The position numbers were made by a program, and so were the translations under genes. Shown piece by piece: positions 1 through 64,000 of a stretch of DNA of 64,000 bases. This DNA is from Crocinitomicaceae bacterium (GTDB lineage: Bacteria; Bacteroidota; Bacteroidia; Flavobacteriales_D; Crocinitomicaceae). The stretch is from assembly GCA_024643365.1 (NCBI GenBank), contig JAHENC010000022.1, positions 1-64,000 on the forward strand, in the 5' to 3' direction. Numbering within the stretch: the first letter of the stretch is position 1; the number at the start of each line of letters is the position of its first letter. Under the pieces are notes generated by a model, which saw nothing but the letters and a program-made list of their open reading frames with translations, was not told the origin of the DNA and did not search any database.

Positions 1-175
1 TAACTTTGAATTTTCATAAGAGCTCGAGTATGTTTATTATGTTCTTTTCTTAAAAACGCTGTTTCCTTATTTCTCAATACTTCAAAGAACTTCTTTAGTT
101 GTTAGTAGAACTCTCATTCTAATTAACTTTAAGACTTTTTCCCGATTGAACTAACCGTTGTTTGTTCCGTTGTGG
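1..175 (-). ncRNA. Probable 5' leader of an rRNA operon (runs off left edge)
   Basis: Read on the minus strand, this untranslated stretch follows a strong promoter and contains GTTCTTTGA at 82-90, followed shortly by a TATTGAGAA segment. That arrangement resembles the boxA-type antitermination leader that precedes 16S rRNA genes in Bacteroidota. The leader ends at the window edge, so the 16S gene itself is not visible and would have to begin within the next tens of bases to the left. No open reading frame of note is present. Together with the promoter this accounts for the gene-free 312 bases at the left end. The rRNA assignment is an inference from the leader and promoter only. Confidence 0.55.
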
Positions 176-179
176 GGTG

Positions 180-212
180 CAAAGATATGTACTCTTTTTG
201 GATGTGCAACAA
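180..212 (-). promoter_or_regulatory. Strong Bacteroidota promoter, leftward
   Basis: On the minus strand TTG (207-209, with a second TTG at 210-212) is followed by exactly 19 bases and then TATCTTTG (180-187). This is a full match to the Bacteroidota sigma factor consensus (TTG, N19, TAnnTTTG). Transcription would start near 173 and run left off the window into the probable rRNA leader. Confidence 0.75.
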
Positions 213-312
213 TTTTTTGAAAGTTTTTTTGATTTTTTTTCGAATCAAATTATAACCTATTGATATTTGGAGTTTTAGATGTAAAGAAAAATTCCAATTT
301 CTACACTACTCC

Positions 313-906
313 TTAGTTATTCAATCTATAGTGTGCTTTTAGTGCTTGTATCGATTCACTCGGCTGTGAAAAACCCAGCCTCCATTGTTGCAAGAGCTCC
401 TCGTTTTCCCGATTCAATAAACTGATCTGATTTTCTGCACCTATATATAAGTATGCATTTTCCATATTTGGATAATCTTCACCCCAATAATACACACAAA
501 ACTGAAATGCCATTTCGACCGCCTCATTACGCCCACAAAGCATCTCTTTATCTTGACGCATTTCTACATTAGCCAATAATAATCCAATGCGATCTTTTAG
601 GATACTTACATCCATTTTGTTCCACTTATATAAGGATGGGTACTTTCGTTCTAAATCAAACCAGTCGTTTCTATTTATTATGACACGATCTCGGACATTG
701 GAATTTAATTTCGCGGCACGAAACCAAAATCGAAGCGCAACGATTACAATTAGCAAACAAAGGAGTCCAGATAGCTTGGCAAGAATAATCTGGTTGGTCA
801 ATATGGCGCATGGAACCAAAATCAATAGCAAAAAAATTACCGTTAACCACAGAGGAAAACGGTAATTCACACGATTTTTGTTTTGATTCATGAGCGTATC
901 AATCAT
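313..906 (-). CDS. Hypothetical membrane protein with two N-terminal TM helices
   Basis: I do not recognise the family. The 197-residue product has a short cytoplasmic N-terminus, two hydrophobic helices at about residues 17-36 and 40-62, then a soluble charged domain of about 130 residues with several Trp and Tyr (WFDLERKYP near 82; YYWGEDYP near 140). The soluble part faintly recalls the start of MtfA-type peptidases but shows no metal motif. A second Met at residue 6 is an equally good start. It lies 3 bases downstream of the small gene at 910-1107 and is probably co-transcribed with it. Function unknown. Confidence 0.6.
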   Translation of the reverse strand: MIDTLMNQNKNRVNYRFPLWLTVIFLLLILVPCAILTNQIILAKLSGLLCLLIVIVALRFWFRAAKLNSNVRDRVIINRNDWFDLERKYPSLYKWNKMDVSILKDRIGLLLANVEMRQDKEMLCGRNEAVEMAFQFCVYYWGEDYPNMENAYLYIGAENQISLLNRENEELLQQWRLGFSQPSESIQALKAHYRLNN

Positions 907-909
907 TTA

Positions 910-1107
910 CTATTTTTCAACTACCCATTTGTCATTCAACATTTCACCTTTAATAGTGACGTCTTTTGTTCTTTTATAATCTTCAGCTGCAATCAGCATT
1001 TGTTCCTTCGTGTCTCTACGGATTAAAATAGCACTTGAACCCTGAGATTTAACTTCTATATAAAATCCATTTCTCAATCGCGCTGGTTTTGTTGGCGGTC
1101 TTCCCAT
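910..1107 (-). CDS. Small conserved-type hypothetical protein (65 aa)
   Basis: A 65-residue basic protein beginning GRPPTKPARLRNGFYIEV, with a compact pattern of alternating hydrophobic residues and the segment DTKEQMLIAAEDY, and no signal peptide or membrane helix. The style fits a small cytoplasmic protein of Bacteroidota; I recall similar short proteins in Flavobacteria but cannot assign a function. It is the first gene of a leftward pair with the membrane protein at 313-906 (3-base gap) and is divergent from the ABC-F gene. A TATATTTA box lies about 25 bases upstream of the ATG on the minus strand and could be its promoter. Confidence 0.65.
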   Translation of the reverse strand: MGRPPTKPARLRNGFYIEVKSQGSSAILIRRDTKEQMLIAAEDYKRTKDVTIKGEMLNDKWVVEK

Positions 1108-1222
1108 TATCTCTTTATATTAATTCTTAATAAATATAACAACTTTTTTGGAATTATGTTGTATTTCGTTAAAATTTCTGTCAAAAACCATGCCTTCTTA
1201 TTCTATAACAAAAGCTTTAGAG

Positions 1223-1230
1223 TAACTTTG
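1223..1230 (+). promoter_or_regulatory. -7 box four bases before ATG of the ABC-F gene
   Basis: TAACTTTG at 1223-1230 is followed by four bases (CGGC) and the ATG at 1235. The start site should fall at or next to the A of the ATG, giving a leaderless mRNA. No clear TTG is seen at -33. Confidence 0.55.
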
Positions 1231-1234
1231 CGGC

Positions 1235-3136
1235 ATGATTCAACTCGAAAAATTAGGATATTTCTTGCCACAAGGCTATTTATTTGAACAAGTAAGCTTA
1301 CAAGTTAACCGAGGGGACAAGATTGGACTTGTCGGTAAAAATGGTGCTGGAAAGTCCACCATGCTTAAATTACTATCCGGACACATCACACCAAGTGAAG
1401 GGGCAATTCATCAACCGAAAGGATTGAAATATGGTTATTTGACTCAGGATATCATCATCAAATCAAATGAAACGGTTTACAACTACCTCTTCCTCTCCAA
1501 CCTTGAATTAAATAGAATTCGTGAGCGCTTAGACTTTATTAATCACGAGTTAGTCAATCGCACAGACTATGAATCCGATTATTACTCCGGAATACTTGAT
1601 GAACTGAGTGAGTTAAATCACGAATTCCAAGTTTTAGAAGGATTTCAATGGGAAGAAAAAATCAAGGCTACATTAGATGGACTTGGTTTCTCAGACCTTG
1701 ATCAACAGAAACTGATTCAAGCATGTTCAGGTGGATGGAAAATGCGTGCAGAATTAGCAAGAATACTTGTAAATAATCCGGATATCCTGTTATTGGATGA
1801 ACCGACAAATCACCTCGACATTATTTCCATCAGTTGGCTAGAAAATTACTTGCAACGATTCGATGGTGCGGTGATTTTGATTTCTCACGACCGTTTATTC
1901 TTGGATAATGTCACAAAACGCACCTTGGAAATAAGCCAAGGACGTGTATTGGATTTTCCTTTTGCCTATTCGAAATACAAATTAATGCGCGCCGAAGAAA
2001 TGGAACGCATGGAACAATCCAAAAAACAACAGGATAAACAGATCAAACAGACAGAACAACTGATTGAGAAGTTTCGTGCCAAAAGCAGCAAAGCCTCTTT
2101 CGCACAATCCCTCATGAAGAAATTAGAAAAAACGGAACGCATCGAAGTAGAGAAAGATGTCGTTTCGAAAATCAAATTAACCTTCCCCTTGAGTGTCCAC
2201 CCTGGAAAATGGGTGCTCGAAATGAATGACCTAAGTAAGACTTACGGGGATCGTACCTTATTCGAATCCGTGAATATTACTGTTGGACGTGGTGAAAAAA
2301 TTGCCTTACTTGGTCCAAACGGTGTTGGTAAATCAACCTTGTTAAAATCCATCACAAAGGAAATTGAGTACGAAGGTGATGTATTATATGGACACAATGT
2401 AAATGTGGCTTATTTCGCACAAGATCAAGCAGAGAAATTAGATCCAACAAAAACGATTTACGAAACAGTTGATGACATTGCTGTAGGAGACATCCGAAAA
2501 GACCTGCGTTCAATTTTAGGAACCTTTCTTTTCACGGGAGAAGTTGTGGAGAAAAAAGTAAGTGTTCTATCTGGTGGAGAACGAACGCGTCTCGCACTAT
2601 GTGTATTATTATTGAGTCCATCAAATTTCTTAATCCTAGATGAGCCAACCAATCACTTGGATCTTCAAAGCAAGGATGTACTCAAAAGAGCATTGCAATC
2701 TTATGAAGGTACTTTCGTTGTCGTATCGCATGACCGGGAATTTTTAGATGGACTTTGCAACCGTATTTGGGATATTGAAAATCGAAACTTAAAAATTCAC
2801 CACTTTACCTTAAATGAATACCTGCAGTATAAAATGTCCAAAAAGGACCTTCCAACTGGAAAAGTGACAGAACTTGTTAAGGAAAAGGTTGTCAAGGTGG
2901 AGAAACCTGTTCAAGAAAAGAAACCTACGAATGTCAAAGTGGAGAAAGAAGTTCAGCAAATTGAACGGAAAATAGATGAATCAGAGAAACGTATCGCTGC
3001 AATGGAGGCACATATTGCTACTTTGATTTTTGATGAAAACAATGCACATACCGAAGTTCTTACAGAATACGATGCCACTAAACAAAAACTAGCTGCATTT
3101 ATGGCTGAATGGGAACTCAAAATGAGTGAATTGTAA
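1235..3136 (+). CDS. ABC-F family ATPase (Uup/YheS-like)
   Basis: A 633-residue protein with two fused ABC domains and no membrane segments, the ABC-F layout; members act on ribosomes (translation factors, some giving antibiotic protection) rather than as transporters. First domain: Walker A GKNGAGKST 34-42, signature CSGGW 164-168, Walker B LLLDEPTNHLD about 185-195. A charged linker at about 245-310 (the ribosome-facing P-site motif in this family) joins the second domain: Walker A GPNGVGKST 360-368, LSGGE 445-449, LILDEPTNHLD 466-476. Residues 540-633 form a Lys/Glu-rich coiled coil as in Uup. The ATG at 1235 sits four bases after a -7 box. Subfamily not certain. Confidence 0.93.
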   Translation: MIQLEKLGYFLPQGYLFEQVSLQVNRGDKIGLVGKNGAGKSTMLKLLSGHITPSEGAIHQPKGLKYGYLTQDIIIKSNETVYNYLFLSNLELNRIRERLDFINHELVNRTDYESDYYSGILDELSELNHEFQVLEGFQWEEKIKATLDGLGFSDLDQQKLIQACSGGWKMRAELARILVNNPDILLLDEPTNHLDIISISWLENYLQRFDGAVILISHDRLFLDNVTKRTLEISQGRVLDFPFAYSKYKLMRAEEMERMEQSKKQQDKQIKQTEQLIEKFRAKSSKASFAQSLMKKLEKTERIEVEKDVVSKIKLTFPLSVHPGKWVLEMNDLSKTYGDRTLFESVNITVGRGEKIALLGPNGVGKSTLLKSITKEIEYEGDVLYGHNVNVAYFAQDQAEKLDPTKTIYETVDDIAVGDIRKDLRSILGTFLFTGEVVEKKVSVLSGGERTRLALCVLLLSPSNFLILDEPTNHLDLQSKDVLKRALQSYEGTFVVVSHDREFLDGLCNRIWDIENRNLKIHHFTLNEYLQYKMSKKDLPTGKVTELVKEKVVKVEKPVQEKKPTNVKVEKEVQQIERKIDESEKRIAAMEAHIATLIFDENNAHTEVLTEYDATKQKLAAFMAEWELKMSEL

Positions 3137-3150
3137 GCTTAGATTTTCAG

Positions 3151-3158
3151 TATATTTG
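3151..3158 (+). promoter_or_regulatory. -7 box four bases before ATG of the Rieske-like gene
   Basis: TATATTTG (3151-3158), then TTTT, then the ATG at 3163. A TTG lies at 3131-3133 with 17-base spacing, at the end of the ABC-F gene. This predicts a leaderless transcript separate from the upstream gene. Confidence 0.55.
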
Positions 3159-3162
3159 TTTT

Positions 3163-3588
3163 ATGAGAGCCCTACTATTCCTTTCTTGTTTGATCCTATT
3201 GTCATCCAGTAAATGTGACAAAGGACCACAGAATCCCATTCCTTACGTTCCGTTTGACATCACGATTGACATCCAACTTCCGAGTTACAATCAATTGCAA
3301 GGAGTTGGCGGATGGAATTACGTAGCAGGTGGTTCACGCGGAATCATTGTTTACCGTCGTGGAATTGATGAATTTGTAGCCTTCGATAGACATTCTCCAG
3401 TGGATCCAGATGGAACCTGTTTTCTTCCGCTTTTTCCGGACAATGACAACTTCCTGGTCTTAAAAGACACATGCAACGATGCCACCTTTTCACTTTACGA
3501 TGGCTCACCCATTTCCAATAGTGCTTTTGGACTACGTCAATATGCCGTCCAATTCAACGGAAGTAATTTAGTTAGAATTTACAATTAA
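3163..3588 (+). CDS. Lipoprotein with a Rieske-like fold lacking the usual Fe-S ligands
   Basis: 141 residues with a lipoprotein signal peptide (hydrophobic 3-15, acylated Cys18 in SSSKC). The order of blocks IIVYR (61-65), VAFDRHSP (72-79), LKDTC (100-104), then LYDGSPISNSAFGLRQY (111-127) matches the Rieske 2Fe-2S fold, where the last block is usually DGS..GPA...L..Y. The ligand pairs CxH and CxxH are not intact: only His77 and Cys104 stand near the expected places. So the fold is probable but cluster binding is doubtful. It lies 4 bases before a genuine 2Fe-2S ferredoxin gene. The fold call is my pattern reading and needs a structural check. Confidence 0.6.
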   Translation: MRALLFLSCLILLSSSKCDKGPQNPIPYVPFDITIDIQLPSYNQLQGVGGWNYVAGGSRGIIVYRRGIDEFVAFDRHSPVDPDGTCFLPLFPDNDNFLVLKDTCNDATFSLYDGSPISNSAFGLRQYAVQFNGSNLVRIYN

Positions 3589-3592
3589 AGAT

Positions 3593-3913
3593 ATGAATGA
3601 GATTACAGTAACCATCATCGATCGCGAAGGTGAAGCACATGAGTTGGTTGGACCAACAGACATGAACATGAACATCATGGAATTATGCAAAGCATATGAA
3701 TTACCTGTTTTAGGCGAATGCGGTGGAATGGCGATGTGTGCCACTTGTCAGTGTTATTTGGAATCCGAAACAGCACTTCCAGAACAAAGCGATGCAGAGT
3801 TGGACATGTTAGATCAAGCGTTCTTCGTTAAAAACAACAGTCGTCTTGGATGCCAAATTCAATTGAATGATGACATCGATGGGATTGTTCTTCGTTTGGC
3901 TCCGGAAGCGTAG
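3593..3913 (+). CDS. 2Fe-2S ferredoxin, adrenodoxin type
   Basis: 106 residues with the ISC-type vertebrate/adrenodoxin ferredoxin motif: Cys43, Cys49, Cys52 and Cys87 (C-x5-C-x2-C...C), and the GECGGMAMCATC loop. Such proteins carry one electron at low potential in the cytoplasm, for example to Fe-S cluster assembly or to P450-like partners. The acidic helix DAELDMLDQA (67-76) before the last Cys is the usual partner-binding region. It follows the Rieske-like lipoprotein by 4 bases and ends 4 bases before the convergent msr gene. Its redox partner cannot be told from the neighbours. Confidence 0.92.
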   Translation: MNEITVTIIDREGEAHELVGPTDMNMNIMELCKAYELPVLGECGGMAMCATCQCYLESETALPEQSDAELDMLDQAFFVKNNSRLGCQIQLNDDIDGIVLRLAPEA

Positions 3914-3917
3914 GACC

Positions 3918-4940
3918 TTAATGGTTTAGTTTCTCCTTGAATACTTTTCTGAACTTCTCTACTTTCGGACGAACAACAGCTTGACAATACATGTTTTGCG
4001 GATTATTTTCGAAGTAATTGTGATGGTAGTCCTCAGCTTCTGAATAGTTGTTAATTGCCACAATTTCCGTTACAATCGGATTATCCCACACTTTTTCTTT
4101 GGTTAATTTCTCTTTGTAGGCTGTTGCTAATTCTTTTTGCTCCAAATCATGATAGAAAATCACTGAACGGTATTGTGTTCCCGTGTCGTTTCCTTGACGA
4201 TTTAATTGGGTTGGATCGTGTACGAACCAGAATATCTCCAGCAATTCTTCAAAAGAAATGACCGTCGGATCAAATTCGACTTGAGCTACTTCCGCATGAC
4301 CTGTAGTTCCCGTACACACTTGCTCGTATGTTGGATTCACGGTTTTCCCTCCAGCGTAACCCGGAACAACGGATATAATTCCTTTCACATCCTTAAAACA
4401 TGCCTCGATGCACCAAAAGCATCCAGCACCAAACGTCGCTTTTTTCATTCCTTTTTTGTTTGTGTAAATATAAGCAATCGGCTCGAAGTCCATTGCAAGT
4501 GAATTAAGGCAATAACGCTTACCAGTCGGATTCGGTCCGTCATCAAATAAGTGCCCGAGGTGTGCATCACATTTTGCACAACGAATCTCAATACGATCCA
4601 TTCCATCACTCAAATCACGCACTTGTTTTACTTTTCCTTTCGTTAAGACATCATAGAAACTAGGCCAACCACTGCCCGACTCATACTTCGTTGAGCTAGA
4701 AAACAAAGCCGTTCCACATCCAACACAGGTGTAGGTTCCTTTCTCATGGTGATCCCAGAATTCACCGGTAAATGGTGCTTCCGTTGCTCCATCTCGAATT
4801 ACCGCACACACATTTTCCGGAAGGGCTCTACCATTCCAGTTGACAAATGAATTCTTGGTAGAAGGCGCGTCTTTTTTATCAGGTGTCTGTGCGCAGGCAT
4901 TCATCAAAAAACTCAAAACAAAAAGCAAGGTTATTCTCAT
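3918..4940 (-). CDS. msrBA: Bifunctional methionine sulfoxide reductase MsrB-MsrA, lipoprotein
   Basis: 340 residues: lipoprotein signal peptide with Cys16 (FLMNAC), then MsrB, then MsrA. MsrB (about 35-155) has the zinc Cys72/75 and 121/124 and catalytic Cys144 in RYCLNS; MsrA (about 165-335) has GCFWC with catalytic Cys174. The two halves reduce the R and S forms of methionine sulfoxide. The order B then A is the reverse of the PilB-type A-B fusion. The lipobox predicts anchoring outside the cytoplasm, so it would repair oxidised periplasmic or outer-membrane proteins; the electron donor there is not encoded nearby. Convergent with the ferredoxin gene, divergent from the MFS gene. Confidence 0.93.
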   Translation of the reverse strand: MRITLLFVLSFLMNACAQTPDKKDAPSTKNSFVNWNGRALPENVCAVIRDGATEAPFTGEFWDHHEKGTYTCVGCGTALFSSSTKYESGSGWPSFYDVLTKGKVKQVRDLSDGMDRIEIRCAKCDAHLGHLFDDGPNPTGKRYCLNSLAMDFEPIAYIYTNKKGMKKATFGAGCFWCIEACFKDVKGIISVVPGYAGGKTVNPTYEQVCTGTTGHAEVAQVEFDPTVISFEELLEIFWFVHDPTQLNRQGNDTGTQYRSVIFYHDLEQKELATAYKEKLTKEKVWDNPIVTEIVAINNYSEAEDYHHNYFENNPQNMYCQAVVRPKVEKFRKVFKEKLNH

Positions 4941-4989
4941 GCTTATGAAACAAAGTGTTTGGAAAAAAGTTCGAAGCTAGATAAAAGCG

Positions 4990-4997
4990 TACTTTTG
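4990..4997 (+). promoter_or_regulatory. -7 box four bases before ATG of the MFS gene
   Basis: TACTTTTG at 4990-4997, then TGCC, then ATG at 5002. Same four-base layout as at 1223, 3151, 12671, 14945, 18204, 22428 and 34901. Confidence 0.5.
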
Positions 4998-5001
4998 TGC
5001 C

Positions 5002-6165
5002 ATGAAATCTAGGTATAGTCGCAATTTTTGGATCGTATGTTTTGCGATGTTTTTTTTCATGACCGGTTTTAACCTGATCATGCCTGAATTAAACAATTTC
5101 ATCACGAATCTTGGCGGAGAAAATAAAAAAGGATTAATCATTCTATTGTTTTCTGTTTCCGCGGCCATTTCTCGTCCATTTTCCGGGAAAATTGCAGACA
5201 TCGTTGGACGCAAATGGGTCATGTACGCCGGAGTTATTTGCTCCTTTGTTATCTGCCTCAGTTATTCCTTCGTGGAATCCATCGCTTTTTTCCTAGTCCT
5301 TCGTTTTTTACATGGATTTAGTGCTGGATTCGCTCCAACCGGTGCAACAGCCTTATTAACTGACGTCATCCCGGAGAAATCACGAGGAAATGCAATGGGA
5401 ATTTGGGGAACCTTCATTTCCCTCGGAATTGGCGTTGGACAATCACTCGGTTCATGGATTTATCAAGCGTTTGGATTTGATACCTTATTTATGTCTGCAG
5501 CATTCATTACCTGCATTGCGTTCATCATGATTACGATTGCAACAGAAACATTAGAGAAACGGGAAAAAATAAACGCCAAACATTTGCGTATTACTTGGAA
5601 AGATGTCTTCGAGCCGAATGTCCTTCCTGCTGCATTTGTAATGTACCTTACGGCTATTTGCTCTGGAATCATTTTCGTGATCACACCCGACATTTCAGGG
5701 ATGTTACATATCGAAAATAAAGGATTTTTCTTTGGGTTTTACGTGATCTCTACCATCATCATCCGTTTGCTCACAAGTTCTGTTTCGGACCGAATCGGCC
5801 GACCGCAAACACTGATCATCGGTGTTTCCATCTTAATTACCAGCATGGTTCTCATTGCCCTGGTAGATAGCAAAATCTCCTACATCATCGCAGCCATCGT
5901 TTTTGGATTTGCGACGGGGATGTCGAGTCCTACCCTTTTTGCTTGGACAGCAGATTTATCGCACAAGGATCGTCGTGGCGTCGGTGCTGGAACACTTTTT
6001 CTCGCTTTAGAATTTGGAATTATTTCTGGATCGGTGATCACGCTTTTCGTTTACGACAATAGTCCTACTGGAATTTACCGTGCCTTCCTCATTGGTGCTG
6101 GATCGGCTGTTTTAGCACTTGTGGTGTTGATTTTTCAAGTAAGAAAAAATCGAGCTATTCGCTAA
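5002..6165 (+). CDS. MFS transporter
   Basis: 387 residues with about 12 hydrophobic helices in two sets of six. The MFS motif A is clear in the loop after TM2 (GKIADIVGRK, 62-71) and its half-repeat SVSDRIGRP is found after TM8. Motif C-like GIGVGQSLG lies in TM5. The length and motifs fit the small drug/sugar-efflux type MFS proteins, but the substrate cannot be read from the sequence. The gene starts four bases after a TACTTTTG box and its 3' end overlaps the convergent yhhQ by 11 bases. Confidence 0.9.
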   Translation: MKSRYSRNFWIVCFAMFFFMTGFNLIMPELNNFITNLGGENKKGLIILLFSVSAAISRPFSGKIADIVGRKWVMYAGVICSFVICLSYSFVESIAFFLVLRFLHGFSAGFAPTGATALLTDVIPEKSRGNAMGIWGTFISLGIGVGQSLGSWIYQAFGFDTLFMSAAFITCIAFIMITIATETLEKREKINAKHLRITWKDVFEPNVLPAAFVMYLTAICSGIIFVITPDISGMLHIENKGFFFGFYVISTIIIRLLTSSVSDRIGRPQTLIIGVSILITSMVLIALVDSKISYIIAAIVFGFATGMSSPTLFAWTADLSHKDRRGVGAGTLFLALEFGIISGSVITLFVYDNSPTGIYRAFLIGAGSAVLALVVLIFQVRKNRAIR

Positions 6166-6880
6166 GCGCACTCGAATTCCCTTCCGCTTTGTTGAGATAC
6201 CTGCGCATCAAGAAATGTCCCAAGTAAATCAAGGGAGTTAAACTGACCGCGATCAATAATTTCAGGATGTAGTTCGTTGGTGCAACTGACATATAGGTAC
6301 CGAAACTCATTTTACCTGGCAATACAAATCCAATGTACAAAACGATGTACGAATCGATGACTTGTGAGACAACCGTACTTCCCGTACTTCTTAGCCAAAT
6401 AAATCGATTTCCCGTTTTGTGTTTGATCTTATCAAAAAGGAAAGCGTCCAACAATTGTGAAACGAGAAACGCACAAATACTACCAACTATAATCATTTGT
6501 GATTGACCAAATACTTTGAGATACGAAGCATTGTCGGCTAAGTCTGACCCGGGAATTTCGTACGCTGGAATCGCCAAGGAAATACCGACAATAATGAAAC
6601 AATAAGCGATGAGTCCGGCGGTGATCCACGAGAGTCTACGAACCGCTTTTTGACCATAAAATTCATTCATTAAGTCTGTCAGCAAGAAAACGATGGGCCA
6701 AGGCAGGATTCCGATAATCGTTGCAAATGGACCAAAATGGCTTCCAAATAGATTGAATTCTATTGGAACTTGAATCAATTTATTGCTAATCAACTCCGCT
6801 GTCACTGCATTTGTGATAAAGAGTCCAGCAAGGATGATGAACAACCAATTTCTTCTTTCGCTCAATTTTTCTTGATTCAC
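6155..6880 (-). CDS. yhhQ: Queuosine precursor transporter (YhhQ/VUT family)
   Basis: 241 residues with six or seven hydrophobic helices. The family blocks are clear: N-terminal FITNAVTAELISNKLIQ, then LPWPIVFLLTDLMNEFYG (polar TDLMNE inside a helix), and SQLLDAFLFDKIK. YhhQ-family proteins take up queuosine precursors (preQ0 or queuine-like bases) across the inner membrane for tRNA modification. The start is GTG at 6878-6880; a TTACTTTTG promoter box lies about 20 bases upstream on the minus strand. The 3' end overlaps the MFS gene by 11 bases tail to tail. No other queuosine gene is in the window. Confidence 0.88.
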   Translation of the reverse strand: MNQEKLSERRNWLFIILAGLFITNAVTAELISNKLIQVPIEFNLFGSHFGPFATIIGILPWPIVFLLTDLMNEFYGQKAVRRLSWITAGLIAYCFIIVGISLAIPAYEIPGSDLADNASYLKVFGQSQMIIVGSICAFLVSQLLDAFLFDKIKHKTGNRFIWLRSTGSTVVSQVIDSYIVLYIGFVLPGKMSFGTYMSVAPTNYILKLLIAVSLTPLIYLGHFLMRRYLNKAEGNSSALSE

Positions 6881-6932
6881 GCTATTTAATTTTACTCAAA
6901 AGTAACGATTAATGCGACGTATTGTTCAGGAA

Positions 6933-7466
6933 TCACCCTCCGTAATCTAAGCGCTTTGTTTTGACATATCGTCGAATATAGTATTCCGATGTTTTAAAAT
7001 TATCGATACGCACTCCGCCATTTGCAGAGTGAATAAACTTAATTGCCGAGGGTGTGACCTCCACAACCATGGCAACGTGTCCGACAGAGGTAGAATTGAC
7101 ATTGCTTCCCTTAAAAAACATCAAGTCGCCGGGTTGAATATCGGACAATTTGATTGTCTCTCCTAGTTCTGCGAGTCCGTAACTGGTGCGCACGAGTGAA
7201 AAGCCAAAGTTCCCGAAGATGTAATTGATAAAACCTGAACAGTCAAATCCGGAAGGTGTTGTTCCTCCATAACGATACGGCACACCTAAAAAGGTTTTCG
7301 CGTACGAAATGATCGCATCCGCTTTGGGATTGACCGGTCGAACTTTGATGGTCGTGTCGATGCCCGATGTTAGCAAGCTATCCTTTGTCGCTGTTTGAGA
7401 AAATCCAGAACGAGCGATCAACAACACAAAAAGAACGAAAAATGTATGTAGAAATCTCTTTTTCAT
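6933..7466 (-). CDS. NlpC/P60 family cell-wall hydrolase (C40), exported
   Basis: 177 residues: signal peptide 1-23 (cut near GFSQ), a short linker, then one NlpC/P60 domain from about 48. Catalytic residues are visible: Cys76 in FDCSGF, His130 in VGHVAM and His146 in FIHSA. These enzymes cleave peptide stems of peptidoglycan, usually the D-Glu-to-diamino-acid bond. There is no SH3 or LysM binding domain, so it is a minimal exported endopeptidase. A TAATTTTG box (7477-7484, minus strand) lies ten bases before the ATG. Divergent from the MerR gene. Confidence 0.9.
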   Translation of the reverse strand: MKKRFLHTFFVLFVLLIARSGFSQTATKDSLLTSGIDTTIKVRPVNPKADAIISYAKTFLGVPYRYGGTTPSGFDCSGFINYIFGNFGFSLVRTSYGLAELGETIKLSDIQPGDLMFFKGSNVNSTSVGHVAMVVEVTPSAIKFIHSANGGVRIDNFKTSEYYIRRYVKTKRLDYGG

Positions 7467-7517
7467 CTATCGATTGCAAAATTATAACTATTTTCGGAAA
7501 CTAATTCAAGTAACAAG

Positions 7518-8009
7518 GTGCCTTTAATTGATATTCAACAACTTAGCAAGCTCTATTATTCCATTGGGGAAGTAGCGGAATTACTCGACGTAAACGCTTC
7601 ATTACTAAGATTTTGGGAGAAGGAATTTAAATTTGAAATCTCCAAGAAAAACGCAAAAGGCAATCGTTTATTTTCTGTAAAAGAAATTGATAAAATCAAC
7701 CGTATCTATCATTTTGTGAAAATCGAAGGTTATACCCTTGATGGTGCGAAGAAAGCACTTCGTTCGAAAACGACCCCAACAATTGCCATTGAGCAAACCA
7801 CCAATCACGACGCAATCATTTCCCGTTTGGAGCAAATAAAACGAAGATTGGTTCAATTAAAATCAGCACTTCCAGCGGAAACTGCTCAAGAAAAAGCTGC
7901 GCCTGTTGTTCCTTCACCTGCGCCGCCTATTGTTCCTCCTGTTGCGAAAAAACCTGCTGCTCCGAAGTTGACACCGCCAACAACGGACATGCCGACTTTA
8001 TTCGACTAG
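7518..8009 (+). CDS. MerR-family transcriptional regulator
   Basis: 163 residues. Residues 11-80 form a MerR winged helix-turn-helix: YYSIGEVAELLDVNASLLRFWEKEF, then GNRLFSVKEIDKI and a helix IYHFVKIEGYTLDGAKKAL. The rest is a short coiled coil followed by a Pro/Ala-rich tail (PSPAPPIVPPV...) with no cysteine-based effector site, so it is not a metal sensor of the CueR type. This short form is common in Bacteroidota; its target is unknown. The start is GTG at 7518. The last four bases overlap the convergent DUF5686 gene. Confidence 0.85.
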   Translation: MPLIDIQQLSKLYYSIGEVAELLDVNASLLRFWEKEFKFEISKKNAKGNRLFSVKEIDKINRIYHFVKIEGYTLDGAKKALRSKTTPTIAIEQTTNHDAIISRLEQIKRRLVQLKSALPAETAQEKAAPVVPSPAPPIVPPVAKKPAAPKLTPPTTDMPTLFD

Positions 8010-10399
8010 AACACGTATCCAAACGATAATTTCGGATAAACATTCGTTTTCCAATTTCCTGTATTCGCATACGCTCCGAAACGCGTGAAGATTCCGAATC
8101 CCATACTTGATTGTCCACTCACGAATAACCCGTTGAACAATAGTCCTGCTTCGTGGAAGCCTTTGTTCATGGTTTGAAAAGAAAGATTGTGTGCACTTTG
8201 ATTGGACATCGTTCCATAACCAAAGGCATAATGCACGCCGAATTGCGGTTCGTTCCATTTGGCTTTCGTGCGTTGTGCATTCCAGATGTAACGCAGAAAT
8301 ACATTCACTTGTTGCTGGTGATAGAATTCTGATACGGCAACTGTTTCAAAGGTATTTGGAATCGAAATGGAACGTTTAACATACGAAGCATGAACAGCCT
8401 GTTGGTACAGCAATGGCGTTGGAACATTTGTCCAGGCTGCGCGGACATTCCACGTAAACCTTCCGTTTCCGGGAATGGTTGTGACGTGAAAAGCATTGAA
8501 TTGCAGTCGGAGAAAATCCATGGACGCGACATCCAGGCTAGGCATGTCCCACGCTTTTTCTACTTTGATTTGAATTTTCGGGAATTTGGATCCTTTGGGT
8601 AAAAAAACATCTCCTAGAATGACTCCCTTTTCACGAATGGCCCAAGAAAACAAAAGGGAACTCATGAAGGCGGAACAAGAAGCTTGTTGCATAAATTGGT
8701 ATCCATTGGTGAATTGATTTTGCTGGTAATTCAATTCGAGTGTCAGGTGTTTGTTTGCTCGGATAATTGTCGAAAACTGAATACCCGCTTTCTTTTGGTA
8801 AGACATGTTATTGACAAAAAGCATACGTCCGGGATCCTGGGCATAGAACAAACTTGTCTTGTATAACACGTTCCCTCCTACTTCCACTACATCATTGGAA
8901 TAAAACAATTTCAGATTTGTCTTGGTGCTTGGATCCAAGTGAAAGTCCAAAGCTCCTCCGTATTTCCACACCTTATCCCCAAAACCATAGGCACCATATA
9001 TGCTTGCGGTCATCCACGGAATGACTTTATCTGAATTTTCGAATCCAAGTCCAAGCCTGGTTTTCTCAAAACCATTTACGGAGAATAATCTTGACACATC
9101 AAGGTTTACATATCCAAGTGGAATTCTTCCAGACGAAAGTACTTTTGCCATTTTCAAGTAGCGATCTAAATGCTCTTCTTTCGATAGACTATCATTGCTC
9201 ACATACGTAGTTTTCTCTTTATCTGTTAATACAAATGGTCGCAAACTATCCCAGGTAGCATCATTTATTTTTTCCGAACCCACTTTGGTTTGGACAGCGA
9301 TGTTATTGAATTTTACCTTATCCAATTCTGGTGGATTAAACTGAACCTTCTCCATGTACGTCGCCCCTTTCCCTGTGACAAAAGCGGTTTTCCCCTTGGA
9401 AACATTGATGGCCGCAAACACCATTTGAACCTCCGTAGATAATTTTACAGGAAACCATTTTTTTCCGTTGAGAAAGGCATATTCTTGAATAATGGTTATT
9501 TCTGTTCCTCCAGAACTTGAACGGTAAGGTTTTGCCACGACCTTTTCAATCGCGAATCCATTCGTATTAATGAACAAGCGTCCAGTTAATCCTTCAAAGT
9601 CTTTCCCTTTTCTCGGTCGAAAAAAGATGGTAAACGTCGTATCTGCGCCATTGATGGTGGTATCCTCCAAAATAAACAGGTAGCGTTTGATTCCACCAAA
9701 GGCAATGGGATTAACAAATTGTTCACTGAGTAGCTCTACTTGATTGTCATAAAAATGAAAGGACTGCATGGATTGTGCAAAGGTCGAGAACATGGGATCT
9801 GTAAATCCAGACACCTTGTATGCTTCTACGATTTCCTTTTCTTTGTAGGGTGGTTCGAAATAATGTTGAGAAGCCGTTTCGATCAAGAACAAATGCTGTC
9901 GCCCGAAGAATTGCTTCATGCTATAAAGGTTCGTATCCGTTGGATCAACTACAGTATCCTCCAAAATTTTTCGGGAAGCATCATCCAAGTCAAAGGTGAA
10001 TTTGCTGTATTGTTTCGAGATGAATCCATCGTTTTCGAAGGGATGGTTTTTCATGCGATTGGCAATCACCAGCGCCATTATGCGTTCGGCAGGATTCACA
10101 CCTGGTTTCACCACCACTTCTTGCACATTTTGTGCTTTGCTTATGAGGTAGATTTTACCATTTTCAACCATGGATAGCTGAACGATTGTATCAAAATAAC
10201 CCGTTGCCCGAACTTGAATGCTTTGAAGGGTGTCTTGCAATTGAAAGATTCCATCGATGTCCGTTAACCGTGGATTTTCCTTGCTCGGAATGACTTTTCC
10301 AAACGGAATGGCTTCGCGGTTTTGCGCATCCAACAATTGATAAGACTGAGAAAAAACATAAAACGAGGAGAAAAACAGGAGAAAAAAAAGAAAACGCAT
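8006..10399 (-). CDS. DUF5686 outer-membrane protein with carboxypeptidase-regulatory-like N-domain
   Basis: 797 residues: signal peptide 1-17 (FYVFSQ), a beta-sandwich of the CarboxypepD_reg-like type (about 18-90: AIPFGKV, LTDIDGIFQL, VRATGYFDT), then the DUF5686 region that starts near PAERIMALVIANR (103-115) with a long beta-rich C-terminus ending in aromatic FGYVF, as expected of an outer-membrane barrel. The family is widespread in Bacteroidota and without known activity; the N-domain is shared with SusC/TonB-type proteins. Single-gene transcription unit: it ends 4 bases into the convergent MerR gene and its upstream neighbour ends at 10456. Confidence 0.85.
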   Translation of the reverse strand: MRFLFFLLFFSSFYVFSQSYQLLDAQNREAIPFGKVIPSKENPRLTDIDGIFQLQDTLQSIQVRATGYFDTIVQLSMVENGKIYLISKAQNVQEVVVKPGVNPAERIMALVIANRMKNHPFENDGFISKQYSKFTFDLDDASRKILEDTVVDPTDTNLYSMKQFFGRQHLFLIETASQHYFEPPYKEKEIVEAYKVSGFTDPMFSTFAQSMQSFHFYDNQVELLSEQFVNPIAFGGIKRYLFILEDTTINGADTTFTIFFRPRKGKDFEGLTGRLFINTNGFAIEKVVAKPYRSSSGGTEITIIQEYAFLNGKKWFPVKLSTEVQMVFAAINVSKGKTAFVTGKGATYMEKVQFNPPELDKVKFNNIAVQTKVGSEKINDATWDSLRPFVLTDKEKTTYVSNDSLSKEEHLDRYLKMAKVLSSGRIPLGYVNLDVSRLFSVNGFEKTRLGLGFENSDKVIPWMTASIYGAYGFGDKVWKYGGALDFHLDPSTKTNLKLFYSNDVVEVGGNVLYKTSLFYAQDPGRMLFVNNMSYQKKAGIQFSTIIRANKHLTLELNYQQNQFTNGYQFMQQASCSAFMSSLLFSWAIREKGVILGDVFLPKGSKFPKIQIKVEKAWDMPSLDVASMDFLRLQFNAFHVTTIPGNGRFTWNVRAAWTNVPTPLLYQQAVHASYVKRSISIPNTFETVAVSEFYHQQQVNVFLRYIWNAQRTKAKWNEPQFGVHYAFGYGTMSNQSAHNLSFQTMNKGFHEAGLLFNGLFVSGQSSMGFGIFTRFGAYANTGNWKTNVYPKLSFGYVF

Positions 10400-10455
10400 G
10401 GGTCAATTTTGAATAAATATATCAAAAAATAATCACATGTGTCAATGAATCAATA

Positions 10456-11223
10456 CTATAGATGCTCAAAATAATTCGCCGCCAACTTCATCCGTGATCC
10501 GTACCATGAGCACATTTCGCCATCAATTAAGCGAATGTCTGCTTTGGGAAACATTTCTTGAAACTTCAGAAGGTGATTTTCCTTAAATGGATAAGGTTCT
10601 GAACTGAGAAAAACGACGTCTGGCTGAACGTTTGGACATTCAGTCAAGGCGGGATAACGTTCCAAGTCACAGGCGTTTTTGTAGCCAATTTTCGTTAACA
10701 TGGAATCAATAAACGTGTTTTTTCCTGTCAAAAATGCGGGATCATCCCAAATGAAATATAGGAAGGATTTTTGTTGACCGAGGTTTTCAAGGGGAGCAAA
10801 TGCTTCGGTGATTTCCTCGACTAAAAACTCTGCTTCGTCCTTGCGGTTAACTATGTCACCTAGGACATCAATCATGCTTAAAGCGTCATCAAAGGTGGAA
10901 ATATCACTCATCCAAACGGGGAATTCTTTTTCCAAGGCTTCGATGTCTTCTTTGGTGTTTTCTTCCTTGTTTCCAATGATGAAATCAGGTTGCAAAGAGC
11001 GAATGAGATCCATGTTCAATTGCTTTGTTCCACCCACGCGCTGTTTCACACGAAACCATGAGGCAGGATGAATGCAAAACTTGGTGATGCCAATCACTTC
11101 ATCGCTTAAACCCAAATCGTATAACAATTCCGTTTGCGATGGAACCAAGGAAATAATTCGCTTGGGCTCCAGGGGAATGCGAACACTTCGCCCCATTTGA
11201 TCGACGAAGTTTCTACCAATCAT
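10456..11223 (-). CDS. Periplasmic-binding-fold protein, BtuF-like, without signal peptide
   Basis: 255 residues matching class III (helical-backbone) substrate-binding proteins of vitamin B12/siderophore uptake: DQMGRSVRIPLEPKRIISLVPSQTELLYDLGL at 8-39, VGGTKQLNMDLIRSLQPD near 63, and QPDVVFLSSEPYPF near 200. The mature-like domain starts directly after the initiator Met, so no signal peptide is encoded and no upstream start is possible because the ATG overlaps the stop of the CBS gene (TAATG). A cytoplasmic location is therefore predicted, which is odd for this fold. No ABC permease or ATPase partner adjoins it. Ligand unknown; cobalamin or an iron complex is the family guess. Confidence 0.8.
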   Translation of the reverse strand: MIGRNFVDQMGRSVRIPLEPKRIISLVPSQTELLYDLGLSDEVIGITKFCIHPASWFRVKQRVGGTKQLNMDLIRSLQPDFIIGNKEENTKEDIEALEKEFPVWMSDISTFDDALSMIDVLGDIVNRKDEAEFLVEEITEAFAPLENLGQQKSFLYFIWDDPAFLTGKNTFIDSMLTKIGYKNACDLERYPALTECPNVQPDVVFLSSEPYPFKENHLLKFQEMFPKADIRLIDGEMCSWYGSRMKLAANYFEHL

Positions 11224-12584
11224 TAGGAAATTGCTGAAATAACGTCGTAACGTGAAACAATGTGAAACTTACCGTTTTCCAATTGTACCAAAACAGCTGG
11301 TGTTTGCTTGTTGATCAACTTGCAAATGTCCTCAATGTGCGTTGCGTGATTGACCACTGGAAAAGGTGCGTTCATAATAGACGAAATCGGTGCGTCACGC
11401 AAAGCTGGATCTTCGACCAACAATTGGTACACATGACTGTCGTCGATGGATCCAACAAAAACACCATCTTTCATCACTGGAATTTGACTGATGCCGAAGT
11501 TGCGCATTTTCGCAATCGCATGTGACACCAACTCCTCTGCATACAAAGATACTAATGGTTTGTCGGCATGTTTCGCAACTAAGTCCGCTGCTGTTAGGAT
11601 GTTTTCTTCTAAGAATCCACGTTCACGCATCCAATCGTCGTTGAATATTTTTCCAATGTAACGACTTCCATGGTCGTGGAATAAAACCACCACCACATCG
11701 TCTGCTGTCAACTGATCTTTTAATTGAATCAATCCTTTGATCGCCGAACCAGCAGAGTTCCCAACGAAAATTCCTTCTTCACGGGCAATTCTTCTCGTGT
11801 AAACCGCCGCATCTTTGTCGGTTACTTTTTCAAATAAGTCAATTACATCGAAGTCTACGTTCGCGGGAAGAATGTCCTCGCCGATTCCTTCAGTAATGTA
11901 TGGATAGATTTCGTTTTCATCAAAAATCCCGGTTTCCTTGTACTTTTTAAATACGGATCCATAGGTATCAATTCCCCAAATCTTGATGTTTGGATTTTTT
12001 TCTTTCAAGTATTTTCCAACACCGGAAATGGTTCCACCCGTTCCAACTCCGACTACGAAGTGCGTCACTTTTCCTTCTGTTTGTTCCCAAATCTCGGGAC
12101 CAGTGGATTCGTAATGCGCCTGACGGTTTGATAAGTTATCATATTGATTCACGTACCATGAATTTGGAATCTCTTGCGCCAAGCGACGAGAAACGGAATA
12201 GTACGAACGTGGATCCGTTGGCTCAACTGCCGTCGGACAAACAACTACTTCAGCGCCAACAGCACGAAGAATGTCCATCTTCTCTTTGGATTGTTTGTCG
12301 TTCAAGACACAAATCAACTTATATCCTTTCATGATGCTCACCAAAGCCAATCCCATTCCGGTATTTCCGGAAGTTCCTTCGATGATGGTTCCTCCTGGTT
12401 TCAATAATCCTGCTGCTTCTGCATCTTCAATCATTTTCACAGCCATTCTATCTTTGACAGAATTCCCGGGATTCGTTGTTTCGACTTTCGCGAAAACTTG
12501 CGCAGGAATTCCAGCTGTTAATTTATTGATGCGCACCAATGGCGTATTCCCAATGGTTTCGAGGATGTTATTGTATACTTTCAT
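11223..12584 (-). CDS. Cystathionine beta-synthase (PLP domain plus two CBS domains)
   Basis: 453 residues. The N-terminal PLP domain has NTPLVRI, the Schiff-base Lys44 in SVKDRMA, the TSGNTG phosphate loop, and GVGTGGTISGVG. The C-terminal part (about 330-453) holds paired CBS motifs (GISQIPVMKDGVFVGSI; VLVQLENGKFHIVSRYD), the regulatory module of cystathionine beta-synthase rather than plain cysteine synthase. It condenses serine (or O-acetylserine in some members) with homocysteine or sulfide. Its stop codon shares one base with the ATG of the downstream BtuF-like gene, so the two are translated as a unit. A TAACTTTG box lies 14 bases before the ATG on the minus strand. Confidence 0.9.
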   Translation of the reverse strand: MKVYNNILETIGNTPLVRINKLTAGIPAQVFAKVETTNPGNSVKDRMAVKMIEDAEAAGLLKPGGTIIEGTSGNTGMGLALVSIMKGYKLICVLNDKQSKEKMDILRAVGAEVVVCPTAVEPTDPRSYYSVSRRLAQEIPNSWYVNQYDNLSNRQAHYESTGPEIWEQTEGKVTHFVVGVGTGGTISGVGKYLKEKNPNIKIWGIDTYGSVFKKYKETGIFDENEIYPYITEGIGEDILPANVDFDVIDLFEKVTDKDAAVYTRRIAREEGIFVGNSAGSAIKGLIQLKDQLTADDVVVVLFHDHGSRYIGKIFNDDWMRERGFLEENILTAADLVAKHADKPLVSLYAEELVSHAIAKMRNFGISQIPVMKDGVFVGSIDDSHVYQLLVEDPALRDAPISSIMNAPFPVVNHATHIEDICKLINKQTPAVLVQLENGKFHIVSRYDVISAIS

Positions 12585-12670
12585 GCGTTGATTTTGGACA
12601 AAGTTAAGGAAATGATTTTAGGCAGTCACGGATTTTTCCTCAACGCAGGGAAAAGCAGAAAAAAAACACC

Positions 12671-12678
12671 TAATTTTA
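12671..12678 (+). promoter_or_regulatory. -7-like box four bases before ATG of the GH20 gene
   Basis: TAATTTTA (12671-12678), then GTTC, then ATG at 12683. It departs from TAnnTTTG only in the last base. No TTG at -33. Confidence 0.4.
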
Positions 12679-12682
12679 GTTC

Positions 12683-14896
12683 ATGAAAAATTGCCTTTCT
12701 TTCCTTTTGTGTTGCTTGATGTACACAAGCCACGCCCAAGTTTCTAGCATCCTTCCAAGTCCCGTGACGTATGTACAAAGTGAAGGAAACTTTCAAATCA
12801 ACCAAACTCTGACGGTGAATCCTTCGGAAATTCATCCCGGACTTCTCGCGCAATTCAAATTCCTCGGAGAGACGTTTCATGGTCTAACCATACAAACCGA
12901 TGTTCAAAATGGGATGGTGAATTTCAAGAAATTGGTGAATGTCAAACAAGATTCCTACAGCATCAATGTGGCTGAACGAATCACGATTTCCTATTCAAGC
13001 GATGCCTCGTGTTATTATGCGATGACTTCCCTCATGCAATTGATGAAGCGCAACGAAAATGGACTCGCCTTGCCAAAGTGTTTCGTGAAGGACTATCCAA
13101 ATTATCAATGGCGCGGACTGCATTTGGATGTCGCACGTCATTTCTTCACTGTGGAGGAAATCAAACGCTTCATCGACTTGATGTCCTTCTACAAATTCAA
13201 TACCTTCCACTGGCATTTAACCGATGACCAAGGATGGCGCATTGAAATCAAAAAGTATCCTAAATTGACAGAAATCGGTGCGTGGCGAGACAGTACGGTG
13301 AACGAACATTACACGACGACTCCGAGAACCTATACAAAACAACGCTATGGTGGATTCTATACGCAAGAACAAATCAAGGAAGTGGTAGCGTATGCAGCGG
13401 AGAAATACGTGACGATTGTTCCTGAAATTGAAATGCCTGGGCATGCACGCGCAGCATTGGCAGCGTATCCTGAATATTCGTGTACGGGAAAACAACAAGG
13501 TGTAGAAGGACTTTGGGGCATTTTCGATGACATCTTCTGCTCCAAACCGGAAAGCATTCAATTCTTACAAGATATTTTAGCGGAAGTCATTCCATTATTT
13601 CCAGGTGAATACCTTCACATCGGTGGAGACGAAGCACCAAAAACACGTTGGCACAATTGTCCAAAATGTCAAGGAATTATGTCGGCAAATCACTTGAAGG
13701 ATGAACACGAATTGCAAAGTTATTTCATTCGTCAAATGGACGCGTTTGTTACCTCCAAAGGAAAGAAAATGATTGGTTGGGATGAAATCCTTGAAGGTGG
13801 ACTTTCCCCAAATGCTGCGGTGATGTCGTGGCGTGGATTCGACGGTGGACTCGAAGCGGCGAAGCAAGGACATTACTTCGTGATGACGCCGGGATCACAT
13901 TGTTATTTCGACCATTACCAAGGCAAAGGAAAGGATGAACCTTTGGCGATTGGCGGATACACTTCACTGGAAAAAGTCCTTTCGTTTAATCCTTGTCCTG
14001 CGGATGCAAGTCCGGAAGTAGCCGCATACATTTTAGGTGGACAAGCCAACATCTGGACCGAATACATCCCCACATTTTCCAAAGTCGAGTACATGACCTA
14101 CCCACGTGCGATTGCTTTGAGTGAAGCCTTGTGGAGCACGAATAGATTGAAATATACTGATTTTTTAAGTGTCCTTGTACAAACACACTTCCCCTTGTTA
14201 GATCATTGGAAAGTCAACTATTCGAAAAGTGCTTTGAAAGCTTCTTTGAAAACCATTCGCACCAATACCGGCATCGAATTACAGTCCACCGGAATGTTGA
14301 TCGAAGAAGGAAAACTGAAGGAATCAACGCTTTCATTTCCCGTAATGCGCACGAAAAAGAAAACCAAAAAAGCGGAGTTTACCATCCATCCGGAGGACCC
14401 AAGCATTACGCAGCACATTGTCATCACGAATCACTTAGCCCTTGGCGCAAATGTGAACTACATCACCCAACCGAGTCCAAAATACAATGCAAGTGACGTT
14501 GTTTTATTCGATGGACAATACGGTGCGCGTCCGTGGAAAGGACATGAGTGGATTGGATTTAACACAAATGTCATCGTACTAGAAATTGACTTAGGGAAAA
14601 TAACCAAGATCAACGAAGTAAAGGTGAGTTTTCTGCAAGACGAAAACAGTTGGATCCATGCGCCTTTTCAATTAGAAATCGCATCCGTATTACCCAAACG
14701 AAACAATGGAATCGGCATGGGCGAAGGAGTAAGCCTAGATAGATATGCTCCAAACTCAGAAATTTGGAATCTTCCCTACAAAGGAAAAACGCAAATCCTT
14801 CGATTGACCATTACAGGTTCACCAACCATTCCATCGGGACTTCCCGGCGAAGGAAACATGCCGTGGATTTTTATCGATGAAATTCAAATCAATTAA
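12683..14896 (+). CDS. Beta-N-acetylhexosaminidase, GH20
   Basis: 737 residues: signal peptide 1-18 (YTSHAQ), GH20b N-domain (about 20-138), catalytic TIM barrel from YQWRGLHLDVARHFF (141-155) onward with FHWHLTDDQGWR (175-186), PEIEMPGHA (247-255) and the catalytic Asp316-Glu317 pair in HIGGDEAP. It removes terminal GlcNAc or GalNAc by substrate-assisted catalysis, for chitin oligomers, glycans or peptidoglycan fragments. Residues from about 590 form a beta-sandwich resembling an F5/8-type carbohydrate-binding module (VVLFDGQYGARPWKGHEWIGF; ending WIFIDEIQIN). No T9SS sorting tail, so it is likely periplasmic or surface-anchored by other means. Confidence 0.93.
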   Translation: MKNCLSFLLCCLMYTSHAQVSSILPSPVTYVQSEGNFQINQTLTVNPSEIHPGLLAQFKFLGETFHGLTIQTDVQNGMVNFKKLVNVKQDSYSINVAERITISYSSDASCYYAMTSLMQLMKRNENGLALPKCFVKDYPNYQWRGLHLDVARHFFTVEEIKRFIDLMSFYKFNTFHWHLTDDQGWRIEIKKYPKLTEIGAWRDSTVNEHYTTTPRTYTKQRYGGFYTQEQIKEVVAYAAEKYVTIVPEIEMPGHARAALAAYPEYSCTGKQQGVEGLWGIFDDIFCSKPESIQFLQDILAEVIPLFPGEYLHIGGDEAPKTRWHNCPKCQGIMSANHLKDEHELQSYFIRQMDAFVTSKGKKMIGWDEILEGGLSPNAAVMSWRGFDGGLEAAKQGHYFVMTPGSHCYFDHYQGKGKDEPLAIGGYTSLEKVLSFNPCPADASPEVAAYILGGQANIWTEYIPTFSKVEYMTYPRAIALSEALWSTNRLKYTDFLSVLVQTHFPLLDHWKVNYSKSALKASLKTIRTNTGIELQSTGMLIEEGKLKESTLSFPVMRTKKKTKKAEFTIHPEDPSITQHIVITNHLALGANVNYITQPSPKYNASDVVLFDGQYGARPWKGHEWIGFNTNVIVLEIDLGKITKINEVKVSFLQDENSWIHAPFQLEIASVLPKRNNGIGMGEGVSLDRYAPNSEIWNLPYKGKTQILRLTITGSPTIPSGLPGEGNMPWIFIDEIQIN

Positions 14897-14944
14897 GAAC
14901 GTAAGTCTTAACGTATATCAAGCGATTGCAAAACCAATCACTCG

Positions 14945-14952
14945 TACCTTTG
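14945..14952 (+). promoter_or_regulatory. -7 box four bases before ATG of the DODA-type gene
   Basis: TACCTTTG (14945-14952), ACAC, then ATG at 14957. A TTG at 14926-14928 gives 16-base spacing, three short of the optimum. Confidence 0.5.
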
Positions 14953-14956
14953 ACAC

Positions 14957-15841
14957 ATGGAACGAAAAACCTTCCTCAAACTCATTGGTTTATCTTCAAT
15001 AGGACTTAGCATGACAAGTTTAGCTGATTTAAATCGCATATCTCACGGATTTTCAAAAACACCGAAAATGCCCGTTTTATTTGTTGGACATGGAAGTCCG
15101 ATGAATGCCATTGAAGAAAACGACTTCGTGAAAGGATTTCGAACGGCAGCAAGTTCCATTCCGAAACCAAATGCGATTCTGTGTATTTCTGCTCATTGGT
15201 TAACAAATGGAACCAAGCTAACCGCGATGTCTATGCCGCCAACCATCCACGATTTCGGTGGATTTCCTCAAGCTTTGTTTGATGTGCAATATCCCGCTCC
15301 CGGAAGTCCAGAATTGGCGAAAGAAGCACAGACATTATTGGCGCCAACCCATGTCGAATTAGATGATGCGTGGGGATTGGATCACGGAACTTGGAGCATA
15401 CTCAAACATTTTTATCCGGAAGCAGATATTCCTGTCATTCAATTGAGCATCGATTACGGAAAGCCGATGCAATGGCATTTTGATTTGGCCAAACAATTAC
15501 AATCCTTGCGAGAAAAAGGAGTCCTGATTATTGGTAGTGGAAACATCGTTCACAACCTTGGCCGCGTGGACTTTGGTCGCATCAATGACATTGGTTACGG
15601 ATACGACTGGGCAATGGAAGCAAGGTCGTTTATCAATCAGCACTTGATGGACGGAAATTTCCAAGCCATCATCGATTACCAAAAAGGACCCAGCGCCATG
15701 CAACTTGCTGTTCCAACGCCAGACCACTACATTCCCCTGCTCTATTCCCTTGGATTAAAAACCAAAGACGAAGAATTGAGCCTGTTCAACGACGCACTTT
15801 TAGCCGGAAGTTTGAGCATGACATCTGTCCGAATTGGATAG
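14957..15841 (+). CDS. ygiD: Class III extradiol dioxygenase, DODA/YgiD type
   Basis: 294 residues. The core (about 38-290) has the LigB-superfamily YgiD signature: LFVGHGSPMNAI (41-52, His45), CISAHW (76-81, His80), and the conserved AWGLDHGTWSIL (138-149, His143), with SGNIVHNLG later. YgiD of E. coli opens the ring of DOPA-like catechols with a metal ion. The N-terminus MERKTFLKLIGLSSIGLSM looks like an export signal of the Tat kind but with RK instead of RR, so location is open. The closest function is assigned by family; the natural substrate is unknown. Stands alone with its own promoter box. Confidence 0.85.
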   Translation: MERKTFLKLIGLSSIGLSMTSLADLNRISHGFSKTPKMPVLFVGHGSPMNAIEENDFVKGFRTAASSIPKPNAILCISAHWLTNGTKLTAMSMPPTIHDFGGFPQALFDVQYPAPGSPELAKEAQTLLAPTHVELDDAWGLDHGTWSILKHFYPEADIPVIQLSIDYGKPMQWHFDLAKQLQSLREKGVLIIGSGNIVHNLGRVDFGRINDIGYGYDWAMEARSFINQHLMDGNFQAIIDYQKGPSAMQLAVPTPDHYIPLLYSLGLKTKDEELSLFNDALLAGSLSMTSVRIG

Positions 15842-15884
15842 ATAATTTCTTCCAAAAGAAACATTCCATTGCCGTCGGATGTTG

Positions 15885-15892
15885 TACCTTTG
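15885..15892 (+). promoter_or_regulatory. -7 box upstream of menB
   Basis: TACCTTTG at 15885-15892, fifteen bases before the chosen menB ATG at 15908. This places the transcription start near 15897 and argues against a TTG start at 15869, which would lie upstream of the promoter. Confidence 0.5.
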
Positions 15893-15907
15893 CAAAAACT
15901 TTTTTTT

Positions 15908-16729
15908 ATGGCTACGCGTAATTGGCAAACAATTAAAAAATACGAAGACATTAAATTCGAGTTCTTCGAAGGAATTGGTAAAATCACGATTAATCGTCCG
16001 AGAGTATACAATGCATTTCGTCCGGAAACGAACTTTGAAATGTTAGATGCGATGAACATTTGTCGTGAGCGTCCAGACATCAATGTCGTGGTATTTACCG
16101 GAGAAGGCGACAAAGCATTCTGTTCAGGTGGAGATCAAAACGTCAAAGGTGTTGGTGGATACATTTCTGAAAATGGTGTTCCGCGTTTAAATGTTTTGGA
16201 TTTACACAAAGCCATTCGTTCCCTGCCTAAACCAGTGATTGCCATGGTGAATGGGTATGCGATTGGTGGTGGACACGTACTTCACGTTGTGTGTGATTTA
16301 ACGATTGCCTCAGAAAATGCGATTTTTGGTCAAACTGGACCGAAAGTGGGAAGTTTCGACGGTGGATTCGGTTCATCATATTTAGCAAGACACGTCGGAC
16401 AGAAAAAAGCACGAGAAATTTGGTTCTTGTGTAATCAATATACTGCAGAAGAAGCAGAGAAAATGGGCATGGTCAACAAAGTTGTTCCATTTGACCAATT
16501 AGAAGATACCGTTGTTGAATGGTCACGCACCATCATGAAAAGAAGTCCATTGGCAATCCGCATGATCAAACGTGCGATGAATGCTGAGTTGGACGGTCAA
16601 CATGGATTAATGGAATTGGCTGGCGATGCTACCCTACTCTATTACTTAACCGAAGAAGCACAAGAAGGAAAACATGCCTTCTTAGAAAAAAGAGACCCTG
16701 ATTTTTTACAATACCCTAAATTCCCATAA
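15908..16729 (+). CDS. menB: 1,4-dihydroxy-2-naphthoyl-CoA synthase
   Basis: 273 residues from the ATG at 15908 ([15 protein letters not shown]), the standard MenB N-terminus; a TTG 39 bases upstream is in frame but precedes the promoter box. Crotonase fold: [26 protein letters not shown] (oxyanion hole), [19 protein letters not shown], and [21 protein letters not shown] with the MenB-specific aspartate. It closes the second ring of menaquinone from o-succinylbenzoyl-CoA, in the cytoplasm. Two bases before pepD, so probably one transcript. No other men gene is near. The product serves the quinone pool used by the complex I encoded further right. Confidence 0.95.
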
Positions 16730-16731
16730 AT

Positions 16732-18168
16732 ATGTCAGTAAGAGAACTACAACCAAGTGCACTATGGAATCACTTTGCTGATTTAAATGCCGTTCCACGT
16801 CCATCTAAAAAAGAAGAACGCGTGCGTCAATTCATGGTGGATTTCGGGAAATCCTTGAACTTGAAAACCGCAGAAGATGCCATTGGAAACGTGTACATCT
16901 ACAAAGCAGCAACTGCCGGAATGGAAAATCGTCCAACGGTTATTCTTCAAGCGCATTTGGACATGGTACATCAAAAAAATGCAGATACCACGTTCGATTT
17001 TGATCAACAAGGAATTGAGATGTTGGTCGATGGAGATTGGGTACGTGCAAACGGAACAACTTTAGGTGCTGACAACGGAATCGGAGTGGCTGCGATTATG
17101 GCGATTTTGTCCTCGACAGATGTTCCACATCCTGCCATTGAAGCATTTTTTACCATCGATGAAGAAACTGGAATGACTGGTGCCATCAAAATGGATCCAA
17201 GTTTTTTAAGTGGAACCATTTTATTGAACATCGACACCGAAGATGACGATGAACTTTCCATTGGTTGTGCCGGAGGAATAGACACGAATACGACTTACAC
17301 CTACGGACAAGTTCCAGTGGAAGGAGAAACGATGAAACTTTCCATTCGTGGATTATTGGGTGGGCATTCCGGAATGGACATCGATAAAGGTCGTGGAAAT
17401 GCCAATAAATGGATGGCGAGAATCCTTTGGGAAATGAAACAAGTGACGAACATCCAATTGATTTCATTCGATGGAGGAAGTTTGCGCAATGCCATTCCTC
17501 GTGAAGCGACAGCCGTTATTTCCAGTACAGATTTAGCCAAAGTGAAAGCCGTTTTCGCAGAGGTATCCGCAACATTGAAAGAAGAATATAGCAGCATTGA
17601 ACCACATTGTCAATTTGAGCTTCAAGCGACAACGACAACTGAACAAGCAATGGCAACGAGCGATTTTACAAAAATCATCTCTGTACTTTGTTCCGTTCAC
17701 AATGGTGTTTACAGAATGAGTCCAGACATCGTTGGATTGGTGGAAACCTCTTCGAGTTTGGCGCGAATCATCATCAAGGACGGAAGTTTTGTTTCACAAT
17801 CTTTGCAACGAAGCAGTGTGGAATCAACGAAGCGCGAAGTGTGCATGGTGATGCGCAGTGCCTTTGAAAATGCTGGATGTCAGGTCGAACAAACAGGCGA
17901 TTATCCAGGATGGAAACCAAATCCAAATTCAGGAGTGTTACGCTTAATGGAATCCTTGTATGTGGAAATGTATCAAGAAACACCAAAAGTGAAAGCGTGT
18001 CATGCTGGATTGGAATGTGGAATCCTTGGAAAACAATTACCAGGAGTCGACATGATTTCATTCGGACCAAACATTCGCGCGGCACACTCTCCAGATGAAA
18101 AAGTACAAATCTCCTCCGTACAGAAGTTTTGGAACTATTACCTAGAAACACTTAAACGCATTGCTTGA
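16732..18168 (+). CDS. pepD: Aminoacyl-histidine dipeptidase (M20C, PepD)
   Basis: 478 residues, the normal PepD length. Metal-site blocks of M20 peptidases: QAHLDMVHQKN (73-83), LGADNGIGVA (111-120, Asp114), FTIDEETGMTGA (140-151, catalytic Glu144 and Glu145), and the lid domain with LLGGHSGMDI. C-terminal HAGLECGIL and GPNIRAAHSPDE carry the last metal His. A cytosolic enzyme with broad Xaa-His and other dipeptide activity. No signal peptide. Begins two bases after menB, a pairing with no obvious metabolic link. Confidence 0.93.
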   Translation: MSVRELQPSALWNHFADLNAVPRPSKKEERVRQFMVDFGKSLNLKTAEDAIGNVYIYKAATAGMENRPTVILQAHLDMVHQKNADTTFDFDQQGIEMLVDGDWVRANGTTLGADNGIGVAAIMAILSSTDVPHPAIEAFFTIDEETGMTGAIKMDPSFLSGTILLNIDTEDDDELSIGCAGGIDTNTTYTYGQVPVEGETMKLSIRGLLGGHSGMDIDKGRGNANKWMARILWEMKQVTNIQLISFDGGSLRNAIPREATAVISSTDLAKVKAVFAEVSATLKEEYSSIEPHCQFELQATTTTEQAMATSDFTKIISVLCSVHNGVYRMSPDIVGLVETSSSLARIIIKDGSFVSQSLQRSSVESTKREVCMVMRSAFENAGCQVEQTGDYPGWKPNPNSGVLRLMESLYVEMYQETPKVKACHAGLECGILGKQLPGVDMISFGPNIRAAHSPDEKVQISSVQKFWNYYLETLKRIA

Positions 18169-18203
18169 TGCTTCTCAATGAAGCCTCATCCCAATAAAAT
18201 CCT

Positions 18204-18211
18204 TATTTTTA
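18204..18211 (+). promoter_or_regulatory. -7-like box four bases before ATG of ribBA
   Basis: TATTTTTA (18204-18211), GCAC, then ATG at 18216. Only 47 bases separate pepD and ribBA, too few for an FMN riboswitch. Confidence 0.4.
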
Positions 18212-18215
18212 GCAC

Positions 18216-19427
18216 ATGAATTTTCAATTAAATACGATCGAAGAAGCCATTATCGAAATCCAACAAGGACGCGTTGTCATTGTCGTGGATGACGAAGGAC
18301 GTGAAAACGAAGGCGACTTCCTAACAGCAGCGAGAAACGCAACACCAGAAGTCATCAATTTCATGGCGACTCACGGACGCGGACTCATCTGTGCTCCCAT
18401 CAGTGAAGAACGTTGCAACGCATTGGGTTTAGAAATGATGGTGCAAAGCAATTCTGCTGCCTACGAAACACCGTTTACGGTGAGCATCGATTTAATTGGA
18501 CACGGATGTACAACCGGAATCTCTGCGAGTGATCGTTCTAAAACGATTTTAGCCTTGATTGACCCAACAATCCGTCCGGAAGAATTAGGGAAGCCAGGAC
18601 ACATCTTCCCATTGCGTGCACGTAAGGGCGGCGTTTTGCGTCGTGCTGGACATACAGAAGCTGCAGTAGATTTATCCCGTTTAGCTGGATTTGAAGAAGC
18701 AGGAGTTATCGTTGAAATCTTGAACGAAGACGGAACGATGGCGCGTGTACCAAGTTTAATTGAAATCGCGAAGAAATTCGACTTAAAAATCGTTTCCATT
18801 GAGGATTTGATCAAATACCGTGTCGAACACGAATCTTTGATTGAAGAACAAGTTTCTGTTCACATGCCGACGGAATTCGGTGATTTTCAATTGCGTGCGT
18901 TTAAAGATACAAGCAACGACCAAGATCATTTAGTTTTAACAAAAGGAACTTGGACGAAAGATGAACCTGTATTGGTTCGCGTTCACTCCTCTTGTTTGAC
19001 AGGTGACATTTTTGGTTCTTGCCGATGTGACTGTGGACCACAATTGCACAAAGCGATGGAAGTCATCGAGAAAGAAGGTAAAGGAGCGATTGTCTATATG
19101 AATCAAGAAGGAAGAGGAATCGGACTTTTGAATAAATTGAAAGCCTACAAATTGCAAGAGGAAGGATTAGATACCTACGAAGCAAACGAGAAACTTGGAT
19201 TCAAAGCAGATGAAAGAGATTACGGAATTGGTGCGCAAATCATTCGTTCCATTGGCATTTCTAAAATGCGTTTGATGTCCAACAATCCTAAGAAACGCAC
19301 CGGTTTAATTGGCTACGGATTAGAAATCGTGGAAAATGTAGCTTTAGAAGTAGCCAGCAATGTCCACAATCAACATTACTTGGAGACGAAGCGCGATAAA
19401 ATGGGTCACAACCTAAAATTAGACTAA
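18216..19427 (+). CDS. ribBA: Bifunctional DHBP synthase / GTP cyclohydrolase II
   Basis: 403 residues. N-terminal RibB half: [13 protein letters not shown] (23-35, acidic loop), [13 protein letters not shown] (49-61), [17 protein letters not shown]-terminal RibA half from about 205: [23 protein letters not shown] with zinc Cys260, Cys271, Cys273, then [13 protein letters not shown] and the KRTGL loop. The two activities start both branches of riboflavin synthesis. Both sets of catalytic residues are intact. The stop codon directly abuts the ATG of the ABC gene, so ribBA, the LolD-like gene and the TIGR02757 gene form a tight unit. Flavin made here is needed by NuoF and PyrD among others. Confidence 0.96.
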
Positions 19428-20078
19428 ATGTTAAAGGCAACAGGAATACAAAAAGCGTATGGCGATCTTTCGATTTTGAAAGGCGTTGACTTAACTGTTG
19501 CTTCAGGGGAAGTTATTTCCATTGTCGGATCATCAGGCGCTGGAAAAACAACTTTGCTACAAATACTTGGAACACTAGACCGTCCAGATGCTGGTGAATT
19601 ATTGATCGATGGCATCAATCCATTCACCCTTTCATCCAAAGGACTTGCTGATTTCCGAAATACCTCCATTGGATTCATTTTTCAGTTTCATCAATTGTTA
19701 CCGGAATTTACCGCGTTAGAAAATGCGATGTTACCTGCGCTGATTGGTGGAAAAAGTAAAAAAGAAGCGGAAGAACGTGCTCAACACTTGTTTCAAAAAT
19801 TGAACATTGGACACCGCACCACGCACAAACCATCCGAATTATCCGGTGGTGAGCAGCAACGAGTGGCAGTTTGTCGTTCCTTGATGAATCAACCAGCGGT
19901 GATCTTTGCTGATGAACCATCCGGAAACTTGGATACCAAGAACGCGCAAGAATTGCATGAGTTGTTTTTTCAATTGCGCGAGGAATTCAAGCAAACCTTT
20001 GTGATAGTCACGCATAATGAATCTTTCGCACAAATGGCTGACCGTTCACTCGTCATGCGCGACGGAAATTTCATCTAA
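19428..20078 (+). CDS. ABC transporter ATP-binding protein, LolD-like
   Basis: 216 residues, a stand-alone ATPase: Walker A GSSGAGKT 34-41, Q-loop [19 protein letters not shown] (about 85-103), signature [10 protein letters not shown] 138-147, Walker [13 protein letters not shown] 158-169, H-loop VTHN. The Q-loop text and length match the LolD/MacB/FtsE group; LolD powers release of lipoproteins from the inner membrane, which fits the many lipoproteins seen here. No LolC/E-type permease adjoins, so the exact partner is inferred. Zero-base spacing after ribBA and 5 bases before the TIGR02757 gene. Confidence 0.88.
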
Positions 20079-20083
20079 GCATT

Positions 20084-20839
20084 GTGAGTCCAGCTGAACT
20101 GCACGAATTTCTCGATTTCAAAGCGGCACATTACGAGCATCCACGTTTTTTGGAAGAAGATCCCATTCAACTCCCCCACCGTTTTACACATAAGGAAGAC
20201 ATTGAAATCGTCGCTTTCATTGTTTCGATGATTGCATGGGGAAACCGAAAAAGCATTGTCAAAAGTGGCGAACGTATTTTGTCGATCATGGGAAATTCAC
20301 CCTATGATTACATCATGTCCTACCAAGGTGAAATTCCAAGCAACTTTGTTCACAGAACCTTCAACAACGAAGACCTTGGTGGATTCTTCTCCTGTTTGAA
20401 TAATGTTTACAAGCAACACGACGGACTAGAATCAGCATTCTCCAAACAAGTTCCTGACGACACCTTAAAGGAACGCATTTGTGCTTTTCGAGTTCGATTT
20501 TTCCAAGGAGAACACTTATCGCGCACACAGAAACACGTTTCGAATCCAGCTTCAGGTTCCGCGTCCAAAAGATTGATCATGTTTTTACGCTGGATGGTTC
20601 GTTCAGCCGACAAAGGTGTCGATTTCGGACTTTGGAAGAGCATTTCACCTTCCGAACTCATGATTCCCTTGGATGTCCACACAGGCAATGTCGCCCGCAA
20701 ACTCGGACTCCTCACCCGTACGCAAAACGATTGGAAAACAAACGAAGAACTCATCGAACTGTTTAGAAGCTACGACGAGCAAGATCCCGCAAAATACGAT
20801 TTTGCTTTATTTGGTTTAGGCGCGTATGAGGGGTTTTGA
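20084..20839 (+). CDS. TIGR02757 family protein
   Basis: 251 residues, start GTG at 20084. It begins HEFLDFKAAHYEHPRFLEEDPIQLPHRF and contains EDIEIVAFIVSMIAWGNRKSIVKSGERIL, then NPASGSASKRLIMFLRWMVR and PLDVHTGNVARKLGL. These are the hallmarks of the TIGR02757 (DUF2400) family found across Bacteroidota, whose helical core resembles HhH-GPD DNA glycosylases; activity has not, to my knowledge, been shown. The VHTGNVARKLGL segment with its Asp is where glycosylases carry the catalytic Asp (inference). Third gene of the ribBA unit. Confidence 0.85.
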   Translation: MSPAELHEFLDFKAAHYEHPRFLEEDPIQLPHRFTHKEDIEIVAFIVSMIAWGNRKSIVKSGERILSIMGNSPYDYIMSYQGEIPSNFVHRTFNNEDLGGFFSCLNNVYKQHDGLESAFSKQVPDDTLKERICAFRVRFFQGEHLSRTQKHVSNPASGSASKRLIMFLRWMVRSADKGVDFGLWKSISPSELMIPLDVHTGNVARKLGLLTRTQNDWKTNEELIELFRSYDEQDPAKYDFALFGLGAYEGF

Positions 20840-20973
20840 AAATCCTATCCATTGTTATTTTGTTTTTATTTCCAAATTAAACGATTGAAAAAATCTTATC
20901 TTTACTATGTACAAGATTATGAACACGGTTACTAATGGATTGCAAGAAATTAGTATTCCTTACAACCCATTTT

Positions 20974-22398
20974 ATGAAATACTGCCTGATCATCATTTCC
21001 CTAGCTCTTTCCCAATTGCTAACTGCTCAGAAAGGAAACACCTTCACCGTTGGAATGAGTTCCGGAATAGGAATGACAAAGAATAAAACCATTGGTGAAA
21101 ACAATCCGTTGGATAATCTTTCGAATATTCATACCTCGCTAAATGTAAGCTATGGTATACAACTTCCAAAAAACCTTCGTTGTGACATCAATTTTGGCCT
21201 TGAAAACATCAGTTATTTCCCTTATCCAGCAAATATAGGCAGGTCTTCCGGATCTAATCTACTCAGTAATCTAGGTGCTGGATTGCACTATAAAATTCCC
21301 GTTAAGAAGAACTTTTTCTCCCTTGGGCTTAATGGCGGAGTTAGATTGATGGGGAATTCAGAATCTAGTTACTCCACTTACTCAGAACTGTTTTATTCAA
21401 AAAGCGTTTATACATTTGAAAAATCGGCTAATCCTTTTATATCGCTGCAATTGGGTTATGAATTCCCACTTAAAAATAAAAATTTGCTCGGTATTGATTT
21501 TAGTTTCAAGGGTTCTTTTCGCCCGATATACTCCATGGAATACAATTTTAGTGACTTCGTTTCTTTTTCCAATGGCACTTACTCGTATTCAGGAAACAGT
21601 GTCCATTTAGGTATACATTACACTTGGACGAAAAACAAAAAAAATGCTGAAATAGCAACCTTACTGTTGGATAGTGTCGATCGCAAAGAAGCAAAAAAAA
21701 TAGTCGCGATTAAAAATCGCTATCAATCTTCGAAAGCTGTATTAATTCAACTACATCAGGGTGGATTTATGAATCAATCCAAGATCTTAAATAATACGGA
21801 TAATGTTTTCAAAAACGCCACAGGCCCCAGTTCAAGTACGCGATTAAATGCTACCATTGGATGGAAAAATAATTGGTCTTTTCAACCCGGCGTTTCCATT
21901 GATTCGTATTGGCTGTGGTTGCGAAAAAATTTCTCGGGTTTAAGTGGGTCTAGTCTTTTCAATTTATTTACGGTTGATTTAGGTATGCAAAGAAGGATGC
22001 TTTCCTTTCCAAAAACGAATAGGTATTTGTGCAATGTAAACGGAGGGATTTCATTCTCCTACCTAAGTGGTAGCGGAGGTGGAAGCGGAGGAGGAAACGT
22101 ATTTACGACGGACCCTACTAATACGAATCAAGTCATTTTAACCTACAACTATTCCTACCATTACAACAACAAACTATTTCCTACGGCATATCTAGGAATA
22201 AGTAAAGACCTTCGATTAAGCAATCACATTCTGTTTACCATTGCTTACCGACATCAGTTTGGACTTAGCAGAGGAATGATCATCCCTTTTAGCTATACCG
22301 TGACAAATCAAGCACCGGTTTCAACTCAGATCAGAGTAAATGGAAATGCAAATTGCATCAGTTTTGGTTTGGCTTATCGTTTTAATAATAAAGGATAA
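20974..22398 (+). CDS. Hypothetical secreted, probably outer-membrane beta-barrel protein
   Basis: I do not recognise the family. From the ATG at 20974 it has 474 residues with a good signal peptide (MKYCLIIISLALSQLLTAQ); an in-frame ATG at 20935 would add 13 residues before it and is less likely. The rest is rich in alternating hydrophobic, Gly, Ser, Asn and Tyr, with strands such as LGLNGGVRLMG, NSVHLGIHYTW, FTIAYRHQFG and a final ISFGLAYRF, typical of an outer-membrane barrel. A Gly/Ser loop LSGSGGGSGGGN lies near 380. Flanked by a promoter-like stretch and another lineage-specific gene. Confidence 0.65.
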   Translation: MKYCLIIISLALSQLLTAQKGNTFTVGMSSGIGMTKNKTIGENNPLDNLSNIHTSLNVSYGIQLPKNLRCDINFGLENISYFPYPANIGRSSGSNLLSNLGAGLHYKIPVKKNFFSLGLNGGVRLMGNSESSYSTYSELFYSKSVYTFEKSANPFISLQLGYEFPLKNKNLLGIDFSFKGSFRPIYSMEYNFSDFVSFSNGTYSYSGNSVHLGIHYTWTKNKKNAEIATLLLDSVDRKEAKKIVAIKNRYQSSKAVLIQLHQGGFMNQSKILNNTDNVFKNATGPSSSTRLNATIGWKNNWSFQPGVSIDSYWLWLRKNFSGLSGSSLFNLFTVDLGMQRRMLSFPKTNRYLCNVNGGISFSYLSGSGGGSGGGNVFTTDPTNTNQVILTYNYSYHYNNKLFPTAYLGISKDLRLSNHILFTIAYRHQFGLSRGMIIPFSYTVTNQAPVSTQIRVNGNANCISFGLAYRFNNKG

Positions 22399-22427
22399 CA
22401 TACTCTGACACTAAAAAGAATTTTTGC

Positions 22428-22435
22428 TTAATTTG
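22428..22435 (+). promoter_or_regulatory. -7-like box four bases before ATG of the duplicated-repeat gene
   Basis: TTAATTTG (22428-22435), AATT, then ATG at 22440. One mismatch to TAnnTTTG. Confidence 0.4.
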
Positions 22436-22439
22436 AATT

Positions 22440-23315
22440 ATGAAATTTTATTTAATCATTTTGTGTTTTGCGCTATCAAACCTTGTCAGTGCGCAAATGA
22501 CCTCCGATTATGGAGTTTACCAAAAGCAGCACCAGACACTTGGTTGCCAAATTGTTGATTCCATGATTTTTTCTACTGTACTTCATGAACTTCTGGCGCT
22601 AGACACCAATCAGTTTGATGCTAATTTGGACTTATATCACCGAGATTTATCCCAGGCATATGCTTGCACCTGGATATTTTCAAAGGATTCCGCTGACCTC
22701 CAAAATGCGGTGCTTCAAATTAGGCACATTAAAAATTTATCTAATTTGGATCATTATAATATTGCGCATTATCTCAATTGTCTTAATGCCCTAAATGAAT
22801 GTGAAGAGATCATTACACATGTGGATCTTTATCTTTCGATGACACCTACTGAAGAACAATTTCCCAATGATGAAATCCATAAGATTAAAAACAAATGCTT
22901 GTATCGTCACATCACCGATTACAAAGAATACCGTAAAACACAGGTCAAGTTAACTTGTACGCCGCAAGATTCGGCTACACTTATCAACATTCTATATGAC
23001 TTGCTTTTACTTGACACCACTCAATTCACCACCAATCTCGATTGGTATTACCAGGATTTAGGAATGGCTTATTACAAAAGTTTCAACGTATTAAGCAAAG
23101 ATTCCATTTTGTACGAAAAATCAATCGCCGCTTACCTCAAACAAAAAGAACTAAATTCAAACGATTATTGGAATATCATGCACCTATACTTTATTCTTCA
23201 TGATTGTGAGAATGGTGAAAAGTATTTAGCCTTGTACAAAAAGAACACTCCAAGGGAATTTTATAAGAACAATAAGGAACAAATTTCAAGAATTCGAAAG
23301 CGGTGTGAGGGGTGA
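22440..23315 (+). CDS. Hypothetical secreted protein with two tandem ~120-residue repeats
   Basis: 291 residues, signal peptide 1-19 (NLVSAQ). The mature part is an internal duplication: residues about 34-153 and 171-289 align along their length (ELLALDTNQFDANLDLYHRDLSQAY against DLLLLDTTQFTTNLDWYYQDLGMAY; later IFSKDS / VLSKDS, HYNIAHYL / YWNIMHLY, and LYLSMTP / LYKKNTP). Each unit is helical, contains two or three Cys and reads like a pair of TPR-like helices, so a protein-binding scaffold is likely (inference). Family unknown. It follows the beta-barrel gene by 41 bases and may belong with it. Confidence 0.65.
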   Translation: MKFYLIILCFALSNLVSAQMTSDYGVYQKQHQTLGCQIVDSMIFSTVLHELLALDTNQFDANLDLYHRDLSQAYACTWIFSKDSADLQNAVLQIRHIKNLSNLDHYNIAHYLNCLNALNECEEIITHVDLYLSMTPTEEQFPNDEIHKIKNKCLYRHITDYKEYRKTQVKLTCTPQDSATLINILYDLLLLDTTQFTTNLDWYYQDLGMAYYKSFNVLSKDSILYEKSIAAYLKQKELNSNDYWNIMHLYFILHDCENGEKYLALYKKNTPREFYKNNKEQISRIRKRCEG

Positions 23316-23366
23316 TTCCAAGATTAAAAACGCTTAATTTGGGATTATTCAATCCTCTGCCACAAC

Positions 23367-23801
23367 CTAACGAAACTCCGGAAACGGAATCAATTCCATC
23401 GCATTTGTATAATCAGAGCCTTCTAGTGGATAAAGTATCAACTGATTTTCATTGGTGAATTCAAACTCAAACTCCCGTTTTTCATGTGGAAAATTGAGTG
23501 TGACGTAGTGTTTTTCGTGATCAAACTCCATCTTTCCATGGACTCCATTTCCCGAAGCTAATTTCTGAAGATTCGTGAGTAGACAGTTTCCTGTTTGGTA
23601 AAAAACAATGACTTCTTGTTGCAAGGACTGCTTAATACTTACAGCTCCATCCGGGGAAATGGTTTTTTCCACCATCCAAACCTTACTGTTGCCATCCGTA
23701 AATCCCTGTGTGAAATCTACCGTGTCCGTGCGAACGCTTCCTGAACATGCACTCAGAAAGGACAAAAACAGGAGAAAACTAAAAAAGTAACTTTTCGTCA
23801 T
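23367..23801 (-). CDS. Hypothetical lipoprotein, lipocalin-like size
   Basis: 144 residues with a lipoprotein signal peptide (lipobox LSAC, Cys19). The mature part of about 125 residues is beta-rich: FTDGNSKVWMVEKTISPDGAVSI, EVIVFYQTGNC, GKMEFDHEKHYVTLNF, REFEFEFTNENQLILYPL. The order of strands and size recall lipocalin-like domains of Bacteroidota lipoproteins, but no motif proves it. Its first 23 bases overlap the end of the upstream gene (23779-24453) in another frame, so the two are co-transcribed. Both share the word FTDGN, perhaps by common origin. Confidence 0.6.
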   Translation of the reverse strand: MTKSYFFSFLLFLSFLSACSGSVRTDTVDFTQGFTDGNSKVWMVEKTISPDGAVSIKQSLQQEVIVFYQTGNCLLTNLQKLASGNGVHGKMEFDHEKHYVTLNFPHEKREFEFEFTNENQLILYPLEGSDYTNAMELIPFPEFR

Positions 23802-24453
23802 GGAGGATTTTATTCACTTCAATCGAAACGGAATCAATGAGTTCCGGCTTCACTTTACCTTTACAATTGTAAGAATAAAGTTCCTCACAACTGCTGAATT
23901 CGTATTTGCCGTCCTTCCACTTGAACACGCAATGATACGCTTCGTCGTATTCGTCTAAGCGAAATCGAATCACTAAATCATCGTAAGTCGATGGTCCATT
24001 TTTACGACGTTCTATTACATTTCCTTTGATCGTATTTGTCAAGACTAATTGACCTTTTTCGCGTTCAAAAATCAAAATTCTTCTCGACTTAAAATTCGCT
24101 GGATCATTTGGAAAGGCCGCACCGTTAATCAACAATAAAAAAGCATTCTTCAATGAAACAGCATCATTTAGTTTGAAGAAACGGAAAAACTTTGGTGAAC
24201 ATGAACCGAGTTGTCCGTCGAGAACCGTCGTATCGCACAACTTTAATTCCTTCAATAATTTCAATTCATTCCCATCTGTGAAGGTATTTTGATTAAAATC
24301 TGTAGAAATGTACTCGATACTTGATGTTTCTTTTATCGGAGTTTCTATCTCTTTTGGATTCTCTGATTTTTGGTTCATTGTTACCATAAGCACCACCACA
24401 ACGAGGGTCACAAACACAATGAGTAGGCCTTTTTTCGTTTTCAATCGATTCAT
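23779..24453 (-). CDS. Hypothetical membrane-anchored protein
   Basis: 224 residues with a basic N-terminus and one hydrophobic helix (about 9-25) that could anchor the protein or act as an uncleaved signal. The outside domain has five or six Cys (for example LKLCDTTVLDGQLGSCSP, YHCVFKWKDGKYEFSSCEELYSYNC), suggesting disulfides in the periplasm. No family recognised. It overlaps the downstream lipoprotein gene by 23 bases and starts ten bases after the stop of the HMG-CoA lyase gene, so all may be read from the pyrD promoter. Confidence 0.55.
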   Translation of the reverse strand: MNRLKTKKGLLIVFVTLVVVVLMVTMNQKSENPKEIETPIKETSSIEYISTDFNQNTFTDGNELKLLKELKLCDTTVLDGQLGSCSPKFFRFFKLNDAVSLKNAFLLLINGAAFPNDPANFKSRRILIFEREKGQLVLTNTIKGNVIERRKNGPSTYDDLVIRFRLDEYDEAYHCVFKWKDGKYEFSSCEELYSYNCKGKVKPELIDSVSIEVNKILHDEKLLF

Positions 24454-24462
24454 GCTTCTAAA

Positions 24463-25320
24463 TTACGAATTAAAAATAGTGCTTGAGGCAAGAAACGCTT
24501 TTTGAAAAGCATCCATGTCCAATCCGGTTTCAATGTCTCTTTCCATCATCCAAGCGGTCAACTGCTCTGTGGCAAGATTTCCAGTGAGCTCATCTTTCGC
24601 CATCGGACATCCGCCGAATCCTTTAATCGCAGTATCAAAACGACGACATCCACCTTCGTAAGCGGATTCTATCACCGCTGCTGCTTTTTCTCGGACGGTA
24701 TGGAAATGGGCACCAAACTCTACTTTTGGTAAGGCTGACTGAAGAATGGGAAACAAATTTCGCACATCCGTGGGATCAGCGCATCCAATCGTATCCGAAA
24801 GTGCTAAAATGGAAACACCAAAGTCCTTGTGTAATCGTTCTGACCAACTCAAAACCAATTCCGGATTCCATTCCTCCCCGTAAGGATTCCCGAATCCCAT
24901 AGACAAGTATACCACCAATTCCTTCTTTGCTTGTTGGGCAATGGATTGTAATTTTTCCACTTGATGCAAAGAATCTTCGATGGACGTATTCGTATTTCGT
25001 TGTTGAAATTGCTCAGAAATGGAAAATGGGTATCCTAGGTAATGAATTTCATCAAAGGAAGCCGCATCGTTTGCTCCGCGTTCATTGGCAACAATCGCCA
25101 ATAATTTGGAGGAAGTATTTAGGTTTAATCCTTTCAAAACTTCAGCAGTATCGCGCATTTGTGGAATGGCTTTGGGCGAAACAAAACTTCCAAAGTCGAT
25201 GGTGTCGAATCCACAGTCCAATAAATGATTGATATACTGAGTCTTTAATTCCGTTGGAATAAATTCATGCAATCCTTGCATCGCATCTCTCGGACATTCT
25301 ACCATTTTTAAATTAGGCAT
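24463..25320 (-). CDS. mvaB: Hydroxymethylglutaryl-CoA lyase
   Basis: 285 residues, HMGL-like TIM barrel: [10 protein letters not shown] (7-16, the conserved E-x-x-R-D start), [18 protein letters not shown] (38-55), [27 protein letters not shown] and FGAHFHTV with metal His residues. The near-C-terminal [17 protein letters not shown] holds the catalytic Cys loop of this family. It cleaves HMG-CoA to acetyl-CoA and acetoacetate, the last step of leucine breakdown. The start lies within the last 8 bases of pyrD, so the two are translationally linked though metabolically separate. Confidence 0.9.
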
Positions 25321-26356
25321 GCTGTGCTTTTTTGATCAATGCTTGATTGATTTCCTTAATCAATCCAGGGCCTTCGTAGATGAATCCAGAATACAATTGA
25401 ACCAAGGTCGCTCCTGCGTCTAATTTCTCTAATGCATCTTTTGCCGTATGAATTCCACCAACCGCAATCATTGGAATGCTTCCCTTTGATTTTGTATGAA
25501 TGTAGCGAATCACTTCGGTCGAACGTTGTGTCAAAGGTTTTCCCGAAACACCCCCAGCTCCTAAAGCCTCCACTTCCGCAATCGGAGTGATTAATCCTTC
25601 ACGGCTAATTGTTGTGTTTGTTGCAATCAGTCCAGCGATTTTTGTCTCTTGTACAATCTCGATGATTTCATCCAATTGTTCATTCGTCAAATCTGGCGCA
25701 ATTTTCAAAAGAATTGGTTTGGGTTTCTCTTTTGCTTCGTTTTTTTGCTGCAAGGTGGATAATAATTCCATCAATGGTCCTTTTTCTTGCAACGCACGTA
25801 GGTTAGGTGTATTTGGGGAAGAAACATTCACCACAAAATAATCAACCTCATCGAACAGCGCATCAAAACAAATCATGTAATCATTTAACGCCTCTTCGTT
25901 GGGAGTCCATTTATTCTTCCCAATGTTTCCCCCAATAATGAGTTGGTGATTTTTTCTTGCCTTCAAGTGTTTCAATGCCTCTTGAACACCATCGTTATTG
26001 AACCCCATACGATTCAAAATGGCTTCGTCTTTTTTCAAGCGAAACAAGCGAGGTAAGTCATTTCCTGGTTGAGCCAAGGGAGTTACGGTTCCGATTTCAA
26101 TAAATCCAAAACCACAACTTTCCAATTCGTTGAAATACTTGGCGTTTTTATCAAATCCAGCAGCAAGTCCAACTGGATTAGGGAATTTTAAACCGATAAA
26201 TTCACGTTCCAATGTTGGATGTTCTACGTGATAGATGTTACGAAAAATCCACTTTGTTGGTGGAAATTTCACGATTAACTGTAGGAGTCCAACAACAAAA
26301 TAATGGACTTTTTCCGCGTCAAAGCGGAACAAAATGGAACGAACGATTTGGTACAT
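25313..26356 (-). CDS. pyrD: Quinone-dependent dihydroorotate dehydrogenase (class 2)
   Basis: 347 residues from the ATG at 26356 ([20 protein letters not shown]), the usual class 2 N-terminus; a TTG two codons earlier is in frame but overlaps the promoter box TACATTTG just upstream. The N-terminal helical pair gives membrane association. FMN-barrel motifs: [49 protein letters not shown] (catalytic Ser), ATNTTISR and GVSGKPL. It oxidises dihydroorotate with the quinone pool as acceptor, the fourth step of UMP synthesis. The stop overlaps the HMG-CoA lyase start by 8 bases. Confidence 0.95.
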
Positions 26357-26404
26357 ATACAAATGTAAAAACTAATTTCTACATCGCAGGGAAAGAACCA
26401 AAGT

Positions 26405-26572
26405 TTAGAACCAAATCAATGCAGTAAAAACACCACCAAGAACATAAACCCAAGGATTCATGATCCATTTTTGATATTTCACTCCACCATAAATGGATTC
26501 AAAATCCATTCGTTGTCGAATTTGTTCGGAGCTAGGCTCTTCCCTGTCCAGTAGAAATTTTATCATGTTCAT
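26405..26572 (-). CDS. Small membrane protein (55 aa) coupled to an ECF sigma factor
   Basis: Too short for a usual ORF cut-off but well supported by position: its ATG (26570-26572) overlaps the TGA stop of the upstream sigma factor as ATGA, a standard translational coupling. The 55-residue product starts MNMIKFLLDREEPSSEQIRQ, continues RMDFESIYGGVKYQKWIMNP and ends with one hydrophobic helix (WVYVLGGVFTALIWF). Predicted topology is a cytoplasmic charged head and a C-terminal membrane anchor. Its place is where an anti-sigma factor gene often lies, so a minimal anti-sigma or localisation partner is possible (inference). A second ATG two codons in is an alternative start. Confidence 0.6.
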   Translation of the reverse strand: MNMIKFLLDREEPSSEQIRQRMDFESIYGGVKYQKWIMNPWVYVLGGVFTALIWF

Positions 26573-27141
26573 TCTTTTTTATTAAACATTTCTTTCAATT
26601 TCAAAAGCGCACGAAACGTTTTTACTTTTGCGTTATTTTCAGAAAGCCCAACAATTTCACCAATTTCTCGGAAAGAACGTTTTTCAAAAAAACGCATTTC
26701 GATTAACTGTAATTGTGCTTCCTTCAGTTTTCCTAAAGCCACCAATAATTTTGCTCTGTTTTCCTCGCTGCTGTCATCTGTAAAATCATCCATCACCTGC
26801 TTCAAGGTTACGGAATCAATGCTCACGGTACGTTGCGCTTTTTTATCGCGGAAAGATTGATACAACTCACTTTTAGCGATGCGAAATAACCAAGAAGAAA
26901 AGGGTACTCCCCTGTTCTCATATTTTTGGATACTTCCCATTGCCTTGATAAATACACAAGAAGTGATGTCATACGCACTTTCGGTTTCATCCACACGTTT
27001 GAACACATAGCGAAAAATCGCTTCGTGGTAACGTTCGTACAAAGGAGCAAAATAACGCGGATGTTCTTTCGCACGTTCAACGAGTTTCATTTCCTCATCC
27101 AGACGAAATGCACTCTGATGGTAAGTCAAGTTGACAGCCAT
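26569..27141 (-). CDS. ECF-type RNA polymerase sigma factor
   Basis: 190 residues from the ATG at 27141 (MAVNLTYHQSAF); the frame is open 20 codons further up but those residues are not family-like. Region 2: FAPLYERYHEAIFRYVFKRV...YDITSCVFIKAM and VPFSSWLFRIAKSELYQSFRDKK (about 35-105). Region 4: LIEMRFFEKRSFREIGEIVGLSENNAKVKTFRALLKLK near the C-terminus, a clear helix-turn-helix. Region 3 is missing, as in ECF factors. It is translationally coupled to the small membrane protein downstream. No classical anti-sigma gene adjoins. Possible targets would include the neighbouring outer-membrane genes (speculative). Confidence 0.88.
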   Translation of the reverse strand: MAVNLTYHQSAFRLDEEMKLVERAKEHPRYFAPLYERYHEAIFRYVFKRVDETESAYDITSCVFIKAMGSIQKYENRGVPFSSWLFRIAKSELYQSFRDKKAQRTVSIDSVTLKQVMDDFTDDSSEENRAKLLVALGKLKEAQLQLIEMRFFEKRSFREIGEIVGLSENNAKVKTFRALLKLKEMFNKKE

Positions 27142-27260
27142 AAGATTTGGTTTTAGTTCTAGTTTGATTTTTTTGGAGATCGCGAGGCTTGCAGTCCTCA
27201 CTTAAGTGGATAACGCTTAAATTTTAAAAACGTATCAGTTTTTTTTGAAAAAAAATCAAA

Positions 27261-29339
27261 TTAAATGGAAATCCTAAGCTGGATAAGCAAATCAGATTTT
27301 CGGTTTCCGATGATTTGCTCTGCTCCGGAGCTTATTGAGCTACGGTTTTCGTATAAAAAGACACCATATTTGATCCATAAATCACACGAACGCCAAAAAC
27401 TGTATCGCAACAACACATACGCACGACTTCCTTGGTAGTAATAAGCTGGAACAGCAAATACGTACAAGGCGTTGCTTTCGAAGGTATAAATGCGCGTATC
27501 GTAACTATCTGTATCAAACAGAGCAAAGCGCAGCGACAGATCGAAAGGACTACTTTTAGGTTTAATGATTAAATCCTGGGAAAACAACATTCCTTTCTCT
27601 GGTGTATTACTCGCTCGGTGAATCGTCACGTATTCCAAACGTGTTTTCAGCGAGATGAATTCATTTAACACACAGGACATGTTCAAGCGGTAATTGCGCT
27701 GTATGACATCTTCGATTTCCGTAATGGTGCCATCGCTATCCCGACTGTTTTTCTGACGCATTTGTTGACGAAATCGTCCGTAAATCTCAAACGTTTTAGA
27801 TGGCCTGTACACTGGTTGGAGTAAAATTTCATGTCCGTAGGATGGTGAATCGACGCCGTATTTCATCCATGGAAATTTAAATAAATCGACATACGCATTC
27901 AAAGACCAAGCGGAAGCAAGTTTCCATTTGACGGCCGCATACGTCCCCTCCTCGTTTTGCGTGTTGCTTCCCTCTGAGAATCCTGCATTATACAAGGTTT
28001 GATAATCCTTTTGGTAATTGCGATAAAGTAGTCCAAAACTAAAACTTGGATCCAAGGACATCATTGCACCATGCACCATTGCCCATCCGTTTTGGACTGA
28101 AATATCCGAACGAAGGATTTTGGAAACTTCCCCAAAGACATTCATGTTTCTAAAAACATAACTGTAGTCAGAACTTAATGAAGAAAAGGAAGTCCCACGA
28201 AAATCGAATTGATTGTAATACTGAATGGCTTTGTTAAAAGGCTTGTCATATCCCTGATTGATGTACGCTGCTCCCCAACGCAAGGCGCCATTGACGTAAC
28301 GAAGATTTGCTCCAGCGATGCGCTCAGAAATGTCATTCTTTTTCGCGATTTCATTCGTTGTTCGGTGCAAGCCTGATAAATCAATCGTCGAAACGAATTC
28401 CAAATCGTCGTAGGTGGAATCGGACAAGGAAACGGCGTCCATTTTCTTTTGTGAAGCAAATACAAGCAAGGACCAATTTCCGTAGCCAAAATCTGCCGCG
28501 GCACCGCGTAAAAAACGCGACTCATCCACAGAAGTATATGCGCGAATTGGAATCGCTGTTCGCTTCATTGTTGTTAAATCGGAGGTTTTACCAAAGGCAT
28601 AACTGGACCAAAGGTTAAGTCCTTGTCCCACTTGAATCTGGTAATCCCCGATCACAGCTGACTTCAAGTACTTTCCTCCTTTAAAAAACGCATGAGCGGA
28701 ATAGAAATCAAAACCTTGTTTCTGTGTTCCACGAAAAAACTGTTCACCGGCGTCCTTTTCAGCAGTTATTCCCACGGAAATATTTGTCTTGTAGGTATAG
28801 CGAAAACGGGAATAGTAGCGATCTCCATTTCCGTAATAGTATTTATTGGAAGCTTGTTGAACAGAATCACTAACAGAATGGTATCCTGCTTTGGATTCCA
28901 TCATCGGTTGGTAACGGATGTATTCTTCGAATTGACCCTGCTTCATCGCTTCTTTCCAGGTTATGTGTAATTGATCGAGACGGTCATCCACGTGAACGAA
29001 AGGAAGAACAAGTTGAATCACTTGAGCATCCCAATAGTTCAAACTTTGCAATTCATAGATGGAAATAAATTTTCCAAACGCCTTCCTGTGCAAGAGTACA
29101 TCGTTGATTTGAATACCCGAAAGTAGATACAATTCCTCCAGTTCCTCACCGGTGGTTGTGTTTAAATTTATTGGGTGATCAAAATAATAATTGAGTTGTT
29201 CGATAATGTTCGTTAAGTCGATGTTTTCGGACTGAACTTGTTCAGATATAAACTCGATTCGTTGCTGAATAATTTCACTGCGATCTTGCGCAAAAACGTT
29301 CCCAAAGGACAGCAGAAGCAAGCAACAAAGTAATCTCAT
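27261..29339 (-). CDS. Helix-hairpin-helix domain outer-membrane protein
   Basis: 692 residues: signal peptide 1-17 (GNVFAQ); then a ComEA-like helix-hairpin-helix pair at about 50-115 (PINLNTTTGEELEELYLLSGIQINDVLLHRKAFGKFISIYELQ...); then about 550 residues of amphipathic strands (YRYQ, YYSRFRYTYKTNISVGITAEKD, and a C-terminal LLIQLRISI) as in outer-membrane barrels. This HhH-plus-barrel arrangement is common in Bacteroidota and has no known role; HhH here probably binds another molecule in the periplasm rather than chromosomal DNA. One base after the PorV/PorQ-like gene, so the two are a pair. Confidence 0.75.
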   Translation of the reverse strand: MRLLCCLLLLSFGNVFAQDRSEIIQQRIEFISEQVQSENIDLTNIIEQLNYYFDHPINLNTTTGEELEELYLLSGIQINDVLLHRKAFGKFISIYELQSLNYWDAQVIQLVLPFVHVDDRLDQLHITWKEAMKQGQFEEYIRYQPMMESKAGYHSVSDSVQQASNKYYYGNGDRYYSRFRYTYKTNISVGITAEKDAGEQFFRGTQKQGFDFYSAHAFFKGGKYLKSAVIGDYQIQVGQGLNLWSSYAFGKTSDLTTMKRTAIPIRAYTSVDESRFLRGAAADFGYGNWSLLVFASQKKMDAVSLSDSTYDDLEFVSTIDLSGLHRTTNEIAKKNDISERIAGANLRYVNGALRWGAAYINQGYDKPFNKAIQYYNQFDFRGTSFSSLSSDYSYVFRNMNVFGEVSKILRSDISVQNGWAMVHGAMMSLDPSFSFGLLYRNYQKDYQTLYNAGFSEGSNTQNEEGTYAAVKWKLASAWSLNAYVDLFKFPWMKYGVDSPSYGHEILLQPVYRPSKTFEIYGRFRQQMRQKNSRDSDGTITEIEDVIQRNYRLNMSCVLNEFISLKTRLEYVTIHRASNTPEKGMLFSQDLIIKPKSSPFDLSLRFALFDTDSYDTRIYTFESNALYVFAVPAYYYQGSRAYVLLRYSFWRSCDLWIKYGVFLYENRSSISSGAEQIIGNRKSDLLIQLRISI

Positions 29340-29340
29340 C

Positions 29341-30183
29341 TTACTTTACATCAAATTGAAAAGACACATGTGGCGACCAACCTAGCAGTTGGTGATAGGC
29401 TGTTCCAAAATCTAACTGAAACTGATCTTTAAAACGACCACCAATTCCAAACGCGAATGATAAAGGAGCCGTTGAGATGCCTCCACGAAAATACCATTTC
29501 ATGCTTGGTTTATATTCCGTTGCGAATTTGACTTGAAGTGGAGAAATGACATTTTTTTCAAGTTCTGATAATACGACTAACTGTTCCGACAAACGGTAAC
29601 TCATGCCCAATCGTAAGGCACTGGGCAAGCGCTCATTGAGATTCGGGGACACCTTTGATCGACCAAGATTGACTGCAGAGAATCCAAAATGGACATGCTC
29701 ATTGAACTTCACCATCAATCCAAGATCTCCACTAAAGGAATACGAAGTCCCATAATTTTCATTCAATCGAAGAAGATGATGGTTTAATTTTACGCCCATG
29801 GAGACCTTTTCTGAAAGCGCCATGGAAACACCGAGACCGCTTTTCATCGTCCGGTATTGCTGATATCCGTATAGTTGACTTCCAGCGGAAAGGACTACCT
29901 TTTTCACCGGAATGGCGTAAACCATGCCTTGGGACTGTAATTCTTTTAATCCAAATCGATTTTGGTAACTAATTCCGAATGCTTGCTTTTCAATCCCGAC
30001 GAGCGCCGCGGGATTATTCACTTGCGCCCAAACGTCGTTGATGGTTACACTGGCATTCGCTAGGGATAAGGAACGAGCTCCATTTGTAAAATTCGTTTGA
30101 CCCAATGCGGACAAAGACCAAGAAATGAAGAAAAAAATGACTAGCTGTTTCACAAACACTGAATTGAAGCAACTAAAATACAT
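29341..30183 (-). CDS. PorV/PorQ-like outer-membrane protein
   Basis: 280 residues. N-terminal signal region (hydrophobic about 12-27, cut near SALGQ), then GARSLSLANASVTINDVWAQVNNPAALVGIEKQAFGISYQNRFG: the phrase with the ALANA..T..D..A...NPA pattern marks the PorV/PorQ branch of the FadL-like barrel family. The rest is repeated strands ending VSFQFDVK. PorV and PorQ take part in T9SS cargo handling, but general members have other roles; the exact one here is unknown. The ATG sits four bases after a weak TACAATCG box. It leads a two-gene unit with the HhH outer-membrane protein. Confidence 0.7.
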   Translation of the reverse strand: MYFSCFNSVFVKQLVIFFFISWSLSALGQTNFTNGARSLSLANASVTINDVWAQVNNPAALVGIEKQAFGISYQNRFGLKELQSQGMVYAIPVKKVVLSAGSQLYGYQQYRTMKSGLGVSMALSEKVSMGVKLNHHLLRLNENYGTSYSFSGDLGLMVKFNEHVHFGFSAVNLGRSKVSPNLNERLPSALRLGMSYRLSEQLVVLSELEKNVISPLQVKFATEYKPSMKWYFRGGISTAPLSFAFGIGGRFKDQFQLDFGTAYHQLLGWSPHVSFQFDVK

Positions 30184-30254
30184 TTTTCGATTGTAACTAG
30201 CCCTAAGTTGTCGATTCTAATCGTTTAGTCGAAGTTCAATTCAAACTTCTGTCG

Positions 30255-30262
30255 TATATTTG
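30255..30262 (+). promoter_or_regulatory. -7 box upstream of mutA
   Basis: TATATTTG at 30255-30262, 22 bases before the mutA ATG; transcription would start near 30268, leaving a leader under 20 bases. No room for, and no sign of, a cobalamin riboswitch. Confidence 0.5.
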
Positions 30263-30284
30263 AAAAAAGAAACTTTAGACAGCT

Positions 30285-31505
30285 ATGTCCAATTTAAACT
30301 ACCCATTTGAACCCGTTGCTCATGAAGATTGGGTACTCCAAATTCACAAAGAATTACGTGGTCAAACGGAACAAATTGAATTCAAAGACTCTATCGAAGA
30401 GTTGGAATTAAACATTACCGAAGTCCCTACAAACTTACTTACCATTTCTTCGCCATCTGAATCGAATGACGTAAACAGCGTACATTTCGAGCGCATCGTG
30501 GATGAAAAAGAAAGTAACCGACGAATCCTCCTTGCCTTAATGCAGGGCGCGAATGCTATTTTCGTTCGTATTGAAAAGAAACAAGTTGATTGGACGTTGG
30601 TGTTTGATCAAATTGAATTGGCGTACATCCGTACCGAGATTCTTATTCAAGGAGAAGCTCAGATCAGCGAATTAACGACACAGTTATCGAAGGAACAGCT
30701 TTCGCACATTGTTTTGCTTTCTGATGAATTCATTAACCAAAATCGTTCAACTTGCCTTCCATACTTCAATGGATTCGAGTTACAGCAAATCGGAGCGAAT
30801 GCTCAACAAGAATTGAGTTTAATTGCAACGGCATACCACCATTATTTATCCGAAGGAAATCGTTCGGAAGTTGTCTTTAGTGTCGGTGTTGGTTCACAGT
30901 ATTTTGTCCAAATGGCAAAAATTCGCGCACTTCATTATTTGATTCAAAAGATTGCCGCCTTACATGGAATCACTCATCCAGCATACCGAATTCAAGCGCA
31001 TATTGGATGGATGAATAAATCCTTGAAGGATCCATACACGAATTTACTCCGTCAAACGAGTGAGGCTATGTCCGCTTATGCTGGCGGAATTCAAGGTCTT
31101 ATCATTCATCCATGGGATGAATATGCGCATGAAGGGAAAGATGATTTCACGTTGCGCATGTCTTTGAATGTTTACAACTTACTCAATGATGAAGCGCATT
31201 TTGACTGGGTTCAAGATCCTATGAAAGGAAGTCGGATTGTAGAAGCATTGACGGTTCAAATCGTCGAAAAAACATGGGGTCGCATTCAATCTTTATCGGA
31301 ATTACATGGTAAAGAATTGATGGAAACATGTCTTTCGGACATCAATCAAACCAGACTGAAACGTGAAGACGCTTGGTTGAGTGGAAAAGAAAAGCTCATA
31401 GGTGTGCACAGCTACTTGAACAATGACGAAAGCAAAGCTAAATCTTGGGGAACGTTACCCAACTATTTAGGAAAAGAATATTTAACCGTTGAAAGAACAC
31501 ATTGA
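30285..31505 (+). CDS. mutA: Methylmalonyl-CoA mutase, small (beta) subunit
   Basis: 406 residues of the mutase TIM-barrel half: [17 protein letters not shown] at the start, [50 protein letters not shown], and [28 protein letters not shown]. It lacks the C-terminal cobalamin-binding domain and the DxHxxG motif, normal for the non-catalytic small subunit of the bacterial heterodimer. It stabilises the large subunit encoded one base downstream. With it the enzyme converts succinyl-CoA and methylmalonyl-CoA. Somewhat shorter than many small subunits, the missing part being the degenerate B12-fold tail. Confidence 0.93.
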
Positions 31506-31506
31506 G

Positions 31507-33639
31507 ATGAATAAAATCGATTTAAAAACGATTCCAGCGTTCGAAGCAAAAAGTTCAACGGAAGAGAAGTACATTGTTGAACGAATGACGAATGAAGGAT
31601 TTAGTGTAAAGTCCATGTATACATTGACGGATGTGTCAAATATCGAACATACTCAATTCACTTCTGGATTTGCTCCATACCTCGGCGGACCATACGCTTC
31701 CATGTATGTTTCCAAACCATGGACCATTCGTCAATATGCCGGATTCTCCACAGCGGAAGAGTCCAATGCATTTTACCGTAGAAATTTAGCAGCAGGACAA
31801 AAAGGATTGTCCGTGGCCTTCGATTTAGCAACGCACCGTGGATACGATTCCGATCACGAGCGCGTGAAAGGAGATGTTGGAAAAGCGGGAGTGGCGATTG
31901 ATTCCATTGAGGACATGAAACGATTATTCGATCAAATTCCTTTGGGGGAAATGTCCGTTTCCATGACCATGAATGGCGCCGTATTACCGATTATGGCATT
32001 TTACATTGCGAGCTCTTTAGAACAAGGAGTCAGTTTAGCAGAATTAAGTGGAACCATTCAGAACGACATCCTGAAAGAGTTCATGGTGCGAAATACGTAC
32101 ATTTATCCACCTACCCCTTCCATGCGAATCATCGCGGATATCTTTTCGTACACGTCGCAAAATATGCCAAAATTTAATTCCATCAGTATTTCTGGCTACC
32201 ATATGCACGAGGCAGGAGCTACAGCCGCATTGGAATTAGCTTATACTTTGGCGGATGGTATAGAGTACGTACGAACAGGACTAAACGCAGGACTTAAAAT
32301 AGATGAATTTGCACCAAGATTAAGTTTTTTCTGGGCAATTGGCATGAATCACCACGTGGAAGTGGCAAAATTACGTGCTGGGCGACTATTATGGGCGAAA
32401 TTGATCAAAGAATTCAATCCATCCTCAGCGAAATCCTTGGCCTTACGAACACATTGTCAGACATCTGGATGGTCTTTAACAGAACAAGATCCATTTAACA
32501 ATGTCGCTCGAACATGTATCGAAGCTCTTTCTGCTGTTTTGGGAGGAACACAATCCTTACACACCAATGCGTTAGATGAAGCCATTGCATTACCGACTGA
32601 CTTTTCCGCGCGCATTGCACGAAACACACAAATCTATTTACAAACAGAGACAGGAATCACCTCGTTTATCGATCCAAGTGCTGGAAGTTATTACATTGAA
32701 TCACTGACAAATGAATTGGTCAATCAAGCATGGACATTGATTCAAGAAGTAGAGGAACTAGGCGGTATGTCAAAAGCCATCGAAACTGGGATTCCGAAAA
32801 TGCGCATTGAAGAAGCGGCAGCGAAAAAACAAGCGCGTATTGATTCTAATCAAGAAATCATTGTAGGGGTCAATCGTTACCAAAATGAAGACAAGTCAGA
32901 TTTTGACATTCTAGAAATCGACAATTCAAAAGTACGCGATGCACAAATTGAAGGATTGAATGCTCTGAAATCAAAAAGAGATCAGGAACTCGTTCAGAAA
33001 CTTTTAATCGAATTAGAACACGCCGCGAAAAACGAAAACGGTAATCTATTAGAAATTGCTGTCAGAGCAGCACAGGCACGATGTACCCTAGGAGAAATTT
33101 CCGATGCGTTGGAACGTGTTTACGGACGCTATCAAGCAGTGATTCGATCGATTAGTGGTGTCTATTCCAAAGAAATTATGAAAGATGAAGACTTTTTAAC
33201 AGCGACAGAACTTGTACGTGTTTTCAGCAAACTAGAAGGACGACGTCCAAGAATCATGATTGCGAAAATGGGGCAAGATGGTCATGACCGTGGCGCCAAA
33301 GTAATTGCAACATCGTTTGCGGATATTGGCTTTGATGTAGACATTGGACCACTTTTCCAAACACCGGGTGAAGCTGCCAAGCAAGCGATTGAAAATGATG
33401 TTCACATTTTAGGAGTTTCCTCCCTTGCTGCCGGACACAAAACGTTAGTTCCGGAAGTCATTGCGGAGTTAAAAAAACTGAACCGATCTGACATCATGGT
33501 CGTTGCTGGTGGAGTTATTCCGCAACAAGACTATGACTTTTTATATGAAGCAGGCGTATTTGGAATTTATGGTCCAGGAACAAAAATCGCAAAAGCTGCA
33601 CAGGAGATATTAAAGCTCCTCATTAAAAGTCATGAATAA
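31507..33639 (+). CDS. mutB: Methylmalonyl-CoA mutase, large (alpha) subunit
   Basis: 710 residues from the ATG at 31507, one base after the mutA stop (a TTG inside mutA is in frame but unlikely). Substrate barrel: [86 protein letters not shown]. Cobalamin domain at about 575-710 with the base-off ligand His593 in GQDGHDRG, then [14 protein letters not shown] and the SSLAAGHK and GGVIPQQD loops. It needs adenosylcobalamin; no MeaB chaperone gene is in the window. Probable role is propionate and odd-chain or branched amino acid breakdown. Confidence 0.96.
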
Positions 33640-33693
33640 TTTTTTGTAAATTCGGCACAATAATTGAAAAGCCTCAATAAAAGAACAAAGCTT

Positions 33694-34839
33694 ATGTTTT
33701 CAAAAAAACTAATTTTTACGGGTTTACTTAGTCTACTTTGGATGAGTAGTCAGCTTTTTGCACAACAACCAAGTTTGCAATTAAAAGAATCCAAACGAGT
33801 AATTACCCTTGATGACGAAGGAAGTAAAACGAACCGCATTGAGATGAAGTCGATTTTCACTCCTGCTGGAACAAAAAAAGTAGCAACACTTTGGACCATT
33901 TCAGGTACAAAAGACAAAGACTGGACGTATACAAAAGGAGATGAAAAGTCAGACATTATCGAAGTTGAATTCAAAAAAGTAGGTAATTACAGTGTTTCAT
34001 TGTCTGTTACGTATTCAAAATCCAAAAAATTGAAAAACGGAGAAGTCGAAGAAGAAGAATTTGACATCTCTGAGGATCGTGACAATTTCATTACAGTCAC
34101 GAACAATCTAGATGAATTAACACAAATTCATGCAGATAGTAATTTCGTTAAATTGGTAAAAAGAGCATCCGACTATGTCGTTAAACCTAAATATGCAGGA
34201 GATCCTACACCTTACATTTTCTTAGCAAAAGGATTTTATGGTATGTACCGCAAGGACCTAAAAGATCCAGCGATTCTAGACCCGTTTGACGAAGCAGTTA
34301 CTGCTACCGCAACAGCGATTGAAAAGGATGAAAATGGAATTTTCCGCATGCCTATTCACGAAATGTGGCTAACAAACTTCCAAAGTGAACTTTTGGATAA
34401 CGGTATTATTTATCGTTTAGAAGACGAAGATGGTTATCCTGTTTTGTATTCTAACACGAATAAGGAAAAACTAACGGAAGTTAACGCTGAAATGCTTGAT
34501 GCTGCTGAACAATATTCTACGATTACTAAAAATCCAATGGCGATTAAATTTGTGGAAGCAGCGATTCGTTTTCAAAACAAAGATGCGAAAACAGCGAACT
34601 TAATTTGGAAAACAGAAATTCCAAACTTAATGAAGTTAACAGACTTAGATAATTTTACCGAAGCTGACAAAGACGCATTAAGAACCGGATTGATATTAAG
34701 TGCTCAACAATTGATCAAGCGTGATGGAAATACAGCGAATGCTCGAGCAATGTTAAAGCATGTATCCAAATGGTTTGAATACGACAAAGACTTTATTGCC
34801 TATTACGAAAAGAAATACAATAGCTTCGAAACAGAATAA
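33694..34839 (+). CDS. Hypothetical secreted protein, PKD-like N-domain plus helical C-domain
   Basis: 381 residues from the ATG at 33694 (MFSKKLIFTGLLSLLW...LFAQ signal peptide); an earlier in-frame start at 33664 would spoil the signal. Residues about 25-130 are beta-rich (KSIFTPAGTKKVATLWTISGTKDKDWTY, VGNYSVSLSVTYS) and look like a PKD/Ig-type sandwich; residues 140-381 are helical (FVKLVKRASDYVVKPKYAGDPTPYIFLAKGFYGMYRKDL), recalling TPR-like helices. No known family or catalytic motif. It follows mutB by 54 bases and ends before a clear terminator. Periplasmic location expected. Confidence 0.65.
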   Translation: MFSKKLIFTGLLSLLWMSSQLFAQQPSLQLKESKRVITLDDEGSKTNRIEMKSIFTPAGTKKVATLWTISGTKDKDWTYTKGDEKSDIIEVEFKKVGNYSVSLSVTYSKSKKLKNGEVEEEEFDISEDRDNFITVTNNLDELTQIHADSNFVKLVKRASDYVVKPKYAGDPTPYIFLAKGFYGMYRKDLKDPAILDPFDEAVTATATAIEKDENGIFRMPIHEMWLTNFQSELLDNGIIYRLEDEDGYPVLYSNTNKEKLTEVNAEMLDAAEQYSTITKNPMAIKFVEAAIRFQNKDAKTANLIWKTEIPNLMKLTDLDNFTEADKDALRTGLILSAQQLIKRDGNTANARAMLKHVSKWFEYDKDFIAYYEKKYNSFETE

Positions 34840-34863
34840 ATGAACATTCGAATCTTAAAAACT

Positions 34864-34893
34864 AAAAAAGGAAGTGAACGCTTCCTTTTTTTT
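34864..34893 (+). terminator. Rho-independent terminator
   Basis: GGAAG (34870-34874) and CTTCC (34881-34885) form a stem with a six-base loop, flanked by A6 at 34864-34869 and T8 at 34886-34893 that extend the stem and supply the U-tract. It ends the transcript of mutAB and the hypothetical secreted protein. Confidence 0.8.
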
Positions 34894-34900
34894 ATGCTTG

Positions 34901-34908
34901 TATATTTG
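34901..34908 (+). promoter_or_regulatory. -7 box four bases before ATG of divIC
   Basis: TATATTTG (34901-34908), ATGT, then ATG at 34913. It starts only eight bases after the U-tract of the preceding terminator. Confidence 0.55.
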
Positions 34909-34912
34909 ATGT

Positions 34913-35200
34913 ATGAAAATTCAAGTCCCAACTTATCTCCGAAACAAATACATCCTCACTGGAATTGTTTTCATGATCTACTTTCTATTTTTAGATGATT
35001 GGGATGTTTTTACACTCATATCACAACAGCGTAAGGTCAATCAGCTTTCAGAACAAAACATGGAAATGTCCAAGCAGCTCAAAGAAACGAAGCAAACACT
35101 TCGCCGCTTAAAAAATCCAGACTATTTAGAAGCTTATGCGCGTTCAGAGAAATTCTTCAAACGTGATGACGAGGAGATTTTTGTGATTACTTATAAATAA
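34913..35200 (+). CDS. Cell-division protein, DivIC/FtsB type
   Basis: 95 residues: short cytoplasmic N-terminus, one membrane helix (about 14-28), then a coiled coil (QQRKVNQLSEQNMEMSKQLKETKQTLRRL) and the family ending LKNPDYLEAYARSEKFFKRDDEEIFVI, where the YLE..AR..F....EE block is the DivIC/FtsB hallmark. It is a bitopic part of the divisome bridging FtsL and FtsQ/DivIB. It stands alone with a leaderless-type start, and its last 14 bases overlap the convergent SpoIID-like gene. Confidence 0.88.
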   Translation: MKIQVPTYLRNKYILTGIVFMIYFLFLDDWDVFTLISQQRKVNQLSEQNMEMSKQLKETKQTLRRLKNPDYLEAYARSEKFFKRDDEEIFVITYK

Positions 35201-36335
35201 GTTTCGTCCGATCAATCAACCTCATTTCCGGATAATAATACCCTAAAATCTGATCAAAAGAATAGCCTTTTTTGGCCATATTCATTGCTCCTTCTTGACA
35301 TAGTCCGACTCCGTGTCCGAAACCGCGTCCGTGTAATACCATTTCCTCACCTTCCATATCCACGTCAAAAAACGTTGATTTTAATTTGAATTGCTCACGC
35401 AAGTCTCGAAGTGGAATTCCATAAATGGGATGTAAATAAAATGCGGAACGTTGTTCTTGAACAAAATGCTGCATCAACTCGTTGCTCACGGAATCCCAGA
35501 TAGGAAAATTGTATTTATCCACTAAAAACTTTGTCCACTGTTCCTTCGGTATTCTTTTCTCCCATTTTGCTTGTTGCGTATGTATACAAAAGGTATCCTT
35601 GAAAGAACATAAATTTGGAATTTCTTCGTTCCACACATAATGGGGCTCAGATGTTTGTCCACCACAATTCGCATGGAAATACGTTGGATACAAGTCACCA
35701 GCTTGATCAATCATAACGAGTCCTCGCGTTTGATGCACTGCAGAATCTATGGTAACCGTGGCACTACGGTGATGCAAATAAGCTTGACAATGAACGCGAT
35801 CGCAAAGATTGTATCCATTTTCTTTATGTTTATTCCAATATTTCATTGCGTACGTCCGGCTAATCACCGTTTGAGCTTTGTAATAATTTAATTTTTGACC
35901 TGGACCACCTTCAGATTCTACTACACCTTCCAGATATGTTTCCATATCGAGGTTATTGATCAAGTTTAAGGACTCTTTTCTGATTTCAATATCAAAATCT
36001 CCTTCGTAAGATCGTTGTTTCGCTGCCGGAAGAATCAATCTGACTTGTAAATAGTCTTCTTGTCTATCTTGAATCAAACGAATGGACTTCCCTCTTCCCT
36101 TTTCCACGCCATTTACCAATACGCGAATCACTCCACCGGAATATGTGGCTTTAAAAACATCTGCAGGACCTAATTTTGCTAATTGAATGGAATCCTTGAA
36201 AACGAAATACGTTCCTTTCCCAACAATCCCTTCCATTTCTTTAATGGATTTATCCGAAAATACTCCAACACGGATATTTTGAGCATTCATGAATACTGGA
36301 CATAAGACAAGAAGAAAAAGTAGAATTCTGAGCAT
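35187..36335 (-). CDS. SpoIID/LytB-domain protein
   Basis: 382 residues: signal peptide 1-18 (FMNAQ), a beta-rich N-domain, then the SpoIID core: LNLINNLDMETYLEGVVESEGGPGQ (Glu-containing catalytic region), YYKAQTVISRTYAMKYWNKH, YHANCGGQTSEPHYVWNEE, and HGRGFGHGVGLCQEGAMNMAKKGYSFDQILGYYYPE. SpoIID of Bacillus is a lytic transglycosylase that cuts denuded glycan strands; non-sporulating Bacteroidota keep an exported homologue whose role is unclear. The ATG directly follows the lpxB stop (adjacent bases), making one leftward unit with surE, the small membrane protein and lpxB. Confidence 0.88.
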   Translation of the reverse strand: MLRILLFLLVLCPVFMNAQNIRVGVFSDKSIKEMEGIVGKGTYFVFKDSIQLAKLGPADVFKATYSGGVIRVLVNGVEKGRGKSIRLIQDRQEDYLQVRLILPAAKQRSYEGDFDIEIRKESLNLINNLDMETYLEGVVESEGGPGQKLNYYKAQTVISRTYAMKYWNKHKENGYNLCDRVHCQAYLHHRSATVTIDSAVHQTRGLVMIDQAGDLYPTYFHANCGGQTSEPHYVWNEEIPNLCSFKDTFCIHTQQAKWEKRIPKEQWTKFLVDKYNFPIWDSVSNELMQHFVQEQRSAFYLHPIYGIPLRDLREQFKLKSTFFDVDMEGEEMVLHGRGFGHGVGLCQEGAMNMAKKGYSFDQILGYYYPEMRLIDRTKLIYK

Positions 36336-37451
36336 TTAGTTCAAGTATTGAATTAAATCCACTGCCATCTTTTCACTACAACCTTCCGCACCAAGCAAGG
36401 TAATCAGTTGATCATATGCAATCAACATCTCCGTTCTCTGTTCCTTTCCTTGTCGCAATTTTTGCAACTCTTGAATCATCAATTCACTTTGACATTCCTG
36501 TTGAATTAATTCACGAACAACTTCTTTATCCATGATCAAATTCACCAAGGAGATGAATTTAATCTTTACCAACGCTTTTGCGATGCGGTATGAAATCGAT
36601 GAACTTTTGTAACAAACAACCTGTGGAACACGAAACAACGCCGTTTCCAAAGTTGCCGTCCCAGAAGTCACTAGTGCCAAGTCCGCTTGACTCAGTAATG
36701 GATACGTTTGATTTTGAATCAAGGTCACCTGTTCGTCCAATTGGAATTCCTCATAAAATGACGCAGGTAAATTTGGCGCTCCAGCAACCACAATTTGATG
36801 TGTTTCCCGAAATGCCTTGGCTGCGTTTAACATCGAAGGAAGTTTTTTCTTTAATTCTTGTTTTCGGCTTCCAGGCAATATTGCGAGTATAGGTTTAGAA
36901 GAATTTAGAGCTAATGGTATTTGTTTCTGTTGATGAAAACGTTCAATTTCATCCAACAGTGGATGTCCAAAATACTGAACTTCCATCTGGAATTTCCGAT
37001 AAAAAGCAGGTTCAAATGGAAGAATCGTATACATTCGATCAACATCTCTTTTGATTTGATGAATGCGGTTTTCTTTCCATGCCCATACCGTTGGTGAAAT
37101 ATAGTAAATCACTTTAATCCCCTTCGACTTCGCCCATTTTGCCATGCGCAAATTAAATCCGGGATAATCGACCAGCAGCAATACATCTGTTTGAAATTCG
37201 ATGATGTGTTGCTTACACAATTTGAAATTTCTAAGAATCGTTGGTAAGTTTTGTAGCACTTCCACAAAACCCATAAAAGCAAGGTCCCGAATGTGTTTTT
37301 TCAATTCGACTCCTTCGGCAGCAAGTCGATCTCCACCCCAAGCTTGAAATTCAAATTTCGAACTGTTTTTTTTCCAAGCGCGAACGAGGTTTGCTGCATG
37401 CAAATCTCCTGATGCTTCACCACTTAAAATAAAAACGTTTTGCTTGGACAT
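36336..37451 (-). CDS. lpxB: Lipid-A-disaccharide synthase
   Basis: 371 residues, standard length. Motifs: FILSGEASGDLHAANLVRAW (7-26), WGGDRLAAEGVELKKHIRDLAFMGFVEVLQNLP, VDYPGFNLRMAKWAK, YYISPTVWAWKENR (the PTVWAW block), ILPGSRKQELKK and TSGTATLETAL (donor site). A peripheral inner-membrane GT19 enzyme joining UDP-diacylglucosamine and lipid X in lipid A synthesis, which confirms a Gram-negative envelope. Fourth-to-last in the order surE, small membrane protein, lpxB, spoIID-like, all tightly packed. Confidence 0.95.
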   Translation of the reverse strand: MSKQNVFILSGEASGDLHAANLVRAWKKNSSKFEFQAWGGDRLAAEGVELKKHIRDLAFMGFVEVLQNLPTILRNFKLCKQHIIEFQTDVLLLVDYPGFNLRMAKWAKSKGIKVIYYISPTVWAWKENRIHQIKRDVDRMYTILPFEPAFYRKFQMEVQYFGHPLLDEIERFHQQKQIPLALNSSKPILAILPGSRKQELKKKLPSMLNAAKAFRETHQIVVAGAPNLPASFYEEFQLDEQVTLIQNQTYPLLSQADLALVTSGTATLETALFRVPQVVCYKSSSISYRIAKALVKIKFISLVNLIMDKEVVRELIQQECQSELMIQELQKLRQGKEQRTEMLIAYDQLITLLGAEGCSEKMAVDLIQYLN

Positions 37452-37452
37452 C

Positions 37453-37755
37453 TTACTTAATCAAATTCACGTAAACCATGAATGGCGCATAAATAAGCAT
37501 GCCAAAAATAATTCCTCTAGTATACGCATACTTTTCCTTGTTTAAAAACAAGTAGAACCAAAGTAAATTAGGAATTAATCCAAGGGACAAATAGCGACTA
37601 AGGTACTCCACTGAATCATTCACCTGACTCCACAAATAGGAGAATTCAGAATGACGTGATTGCGCCAAAATAAAGACGATCACCGGTAAAAAAATAATTG
37701 GAGTCAATACCCCAATCAAGAAACCAAGAACATGTTCTTTTGTTATTCTTTTCAT
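37453..37755 (-). CDS. Small three-helix membrane protein, unknown function
   Basis: 100 residues from the ATG at 37755, which overlaps the surE stop as ATGA; a TTG three codons upstream is the only alternative. Three hydrophobic helices at about 9-30, 51-67 and 77-96 with short loops (SRHSEFSYLWSQVNDSVEYLSRY; LNKEKYAYTRG). No family name known to me, but small proteins of this type between surE and lpxB occur in Flavobacteriales (recollection, not checked). One base from lpxB, so it may help lipid A synthesis or be a passenger. Confidence 0.7.
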   Translation of the reverse strand: MKRITKEHVLGFLIGVLTPIIFLPVIVFILAQSRHSEFSYLWSQVNDSVEYLSRYLSLGLIPNLLWFYLFLNKEKYAYTRGIIFGMLIYAPFMVYVNLIK

Positions 37756-38519
37756 ATTTTCCAATTTTTCATTTGTTGTAACGTTTCGTAGGCGGTTAAG
37801 TCAAAATGTGTTGGTACAACACTAACAAATCCATTTTTGAGCGCTTGTAAATCTGTGTCTGGGCGCTGGTCAACATCAGCAAATTCACCAGAAAGCCAGA
37901 AATACTCCCGACCAAATTGATCCTTTCTTCGTTCAAATCGATCCGCCCAATAAGCATGCGCTTGCTTGCAAACTTGAATTCCCTGTATTTCTGAAATCGT
38001 CAATTTAGGCACGTTCACATTGAGGCAAACACTTGTAGAGATTGGATTCTGAATGAACTGTGTTAAAAGTTGAGCTCCAAAGTATTGACAGGCCTCAAAG
38101 TCAGCATCCGGAGCAAAATCAGCCAAGGAGAATCCAATGGATGGAATTCCTTCCATTGCGCCTTCAATTGCGGCAGACATGGTTCCTGAATAGAGCACGT
38201 TTGTGGAGGAATTTTCACCGTGATTGATCCCTGAAAGAATGAAATCTGGTTTTCGATGAAGAACCTCCGAAATGGCTAATTTCACACAATCAACTGGCGT
38301 TCCTGAACAGGCATATGCTTCCACTTGTCCAAATAAATCTGAAGGAAAAAGTCGAAGCGGATGATTAATCGTAATCGCATGTCCCATCCCTGACTGCGGT
38401 TTGTCAGGTGCAACGACGATAACACGTCCAAATTGCTGAGCCATTTCAACAAGTGCATGGATGCCTTTCGCATTTACACTATCATCATTGGTTACTAAAA
38501 TGAGTCGTTCGTTTTCCAT
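37752..38519 (-). CDS. surE: 5'/3'-nucleotidase SurE
   Basis: 255 residues with the SurE signature: ILVTNDDSVNAKGIHAL (metal Asp12 and Asp13), RVIVVAPDKPQSGMGHAIT, ACSGTPVDCVKLAI, LSGINHGENSSTNVLYSGTMSAAIEG. It removes phosphate from nucleoside monophosphates and acts in stationary-phase survival in other bacteria. First gene of the leftward surE-lpxB-spoIID unit; a TAATTTTA box (38533-38540, minus strand) lies 13 bases before the ATG. Divergent from an NlpC/P60 gene. Confidence 0.95.
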   Translation of the reverse strand: MENERLILVTNDDSVNAKGIHALVEMAQQFGRVIVVAPDKPQSGMGHAITINHPLRLFPSDLFGQVEAYACSGTPVDCVKLAISEVLHRKPDFILSGINHGENSSTNVLYSGTMSAAIEGAMEGIPSIGFSLADFAPDADFEACQYFGAQLLTQFIQNPISTSVCLNVNVPKLTISEIQGIQVCKQAHAYWADRFERRKDQFGREYFWLSGEFADVDQRPDTDLQALKNGFVSVVPTHFDLTAYETLQQMKNWKI

Positions 38520-38563
38520 GGATTACTTGAGGTAAAATTAGGCATTAATCAGTTTTAATTTTC

Positions 38564-38571
38564 TACTTTTG
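38564..38571 (+). promoter_or_regulatory. -7 box before the NlpC/P60 gene
   Basis: TACTTTTG at 38564-38571, nine bases before the chosen ATG (38581). It overlaps an in-frame TTG at 38569, which therefore cannot be the main start. Confidence 0.5.
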
Positions 38572-38580
38572 ATAGACGAT

Positions 38581-39354
38581 ATGAACAATTTAAAATTAAT
38601 AAGTCCAAGTCAAACAAAAGCTTTCTGCTTCGTTTCCGTCGCTCCAGTTCGAAAAGAAGCGAGTGACGCCTCAGAAATGGTTTCTCAACTTTTGTTTGGC
38701 GAACCGATTGAAGTCCTTCAACACGGACAACCATGGATTAAAATTCGAACGGTGTTAGATGGTTACGAAGGATATATGGACATCAAACAAGTATTACCTT
38801 TGACGGATAAGGAATTTCGTCGATGGATGGATTCCTTTGCTTATCAAAAAGAGGAAATTCTTCAACTTCATTCCCCTTTCGGTTCGATTTTCACCTCGAA
38901 AGGAAGCTTTATCGGTGAGGACTTGTCTTTTCAAGTTGGAGATGTGAACGTTCAACGAGAAAAAATATCATTGGATGTAAAAAGAACTATTTGGGAGGAC
39001 GCTGCAGCATTCCTCAATGCCCCATACCTTTGGGGTGGAAAGTCGATCTGGGGAATTGATTGCTCTGGATTCGTCCAAGCTGTTTTCCGCCTGCATGGAT
39101 ATAATTTACCTAGGGATGCGTACGAACAAGCAGAAATAGGGACAGACATTGCCTTTGAAGATTGCCTTGAAAATGACCTTGCTTATTTCGCGAATGCATC
39201 TGGAAAAATCATTCATGTTGGGATTATCGGGAAAGATCGACTAATCATACATGCTTCCGGTAGAATTCGCATAGACGAACTAAAAGAAAAAGGCATTTGG
39301 AGTGAAGAATATGAAAAATTCAGTCACACCTTAGCACTTATAAAAAGACTTTAA
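38581..39354 (+). CDS. Cytosolic-type NlpC/P60 peptidase with SH3 domains (C40)
   Basis: 257 residues from the ATG at 38581. N-terminal SH3b-like region (about 10-130: VSVAPVRKEASDASEMVSQLLFGEPIEVLQ, WIKIRTVLDGYEGYMD) then an NlpC/P60 domain with Cys161 in GIDCSGF, His212 in IIHVGI and His224 in IIHASG. There is no signal peptide. This layout matches the gamma-D-glutamyl-diamino acid peptidases (dipeptidyl-peptidase VI type) that recycle cell-wall peptides in the cytoplasm. It precedes glyA by 30 bases. Confidence 0.87.
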   Translation: MNNLKLISPSQTKAFCFVSVAPVRKEASDASEMVSQLLFGEPIEVLQHGQPWIKIRTVLDGYEGYMDIKQVLPLTDKEFRRWMDSFAYQKEEILQLHSPFGSIFTSKGSFIGEDLSFQVGDVNVQREKISLDVKRTIWEDAAAFLNAPYLWGGKSIWGIDCSGFVQAVFRLHGYNLPRDAYEQAEIGTDIAFEDCLENDLAYFANASGKIIHVGIIGKDRLIIHASGRIRIDELKEKGIWSEEYEKFSHTLALIKRL

Positions 39355-39384
39355 TTACGATATTTGCACTCATAAAACAGAAAA

Positions 39385-40656
39385 ATGAAAGATCAAGCTA
39401 TTTTCGATTTAATTAACGAAGAAAAAAACCGCCAATTACATGGAATTGAACTTATTGCTTCCGAGAATTTCGTGAGTGATGAAGTGATGTTATCGATGGG
39501 GAGTGTTCTAACGAACAAATATGCAGAAGGACTTCCCGGAAAACGTTATTACGGTGGTTGTGAAGTCGTTGATAAAGTAGAACAATTAGCGATTGATCGT
39601 TTGTGTCAACTTTTTGGTGCGACTTGGGCAAATGTTCAACCACACTCCGGAGCACAAGCAAATGCAGCAGTATTTCTTGCATGTTTAAATCCTGGAGATA
39701 AAATTCTTGGATTTGACTTATCGCATGGTGGACATTTAACACATGGTTCACCAGTGAATTTTTCTGGAAAATTATATACACCATTTTTCTATGGTGTAGC
39801 AAAAGAAACCGGAATGGTTGATTACGACCTTATGGAAGAAACTGCACGCCGCGAAAAACCTAAAATGATCATTTGTGGAGCATCCGCATATGCACGTGAT
39901 TGGGACTATGCACGCATTCGTAAAGTTGCGGATGAAATTGGTGCATTGGTTTTGGCCGATATTTCACATCCAGCGGGAATGATTGCGGCGAAATTATTGA
40001 ACGATCCTTTAGACCATTGTCACATTGTGACTTCAACTACACACAAAACACTTCGCGGACCACGTGGAGGAATCATCATGATGCGTCACAATTTCGAGAA
40101 TCCATTTGGAATTAAATGGAATAACGGAAACCTACGTTCGATGGGAGCATTACTTGATGCAGCCGTTTTCCCTGGAATCCAAGGTGGACCATTGGAACAC
40201 GTGATTGCTGCAAAAGCCGTTGCCTTCGGAGAAGCACTTGATCCATCGTATACAACTTACATGAAACAAGTTCAAAAAAACGCAGCAGTATTCGCACAAG
40301 AATTAATGAATTTGGATTACACCATCATTTCTGGTGGAACAGACAATCACAGCATGTTGGTAGATTTACGTTCGAAAGGCATTACTGGTAAGGATGCAGA
40401 AAATGCATTGGTTGTAGCAGATATCACTGTAAATAAAAACATGGTTCCTTATGACACCGAATCTCCATTCGTTACCTCTGGAATCCGCATTGGAACACCA
40501 GCAATTACAACACGTGGCGTGAAAGAAGATGAAATTAAATTCATTGTTTCACTCATCGACAGAGCTTTGATGAATCGCACTGATGCAAATGCGATTGCAC
40601 AAGTAAGAAAAGAAGTAAATGAGTTGATGTCACAACGTCCACTTTTCGCTTGGTAA
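39385..40656 (+). CDS. glyA: Serine hydroxymethyltransferase
   Basis: 423 residues, the normal bacterial length. Signature blocks: [16 protein letters not shown] (20-35), [21 protein letters not shown] (43-63), [29 protein letters not shown], and the PLP Lys221 in [13 protein letters not shown]. It interconverts serine and glycine with tetrahydrofolate, the main source of one-carbon units. A weak GATATTTG box lies 18 bases upstream of the ATG. The PH-domain gene follows after one base. Confidence 0.97.
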
Positions 40657-40657
40657 A

Positions 40658-41086
40658 ATGAGGTTCGCAGGAAAGCGCGATCGATTTATTTTCTATATCT
40701 GGCTAGCTATCCTCGTTCCATACGGTGGAATATGCGCGTTGATTTATTGGCAAGAAAACGATTTATCACCCATTTACTTGCTTGCTCTTGTTTGGATGCT
40801 CATTGGACTATTCTTTTACTTCATTGTCAAAAGCACGTATTACACGTTTATTGACGACGAAACTTTGGTGTGTCAAACCATGTACTTTTTCAAGAAAACC
40901 ATTCCCATTTCATCGATCCGTAGATTCGAAAAGTCCAATGGATTCTATGCTGGTTGGAAGATGAGCACTTCCTGGAACTGCTTAATAATTCATTACAATA
41001 AATACGAAGAGCTCCTCATTTCACCAGAAAACGAGGAGCTCTTTATTGCTGAAGTTGAACGCAGAAAAGCGTTAATCAACCCATAA
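40658..41086 (+). CDS. Membrane protein with bacterial PH-like domain
   Basis: 142 residues: two membrane helices (about 10-29 and 36-55) followed by a small beta domain (STYYTFIDDETLVCQTMYFFKKTIPISSIRRFEKS..., SWNCLIIHY, EELLISPENEELFIAEVERR) of the bacterial PH type seen after TM pairs in Firmicutes and Bacteroidota. The pattern of a first strand, IPISSIRRFE, and a final helix FIAEV supports it. Function unknown. One base after glyA; the last 15 bases overlap the convergent heme-protein gene, and an 11-base inverted repeat lies near its 3' end. Confidence 0.72.
   Translation: MRFAGKRDRFIFYIWLAILVPYGGICALIYWQENDLSPIYLLALVWMLIGLFFYFIVKSTYYTFIDDETLVCQTMYFFKKTIPISSIRRFEKSNGFYAGWKMSTSWNCLIIHYNKYEELLISPENEELFIAEVERRKALINP
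41007..41043. repeat. Perfect 11-base inverted repeat inside a gene 3' end
   Basis: AAGAGCTCCTC (41007-41017) and GAGGAGCTCTT (41033-41043) are exact reverse complements around a 15-base spacer. It is coding (EELL...EELF) and sits just upstream of the tail-to-tail overlap with the next gene. It could act as a transcript-ending or stabilising hairpin, but the following T-run is short (TTTATT). Confidence 0.5.
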
Positions 41087-41542
41087 TTTATCAGTAGAGC
41101 TTCCGTGACATGAATTACATGCTCCCGTACTCAAGGAAGACCCCATCATTTTTTTGTTTCCTGTAGGACCAGTTACGACTGGATACAATCCTTCTGGATT
41201 GAACTGAGCCGTTGTATAGAAGTTCCCTTTCGAATCAATCATCACAGTTTGTTTTAAAGTTCCAGTTTCGTTTGGACCCGTGTAAAAATCTACTTTACCA
41301 CTTGAAACAGTATTCGTCATGCCCATATCATAAACGGTACCAGCGGCTATAAAGCAACCTTTCCCCTCACCTTTTGCTTGGTGACAAACCATGCAGTTTT
41401 GACCTTTGTTATGGCTATCATCTGCACCAGCAGCACTGATGTTATCTTCGTGACAAGCAAAGGTACCTTTGCACGAGTTCAAACTCAACGCGAATGTTGC
41501 TCCTACAAATACTAATCCTAAAATTCCATTTAACTTTTTCAT
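41072..41542 (-). CDS. Lipoprotein with two c-type heme motifs
   Basis: 156 residues. Lipoprotein signal (lipobox LNSC, Cys24), then CMVCH at 50-54 and CNSCH at 142-146, two CXXCH heme sites, separated by a beta domain (KGCFIAAGTVYDMGMTN, GKVDFYTGPNETGTLKQTVMIDSKGNFYTTAQFNP) that resembles a carboxypeptidase-regulatory-type sandwich. A periplasmic electron-transfer role is likely; partner unknown. It starts two bases after the CusB-like gene, so it is the last gene of the metal-efflux unit, which is an unusual companion. Extra Cys30 and Cys63 are not in heme motifs. Confidence 0.75.
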   Translation of the reverse strand: MKKLNGILGLVFVGATFALSLNSCKGTFACHEDNISAAGADDSHNKGQNCMVCHQAKGEGKGCFIAAGTVYDMGMTNTVSSGKVDFYTGPNETGTLKQTVMIDSKGNFYTTAQFNPEGLYPVVTGPTGNKKMMGSSLSTGACNSCHGSSTDKLWVD

Positions 41543-41543
41543 C

Positions 41544-42692
41544 TTACTCTACTTCTTTATTTTGTGTGGATAATAATTCGTAAGCACCATTGCTTACGTA
41601 TTTACGGTTTAAAAAATCCAATTCATTGATTGCTTGGATTGCAGTAAATTCTCCTTGAGTCGAAAGAATTTCAATTTCGACGGGGATAAAATGACGATTA
41701 TCAGCAGTAACGTAAATCATATCTTTGGATCCCAAGCTGACAATGGCATCCGTCGGCACCACATAATGTTCCATTTCATCCACATTAATTTCTGCTTTTA
41801 AATAGGATCCTGGAACGATTTCCTTGGGTAAACGGTCGAAATGACAATGAACTTTCACGGTTCGATCAGGACCAATTTCTCTTCCAATCAAAAAGACTTT
41901 TGCGGTGGTTTTCTCGTCGGTATCTACGAAATTCAAACTTACCAACTGATTTAATTTCAACAACTTAAGATACTTCTCGTATACTGTTAATTCAGCATGG
42001 GCATGTTGTAAATCAATTACTTCCAATAAATTATCCTTTGGATCAGCAAATGAACCAACATTCGTATTTACTTTCGTCACAACACCGGCAAAGGGTGATT
42101 TGATTCTTTGTTCACGTTGAATGACTCCGTTTTTAAGACTAGCGACGTTCACATTCGCCATTTCTAATTTCACACTTAGTCCTGATAGTTTGGCTTGTGC
42201 CACTTGCCAGTTACTTTTCGCTTGTTGGTAGTTTTTCGCGCTTCCAGCTTCTTTGTCTAGCAATGCTTTTTGACGATCCATTTCAGCTTTCAAATACTCC
42301 ATGTTACCCAATACTTCCAAGTAATCTTGTTGCAATTGGATGATTTCTGGATGTTCAACAACGAGTAATACTTGTCCTTTCGAAACACGCATTCCATCAA
42401 GTACCTTAATGTCTCGAATATACCCACCGAAGGGAACAGAGATAAACGATTTGTTTTGTGGTGGGACATCGATCATCCCATTGGCAAAAATGCTCATTCC
42501 CATGAGAGACTTGCTTATGTTGTTACTTTTAATCCCGAGGGAAGCCACTTGCTTAGCCGTTAACGTGACCACATTGCTTTTTGGTGCCGTTATTTCGGCT
42601 TCGGTCGTTTCAGAATTTTTACTCGTGCAAGACATCATTGTTGCTAAGACGAATACTACCGTAAAAAGTTGGAAAGAATTTAATTTTTTCAT
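41544..42692 (-). CDS. RND efflux periplasmic adaptor (CusB/HlyD type)
   Basis: 382 residues from the ATG at 42692 (MKKLNSFQLFTVVF), a lipoprotein with lipobox MMSC (Cys22); the frame is open for nine more codons upstream but those lack signal character. Blocks: FISVPFGGYIRDIKVLDGMRVSKGQVLLVVEHPE (lipoyl half), a helical hairpin, QRIKSPFAGVVTKVNTNVGSFADP (second lipoyl half), then barrel and membrane-proximal domains (GSYLKAEINVDEMEHYVVPTDAIV). It links the RND pump to the outer-membrane factor. Fourteen bases after the CusA-like gene. Metal versus other cation cannot be told. Confidence 0.92.
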   Translation of the reverse strand: MKKLNSFQLFTVVFVLATMMSCTSKNSETTEAEITAPKSNVVTLTAKQVASLGIKSNNISKSLMGMSIFANGMIDVPPQNKSFISVPFGGYIRDIKVLDGMRVSKGQVLLVVEHPEIIQLQQDYLEVLGNMEYLKAEMDRQKALLDKEAGSAKNYQQAKSNWQVAQAKLSGLSVKLEMANVNVASLKNGVIQREQRIKSPFAGVVTKVNTNVGSFADPKDNLLEVIDLQHAHAELTVYEKYLKLLKLNQLVSLNFVDTDEKTTAKVFLIGREIGPDRTVKVHCHFDRLPKEIVPGSYLKAEINVDEMEHYVVPTDAIVSLGSKDMIYVTADNRHFIPVEIEILSTQGEFTAIQAINELDFLNRKYVSNGAYELLSTQNKEVE

Positions 42693-42706
42693 GTTATCAT
42701 TATTTT

Positions 42707-45700
42707 CTAGCGGTACCAATTTAATTGGATGCTGGTTTGATTATATTGATTAATTAAGTGCAAATAGGAAAGTTCCAATTCACTTCGTTGTTGTTGGATT
42801 TGAAGAAATTCGATGAATGAAATCTCCCCTACTTCGAATTTCGCTTTTGCGTCATCTGTTAAAAATCGCAATTCATTCGTAAGTTGTCCACCTAGTTTGT
42901 CAATGCTGACTGACAATAAATTCAAGCGATCTACTAATTGTGAAAATTCTCGCTGCATTGCTTGTGTTGTTTGTTCTTTTTCCAATTCGTTTTGCTGCAA
43001 GGAAAGTGCCGTTGCTTCATTGCGATTTTTATACGCTCCCCAAAACAATGGGACGTTCGCTCCGACCATATACCCTTGAAAACGATTTGCTTGAGTGAAT
43101 TTTGTATCGACTCCGTTCACATTTTGAATACCAACCAAGGTTTGATTAAAATATCCAAGATTGATTTCTGGTAATTGATGGGATACATTCACTCTCTTTT
43201 CTTGTAGATAAATTCCTTCATTTTGATTGTACCATAGCATGAGCGGATGATTCTCCGTTACTCCACTTTGCAAGATATTCAGTTGCTTTTGATAAACCGC
43301 TTGTTCGATATCAAAGGTGTTTTCATCCAACTTTAACAAGGAAGCAATCTTTCTTTTTTCTCCCAAAAGATCCGATTCCAAAAGTGAGATATCATTTGAA
43401 AGCCTCATGCGTTTGGTTTGAATCAATGAATAATCCAGGCGACTAATATCTTGAAGTTCGAACCTTATTTTCGATTTCTGCTCAAGGATATTTAAGGAGC
43501 TGTCCAAACTTTTTAGGTAATTAATTTCCGTCTGAACAAAACGATATTGATCAAAAGAAAGGGCCAATTTCTGTGATAAATCACGAATTAATAATTCGGA
43601 TTCAATCTGTGACAACTTTCCTTTCTCCTTTCCTAGATTCTTTTCCTCCTTGAATGTCGTTGGAAAGGGAATGCTTTGATTGATGGTGATATTATTATCC
43701 TTCTTGTAATACGAATTATATTGTCCCATCATTCCATTTATCGTTGTAGATGGGATTCCGGAATTTGCTTTACCCAATAACTCTTGCTTATTCTGCTCTA
43801 ACTTTGAAGCTGCAATTTGTCCGTTTTGGCTCAACATTAATTCATATGCCTTTTGATAATTCAAGGTGTTTTGAGCAAACATATTAGAAATACCAATCAG
43901 GAAGAAAATCATCAAACTAAGATTTTTCGCTTTGAATCGTTTCATAGGTTTTTCAAAGATTAAATAAAGAATTGGCAAGATAAACAAGGTTAAGAGCGTT
44001 GCGCTGATAAGACCACCAATTACAACGGTTGCCAATGGTTTCTGAACTTCAGCACCACTACCATGGGAAAGCGCCATTGGCAGAAATCCAAGTGAAGCAA
44101 CTGCTGCGGTTAACAACACCGGACGCAATCGTGAAGCTGTTCCTCGAATCACCACAAGCATAATCGGCATTCCACTTTTTCGCAAGGTATTGAACTCAGC
44201 GATTAATACAATGCCATTCAATACGGCTACACCGAACAAAGCAATGAATCCAACTCCCGCTGAAATGGAAAAAGGCATGTCTCTCAAGTACAAAGCGTAA
44301 ATCCCACCGATGGAAGCCAATGGAATAGCCGAGAAAATTAATGCCGCTTGCTTTAAAGACTGAAAGGTCAAGTACAATAAAAAGAAAATCAGTAATAAGG
44401 AAACAGGTACAGCAATAATCAATCGATCACGTGCATGAATTAAATTTTCAAAGGTTCCACCGATTTTTGGAAAGTATCCTGTATCAAACTTCACCTTGTT
44501 TTTCATTTCCTTTTCTAATTCCATCACGATACTTTCCACATCTCTTCCGCGCACATTGAATCCTACTAGAATTCTTCGTTTCGCATCCTCACGTTGAATT
44601 TGATTGGGGCCATTCTTGATGGAAATATGAGCCAATTCGGAGATTGGAATTTCCTCTCCGTTTTCGTTGCTTACAAATAATTGATTAAGGTCCGTAATGT
44701 TGTCTCTGAATTCTGGCTTCAATTTCACAACTAATTCAAATCGTTTTTCTCCTTCGAATACAAATCCAGATGCTTGTCCCGCAAAACCCAAATTGACCAC
44801 ACGATTCACTTCATCCAATGAAACGTTGTATCTCGCTAAGGCCTCTCGGTCATATTGGACAATCATTTGAGGTAGACCACTCATTTCTTCCACATAAACA
44901 TCTTGGACACCTTTTATTTTCGAAGCAATAGATCCAATCTGTTTGGAGTACAGCGCTAATTTTTTAAAGTCCTCACCGTAGATTTTCACCACGACATCTT
45001 GTTTTGCTCCGGTCATTAACTCATTGAAGCGCATTTGAATAGGTTGTTGAAATCCAAATGAAACGTTTGGTAAACTCTCTTCTAATTTCGCCTGCATTTT
45101 ACCCGCGAGTTCTTCTTTGGAGGAAGCAGAGGTCCACTCTTCTTTATCCTTCAAAATGATCATTAAATCACAAGCCTCCATTGGCATTGGATCCGTAGGA
45201 ATTTCCGCTGTCCCAATTTTCCCTACAACTTTTTTAACCTCAGGGAAATTCGATAGCAATATTTGAGATGCTTTTCCCGTTGCTTCGATGGTCTTAGTGA
45301 GACTTGTCCCAGTCATCAAACGTGTTTCTACGGCGAAATCCCCTTCATCCAGTGATGGAATAAATTCAGCGCCTAATTGTTTGAAGGCAAAGATGCTCAG
45401 AACAAATAATGCAGCTATGACTGCCAACACCATCTTTTGACGACGGAGTAATGCTTTCAACATCGGAGTATATTTCGATCGAATAGCATTAACCATCTTA
45501 TCGCTAATTGTTTCTTTCGTAGATATCTTCTTTGACAAGAACATGGAAGAAATCATCGGGACATACGTCAATGAAAGAACTAATGCGCCCAAGATGGCAA
45601 AGATTACTGTTTGTGCCATTGGTTTAAACATCTTCCCTTCAATGCCAACCAAGGCTAAAATCGGTAAATACACCACTAGAATGATGATTTGTCCAAAAAC

Positions 45701-47044
45701 GGCACTTTTACTGAATTTTGAGGCAGATTCGTATACTTGTTGATTCATTTGGTCCTTCGACAAAATACTATTTCCCCGTTTGTTTAGTAAGTGTAATGTT
45801 GATTCTACAATGATCACTGCGCCATCGATGATCAATCCGAAGTCTAAGGCACCCAAACTCATTAAGTTTCCTGAAACTCCAAAAACATTCATGAGCGAAA
45901 TGGCAATCAGCATCGCCAAAGGAATTACTGAAGCGACAATAAGTCCGGCACGCAAATTCCCTAGTAAAAGCACCAAAACGAAGATGACAATTAAGGCTCC
46001 TTCAATCAAGTTATTTGTCACCGTTGAAATCGCTCGATCCACAAGATCTGTTCGATCTAAGTAGACATTTAATTCAACTCCCTCTGGTAAATTCGACTCG
46101 ATTTGGGCCATTTTTTCCTTCACCAAGCTTATTACCTCAGATGAATTAGCACCTTTCAACATCAATACGATGCCCCCAACTGCTTCACCGTCAGTATTAT
46201 AGGTTAAGGCTCCATAGCGAACCGCTTTTCCGAATTCCACTTTTGCGACATCGCGAATGTAGACTGGCATAGCGGACTCCGAATGTTTCACCTGAATATT
46301 CTCAATATCCGTTAAACTTTGAATGAGTCCCTCTGTACGAATATACGTTGTCATAGAATTCCGTTCAATGTATGCTCCTCCAGTATTTTGATTGTTTCGT
46401 TCAATCGCCTGAAAAACATCGCTTAAAGTTATTCCGTTGGACTTCAGCAGAAACGGATCAATGGCGATTTCATATGTTTTTAGGTTCCCACCAAATCCAC
46501 TGACATCAGCAACCCCTTTAACCCCTAAAAGTTGACGACGAATGATCCAATCTTGAATCGTTCTAAGTTCTGTTGGTGTGAATTTCTTACTAAAACCCGG
46601 CTTTGCTTTCAGCGTATATTGATAAATCTCACCCAATCCAGTACTTAAAGGCGCCAAAAATGGATCACCATATCCCGGTGGAATGGAAGCTTTTGCATCT
46701 GATAGGCGCTCCAAAACTTGTTGACGTGCCCAGTAAATGTCTGTTTCCTCTGAAAATACAATAGTAACGACACTGAGTCCAAAACGACTAAACGAACGAA
46801 TTTCTTCGATTCCAGGTGTTGTTGCCATTGACTGCTCCACGGGAAACGTGACAAAACGCTCAATATCCTCAGCTCCTGAAGACGGTGAAACAGTGACGAT
46901 TTGCACTTGATTATTTGTGATGTCCGGAACGGCATCAATGGGTAATTTAGAAAGGGAAAAAAGTCCCCAAACAATGATTCCCAAAGTCAAAACAGCAACA
47001 ATTAACTTGTTCTGAATCGACCAATGAATGATTCGATTTAACAT
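42707..47044 (-). CDS. CusA/CzcA heavy-metal RND pump fused to a TolC-like outer-membrane factor
   Basis: 1445 residues. About 1-1033 is a full CusA/CzcA pump: N-terminal TM1, TTPGIEEIRSFSRFGLSVVTIVF, and the proton-relay helix LDFGLIIDGAVIIVES in TM4, 12 helices in all, ending TLFILPILYLIFEKP. Residues 1034-1445 are a complete TolC/CusC-type factor: they begin MKRFKAKNLSLMIFFLIGISNMFAQ (a typical signal peptide with its own Met) and continue with coiled-coil helices (LNYQKAYELMLSQNGQIAASKLEQNKQELLGKANSG; ...EVGEISFIEFLQIQQQRSELELSYL). Such fusions are known in Bacteroidota. The internal segment may be cleaved, or the ATG at 43943-43945 may also start translation. Exports Cu, Zn, Co, Cd or similar. 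Confidence 0.93.
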   Translation of the reverse strand: MLNRIIHWSIQNKLIVAVLTLGIIVWGLFSLSKLPIDAVPDITNNQVQIVTVSPSSGAEDIERFVTFPVEQSMATTPGIEEIRSFSRFGLSVVTIVFSEETDIYWARQQVLERLSDAKASIPPGYGDPFLAPLSTGLGEIYQYTLKAKPGFSKKFTPTELRTIQDWIIRRQLLGVKGVADVSGFGGNLKTYEIAIDPFLLKSNGITLSDVFQAIERNNQNTGGAYIERNSMTTYIRTEGLIQSLTDIENIQVKHSESAMPVYIRDVAKVEFGKAVRYGALTYNTDGEAVGGIVLMLKGANSSEVISLVKEKMAQIESNLPEGVELNVYLDRTDLVDRAISTVTNNLIEGALIVIFVLVLLLGNLRAGLIVASVIPLAMLIAISLMNVFGVSGNLMSLGALDFGLIIDGAVIIVESTLHLLNKRGNSILSKDQMNQQVYESASKFSKSAVFGQIIILVVYLPILALVGIEGKMFKPMAQTVIFAILGALVLSLTYVPMISSMFLSKKISTKETISDKMVNAIRSKYTPMLKALLRRQKMVLAVIAALFVLSIFAFKQLGAEFIPSLDEGDFAVETRLMTGTSLTKTIEATGKASQILLSNFPEVKKVVGKIGTAEIPTDPMPMEACDLMIILKDKEEWTSASSKEELAGKMQAKLEESLPNVSFGFQQPIQMRFNELMTGAKQDVVVKIYGEDFKKLALYSKQIGSIASKIKGVQDVYVEEMSGLPQMIVQYDREALARYNVSLDEVNRVVNLGFAGQASGFVFEGEKRFELVVKLKPEFRDNITDLNQLFVSNENGEEIPISELAHISIKNGPNQIQREDAKRRILVGFNVRGRDVESIVMELEKEMKNKVKFDTGYFPKIGGTFENLIHARDRLIIAVPVSLLLIFFLLYLTFQSLKQAALIFSAIPLASIGGIYALYLRDMPFSISAGVGFIALFGVAVLNGIVLIAEFNTLRKSGMPIMLVVIRGTASRLRPVLLTAAVASLGFLPMALSHGSGAEVQKPLATVVIGGLISATLLTLFILPILYLIFEKPMKRFKAKNLSLMIFFLIGISNMFAQNTLNYQKAYELMLSQNGQIAASKLEQNKQELLGKANSGIPSTTINGMMGQYNSYYKKDNNITINQSIPFPTTFKEEKNLGKEKGKLSQIESELLIRDLSQKLALSFDQYRFVQTEINYLKSLDSSLNILEQKSKIRFELQDISRLDYSLIQTKRMRLSNDISLLESDLLGEKRKIASLLKLDENTFDIEQAVYQKQLNILQSGVTENHPLMLWYNQNEGIYLQEKRVNVSHQLPEINLGYFNQTLVGIQNVNGVDTKFTQANRFQGYMVGANVPLFWGAYKNRNEATALSLQQNELEKEQTTQAMQREFSQLVDRLNLLSVSIDKLGGQLTNELRFLTDDAKAKFEVGEISFIEFLQIQQQRSELELSYLHLINQYNQTSIQLNWYR

Positions 47045-47097
47045 AAAAATAGATTGAATGAACTAATTGAAAGAAAGCAGTAGAACTGCAGGATCAA

Positions 47098-47487
47098 TTA
47101 AGACAATTGAGGCGGATGCCAAATAGAATGAAAATCATTTGAAATAAATGAAATCACTTTACTATTATTTTGATTTTGCTCAACAAATACTTCAACTTGC
47201 GTTTGAACAACAGGAATGGGTGTTTCGAAATGCTCCGTAAAATAAATCGCCGCAACTTGAACTGTCGTTTTTAAAGGAAGCTCTTGATGTTCCTTGTCAA
47301 AATCAGCGAATTTGTTGAAATAATGTTCCTTAATAAAGGAAGATAGCGTCGCTTCCTTTGATTCAGATTGGTATTCTTCGTAGTGTTCGATGAATGCTGA
47401 CGCATTTAACAATTGAATTCCTTGCCAATTTGGAGCAAGGGACAACAATGAAAAATACAGCATTAATAGAAAACTAATGAACCTCAT
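47098..47487 (-). CDS. Hypothetical exported protein leading the metal-efflux unit
   Basis: 129 residues: signal peptide about 1-18, a helical acidic middle (ASAFIEHYEEYQSESKEATLSSFIKEHYFNKF..DKEHQELPLK) and the ending SNDFHSIWHPPQLS. The His-rich and acidic composition with the IWHPP tail recurs, from memory, in small Bacteroidota proteins just before CusA-type genes, which suggests a periplasmic metal-binding or sensing accessory (inference). It lies 53 bases upstream of the pump gene in the same direction. The ATG is four bases after TACATTTG. Confidence 0.65.
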   Translation of the reverse strand: MRFISFLLMLYFSLLSLAPNWQGIQLLNASAFIEHYEEYQSESKEATLSSFIKEHYFNKFADFDKEHQELPLKTTVQVAAIYFTEHFETPIPVVQTQVEVFVEQNQNNSKVISFISNDFHSIWHPPQLS

Positions 47488-47491
47488 ATTT

Positions 47492-47499
47492 CAAATGTA
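47492..47499 (-). promoter_or_regulatory. -7 box four bases before ATG of the metal-efflux unit
   Basis: On the minus strand TACATTTG (47499-47492), AAAT, then the ATG at 47487. It would drive the exported protein, the CusA fusion, the CusB adaptor and the heme lipoprotein as a leaderless message. Confidence 0.5.
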
Positions 47500-47637
47500 C
47501 ATCAATTTTGAAGGATTCATCCATTCATGGTTCGATTTAACACCTATTTAACACATTAAGTAACAGTAAAAATGAATTGATAAATATGACTTCAACAAAC
47601 AAGTCTTGATGAAATTCAATTAATTTTAGTGAAAATT

Positions 47638-49614
47638 ATGAAAATGAAAAGAAACTCATTGTTACTGTATTTCCTATTTCTCCTTAGCAGTATTTCTTTT
47701 GGACAAGAGTCTGCCGTTCATTGCGCAAAAAGAGACCATCGAACTCAAATGGTGAAGAGTGCCACTTTGAATATTGGTCAAATTGCTGAAACGGAAAAAT
47801 ACGATGTCCATTTTTACCAATTGGATCTCAGCATGACAAATATCTCCACAAGTTTAAGTGGTACAGGAAGTATTCATGCGACGGCAAAACAACCGTTGGA
47901 CAGCGCTTTGTTTGAACTATTCTCTACTTTAACTATTACCCAAATTCGCCTTGATGGACAGCCTGTTAACTATTCGCGCGTTGCAAGCGCGGTGAAAGTT
48001 CCAGTCAATGCACTTGTGAACCAATCCTTTATCATCGAAGTAGATTATAATGGAACTCCACCTACAGCACAAACCAATCCATTGGGTGGAAGCGGAATGA
48101 CCGCTGCCGCTTCTCCCTCTTGGGGAAACAAAGTCGTTTGGTCTTTATCCGAACCCTTTTCTGCATTTGAATGGTTTCCTTGTAAACAAAGTTTAACGGA
48201 TAAAGCGGACTCTTGTGCAGTTTCAATCACCGTTCCGGATACCTGTAAAGCAGGATCCAACGGTATCCTGGAGCATGTTACGCCACTCGGAAATGGTCAA
48301 ACACGCTACGATTGGAAACACAGACACCCCATCGATTATTACCTGATTTCTGTTTCCGTGGCGAAGTACATTGAATACAATGTGTATGCAAATCCAGTTG
48401 GAGCTCCGAATCCCATTTTAATTCAAAATTACATTTACGACAATCCTGGAACCTTGCCGAATTTTCAAGCAGAGATAGACGAAACCGCAGATTTCATCGA
48501 ATTGTATTATGATTTGTATGGACCCTATCCGTTTGAAGATGAAAAATATGGACATTGCATGGCACCCATTTCCGGCGGAATGGAACACCAAACAATGACA
48601 ACCCAAGGATTTTTCGAAAAGACACTGACCTCGCATGAGCTGGCACATCAATGGTGGGGAGATAACGTAACTTGTGCGTCATGGTGTGACATTTGGATCA
48701 ACGAAGGATTTGCATCGTATAGCGAATATTTGATGCTAGAAAATCTGTATCCGGGCGAACAAGGTCCATTCATGCAGCAGGTTCACAACAGTGTCATGAA
48801 TCAGTCAGGCGGAAGTGTTTGGGTCCTAGATAGCTTGAACGAAAGTCGCATTTTCAGTGGTCGCTTAACCTACGACAAAGGATCAGGGATTATACATTCA
48901 TTGCGTTACGAAATCAATAACGACCAACTTTTCTTTGATGGCCTGCGTGCTTTTCAAGTTGCATTCAAAGACAGCACAGCGACCGGAATTGCTTTTAAAA
49001 ATTTCATGGAGAATTTTACCGGAATGGATTTATCACCATTTTTCAATCAATGGTATTTTGGAGAAGGTTATCCAACCTATTCCGTGAAATGGAATCAGAC
49101 TGGAAATGACGTTGCCATCGAGATCTCGCACACATCGTCCATGTCGCAGGTGACACCGACCTTTACGAACGACATCGATTTACGGTTTATTCGTCAAGGA
49201 CAAACGGACACGATCATTCGTTTCAACATTAACTCAAATAACGAGCAATTCAGCATTTATAATATCGGAACATTAAGTGGTTCCATAAGTATCGACCCAA
49301 AAAATTGGATCATCAATAAAGTAGGAAGCATTACAGAGGACCCTAACCTGAATCTAGGAATGGAGTCAAGTTTGGATGTAAAAAACATGCATCTTTACCC
49401 GAATCCAAGTTCTGGAGAATTTACCATTCAAAACATTCCAGTTAACGCGGATTTTTTCGACCTTTTTGATCAAGCCGGAAGATTTATTTTAACTCAAAAA
49501 GTAACCAAAGAGGGACTAATTCGTCTAAATGATTTGTCCGACGGAACCTATATTTTTAGTTTGGTACTTTCGGATGGACAACGAAAAACGTCCATGATTC
49601 AAATAAAAAAATAA
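47638..49614 (+). CDS. M1 family metallopeptidase exported by T9SS
   Basis: 658 residues from the ATG at 47638 (a GTG at 47629 and an ATG at 47644 are also possible); signal peptide ending SSISFGQ. M1 aminopeptidase fold: N-domain to about 270, SGGMEHQTM exopeptidase motif (about 308-316), zinc site HELAH (333-337) with Glu356 eighteen residues later (HEXXH-x18-E). No helical M1 C-domain: instead the protein ends with a type A T9SS sorting domain (LYPNPSSGEFTI..., DQAGRFILTQ, LSDGTYIFSLV, MIQIKK), predicting secretion or surface attachment through T9SS. A nutritional or processing protease outside the cell. Confidence 0.93.
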   Translation: MKMKRNSLLLYFLFLLSSISFGQESAVHCAKRDHRTQMVKSATLNIGQIAETEKYDVHFYQLDLSMTNISTSLSGTGSIHATAKQPLDSALFELFSTLTITQIRLDGQPVNYSRVASAVKVPVNALVNQSFIIEVDYNGTPPTAQTNPLGGSGMTAAASPSWGNKVVWSLSEPFSAFEWFPCKQSLTDKADSCAVSITVPDTCKAGSNGILEHVTPLGNGQTRYDWKHRHPIDYYLISVSVAKYIEYNVYANPVGAPNPILIQNYIYDNPGTLPNFQAEIDETADFIELYYDLYGPYPFEDEKYGHCMAPISGGMEHQTMTTQGFFEKTLTSHELAHQWWGDNVTCASWCDIWINEGFASYSEYLMLENLYPGEQGPFMQQVHNSVMNQSGGSVWVLDSLNESRIFSGRLTYDKGSGIIHSLRYEINNDQLFFDGLRAFQVAFKDSTATGIAFKNFMENFTGMDLSPFFNQWYFGEGYPTYSVKWNQTGNDVAIEISHTSSMSQVTPTFTNDIDLRFIRQGQTDTIIRFNINSNNEQFSIYNIGTLSGSISIDPKNWIINKVGSITEDPNLNLGMESSLDVKNMHLYPNPSSGEFTIQNIPVNADFFDLFDQAGRFILTQKVTKEGLIRLNDLSDGTYIFSLVLSDGQRKTSMIQIKK

Positions 49615-49652
49615 AAAAATACGTTATAGCCGTACATTTAAACAACTACAAA

Positions 49653-50498
49653 ATGAAAAAAGTGACCCTACTTGCAGCATTAATTTTAAGCACCGCTGCC
49701 TTTTCCCAAAATTTAAAGATCAGTGAAATTCATATTTCTAGTGGTACTGGTTCAATGGGATCACAACAAGGAACCTTGAGTGATTTCGCTAAACTGGCTC
49801 CAAATTCAGCTGTTTTAGGAATGGATTTAAGTCAACTCACACCCTATAACTACAATTATTTCAATGGATTTGGAATGAATTCCGGTTCTAACTCCACTAG
49901 CCTTCAATTAGGTTTAGAATGTGCAAAAATGCCGAAAATCAACTTTCGTGTGGGCATCACGCATGTGAGTAATTACTCATTATTGTCCGCGCATGGTTCA
50001 TTTTACGAATCGGCACCTTATGACACTTTGACTTCATCACAAACCGGACAACAAACATTTATTGATTCAAGCCATTCAAAGTCCTATGATATGAATTATT
50101 CCAATCAACAAATCCGTTTAGATGGCGCAGTGATTTTCCGCATGTTCCCGGAAAAACGTTGGTCATTACACACAGGATTGGGAGCTTCGATTGGAATGAG
50201 TTACCATGCAACAACCTCTCTAAGATACTGGGAATCATCTAGTATAAATGGCAACAATGGAGGTTATTATAACGAATCAGGAAAGAACGAAACATTCCAA
50301 AACAAAAATTCTTTAGGTGCTGCATTGTATATTCCTTTCGGTGTTGACTTTTGTATTGGTAAAAAACGTGACTTCTGGATGCCTTTTCATGTGTATGCTG
50401 AATCGAGACCAAGTTTAAACATAAATACAATCACTGGAATTGGCACAACTTTTAGTCCAGGAATGAGTTCAGCCGTTGGACTTCGCGTAAAATTATAG
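49653..50498 (+). CDS. Hypothetical outer-membrane-type protein
   Basis: 281 residues, signal peptide 1-18 (STAAFSQ). Rich in Ser, Asn, Gly and aromatic residues in alternating strands (TSLQLGLECAKMPKINFRVGITHVSNYSLL, IRLDGAVIFRMFPEKRWSLHTGLGASIGMSYH, ALYIPFGVDFCIGKK) and ends AVGLRVKL, as in small outer-membrane barrels of the OmpW/PorT kind. No family assigned. It follows the M1 peptidase gene by 38 bases with a TACATTTA box in the gap and precedes a clear terminator, so it may be read from both its own and the upstream promoter. Confidence 0.65.
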   Translation: MKKVTLLAALILSTAAFSQNLKISEIHISSGTGSMGSQQGTLSDFAKLAPNSAVLGMDLSQLTPYNYNYFNGFGMNSGSNSTSLQLGLECAKMPKINFRVGITHVSNYSLLSAHGSFYESAPYDTLTSSQTGQQTFIDSSHSKSYDMNYSNQQIRLDGAVIFRMFPEKRWSLHTGLGASIGMSYHATTSLRYWESSSINGNNGGYYNESGKNETFQNKNSLGAALYIPFGVDFCIGKKRDFWMPFHVYAESRPSLNINTITGIGTTFSPGMSSAVGLRVKL

Positions 50499-50527
50499 TC
50501 AGAATAAGTTATAATGATTCTAAATTA

Positions 50528-50559
50528 GAGCCTTCTTCAATCGGAGGCTCTTTTTTTTT
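50528..50559 (+). terminator. Rho-independent terminator before the nuo operon
   Basis: GAGCCT (50528-50533) pairs with AGGCTC (50545-50550) around an 11-base loop and is followed by nine T (50551-50559). It separates the M1 peptidase region from nuoA-N. Confidence 0.85.
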
Positions 50560-50580
50560 GCCTTTTTATCCACATTTTCA

Positions 50581-50610
50581 TTGGGGAATTGAAATGAAAA
50601 GGTAAATTTG
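50581..50610 (+). promoter_or_regulatory. Promoter of the nuo operon
   Basis: TTG (50581-50583), exactly 19 bases, then TAAATTTG (50603-50610): a full consensus Bacteroidota promoter. Transcription would start near 50616, giving a leader of about 60 bases before nuoA, unlike the leaderless single genes of this window. Confidence 0.8.
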
Positions 50611-50678
50611 TGTCGCTTAAACAAACCTAATTTTAATAAGTTTGTTAGTAAACAAAGAACCGGACAAAATCAGTTCCT

Positions 50679-51053
50679 ATGCAAGAAATTTCTACAAGCG
50701 CTAATTACATTCCGCTTTTGTTACAAATAGTGGTTGCTGCTGCATTTGTGATATTTACGTTAGTGGTAACGCACAAATTAACACCCCGTATCAATTCTGA
50801 CCGAAAGGATGAAAACTTCGAATGTGGTATTGAAGCGGAGGGAAATGCACGTTTCCCAGTATCGGTAAGGTATTTTATGACAGCTATCCTATTTGTATTA
50901 TTCGATGTGGAGGTCATTTTCTTTTATCCGTACGCGGTTAATTTTTACGAATTAAAAATGGAGGGCTTACTCGCATTGATCATGTTTGTTGGGTTCTTCC
51001 TAGTTGGATTCTTATACATTAGACTTAAAGGTGCTTTAGAATGGGAAAAATAG
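50679..51053 (+). CDS. nuoA: NADH-quinone oxidoreductase subunit A
   Basis: 124 residues, three membrane helices (about 12-32, 66-88, 93-117). The conserved loop [42 protein letters not shown], with the Cys-containing ECGIE and the acidic DVEV in helix 2, is the NuoA signature. It forms part of the quinone-entry region of the membrane arm. First gene of the operon behind a consensus promoter. Its last 13 bases overlap nuoB. Confidence 0.97.
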
Positions 51054-51595
51054 ACGACGTAGAAGTCATCAACGGTGAAGGTTATCAGTTGACGACATTG
51101 GACAAAGCCATTGGACTTGCACGCGCAAATTCAGTTTGGCCACTACCATTTGCAACATCATGTTGTGGAATTGAATTCATGGCAACGATGGGTAGTGCTT
51201 ATGACTTATCTCGTTTCGGAATGGAACGCATGTCCTTCTCTCCGCGCCAAGCGGATTTATTGATTGTAGCAGGTACCATCTCAAAAAAATTAGGTCCAGT
51301 TTTGAAAAAAGTATACGAACAAATGTCCGAGCCGAAATGGGTTCTTTCTGTTGGTGCGTGTGCTTGTTCAGGAGGAATCTTTGATACATACAGCGTTTTA
51401 CAAGGAATTGATCGCATCATTCCCGTAGATGTTTATGTGCCTGGATGTCCACCAAGACCAGAGCAAATTATTGATGGTGTGATGAACATTCACGAATTGG
51501 TAAAAAACGAATCGAATCGTCGTCGTTACAGTGACGAATACAAACACTTGATGCAAAACTATAACATAGAAATCGAAGATGGAAAAGCTGAATAA
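51041..51595 (+). CDS. nuoB: NADH-quinone oxidoreductase subunit B
   Basis: 184 residues. Ligands of cluster N2, the last Fe-S centre before quinone, are present: [11 protein letters not shown] (tandem Cys about 33-34), [10 protein letters not shown], and [14 protein letters not shown] longer acidic C-terminal tail after the domain is usual. It sits in the hydrophilic connecting arm next to NuoD. Overlaps nuoA by 13 bases and nuoC by 17 bases, implying coupled translation. Confidence 0.97.
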
Positions 51596-52094
51596 TGAAG
51601 CCATCTTGAACTTGATTCAAGGAGCTTTCCCGAACGATGTGTTGTTTCATGAAGAACCTTATGGCTTATTAACCATAGAGGTAACTGCAGCGAAGGGACA
51701 TGAAATCATCGAATGGTTAAAAAACCATGAGACATTAAGTGTAAACTACTTAACAAATATTGCAGCCGTTCATTATCCAGAAGATGCTGGACGTGAGTTT
51801 GCTGTCGTATATCAACTTCACAGTTGGAAGAATTTATTTAGACTTCGAATCAAATGCTACTTGCCGAAAGAAAATGTTTCCATCGCCTCTTTGGTGGACA
51901 TTTTTCCAGGTGCGAATTGGATGGAAAGAGAATCCTACGACTTTTTTGGAGTAGAATTTATCGGACATCCGGACATGCGTCGCATTTTGAACGAAGACAG
52001 CATGGACTATTTCCCAATGCGCAAAGAATACGCTTTGGAGGATGATACCCGTGAAGATAAAGATGATCGCTATTTTGGACGTAATAACCAATAA
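51579..52094 (+). CDS. nuoC: NADH-quinone oxidoreductase subunit C
   Basis: 171 residues, the 30-kDa subunit as a separate protein (not fused to NuoD as in E. coli). Family blocks: [77 protein letters not shown], and YFPMRKEY. It carries no cofactor and supports the NuoB-D interface. Start inside the end of nuoB; its TAA shares a base with the nuoD ATG (TAATG). Confidence 0.97.
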
Positions 52095-53314
52095 TGATGA
52101 GTGAACTAAAAACAAAAGAAGCTTTCGCTCAATCGTCAGAGACGATTGACGGAAACATTGCAACCATTAACTTTGGTCCAACTCACCCTTCAACACATGG
52201 TATTTTTCAAAATGTATTGAAAGTGGATGGGGAGAAAATTATCTCATCAGAACAAACGGTTGGCTATATCCACCGTGCGTTTGAGAAACTTTCGGAACGT
52301 CGTCCCTATAATCAAATCACACCGATTACGGATCGATTAAACTATTGCTCCTCCCCTATTAACAACATGGGATGGGAAATGACCGTTGAGAAATTAATTG
52401 GTGCAGAAATTCCAAAGCGTGTGCAATATATGCGCGTGATCATTATGGAACTAGCACGTATTGCAGATCACTTGATTTGTAACTCTGTGATTGGTGTAGA
52501 TGCTGGAGCTTTAACAAGCTTCTTTTATCCATTTACTGAACGCGAGAAAATTTACGAGTTGTACGAAGAGATTTGTGGTGCTCGTTTGACAACAAACATT
52601 GGACGCATTGGTGGTTTCGAACGTGATTTCACACCGGCTTTCCATACAAAATTACAGTCCTTCCTGAAAACGTTCCCGAAAGCTTTTGAAGAGTTCGATT
52701 CAATGTTGGCTCGTAACCGAATCTTCATGGATCGTACGAAAGGGGCTGGACCAATTTCTGCAGAACGTGCATTGGCGTATTCATTCTCTGGACCGAACTT
52801 AAGAGCGACAGGTGTGGATTACGATGTTCGTGCAATGCATCCGTATTCTTCGTATGAAGATTTCGATTTCATTATTCCTGTGGGAGTAAATGGAGATACA
52901 TATGATCGTTTCATGGTTCGTCAAGAAGAAATTCGTCAAAGTGTTCGTATCATTGAACAAGCATACAAAAACCTTCCTGAAGGATCGTACAAAGCAGATT
53001 TACCTGATTTCTACCTTCCAGAAAAAGCAGATGTTTACAACAACATGGAAGCGCTAATCTACCATTTCAAAATTGTCATGGGAGAAACAGAAATTCCTCC
53101 AGGCGAGGTTTATCACTCTGTAGAAGGAGGAAATGGTGAATTAGGATTTTACCTAATCAGCGATGGAGGAAGAACTCCTTATCGTTTACAATTTAGAAGA
53201 CCTTGTTTTATTTATTACCAAGCATACCCTGAAATGATTTCTGGTATGTCCATTAGTGATGCCGTTCTTACCTTAAGTAGTATGAACGTTATTGCAGGTG
53301 AATTAGACGCATAA
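52094..53314 (+). CDS. nuoD: NADH-quinone oxidoreductase subunit D
   Basis: 406 residues, the 49-kDa quinone-site subunit related to NiFe-hydrogenase large chains. Signature: INFGPTHPSTHGIFQNVLKVDGE (quinone-site His), VGYIHRAFEKLSERRPYNQ, LNYCSSPINNMGW, VERLIGAEIPKR-type block, and the ending SIDAVLTLSSMNVIAGELDA-type. The start is one of two tandem ATGs (52094 or 52097). Fe-S free. One base from the nuoE ATG region, in a continuous operon. Confidence 0.97.
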   Translation: MMSELKTKEAFAQSSETIDGNIATINFGPTHPSTHGIFQNVLKVDGEKIISSEQTVGYIHRAFEKLSERRPYNQITPITDRLNYCSSPINNMGWEMTVEKLIGAEIPKRVQYMRVIIMELARIADHLICNSVIGVDAGALTSFFYPFTEREKIYELYEEICGARLTTNIGRIGGFERDFTPAFHTKLQSFLKTFPKAFEEFDSMLARNRIFMDRTKGAGPISAERALAYSFSGPNLRATGVDYDVRAMHPYSSYEDFDFIIPVGVNGDTYDRFMVRQEEIRQSVRIIEQAYKNLPEGSYKADLPDFYLPEKADVYNNMEALIYHFKIVMGETEIPPGEVYHSVEGGNGELGFYLISDGGRTPYRLQFRRPCFIYYQAYPEMISGMSISDAVLTLSSMNVIAGELDA

Positions 53315-53315
53315 T

Positions 53316-53846
53316 ATGAAAATAGAAAGTCCAATTAATCAAGACTCCACGCCCGTTGTTTTCAGTGCAGAAATGATGGCTGAAATCAATTCGGTTATCG
53401 CTATGTTTCCTGAAGGGAAATCAAAAAGTGCCTTGATTCGAATTTTACACATTGTTCAAACAAATTATGGTTGGACAAGTGTTCCCGCAATGAATACAGT
53501 TGCGGAAATATTAAATATTCAACCGATTGAGGTATATGAAGTAGCATCATTCTATACGATGTTTCACTTGAATCCAGTTGGAAATTATGTTTTCGAAGTT
53601 TGTCGAACTGGACCATGTATGATCGTTGGAAGTGATGAAATCATTGCGTACATCGAGGAGAAATTAAACGTGAAAGTTGGTGGTACTACTGCTGATGGAA
53701 TGTTTACCTTGAAAACGGCAGAATGTCTTGGAGCGTGTGGTTATGCACCTGTATTGCAATGTCAATACAAGTTTCATGAACATTTGACAAAAGAAAAAGT
53801 AGATGAAATCATTGAAGCGTATCGTGCAGCTTCATTTGTAAATTAA
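53316..53846 (+). CDS. nuoE: NADH-quinone oxidoreductase subunit E
   Basis: 176 residues with a thioredoxin-like 2Fe-2S domain (cluster N1a): Cys96 and Cys101 in EVCRTGPCMIVG, Cys137 and Cys141 in ECLGACGYAP. The N-terminal helical part (SKSALIRILHIVQTNYGW) is typical. Together with NuoF and NuoG it forms the NADH-oxidising module, which Bacteroides-type complex I lacks and Flavobacteriales keep (established knowledge of the groups, from memory). Confidence 0.96.
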   Translation: MKIESPINQDSTPVVFSAEMMAEINSVIAMFPEGKSKSALIRILHIVQTNYGWTSVPAMNTVAEILNIQPIEVYEVASFYTMFHLNPVGNYVFEVCRTGPCMIVGSDEIIAYIEEKLNVKVGGTTADGMFTLKTAECLGACGYAPVLQCQYKFHEHLTKEKVDEIIEAYRAASFVN

Positions 53847-53852
53847 GGAATT

Positions 53853-55208
53853 ATGGCAGGTAGAAAGTTACTTATCGAAAACGTACATATTCCAGGCATC
53901 GAAACATTTGATGTCTACCGAAAAAATGGTGGATACGCATCTGTTGAGAAGGCTTTGAAAAAAATGACTCCGGACGAAGTTGTCGAAGAAGTGAAGAAAT
54001 CTGGACTTCGTGGACGCGGAGGAGCTGGATTCCCAACAGGGATGAAATGGTCATTTTTGGCGAAACCAGAAGGAGTTCCAAGATATTTAGTGTGTAACGC
54101 TGATGAATCTGAACCTGGAACATTTAAAGACCGCTATTTGATGGAGAAAATTCCTCATTTATTGATTGAGGGAATGATTACATCCAGTTATGCATTGGGT
54201 GCGAATGTTTCCTACATCTATATTAGAGGTGAATTCATGTACATTCTCCACATATTGGAGAAAGCAATCGCCGAAGCCCGTGCGAATGGAATGCTTGGTA
54301 AAAACATCATGGGATCCGGTTACGACTTAGATCTTGTTGTTGCTCCAGGTGGCGGTGCTTATATCTGTGGTGAAGAAACAGCATTATTAGAATCTTTGGA
54401 AGGAAAACGTGGAAATCCACGCATGAAACCACCATTCCCAGCAGTCAAAGGACTATGGGGATGTCCAACAGTTGTGAATAATGTTGAAACCATTGCAGCT
54501 GTTGTTCCAATTGTGAATAACGGAGGCGAAGAATATGCGAAAATCGGTATTGAACGCAGCACAGGAACAAAATTAATTTCAGCTAGTGGAAACTTGGTTC
54601 GTCCAGGTGTTTACGAAATTGAAATGGGTGTTTCTGTAGAGGAATTCATTTACGGTGATGATTATTGTCGTGGAATTGCCAACGGAAAACGTTTGAAAGC
54701 GTGTATTCCTGGTGGATCATCTGTTCCGATTTTACCGGCACATTTAGTGACCAAAACAGCTGCAGGTGAAAACCGTTTAATGACTTACGAAAGTTTAGCT
54801 GACGGTGGATTTGCTTCTGGATCAATGTTAGGTTCAGGTGGATTCATTGTATTTGATGAAGATCAGTGCATCGTTCGCAATACGTATACATTTGCTCGTT
54901 TTTATGCGCATGAATCATGTGGACAATGTTCACCATGTCGCGAAGGAACAGGCTGGATGGAAAAAGTATTGCACCGTCTAGAAAATGGACATGGTACAAT
55001 GGAGGACATTACGCTATTGGAAGAAATCAATAAAAAGATTGAAGGAAATACCATTTGTCCATTAGGTGATGCTGCTGCATGGCCAGTTGCTGCTGCGATT
55101 CGTCATTTCCGTGAGGAATTTGAATGGCATGTGACGCATCCAGCGGAAGCACAAACAAGAAATTATGGTTTAATCCAACCTCGTGTTGAAGAGATAAAAG
55201 CGCTATGA
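53853..55208 (+). CDS. nuoF: NADH-quinone oxidoreductase subunit F
   Basis: 451 residues. NADH/FMN site: GLRGRGGAGFPTGMKWSFLAK, NADESEPGTFKDR, GAYICGEETALLESLEG. Cluster N3 ligands: ESCGQCSPCREGTGWM and a distal Cys in NTICPLGDAAAWPV. This is the NADH dehydrogenase proper, passing electrons from NADH via FMN to the Fe-S chain. Its stop overlaps the nuoG ATG as ATGA. Six bases after nuoE. Confidence 0.97.
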   Translation: MAGRKLLIENVHIPGIETFDVYRKNGGYASVEKALKKMTPDEVVEEVKKSGLRGRGGAGFPTGMKWSFLAKPEGVPRYLVCNADESEPGTFKDRYLMEKIPHLLIEGMITSSYALGANVSYIYIRGEFMYILHILEKAIAEARANGMLGKNIMGSGYDLDLVVAPGGGAYICGEETALLESLEGKRGNPRMKPPFPAVKGLWGCPTVVNNVETIAAVVPIVNNGGEEYAKIGIERSTGTKLISASGNLVRPGVYEIEMGVSVEEFIYGDDYCRGIANGKRLKACIPGGSSVPILPAHLVTKTAAGENRLMTYESLADGGFASGSMLGSGGFIVFDEDQCIVRNTYTFARFYAHESCGQCSPCREGTGWMEKVLHRLENGHGTMEDITLLEEINKKIEGNTICPLGDAAAWPVAAAIRHFREEFEWHVTHPAEAQTRNYGLIQPRVEEIKAL

Positions 55209-56167
55209 TTAAAGTAACGATTGACGATATTGAAGTAGAAGTAGAACCGGGTACATCGATTCTGAATGCCGCTCGTCAAATTGGTGGCGAAGTTGTTCCA
55301 CCTGCAATGTGTTATTACAGCAAACTTCCAGGAACTGGAGGGAAATGTAGAACATGTTTAGTAGAGGTTGCTGCAGGATCTACTGCTGACCCACGTCCAA
55401 TGCCAAAATTAATGGCATCTTGTTCGACAGCAGTGATGGACGGAATGATTGTAAAAAACAAAACGAGTCAACGCGTTCACGATAATCGTGGAGGTGTTGT
55501 TGAGTTTTTGTTAATCAACCATCCACTTGATTGTCCTATTTGTGACCAAGCAGGTGAATGTCATCTTCAAGATTTAGGATACGAACATGGTTCCGCAAAA
55601 ACACGCTATCGTGAGGAAAGAAGAACCTTTGATCCAATCGACATTGGTAACAAAATCAAATTGCACATGAATCGTTGCATTTTGTGTTATCGTTGTGTAC
55701 ATGTAGCGAATCAATTGACTGACAAACGTGTACATGGTGTGATGCACCGTGGAGAACATGCGGAAATCAGCACATACATTGAAAATGCAGTAGACAATGA
55801 TTTCTCTGGAAACATGATTGATGTTTGTCCAGTTGGTGCATTGACTGACAAAACTTTCCGATTCAAAAGCCGTGTTTGGTTTTTGAAACCAATGGAAGCA
55901 GAATGTGCATGTACAAAATGTTCAGGAAAAGCGGTTGTTTGGATGTTTGGAAATGAAATTTACCGTGTTACTGCCCGCAAGGATAAATATGGTGAAGTAG
56001 AAAACATTGAAGACAAAACAGCTTGGATTTGTAACGATTGTCGTTTTGAGAAAAAAGACCCGAGCGCATGGAACATTACTGGTCCTCGCAAAATCGATCG
56101 TCACTCTGTTATTTCTCAAGGGAAATATGCTACAAAAATTGATAAAGGACTAAATAAAATTGGATAA
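55205..56167 (+). CDS. nuoG: Short NADH-quinone oxidoreductase subunit G
   Basis: Only 320 residues against about 700-900 in most bacteria. Present: 2Fe-2S N1b (Cys36, Cys48, Cys51, Cys73); His-Cys3 cluster N5 (His106, Cys110, Cys113, Cys119); 4Fe-4S N4 (Cys158, Cys161, Cys164, Cys208); and a stub of the following Fe4S4 domain with Cys234, Cys236, Cys239, Cys276 and Cys279. The whole molybdopterin-like C-terminal region is missing. nuoH follows directly (TAATG), so this is not a sequencing break. The electron path to NuoB needs only N1b, N4 and N5. A short form is, from memory, usual in Flavobacteriia. Confidence 0.93.
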   Translation: MIKVTIDDIEVEVEPGTSILNAARQIGGEVVPPAMCYYSKLPGTGGKCRTCLVEVAAGSTADPRPMPKLMASCSTAVMDGMIVKNKTSQRVHDNRGGVVEFLLINHPLDCPICDQAGECHLQDLGYEHGSAKTRYREERRTFDPIDIGNKIKLHMNRCILCYRCVHVANQLTDKRVHGVMHRGEHAEISTYIENAVDNDFSGNMIDVCPVGALTDKTFRFKSRVWFLKPMEAECACTKCSGKAVVWMFGNEIYRVTARKDKYGEVENIEDKTAWICNDCRFEKKDPSAWNITGPRKIDRHSVISQGKYATKIDKGLNKIG

Positions 56168-57195
56168 TGGATACAGCAATGCTCATAGAAAAATCAGCTT
56201 TGGTATTATTGCTTTTCCTCATATCACTTGGAGTTGCAGCATATCAAACGTATTTTGAACGAAAATTAGCCGCTTGGATTCAAGACCGCGTTGGTCCGGA
56301 TCGCGCTGGTCCCTTTGGAATCCTTCAACCGATTGCCGATGGGACAAAAATGTTCTTGAAAGAAGATTTTATTCCAGCAAAAGCAGATAAATGGTTATTT
56401 ATCATTGGACCTGGAATATCCATGTTTACCGCGCTTATCACAAGTTCAGTGATTCCTTGGGGAACAAATGTGAATTTATTTGGACGTGATATCAGTTTAC
56501 AAGTAGCAGACTTCAACATTGGAATCCTATTTGTTTTTGGAGTAGTTTCTATTGGTGTTTACGGAATCATGATTGGTGGATGGGCATCGAATAACAAGTA
56601 CTCTCTTTACGGAGCCATTCGTGCGTCATCTCAAATGATTTCTTACGAATTAGCGATGGGAATCTCTGCAATTACGATTGTGATGTTAACGGGAAGTTTG
56701 AGTTTAAATGACATCGTTCAAAGTCAGCATGGAATGAATTGGAATGTTTTCTATCAACCACTTGCTTTCTTTATCTTCTTTATTACTTCGCTTGCAGAAT
56801 TAAACCGTGCTCCTTTCGATTTACCGGAATGTGAATCGGAGTTAATCGGTGGATACCACACAGAATACAGTTCCATGAAATTAGGATTGTACTTATTCTC
56901 TGAATACACATCCATGTTCGTTTCTTCGGCAATTATGGCTGTATTGTTCTTTGGGGGATATAACTTCCCTGGAATGGATGCCTTCTCCGGAAATACCTTA
57001 GCGATCTTAAGTATCGCAGCATTTGCATTGAAAATATTCTTGTTCATCTTTGTGATCATGTGGATTCGTTGGACCATACCTCGCTTCCGCTTTGATCAAT
57101 TGATGCACCTTGGATGGAAAGTATTAATTCCTGTTGCGATTGTCAACATGTTGATTACCGGCTTAGTAGTTGCTTGGAATCAAGGATGGATGTAA
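56167..57195 (+). CDS. nuoH: NADH-quinone oxidoreductase subunit H
   Basis: 342 residues, about eight membrane helices. Signatures: YFERKLAAWIQDRVGPDRAGPFGILQPIADGTKMFLKEDFIP in the first loop, SYELAMGIS, ELNRAPFDLPECESELIGGYHTEYSSMKLGLYLFSEY (the acidic loop of the E-channel), and WIRWTIPRFRFDQLMHLGWK. It forms the quinone chamber with NuoB and NuoD. The ATG shares a base with the nuoG stop. Confidence 0.98.
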   Translation: MDTAMLIEKSALVLLLFLISLGVAAYQTYFERKLAAWIQDRVGPDRAGPFGILQPIADGTKMFLKEDFIPAKADKWLFIIGPGISMFTALITSSVIPWGTNVNLFGRDISLQVADFNIGILFVFGVVSIGVYGIMIGGWASNNKYSLYGAIRASSQMISYELAMGISAITIVMLTGSLSLNDIVQSQHGMNWNVFYQPLAFFIFFITSLAELNRAPFDLPECESELIGGYHTEYSSMKLGLYLFSEYTSMFVSSAIMAVLFFGGYNFPGMDAFSGNTLAILSIAAFALKIFLFIFVIMWIRWTIPRFRFDQLMHLGWKVLIPVAIVNMLITGLVVAWNQGWM

Positions 57196-57207
57196 AAGAA
57201 ATAAAAA

Positions 57208-57750
57208 ATGGAAAGTTTAACTAATAGAAAGAAAGTCGTTTCCGACAAGCCCATGACTTTGTGGGAGAAAATCTACATTCCAGCGATTGTTGGCGGGATG
57301 ATGACGACGATGAAACACATGCTTCGTCGACGTAAAACGATTAAATACCCAGAAGAAACACGTGTATTCGCACCAGTTTACCGTGGACAACACGTTTTAA
57401 AAAGAGATGAGCAAGGACGTGAAAACTGTACAGCTTGTGGACTTTGTGCCGTAGCTTGTCCAGCGGAAGCAATCACCATGACATCTGCTGAACGTGTAAA
57501 AGGTGAAGAACATTTGTACCGTGAAGAGAAATATGCTTCTAGCTACGAAATCAACATGTTACGTTGCATTTTCTGCGGACTTTGCGAGGAAGCGTGTCCG
57601 AAAGAAGCCATTTTCTTAACAGATAGAATCGTAACAACGGAATTTGAACGCGACGAATTCATCTATGCAAAAGACAAGCTAGTTGAAGCAGTTGATGATC
57701 GCATCGACATTACAAAAAGACAATTCACCGGAAAAAGAACTGAAAAATGA
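57208..57750 (+). CDS. nuoI: NADH-quinone oxidoreductase subunit I
   Basis: 180 residues with two 4Fe-4S motifs for N6a and N6b: CTACGLCAVACPAEA and CIFCGLCEEACPKEA, each also giving the last Cys to the partner cluster. The N-terminal amphipathic helix (TLWEKIYIPAIVGGMMTTMKHML) sits on the membrane. It carries electrons from NuoG to NuoB. The stop overlaps nuoJ as ATGA. Confidence 0.97.
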   Translation: MESLTNRKKVVSDKPMTLWEKIYIPAIVGGMMTTMKHMLRRRKTIKYPEETRVFAPVYRGQHVLKRDEQGRENCTACGLCAVACPAEAITMTSAERVKGEEHLYREEKYASSYEINMLRCIFCGLCEEACPKEAIFLTDRIVTTEFERDEFIYAKDKLVEAVDDRIDITKRQFTGKRTEK

Positions 57751-58262
57751 GTTTACAAATGATCTCCGTGATATTGGGAAGTTTAACGATTGCATCAGGA
57801 TTGATGGTCGTTTTAAGCAAACACCCAATTCGAAGTGTAATTTACTTGGTAATTACCTTCTTTTTTATCTCTGCCATGTACATTTTGATGAATGCGCAGT
57901 TTTTAGCAATCGTTAATATGATTGTTTATGCAGGAGCAATTATGGTCCTTTTCTTATTCGTTTTGATGTTGTTAAACTTGAACAAGGAAATGGAACCTGA
58001 GTCCACACGAATGAGTGTGATTACCGCTGTGATTGCAGGTGGAACACTTTTCCTTGTGATGATTACCGCATTAAGAGACACGTTTCAATATGGAAAAGGC
58101 TACGTTCAAGTTGCAGTTCAGGATGCTGGACTCGTTGAAAAATTAGGTAAACTACTTTTTTCCAAATACCTCGTGCCGTTTGAAATCTCTTCTATCCTAT
58201 TCATCGCTGCGATGGTTGGGGCTGTATTACTAGCGAAAAGAGAAAAACAAATCATCGATTAA
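57747..58262 (+). CDS. nuoJ: NADH-quinone oxidoreductase subunit J
   Basis: 171 residues, five membrane helices, with the conserved third helix AIVNMIVYAGAIMVLFLFVLMLLNL where the pi-bulge links quinone chemistry to pumping. The C-terminal helix SSILFIAAMVGAVLLAKRE is also typical. Coupled to nuoI by ATGA. Confidence 0.96.
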   Translation: MSLQMISVILGSLTIASGLMVVLSKHPIRSVIYLVITFFFISAMYILMNAQFLAIVNMIVYAGAIMVLFLFVLMLLNLNKEMEPESTRMSVITAVIAGGTLFLVMITALRDTFQYGKGYVQVAVQDAGLVEKLGKLLFSKYLVPFEISSILFIAAMVGAVLLAKREKQIID

Positions 58263-58272
58263 GAACTAAAAT

Positions 58273-58596
58273 ATGGAACAGTTAAACAATATAGGGGCAT
58301 CCTTAGATTTTTACATTTTCGTATCCATTGCTTTGTTTAGCATTGGAGCGATTGGTGTGCTCACAAGAAAAAACATGATTGTCTTATTGATGTGTATCGA
58401 ATTGATGCTAAATGCTGTGAATTTGCTTTTAGTGACGTTCTCTACCTTCTTTGGAAATGGAGAAGCACAAATCTTTGTCTTCTTTATCATCGTCGTTGCC
58501 GCGGCAGAAGCTACCATCGGATTATCCATTTTAATTATGGCATACCGAAACAGCAAATCCATCGATATCGAAATGTTCAACAAATTAAACGGTTAA
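58273..58596 (+). CDS. nuoK: NADH-quinone oxidoreductase subunit K
   Basis: 107 residues and three membrane helices. Helix 2 has the two conserved Glu residues, one in LMCIELMLNAVNLLLV and one in FFIIVVAAAEATIGLSILI (helix 3), that relay protons in the MrpC-like subunit. Ten bases after nuoJ. Confidence 0.97.
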   Translation: MEQLNNIGASLDFYIFVSIALFSIGAIGVLTRKNMIVLLMCIELMLNAVNLLLVTFSTFFGNGEAQIFVFFIIVVAAAEATIGLSILIMAYRNSKSIDIEMFNKLNG

Positions 58597-58600
58597 GAAA

Positions 58601-60529
58601 ATGGGAAAAGATCTGTTATTATTGACCTTGATTTCTTTGCCTTTAATTGGCGCTGCTATCAATGGTATACTTGGAAAGAAAATGCCGAAAATCATTGTTG
58701 GTTCGCTTGCGACTATCTTGGTGTTCGTTTCTTTCCTTATCGGACTGACGTTATTTACAGGGTTGGATAAAACGACCATTGTTCATTTGTTTCAAGTAGC
58801 GAAATTTGATGATTTCACCTTGGATGCGAACTTTCAAATTGATTCATTATCTATTTGGATGACCTTAATCATCACAGGAATTGGTTCTTTGATTCACTTG
58901 TTCTCGATGGGTTACATGAGCCATGACGAAGGATACCATAAATTCTTCACGTATTTGAACTTGTTTATTTTCTCCATGCTCCTTTTGGTATTGGGAAGTA
59001 ACTACTTTGTCTTATTCTTCGGTTGGGAAGGTGTAGGTATCTGTTCATATTTATTGATCGGATTCCATTACAACGATACCGAAAAAGGAATTGCCAACAG
59101 TTTAGCTGCGCGTAAAGCCTTTATCATGAACCGTATTGGTGATGCTGGATTATTGTTCGCATTATTCATGATGTTAAACAAATTCCACACACTAGAATTT
59201 GTTGAAATTGGAAAAATGATCGCTGCTAGTCCTGAGTTGTATACTGGAATTGCTGGAGCGATAACTTTATGTCTATTCTTAGCTGCAACTGGAAAAAGTG
59301 CTCAAATACCATTGTTCACTTGGTTACCTGATGCCATGGCGGGACCAACGCCCGTTTCGGCATTAATCCACGCGGCGACAATGGTAACAGCCGGAATATA
59401 TTTAACCGTACGTTCAAACTTCTTATTTGAATTAGCTCCAACAACGAAAGATTTAATCTTGGTGATTGGTATTGCGACGACTGTTGTCGCGGCGTTTATT
59501 GCCATGCGTCAAAACGACATTAAAAAAGTATTGGCTTATTCAACCGTTTCGCAATTGGGATTAATGTTCGTTGCCCTAGGAATGGGTGCTTACACCGTAG
59601 CCTTGTTTCACGTTACAACACATGCTTTCTTTAAAGCTTTGTTATTCCTTGGTTCAGGAAGTGTCATTCACGCTATGTCTGACGAACAAGACATTCGCAA
59701 AATGGGCGGATTATCTAAATTAACTCCGATTACACACATCACCTTTTTAATTGGAACCCTTGCAATTGCTGGATTCCCATTCTTGTCTGGATTCTTTTCC
59801 AAGGATGAAATTTTAGCACATGCATGGATGTCGAGTCCATTGGTTTATGGAATTCTCATGATTGCTGTTACTATGACCGCCATTTATATGTTTCGTTTGT
59901 ATTTCTTGGTTTTTCACGGTTCGTTTAGAGGCGGCGATAAATTGAAATCTCATGTACATGAAAGTGGATTATCCATGACAATTCCGTTGATGGTGTTAGC
60001 TGTTCTTTCTGTTTTTGGTGGGATCTTGAATTTACCCGGTATTGTTTTTCATAACGCTGGACATTGGATGTCTCACTTTTTAGAAAGCACAACCTACGGA
60101 TTAAATCAAATTGAAACAGAACACATGGATGGAAATCAATCCATCATGTTGATGTGTATAGCGAGTATTGTTGCATTATCAGTGATGGCTTGGGCCTATT
60201 TGACTTATGTGAAGAAGCAAGCAATTGCGAAAGAAGATGTAGATATGACTGCCTGGGAAAAATTATCGAGCAACAAATTGTACATCGATGAATTGTACCA
60301 AACAATTTTTGTTCAACCAATCTTGTGGTTGTCCACTACCCTATCAAGTCAATTTGAACAACGCGTTTTGACGAATGGAATTTTCCGCTTGACCAGTGCT
60401 ATTGAAGCAAGTGGTAATTACACACGTAAATGGCAATCAGGTTTCTTGTCAAGTTATCTTTTCTGGATGGTTATGGGTATCATCGGATTTATTAGTTATT
60501 ACATTATAAAATCAACATTTTGGAACTAA
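58601..60529 (+). CDS. nuoL: NADH-quinone oxidoreductase subunit L
   Basis: 642 residues, an antiporter-like pump subunit with about 16 helices including the long C-terminal lateral arm. Signatures: FFGWEGVGICSYLLIGFHY (TM5 Glu), KSAQIPLFTWLPDAMAGPTPVSALIHAATMVTAGIYL (TM7 Lys, discontinuous helix), DIKKVLAYSTVSQLGLM, THAFFKALLFLGSGSVIH, GFPFLSGFFSKDEIL. Its stop lies inside nuoM by 10 bases. Confidence 0.98.
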   Translation: MGKDLLLLTLISLPLIGAAINGILGKKMPKIIVGSLATILVFVSFLIGLTLFTGLDKTTIVHLFQVAKFDDFTLDANFQIDSLSIWMTLIITGIGSLIHLFSMGYMSHDEGYHKFFTYLNLFIFSMLLLVLGSNYFVLFFGWEGVGICSYLLIGFHYNDTEKGIANSLAARKAFIMNRIGDAGLLFALFMMLNKFHTLEFVEIGKMIAASPELYTGIAGAITLCLFLAATGKSAQIPLFTWLPDAMAGPTPVSALIHAATMVTAGIYLTVRSNFLFELAPTTKDLILVIGIATTVVAAFIAMRQNDIKKVLAYSTVSQLGLMFVALGMGAYTVALFHVTTHAFFKALLFLGSGSVIHAMSDEQDIRKMGGLSKLTPITHITFLIGTLAIAGFPFLSGFFSKDEILAHAWMSSPLVYGILMIAVTMTAIYMFRLYFLVFHGSFRGGDKLKSHVHESGLSMTIPLMVLAVLSVFGGILNLPGIVFHNAGHWMSHFLESTTYGLNQIETEHMDGNQSIMLMCIASIVALSVMAWAYLTYVKKQAIAKEDVDMTAWEKLSSNKLYIDELYQTIFVQPILWLSTTLSSQFEQRVLTNGIFRLTSAIEASGNYTRKWQSGFLSSYLFWMVMGIIGFISYYIIKSTFWN

Positions 60530-61965
60530 TCTTTTTACCACTTATTTTTGGAATTATAGCGTTTTTTCTTCCCTCAAAATGGGTTAGACCGTACGGATTA
60601 ATTGCCAGTATCGTTGTGTTGCTATTTTCGATCGATCATTTAATAAAATTTGATCCAGAAAACTACGTACTGATGCTTAATCCAGCGGAGGTTTTCCCCT
60701 TAGGATTAACGTTTAAAATGGGCTACGATGGATTGGCATTAGTGATGGTTTTATTAACCAATGCTGTCATCAGTATTATTTTATTGGCAAATTGGAACAG
60801 AGCTATTTCTTCCAATGCACGTTTTACCGGATTAGTACTTTTGATGCAATGTGCGTTAATTGGTTTATTCACATCGCTTGATGGTATTTTGTTTTACACA
60901 TTCTGGGAGTTAACCCTGATTCCAATTTTCTTGATTCTATATTGGTTTGGAAAACAAGAGAACAACCGTGCATTATTCAAATTCTTTTTGTATACTTTAC
61001 TGGGCTCATTAATGATGTTATTGTCATTCATCGGATTAGCTTACTTTTCACCGAACTTCTCTTACTTTCAATTAGTGCAAGCAAATTTCGATGGAAAATC
61101 AGTGGAAGCCGCATTAATCATGGGAGGAATCCTATTTGCATTTGCTGTAAAAATCCCGTTATTTCCTTTCCACACCTGGCAAGCGCCAACATATACAAAC
61201 GCACCGATGGCTGGAACTATGTTACTTTCAGCATTGATGTTAAAAATGGCATTGTTCGGGATGATTAAATGGATGATTCCAATCGGATTTGAAGGTCTGG
61301 TTTATTTAAAATGGCCCGTAATAACTCTTGGCGGCATCGGAATCGTTTATGGAGCCATTATCGCCATGAAACAAAAAGATTTGAAAACATTGTTCGCTTA
61401 TGCATCGATTAGTCACTTAGGCTTAATCGCAGCGGGAATCATGCTATTTACTTTTTCAGCAATTGAGGCATCGATGGTTCAAATCATCAACCACAGTATT
61501 GTTGCTGTAGCCTTGTTTCTTTGTGCTGGGATCATTGAAGACCGATTGCAGACAAGAAACATCGATTACTTAGGGGGAATCGCGAAAGTTGCTCCTCGCT
61601 TTGGCTTCTGGTTTGCGGTGATGACTTTTATTTCCGTTTCTGTTCCATTTACAGCTGGATTCATCGGAGAATTCATATTGATCAAAGAATTGTTTACTGC
61701 TCATTGGGTGATTGGAATTACGGCCGCCTCAACACTGGTATTCGGTGCTGTTTACATGTTGCGTGCGTATCAAGCATCCATGTTTGGACCGACGAATGTG
61801 ACCGTATTTGCGGATTTAACATGGAACGAATATGCTGTTTTCGGAATTTTAACACTTGCAGCAGTTGGATTTGGATTATATCCTCAATTAATCATTGATT
61901 TCATTAAACCAAGTATCAAATTCACACAAGAATTGATGGCGGGAGATTTAACATTTACAAAATAA
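60520..61965 (+). CDS. nuoM: NADH-quinone oxidoreductase subunit M
   Basis: 481 residues, the middle antiporter-like subunit: FWELTLIPIFLILYWFG (TM5 Glu), AVKIPLFPFHTWQAPTYTNAPMAGTMLLSALMLKMALFGMI, KQKDLKTLFAYASISHLGLI, PFTAGFIGEFILIKELF. No ATG is available: the chosen start is TTG at 60520, with an in-frame stop (TAG at 60493) upstream; ATT at 60517 is the only other near candidate. The start overlaps the nuoL end by 10 bases, so reinitiation after nuoL probably delivers ribosomes. Confidence 0.96.
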   Translation: MELIFLPLIFGIIAFFLPSKWVRPYGLIASIVVLLFSIDHLIKFDPENYVLMLNPAEVFPLGLTFKMGYDGLALVMVLLTNAVISIILLANWNRAISSNARFTGLVLLMQCALIGLFTSLDGILFYTFWELTLIPIFLILYWFGKQENNRALFKFFLYTLLGSLMMLLSFIGLAYFSPNFSYFQLVQANFDGKSVEAALIMGGILFAFAVKIPLFPFHTWQAPTYTNAPMAGTMLLSALMLKMALFGMIKWMIPIGFEGLVYLKWPVITLGGIGIVYGAIIAMKQKDLKTLFAYASISHLGLIAAGIMLFTFSAIEASMVQIINHSIVAVALFLCAGIIEDRLQTRNIDYLGGIAKVAPRFGFWFAVMTFISVSVPFTAGFIGEFILIKELFTAHWVIGITAASTLVFGAVYMLRAYQASMFGPTNVTVFADLTWNEYAVFGILTLAAVGFGLYPQLIIDFIKPSIKFTQELMAGDLTFTK

Positions 61966-61969
61966 TAAG

Positions 61970-63322
61970 ATGGACGCAGTAATTATCATATTTATCACAG
62001 GACTAATCGGACTGTTTGTTGGGATGTTAAAAAAGAGTGAATTGACACTTGCGGTTACGTCAATCGGCTTAATAGGTGCATTTATTTCCATGTTCTACAT
62101 CAACGAATCTCAATCATTCTTTAGTTCTTATGCTGGATTAACGTTTTCACGCACACAACAAATGTTTGCTTTGTTAGCGATTGGACTCACCTTGCTTTCC
62201 GTATTGTTGGGTTATGTGTTTTACAAAGAAGAAGAAGAACACACCGCTGATTACTATGGATTAATTCTCTTTTCCTTGACTGGAACCTTGTGTTTAATCG
62301 GATTCAGCAACATGTTCATGTTCTTTTTAGGATTGGAAATCCTGTCTATTCCTATTTATGTCCTAGTTGGAATTCAAAAGGGGAATTCACTGGCATCTGA
62401 AGCATCTGTGAAATATTTCTTTACAGGATCGTTCGCTACAGCCATTATGTTATTTGGAATTGCGTTAATTTATGGTTCAACTGGTTCGTTCGAACTAAAT
62501 GAAATTCGCATGGCGGTTGACATGGGGATGTCACATTCACCGATGTTAATTATTGGTGTCTTGATGATGATGGCGGCGTTTATGTTCAAGGTTGGTGCTG
62601 TTCCTTTCCATTTCTGGGGGCCAGATGTTTATCAAGGATCTTCAAATGCTGTCATGGCGTACATGGCATCAGTCGTGAAATTAGCCGCGTTATTTGCGTT
62701 TGTACATTTGTTTAATTTCACCTTCAATGCCTTAACGCCTTTCGTTTCTGGATTGGTTCTTTTTGCCATTATTGTATCTTTATTCTTGGGATATCTTTCC
62801 GCCTTGAAACAAACATCCTTCCGCAGAATGATGGCTTATTCCAGTATTGCCAATACAGGATTTGCATTGTTTGCCGTTTTAAATCAACAATTTGGAGAAG
62901 CATCGTTGTGGATATTTATGATTGGCTATGCGAGTTCAACCGTTGCATTAATCACCATCAATATGATTGTCGAGAAAGAAACAGATGAACTAACAAACTG
63001 GAAAGGAATTGGGTATTCAAATCCACTAATTGGCATCACATTAGTTATTTCTCTTTTGTCCATGTCCGGAATTCCACCATTCACTGGATTCTTCGGGAAA
63101 TACTTATTGCTCTCAAGTGCTTTTGCGAATTATTTACCATTCGTTATTTTAGCGATCATTGCTTCCTTAATAGGAGCCTATCTATACTTGCGTTTAATGG
63201 TGCTTGCACTTGCCCGTGAAGGAGAAGGACAGAAAATCAAAATGACACCTATACAAGCGGTTGTACTAATTATTTCGGTAGTTGGAACAATCGGTGGATG
63301 GTTGGTTTTGATGATTAAGTAA
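61970..63322 (+). CDS. nuoN: NADH-quinone oxidoreductase subunit N
   Basis: 450 residues, about 14 helices, the third antiporter-like subunit: FLGLEILSIPIYVLVGIQKG (TM5 Glu), KVGAVPFHFWGPDVYQGSSNAVMAYMASVVKLAAL (TM7 Lys and half-helix), LKQTSFRRMMAYSSIANTGFAL, GIPPFTGFFGKYLLL. Last gene of the operon, 4 bases after nuoM. No hairpin terminator is seen in the 49 bases before the next gene, so some read-through into the sigma factor gene is possible. Confidence 0.97.
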   Translation: MDAVIIIFITGLIGLFVGMLKKSELTLAVTSIGLIGAFISMFYINESQSFFSSYAGLTFSRTQQMFALLAIGLTLLSVLLGYVFYKEEEEHTADYYGLILFSLTGTLCLIGFSNMFMFFLGLEILSIPIYVLVGIQKGNSLASEASVKYFFTGSFATAIMLFGIALIYGSTGSFELNEIRMAVDMGMSHSPMLIIGVLMMMAAFMFKVGAVPFHFWGPDVYQGSSNAVMAYMASVVKLAALFAFVHLFNFTFNALTPFVSGLVLFAIIVSLFLGYLSALKQTSFRRMMAYSSIANTGFALFAVLNQQFGEASLWIFMIGYASSTVALITINMIVEKETDELTNWKGIGYSNPLIGITLVISLLSMSGIPPFTGFFGKYLLLSSAFANYLPFVILAIIASLIGAYLYLRLMVLALAREGEGQKIKMTPIQAVVLIISVVGTIGGWLVLMIK

Positions 63323-63371
63323 AATCGTCCACATAACCCAACCAGTTTATACATTTCTCGTCTTAAGCTCA

Positions 63372-63938
63372 ATGCAAGAAGAAGTGAGTATTTTCGAAAC
63401 GCTAATTAATCGTTGTATCCAACGGGATGAAAAGGCGCGAAAAGAACTTTACGATTTATTTTCAGCTCAAATGTTTAATGTTTGTCTTCGCTATGCGAAG
63501 AATAGGAGTCAAGCGGAAGATATTTTTCAAGATGCATTTATTAAAGTTTTTGAGAATTTAGCAAAATTGTCTAATAAAAATCAGTTTCCCGGCTGGATTA
63601 AACGCGTTTTCGTTAACACCGCCATAGATCATATTCGCGCAAATAAAAGATATGAGTCAACTGAACATTTACATATTATTGAACATTATTCAGATGTTGA
63701 ACCGTCAATTATTGATGACTTAGCACATGAGGATTTACTCGAAATGGTACAAGAATTACCACCAAGAGCGAAAGTAGTTTTCAACTTGTTTGTTATTGAG
63801 GGATATTCACACAAGGAAATTGCGGATGAATTAGGAATTAACATTGGAACATCAAAGTCTCATTTGTTCGATGCGAAAAACATATTAAAAACGAAATTAT
63901 TAGCCAAAGAAGCCAAACTATTTAGTATTGTCAGCTAA
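63372..63938 (+). CDS. ECF-type RNA polymerase sigma factor
   Basis: 188 residues. Region 2: KARKELYDLFSAQMFNVCLRYAKNRSQAEDIFQDAFIKVFENL and FPGWIKRVFVNTAIDHIRANKR (about 22-98). Region 4: LPPRAKVVFNLFVIEGYSHKEIADELGINIGTSKSHLFDAKNIL (about 128-175), a strong helix-turn-helix. The form resembles the Bacteroidota ECF group whose gene precedes a cell-envelope protein or anti-sigma partner. A TACATTTC box at 63350-63357 may be its promoter. The next gene starts 3 bases after the stop and runs off the window. Confidence 0.9.
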   Translation: MQEEVSIFETLINRCIQRDEKARKELYDLFSAQMFNVCLRYAKNRSQAEDIFQDAFIKVFENLAKLSNKNQFPGWIKRVFVNTAIDHIRANKRYESTEHLHIIEHYSDVEPSIIDDLAHEDLLEMVQELPPRAKVVFNLFVIEGYSHKEIADELGINIGTSKSHLFDAKNILKTKLLAKEAKLFSIVS

Positions 63939-63941
63939 ACC

Positions 63942-64000
63942 ATGAAAAAAGAACTTGATCCATTTGAGTCCAAACTAAAGGAAAAACTACAAGGGAAAGC
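63942..64000 (+). CDS. Partial gene after the sigma factor, possible anti-sigma or envelope partner
   Basis: Only 19 complete codons are visible (MKKELDPFESKLKEKLQGK) before the right edge. The acidic and basic start DPFESKLKEKLQG resembles the cytoplasmic N-terminus of the membrane proteins that follow ECF sigma genes in Bacteroidota, where this segment binds the sigma factor (inference). Three bases after the sigma stop codon, same strand, so probably one transcript. The rest of the protein is unseen. Confidence 0.55.
   Translation, partial: MKKELDPFESKLKEKLQGK

Follow-up and report, generated by a model that had tools for sequence, protein, structure and literature searches.

The window (the whole 64,000-nucleotide stretch analysed) carries, on its minus strand, an ECF sigma factor gene with a 55-codon gene directly behind it. 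The features of this locus are as follows.

27210-27237, minus strand: ECF-type promoter-like element of the sigma gene, TGATAC-N15-GCGTTAT, conserved in genus leaders.
27182-27201, minus strand: putative leader RNA hairpin, GUGAGG-ACUGCAAG-CCUCGC, with the loop CUGCAAG at 27194-27188; the stem covaries in relatives.
26569-27141, minus strand: cognate ECF sigma factor, 190 aa from the ATG at 27141, with Sigma70_r2 and Sigma70_r4.
26405-26572, minus strand: 55-aa minimal anti-sigma-like gene (head plus C-terminal anchor), ATG start.
26465-26572, minus strand: predicted cytosolic head of the small protein, residues 1-36; F24 is invariant in a 30-row alignment, K5 and R10 nearly so.
26408-26455, minus strand: C-terminal hydrophobic anchor of the small protein, PWVYVLGGVFTALIWF, residues 40-55 (16 residues).

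The sigma factor matched Sigma70_r2 (50.8 bits) and Sigma70_r4 (42.2 bits) in Pfam and is one of 16 region-2 matches in its own genome. Upstream of it lies a 692-aa protein (27261-29339, minus strand) with a sub-threshold helix-hairpin-helix match, and a second ECF sigma gene (207-aa frame) lies near the window end (63447-63650, plus strand). The 55-aa protein belongs to no family in Pfam, NCBIfam or PADLOC.

A translated search (E ≤ 1) of 36 same-genus genomes, the own one not among them, recovered the small protein from 32, and in all 32 the best match adjoined the sigma gene, directly behind it. Three of the exceptions (G010, G018, G032) had no sigma match, and in the fourth (G034) the sigma gene lies 36 nt from the contig end. 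The sigma factor itself had an ortholog or near homolog in 43 of 60 genomes, own included, and in 33 of the 36 same-genus relatives. The initial annotation had assigned the small gene to the slot of an anti-sigma factor, had called for a translated search for synteny and had named an unconserved or stop-ridden frame in relatives as the evidence against its proposal. That evidence did not turn up: the gene lies beside its cognate sigma and is kept in relatives, with the frame intact in 32 of 36, and the conserved frame means that the ORF is not a chance one. When a profile was run across the order, 81 of the 199 genomes gave a match at E ≤ 0.01, and 21 of these, counting the own genome, belong to the same genus; G122, without a profile match, was the sole same-genus genome among the misses listed. 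The downstream neighbour varies within the genus: it is pyrD here and an unrelated gene of roughly 310 aa in other members.

The sigma ORF ends at 26569, and its overlap with the 55-codon ORF reads ATGA (26569-26572), as had been described. The translational coupling read from this overlap is not supported, however, because the overlap is not conserved: the close relative L003/L079 lacks the first ATG and starts two codons later, at Met3 (ATG at 26566-26564), an ATG common to the other members of the window's subclade. Genus-wide, the start of the small gene was offset from the sigma gene by -23 to +35, and the rule across the genus is tight spacing rather than overlap. Comparison of the window gene with four near relatives gave dN/dS values of 0.124, 0.189, 0.110 and 0.099. 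Among the minimal genes, 25 pairs gave dN/dS values of 0.066-0.492, compared to 0.010-0.143 for the sigma gene (24 of the 25 pairs computable); of the two genes, the small one is the faster-evolving. It is under purifying selection, with synonymous changes dominating, and the 55-codon ORF is a real, maintained gene.

Upstream of the sigma gene, the promoter-like element occurred in the genus leaders as TGTTAC, TGATAC, TGTAAC or TGTACC with GCGTTA. The strict pattern TGWWMC-N15-GCGTTAT had a single site in the window's own genome, at the sigma gene (zero mismatches), which suggests that the sigma factor may regulate its own gene. With one mismatch allowed, the own genome gave 17 sites compared to 22 for a reversed-pattern control, and TGTTAC-N15-GCGTTA occurred in 10 of the 36 genomes searched (own included), with no more than three sites in any of them. 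By promoter-pattern search, then, a regulon is not visible in these sequences.

The leader also contains a candidate hairpin whose near-invariant loop, CTGCAAG, follows the GTTA of the -10 at a distance of about 16 nt (mean 15.6, sd 1.65, n = 59); the distance from loop to ATG was more variable (sd 4.81). We scored the stem in 65 distinct leaders chosen for an exact CTGCAAG, a selection that makes the loop invariant by construction in this set. The 6-bp stem was 91.3% paired compared to 60.8% in shuffles, and its covariation was 0.876 compared to 0.275; for either measure, none of 500 shuffles scored as high. Slid versions of the stem were at most 57.2% paired, with a covariation of at most 0.274. 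The count of stem pairs changed on both sides was unexceptional (6 compared to 5.0 in shuffles; 64 of 500 as high), as was single-sequence folding of the window leader (z -1.40; 20 of 200 shuffles as good), so it is the remaining measures that argue for the hairpin. Searched with a covariance model, the own genome had a single strong copy (36.1 bits, the next match scoring 18.9). Across 60 genomes, strong matches (E ≤ 4.5e-4) came from 33, among them the own genome, and always from the sigma leader; most were sequences that the model had been trained on, and four genus genomes had weaker extra matches (E 0.005-0.17). Rfam returned no match above the gathering score for 26300-27400, and the loop complement CTTGCAG did not occur at 26301-27260 of the window.

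The loop was present in the near clade at 57/59 rows with minimal, 10/16 with mid, 5/8 with long and 4/5 with short partners, and at 3/4 partnerless rows. It was found in 0/17 deeper clade-A leaders and 0/12 leaders of other paralogs, a count in which the deeper paralogs were pooled with clade B. This distribution indicates that the loop goes with the sigma gene and not with the small partner. A stem that covaries, at a fixed distance from the promoter-like element, suggests an RNA element at the 5' end of the transcript. Separately, the four 61-aa forms of genus g28 (L228-L231) keep the loop, and by eye their leaders are without the TGTAAC...CGTTAT of L232 and L233.

We then compared the small protein with what lies behind related sigma genes. 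In other families of the order, the closest sigma is followed by proteins of 253-616 aa (L045, L049, L051, L053, L055, L057) that share the N-terminus and add one membrane helix and a further part. The best 80 loci from a named-genome scan were all Bacteroidota by title, with partners, where seen, of 53-60, 82-110, 217-267 and 537-626 aa. Among all loci listed, orthologous or near-orthologous sigmas are followed by a size series of 53-63, 82-110, 217-308 and 537-626 aa with one head. We built an HMM from residues 1-38 of 45 minimal forms, membrane part excluded, and ran it against 57 longer or second-genus partners, of which 44 matched at E ≤ 1e-4; shuffled 60-residue N-termini, 1,060 in all, gave a best E of 0.49. 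Thirteen of the 57 missed this threshold, nine at E 0.0027-0.95 and four unmatched at E ≤ 10. Most of the misses are partners of deeper sigma paralogs; L141 and L057 belong to the window's own larger clade. On this profile evidence, the head of the small protein is homologous to the N-termini of the single-pass proteins, 82-626 aa long, that follow the same sigma in related taxa. One deeper group of sigma paralogs has partners of 68-101 aa (best E 0.013 with the head HMM, four unmatched), and their kinship to the minimal heads is only suggested.

Six partners, five of mid or long size and one short, had no Pfam match over the cut-off, and three of them were likewise without an NCBIfam match over its cut-off. 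In a structure search that barely probed the periplasmic part, all 50 matches listed were sigma or sigma-like structures. The partners of L049 and L045 are 253 and 308 aa long, those of their closest sisters L148 and L143 are 578 and 569 aa, and the L049 and L045 partner genes may be interrupted or rearranged.

We placed these partners on an unrooted IQ-TREE phylogeny of 116 sigma rows, from which contig-edge rows and L046, L047, L059 and L060 were left out (a contig edge is close by at L115, L082 and L097). Outside genus g28 the minimal rows number 53; together with two partnerless rows they formed one 55-row clade (support 99/98). The rows around this clade have mid and long partners, and an earlier tree, of 110 rows, recovered the clade with 50 rows (100/97). 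A second minimal group, the g28 forms of 61 aa, formed a clade (100/100) with L232 and L233, whose partners are 556 and 558 aa. The simplest reading of this topology is that the outside part was lost at least twice and that the 53-63 aa forms derive from longer ones. In the window's subclade, the anchor shortened further, to 16 residues, and to 15 in the L008 group.

Within the minimal clade, L099 and L100 keep the sigma gene, have no partner downstream and sit on long tree branches; they speak against a strict dependence of the sigma factor on its partner. A search for the partner elsewhere in each MAG gave only unconvincing hits (best E 0.06 and 0.025). Faster sigma evolution after partner loss was considered and is not supported: the mean distance to 16 outside rows was 0.453 for L099 and 0.438 for L100, compared to 0.428 (sd 0.025) for 46 partnered rows. 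At L153 and L157, long partners lie at a larger gap behind the sigma gene, and G062, the MAG of L112, has a 554-aa-frame match at another place.

At some loci sigma gene and partner gene share a reading frame, and translating the natural DNA past a single stop yields a sigma-partner chain. We modelled such single chains with AF2, the sigma stop being read as Gly, and read contacts from secondary structure rather than coordinates. The L088 chain (253 residues, 86 rows) reached a mean pLDDT of 85.9 and a pTM of 0.77; partner residues 201-220 were at pLDDT 89-95 and the block with the head strand (191-200) at 70. This model has only two strands of at least 3 residues, one in the sigma linker (105-108) and one in the partner head (196-199), from which we infer that they pair. 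Two short helices (206-211 and 215-220) and an anchor helix (231-252) follow. The L127 long form (738 residues, 30 rows) showed a similar arrangement, with strands at 104-108 and 198-201 and helices at 208-213 and 217-226, at an overall pTM of 0.44 and a mean pLDDT of 70 for the head-strand block. By alignment with the L088 model, the window head would comprise a strand at K5-L8 and helices at about 15-20 and 24-29. The head is thus predicted to dock on the sigma factor; the sigma-partner link in L088 is only 3 residues and could force proximity.

The modelled sigma was compared with known structures. It aligned over its whole length with SigW bound to RsiW (5wuq_A; Z 13.4, 4.2 Å, 152 aligned) and with CnrH bound to CnrY (4cxf_A; Z 12.6, 3.3 Å, 142 aligned), and with RpoE bound to NepR at Z 11.1 (4.9 Å, 142 aligned). 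The fit to SigK with RskA was poor (10.0 Å), and sigmaE-RseA and AlgU-MucA aligned over one domain only. A good fit (3.3-4.8 Å) was also obtained with SigG1 and PhyR, whose entries do not show an ECF bound to an anti-sigma, and ECFs bound to RNAP differed over the whole length by an rmsd of 20-27 Å. The modelled sigma is therefore compact like several inhibited ECFs, a shape that is unspecific and by itself no proof. A PDB sequence-profile search returned unrelated matches only, the best to ribosomal L20 (E 0.18).

Taken with the sigma tree and the predicted docking, the head homology means that both terms of the initial proposal, a minimal membrane tether or inhibitor of the sigma factor or the remnant of one, describe the small protein: it is reduced but maintained, and would bind and inhibit the sigma factor. 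The locus thus holds a real, maintained, minimal anti-sigma-like protein with a probable anti-sigma function, together with an unexpected putative leader hairpin. We consider it fairly probable that the 55-aa protein is the cognate anti-sigma-like partner cut down to head and anchor, which clamps the sigma factor and releases it via the anchor. Sigma factor and small protein would be made from one transcript, probably started by the sigma factor itself. The head would act as the clamp, its strand pairing with the sigma2-sigma4 linker and its two short helices packing on the domains, and the clamped sigma would be kept at the membrane, out of reach of RNA polymerase. It would be set free when the tiny anchor is removed or weakened by proteolysis, a partner protein or a change in the membrane; release via the anchor, rather than by periplasmic ligand sensing, is proposed because the ancestral outside part is gone. 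Within this model, inhibition, membrane insertion, autoregulation and the release step are all presumptive.

The anchor raises a variant of the same explanation, in which it no longer spans the membrane and the product is a peripheral or soluble sigma-binding peptide. A single C-terminal membrane helix had been annotated, and a hydrophobic anchor is indeed present at the end of the window protein, which ends with the helix and has no periplasmic domain. However, the helix is marginal: in this species it has only 16 uncharged residues, with a best 16-residue Kyte-Doolittle mean of 1.62, and the L008 group retains 15 after an Arg. These short runs speak for the variant, as does the 77-aa head-bearing protein of L146/L235, which lacks a hydrophobic stretch. 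On the other hand, W41 is invariant in the 30 aligned rows, the minimal forms retain hydrophobic, aromatic-rich C-termini, and outside the window's subclade their hydrophobic run measures 17-26 residues. We regard the peripheral or soluble variant as rather unlikely. The 77-aa protein of L146/L235 lies at +71 after the sigma gene, carries the head motif without a hydrophobic helix and is possibly a soluble version.

A sigma binder need not be an inhibitor, and the small protein could instead be a membrane recruiter or positive co-factor that stabilises the sigma factor or places it near the envelope. Conservation of the head while the outside part was lost, most simply twice, speaks for such a role. 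Against it, the long relatives occupy the slot and have the architecture of anti-sigma factors, and some, though not all, of the structures that the modelled sigma resembles are ECFs bound to an anti-sigma; we hold a recruiter or co-factor to be improbable. Decay into a functionless remnant of a long anti-sigma protein would explain the loss of the periplasmic part, the later shortening of the anchor and the absence of a partner in L099 and L100. Selection disfavours it, with dN/dS at 0.10-0.19 for the window gene; the frame is intact in 32 genus relatives, the minimal form spans the 55-row clade, and the 30-row alignment retains an invariant F24 and W41, which leaves decay very unlikely. That an unrelated small membrane protein merely shares the transcript, unlinked to the sigma factor, is scarcely credible, since within the genus the gene follows the sigma whatever gene comes next downstream and its head is common to the small protein and the long partners.

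The favoured reading, a cut-down anti-sigma-like partner, can be set beside known systems. CnrY, whose two-helix head wraps sigma2 and sigma4, has a single membrane anchor, and CnrX is the sensor partner in the CnrY system. The small protein would resemble CnrY, the anti-sigma factor of CnrH in Cupriavidus metallidurans (PDB 4cxf), in its very short head with two short helices, here predicted; it differs in having no periplasmic tail and in a head strand that is predicted to pair with the linker of the sigma factor. No CnrY chain occurred among the 7 PDB sequence-profile matches at E ≤ 10. The class I anti-sigma domain consists of four helices. The function here is probably the same as that of the class I factors (RseA, RsiW, ChrR type), and the modelled sigma resembles SigW with RsiW, whereas the head is about 36 residues long with two short helices in the L088 model. 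This falls outside class I as delimited in PMC7406223, where the domains kept had at least 50 residues. The same paper describes CnrY as a two-helix class II head and associates the class I domain with only about 6% of Bacteroidetes ECFs. The Dma anti-sigmas of ECF21 sigmas in Bacteroides, as outlined in PMC13088901, have an N-terminal sigma-binding domain, a membrane helix, a disordered tether and a C-terminal beta-barrel. They are likewise from Bacteroidota and encoded beside the sigma gene, and the long relatives here follow the plan outlined there up to the helix. By that description the window protein is set apart from the Dma family, for tether and beta-barrel follow the helix in Dma whereas nothing follows it here.

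A literature search, with subscription journals mostly beyond its coverage, found no title on the minimal protein or the leader hairpin. The locus represents a family without a Pfam or NCBIfam model, in which one conserved sigma-side head occurs on proteins of 53-626 residues. The size series amounts to a natural deletion series that bears on the minimal needs of an anti-sigma factor and on how a sensor-less one is switched, and the putative leader hairpin adds an RNA layer to an ECF operon. More tentatively, and with considerable doubt, the signal input may have moved: with the periplasmic part lost, most simply twice, the peptide would be the clamp only and its level or membrane insertion the signal, the operon would be set post-transcriptionally through a protein or RNA that reads the leader hairpin, and the head would found a new class of anti-sigma domain, roughly 36 residues long, whose strand pairs with the sigma linker.

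The window's own genome offers a further comparison. Four of its other ECF sigmas (L061, L070, L071, L073) are followed by proteins of roughly 340-560 aa. The N-termini of these partners differ and by eye bear no similarity to the 55-aa protein; they occupy the same slot, as large, single-pass proteins.
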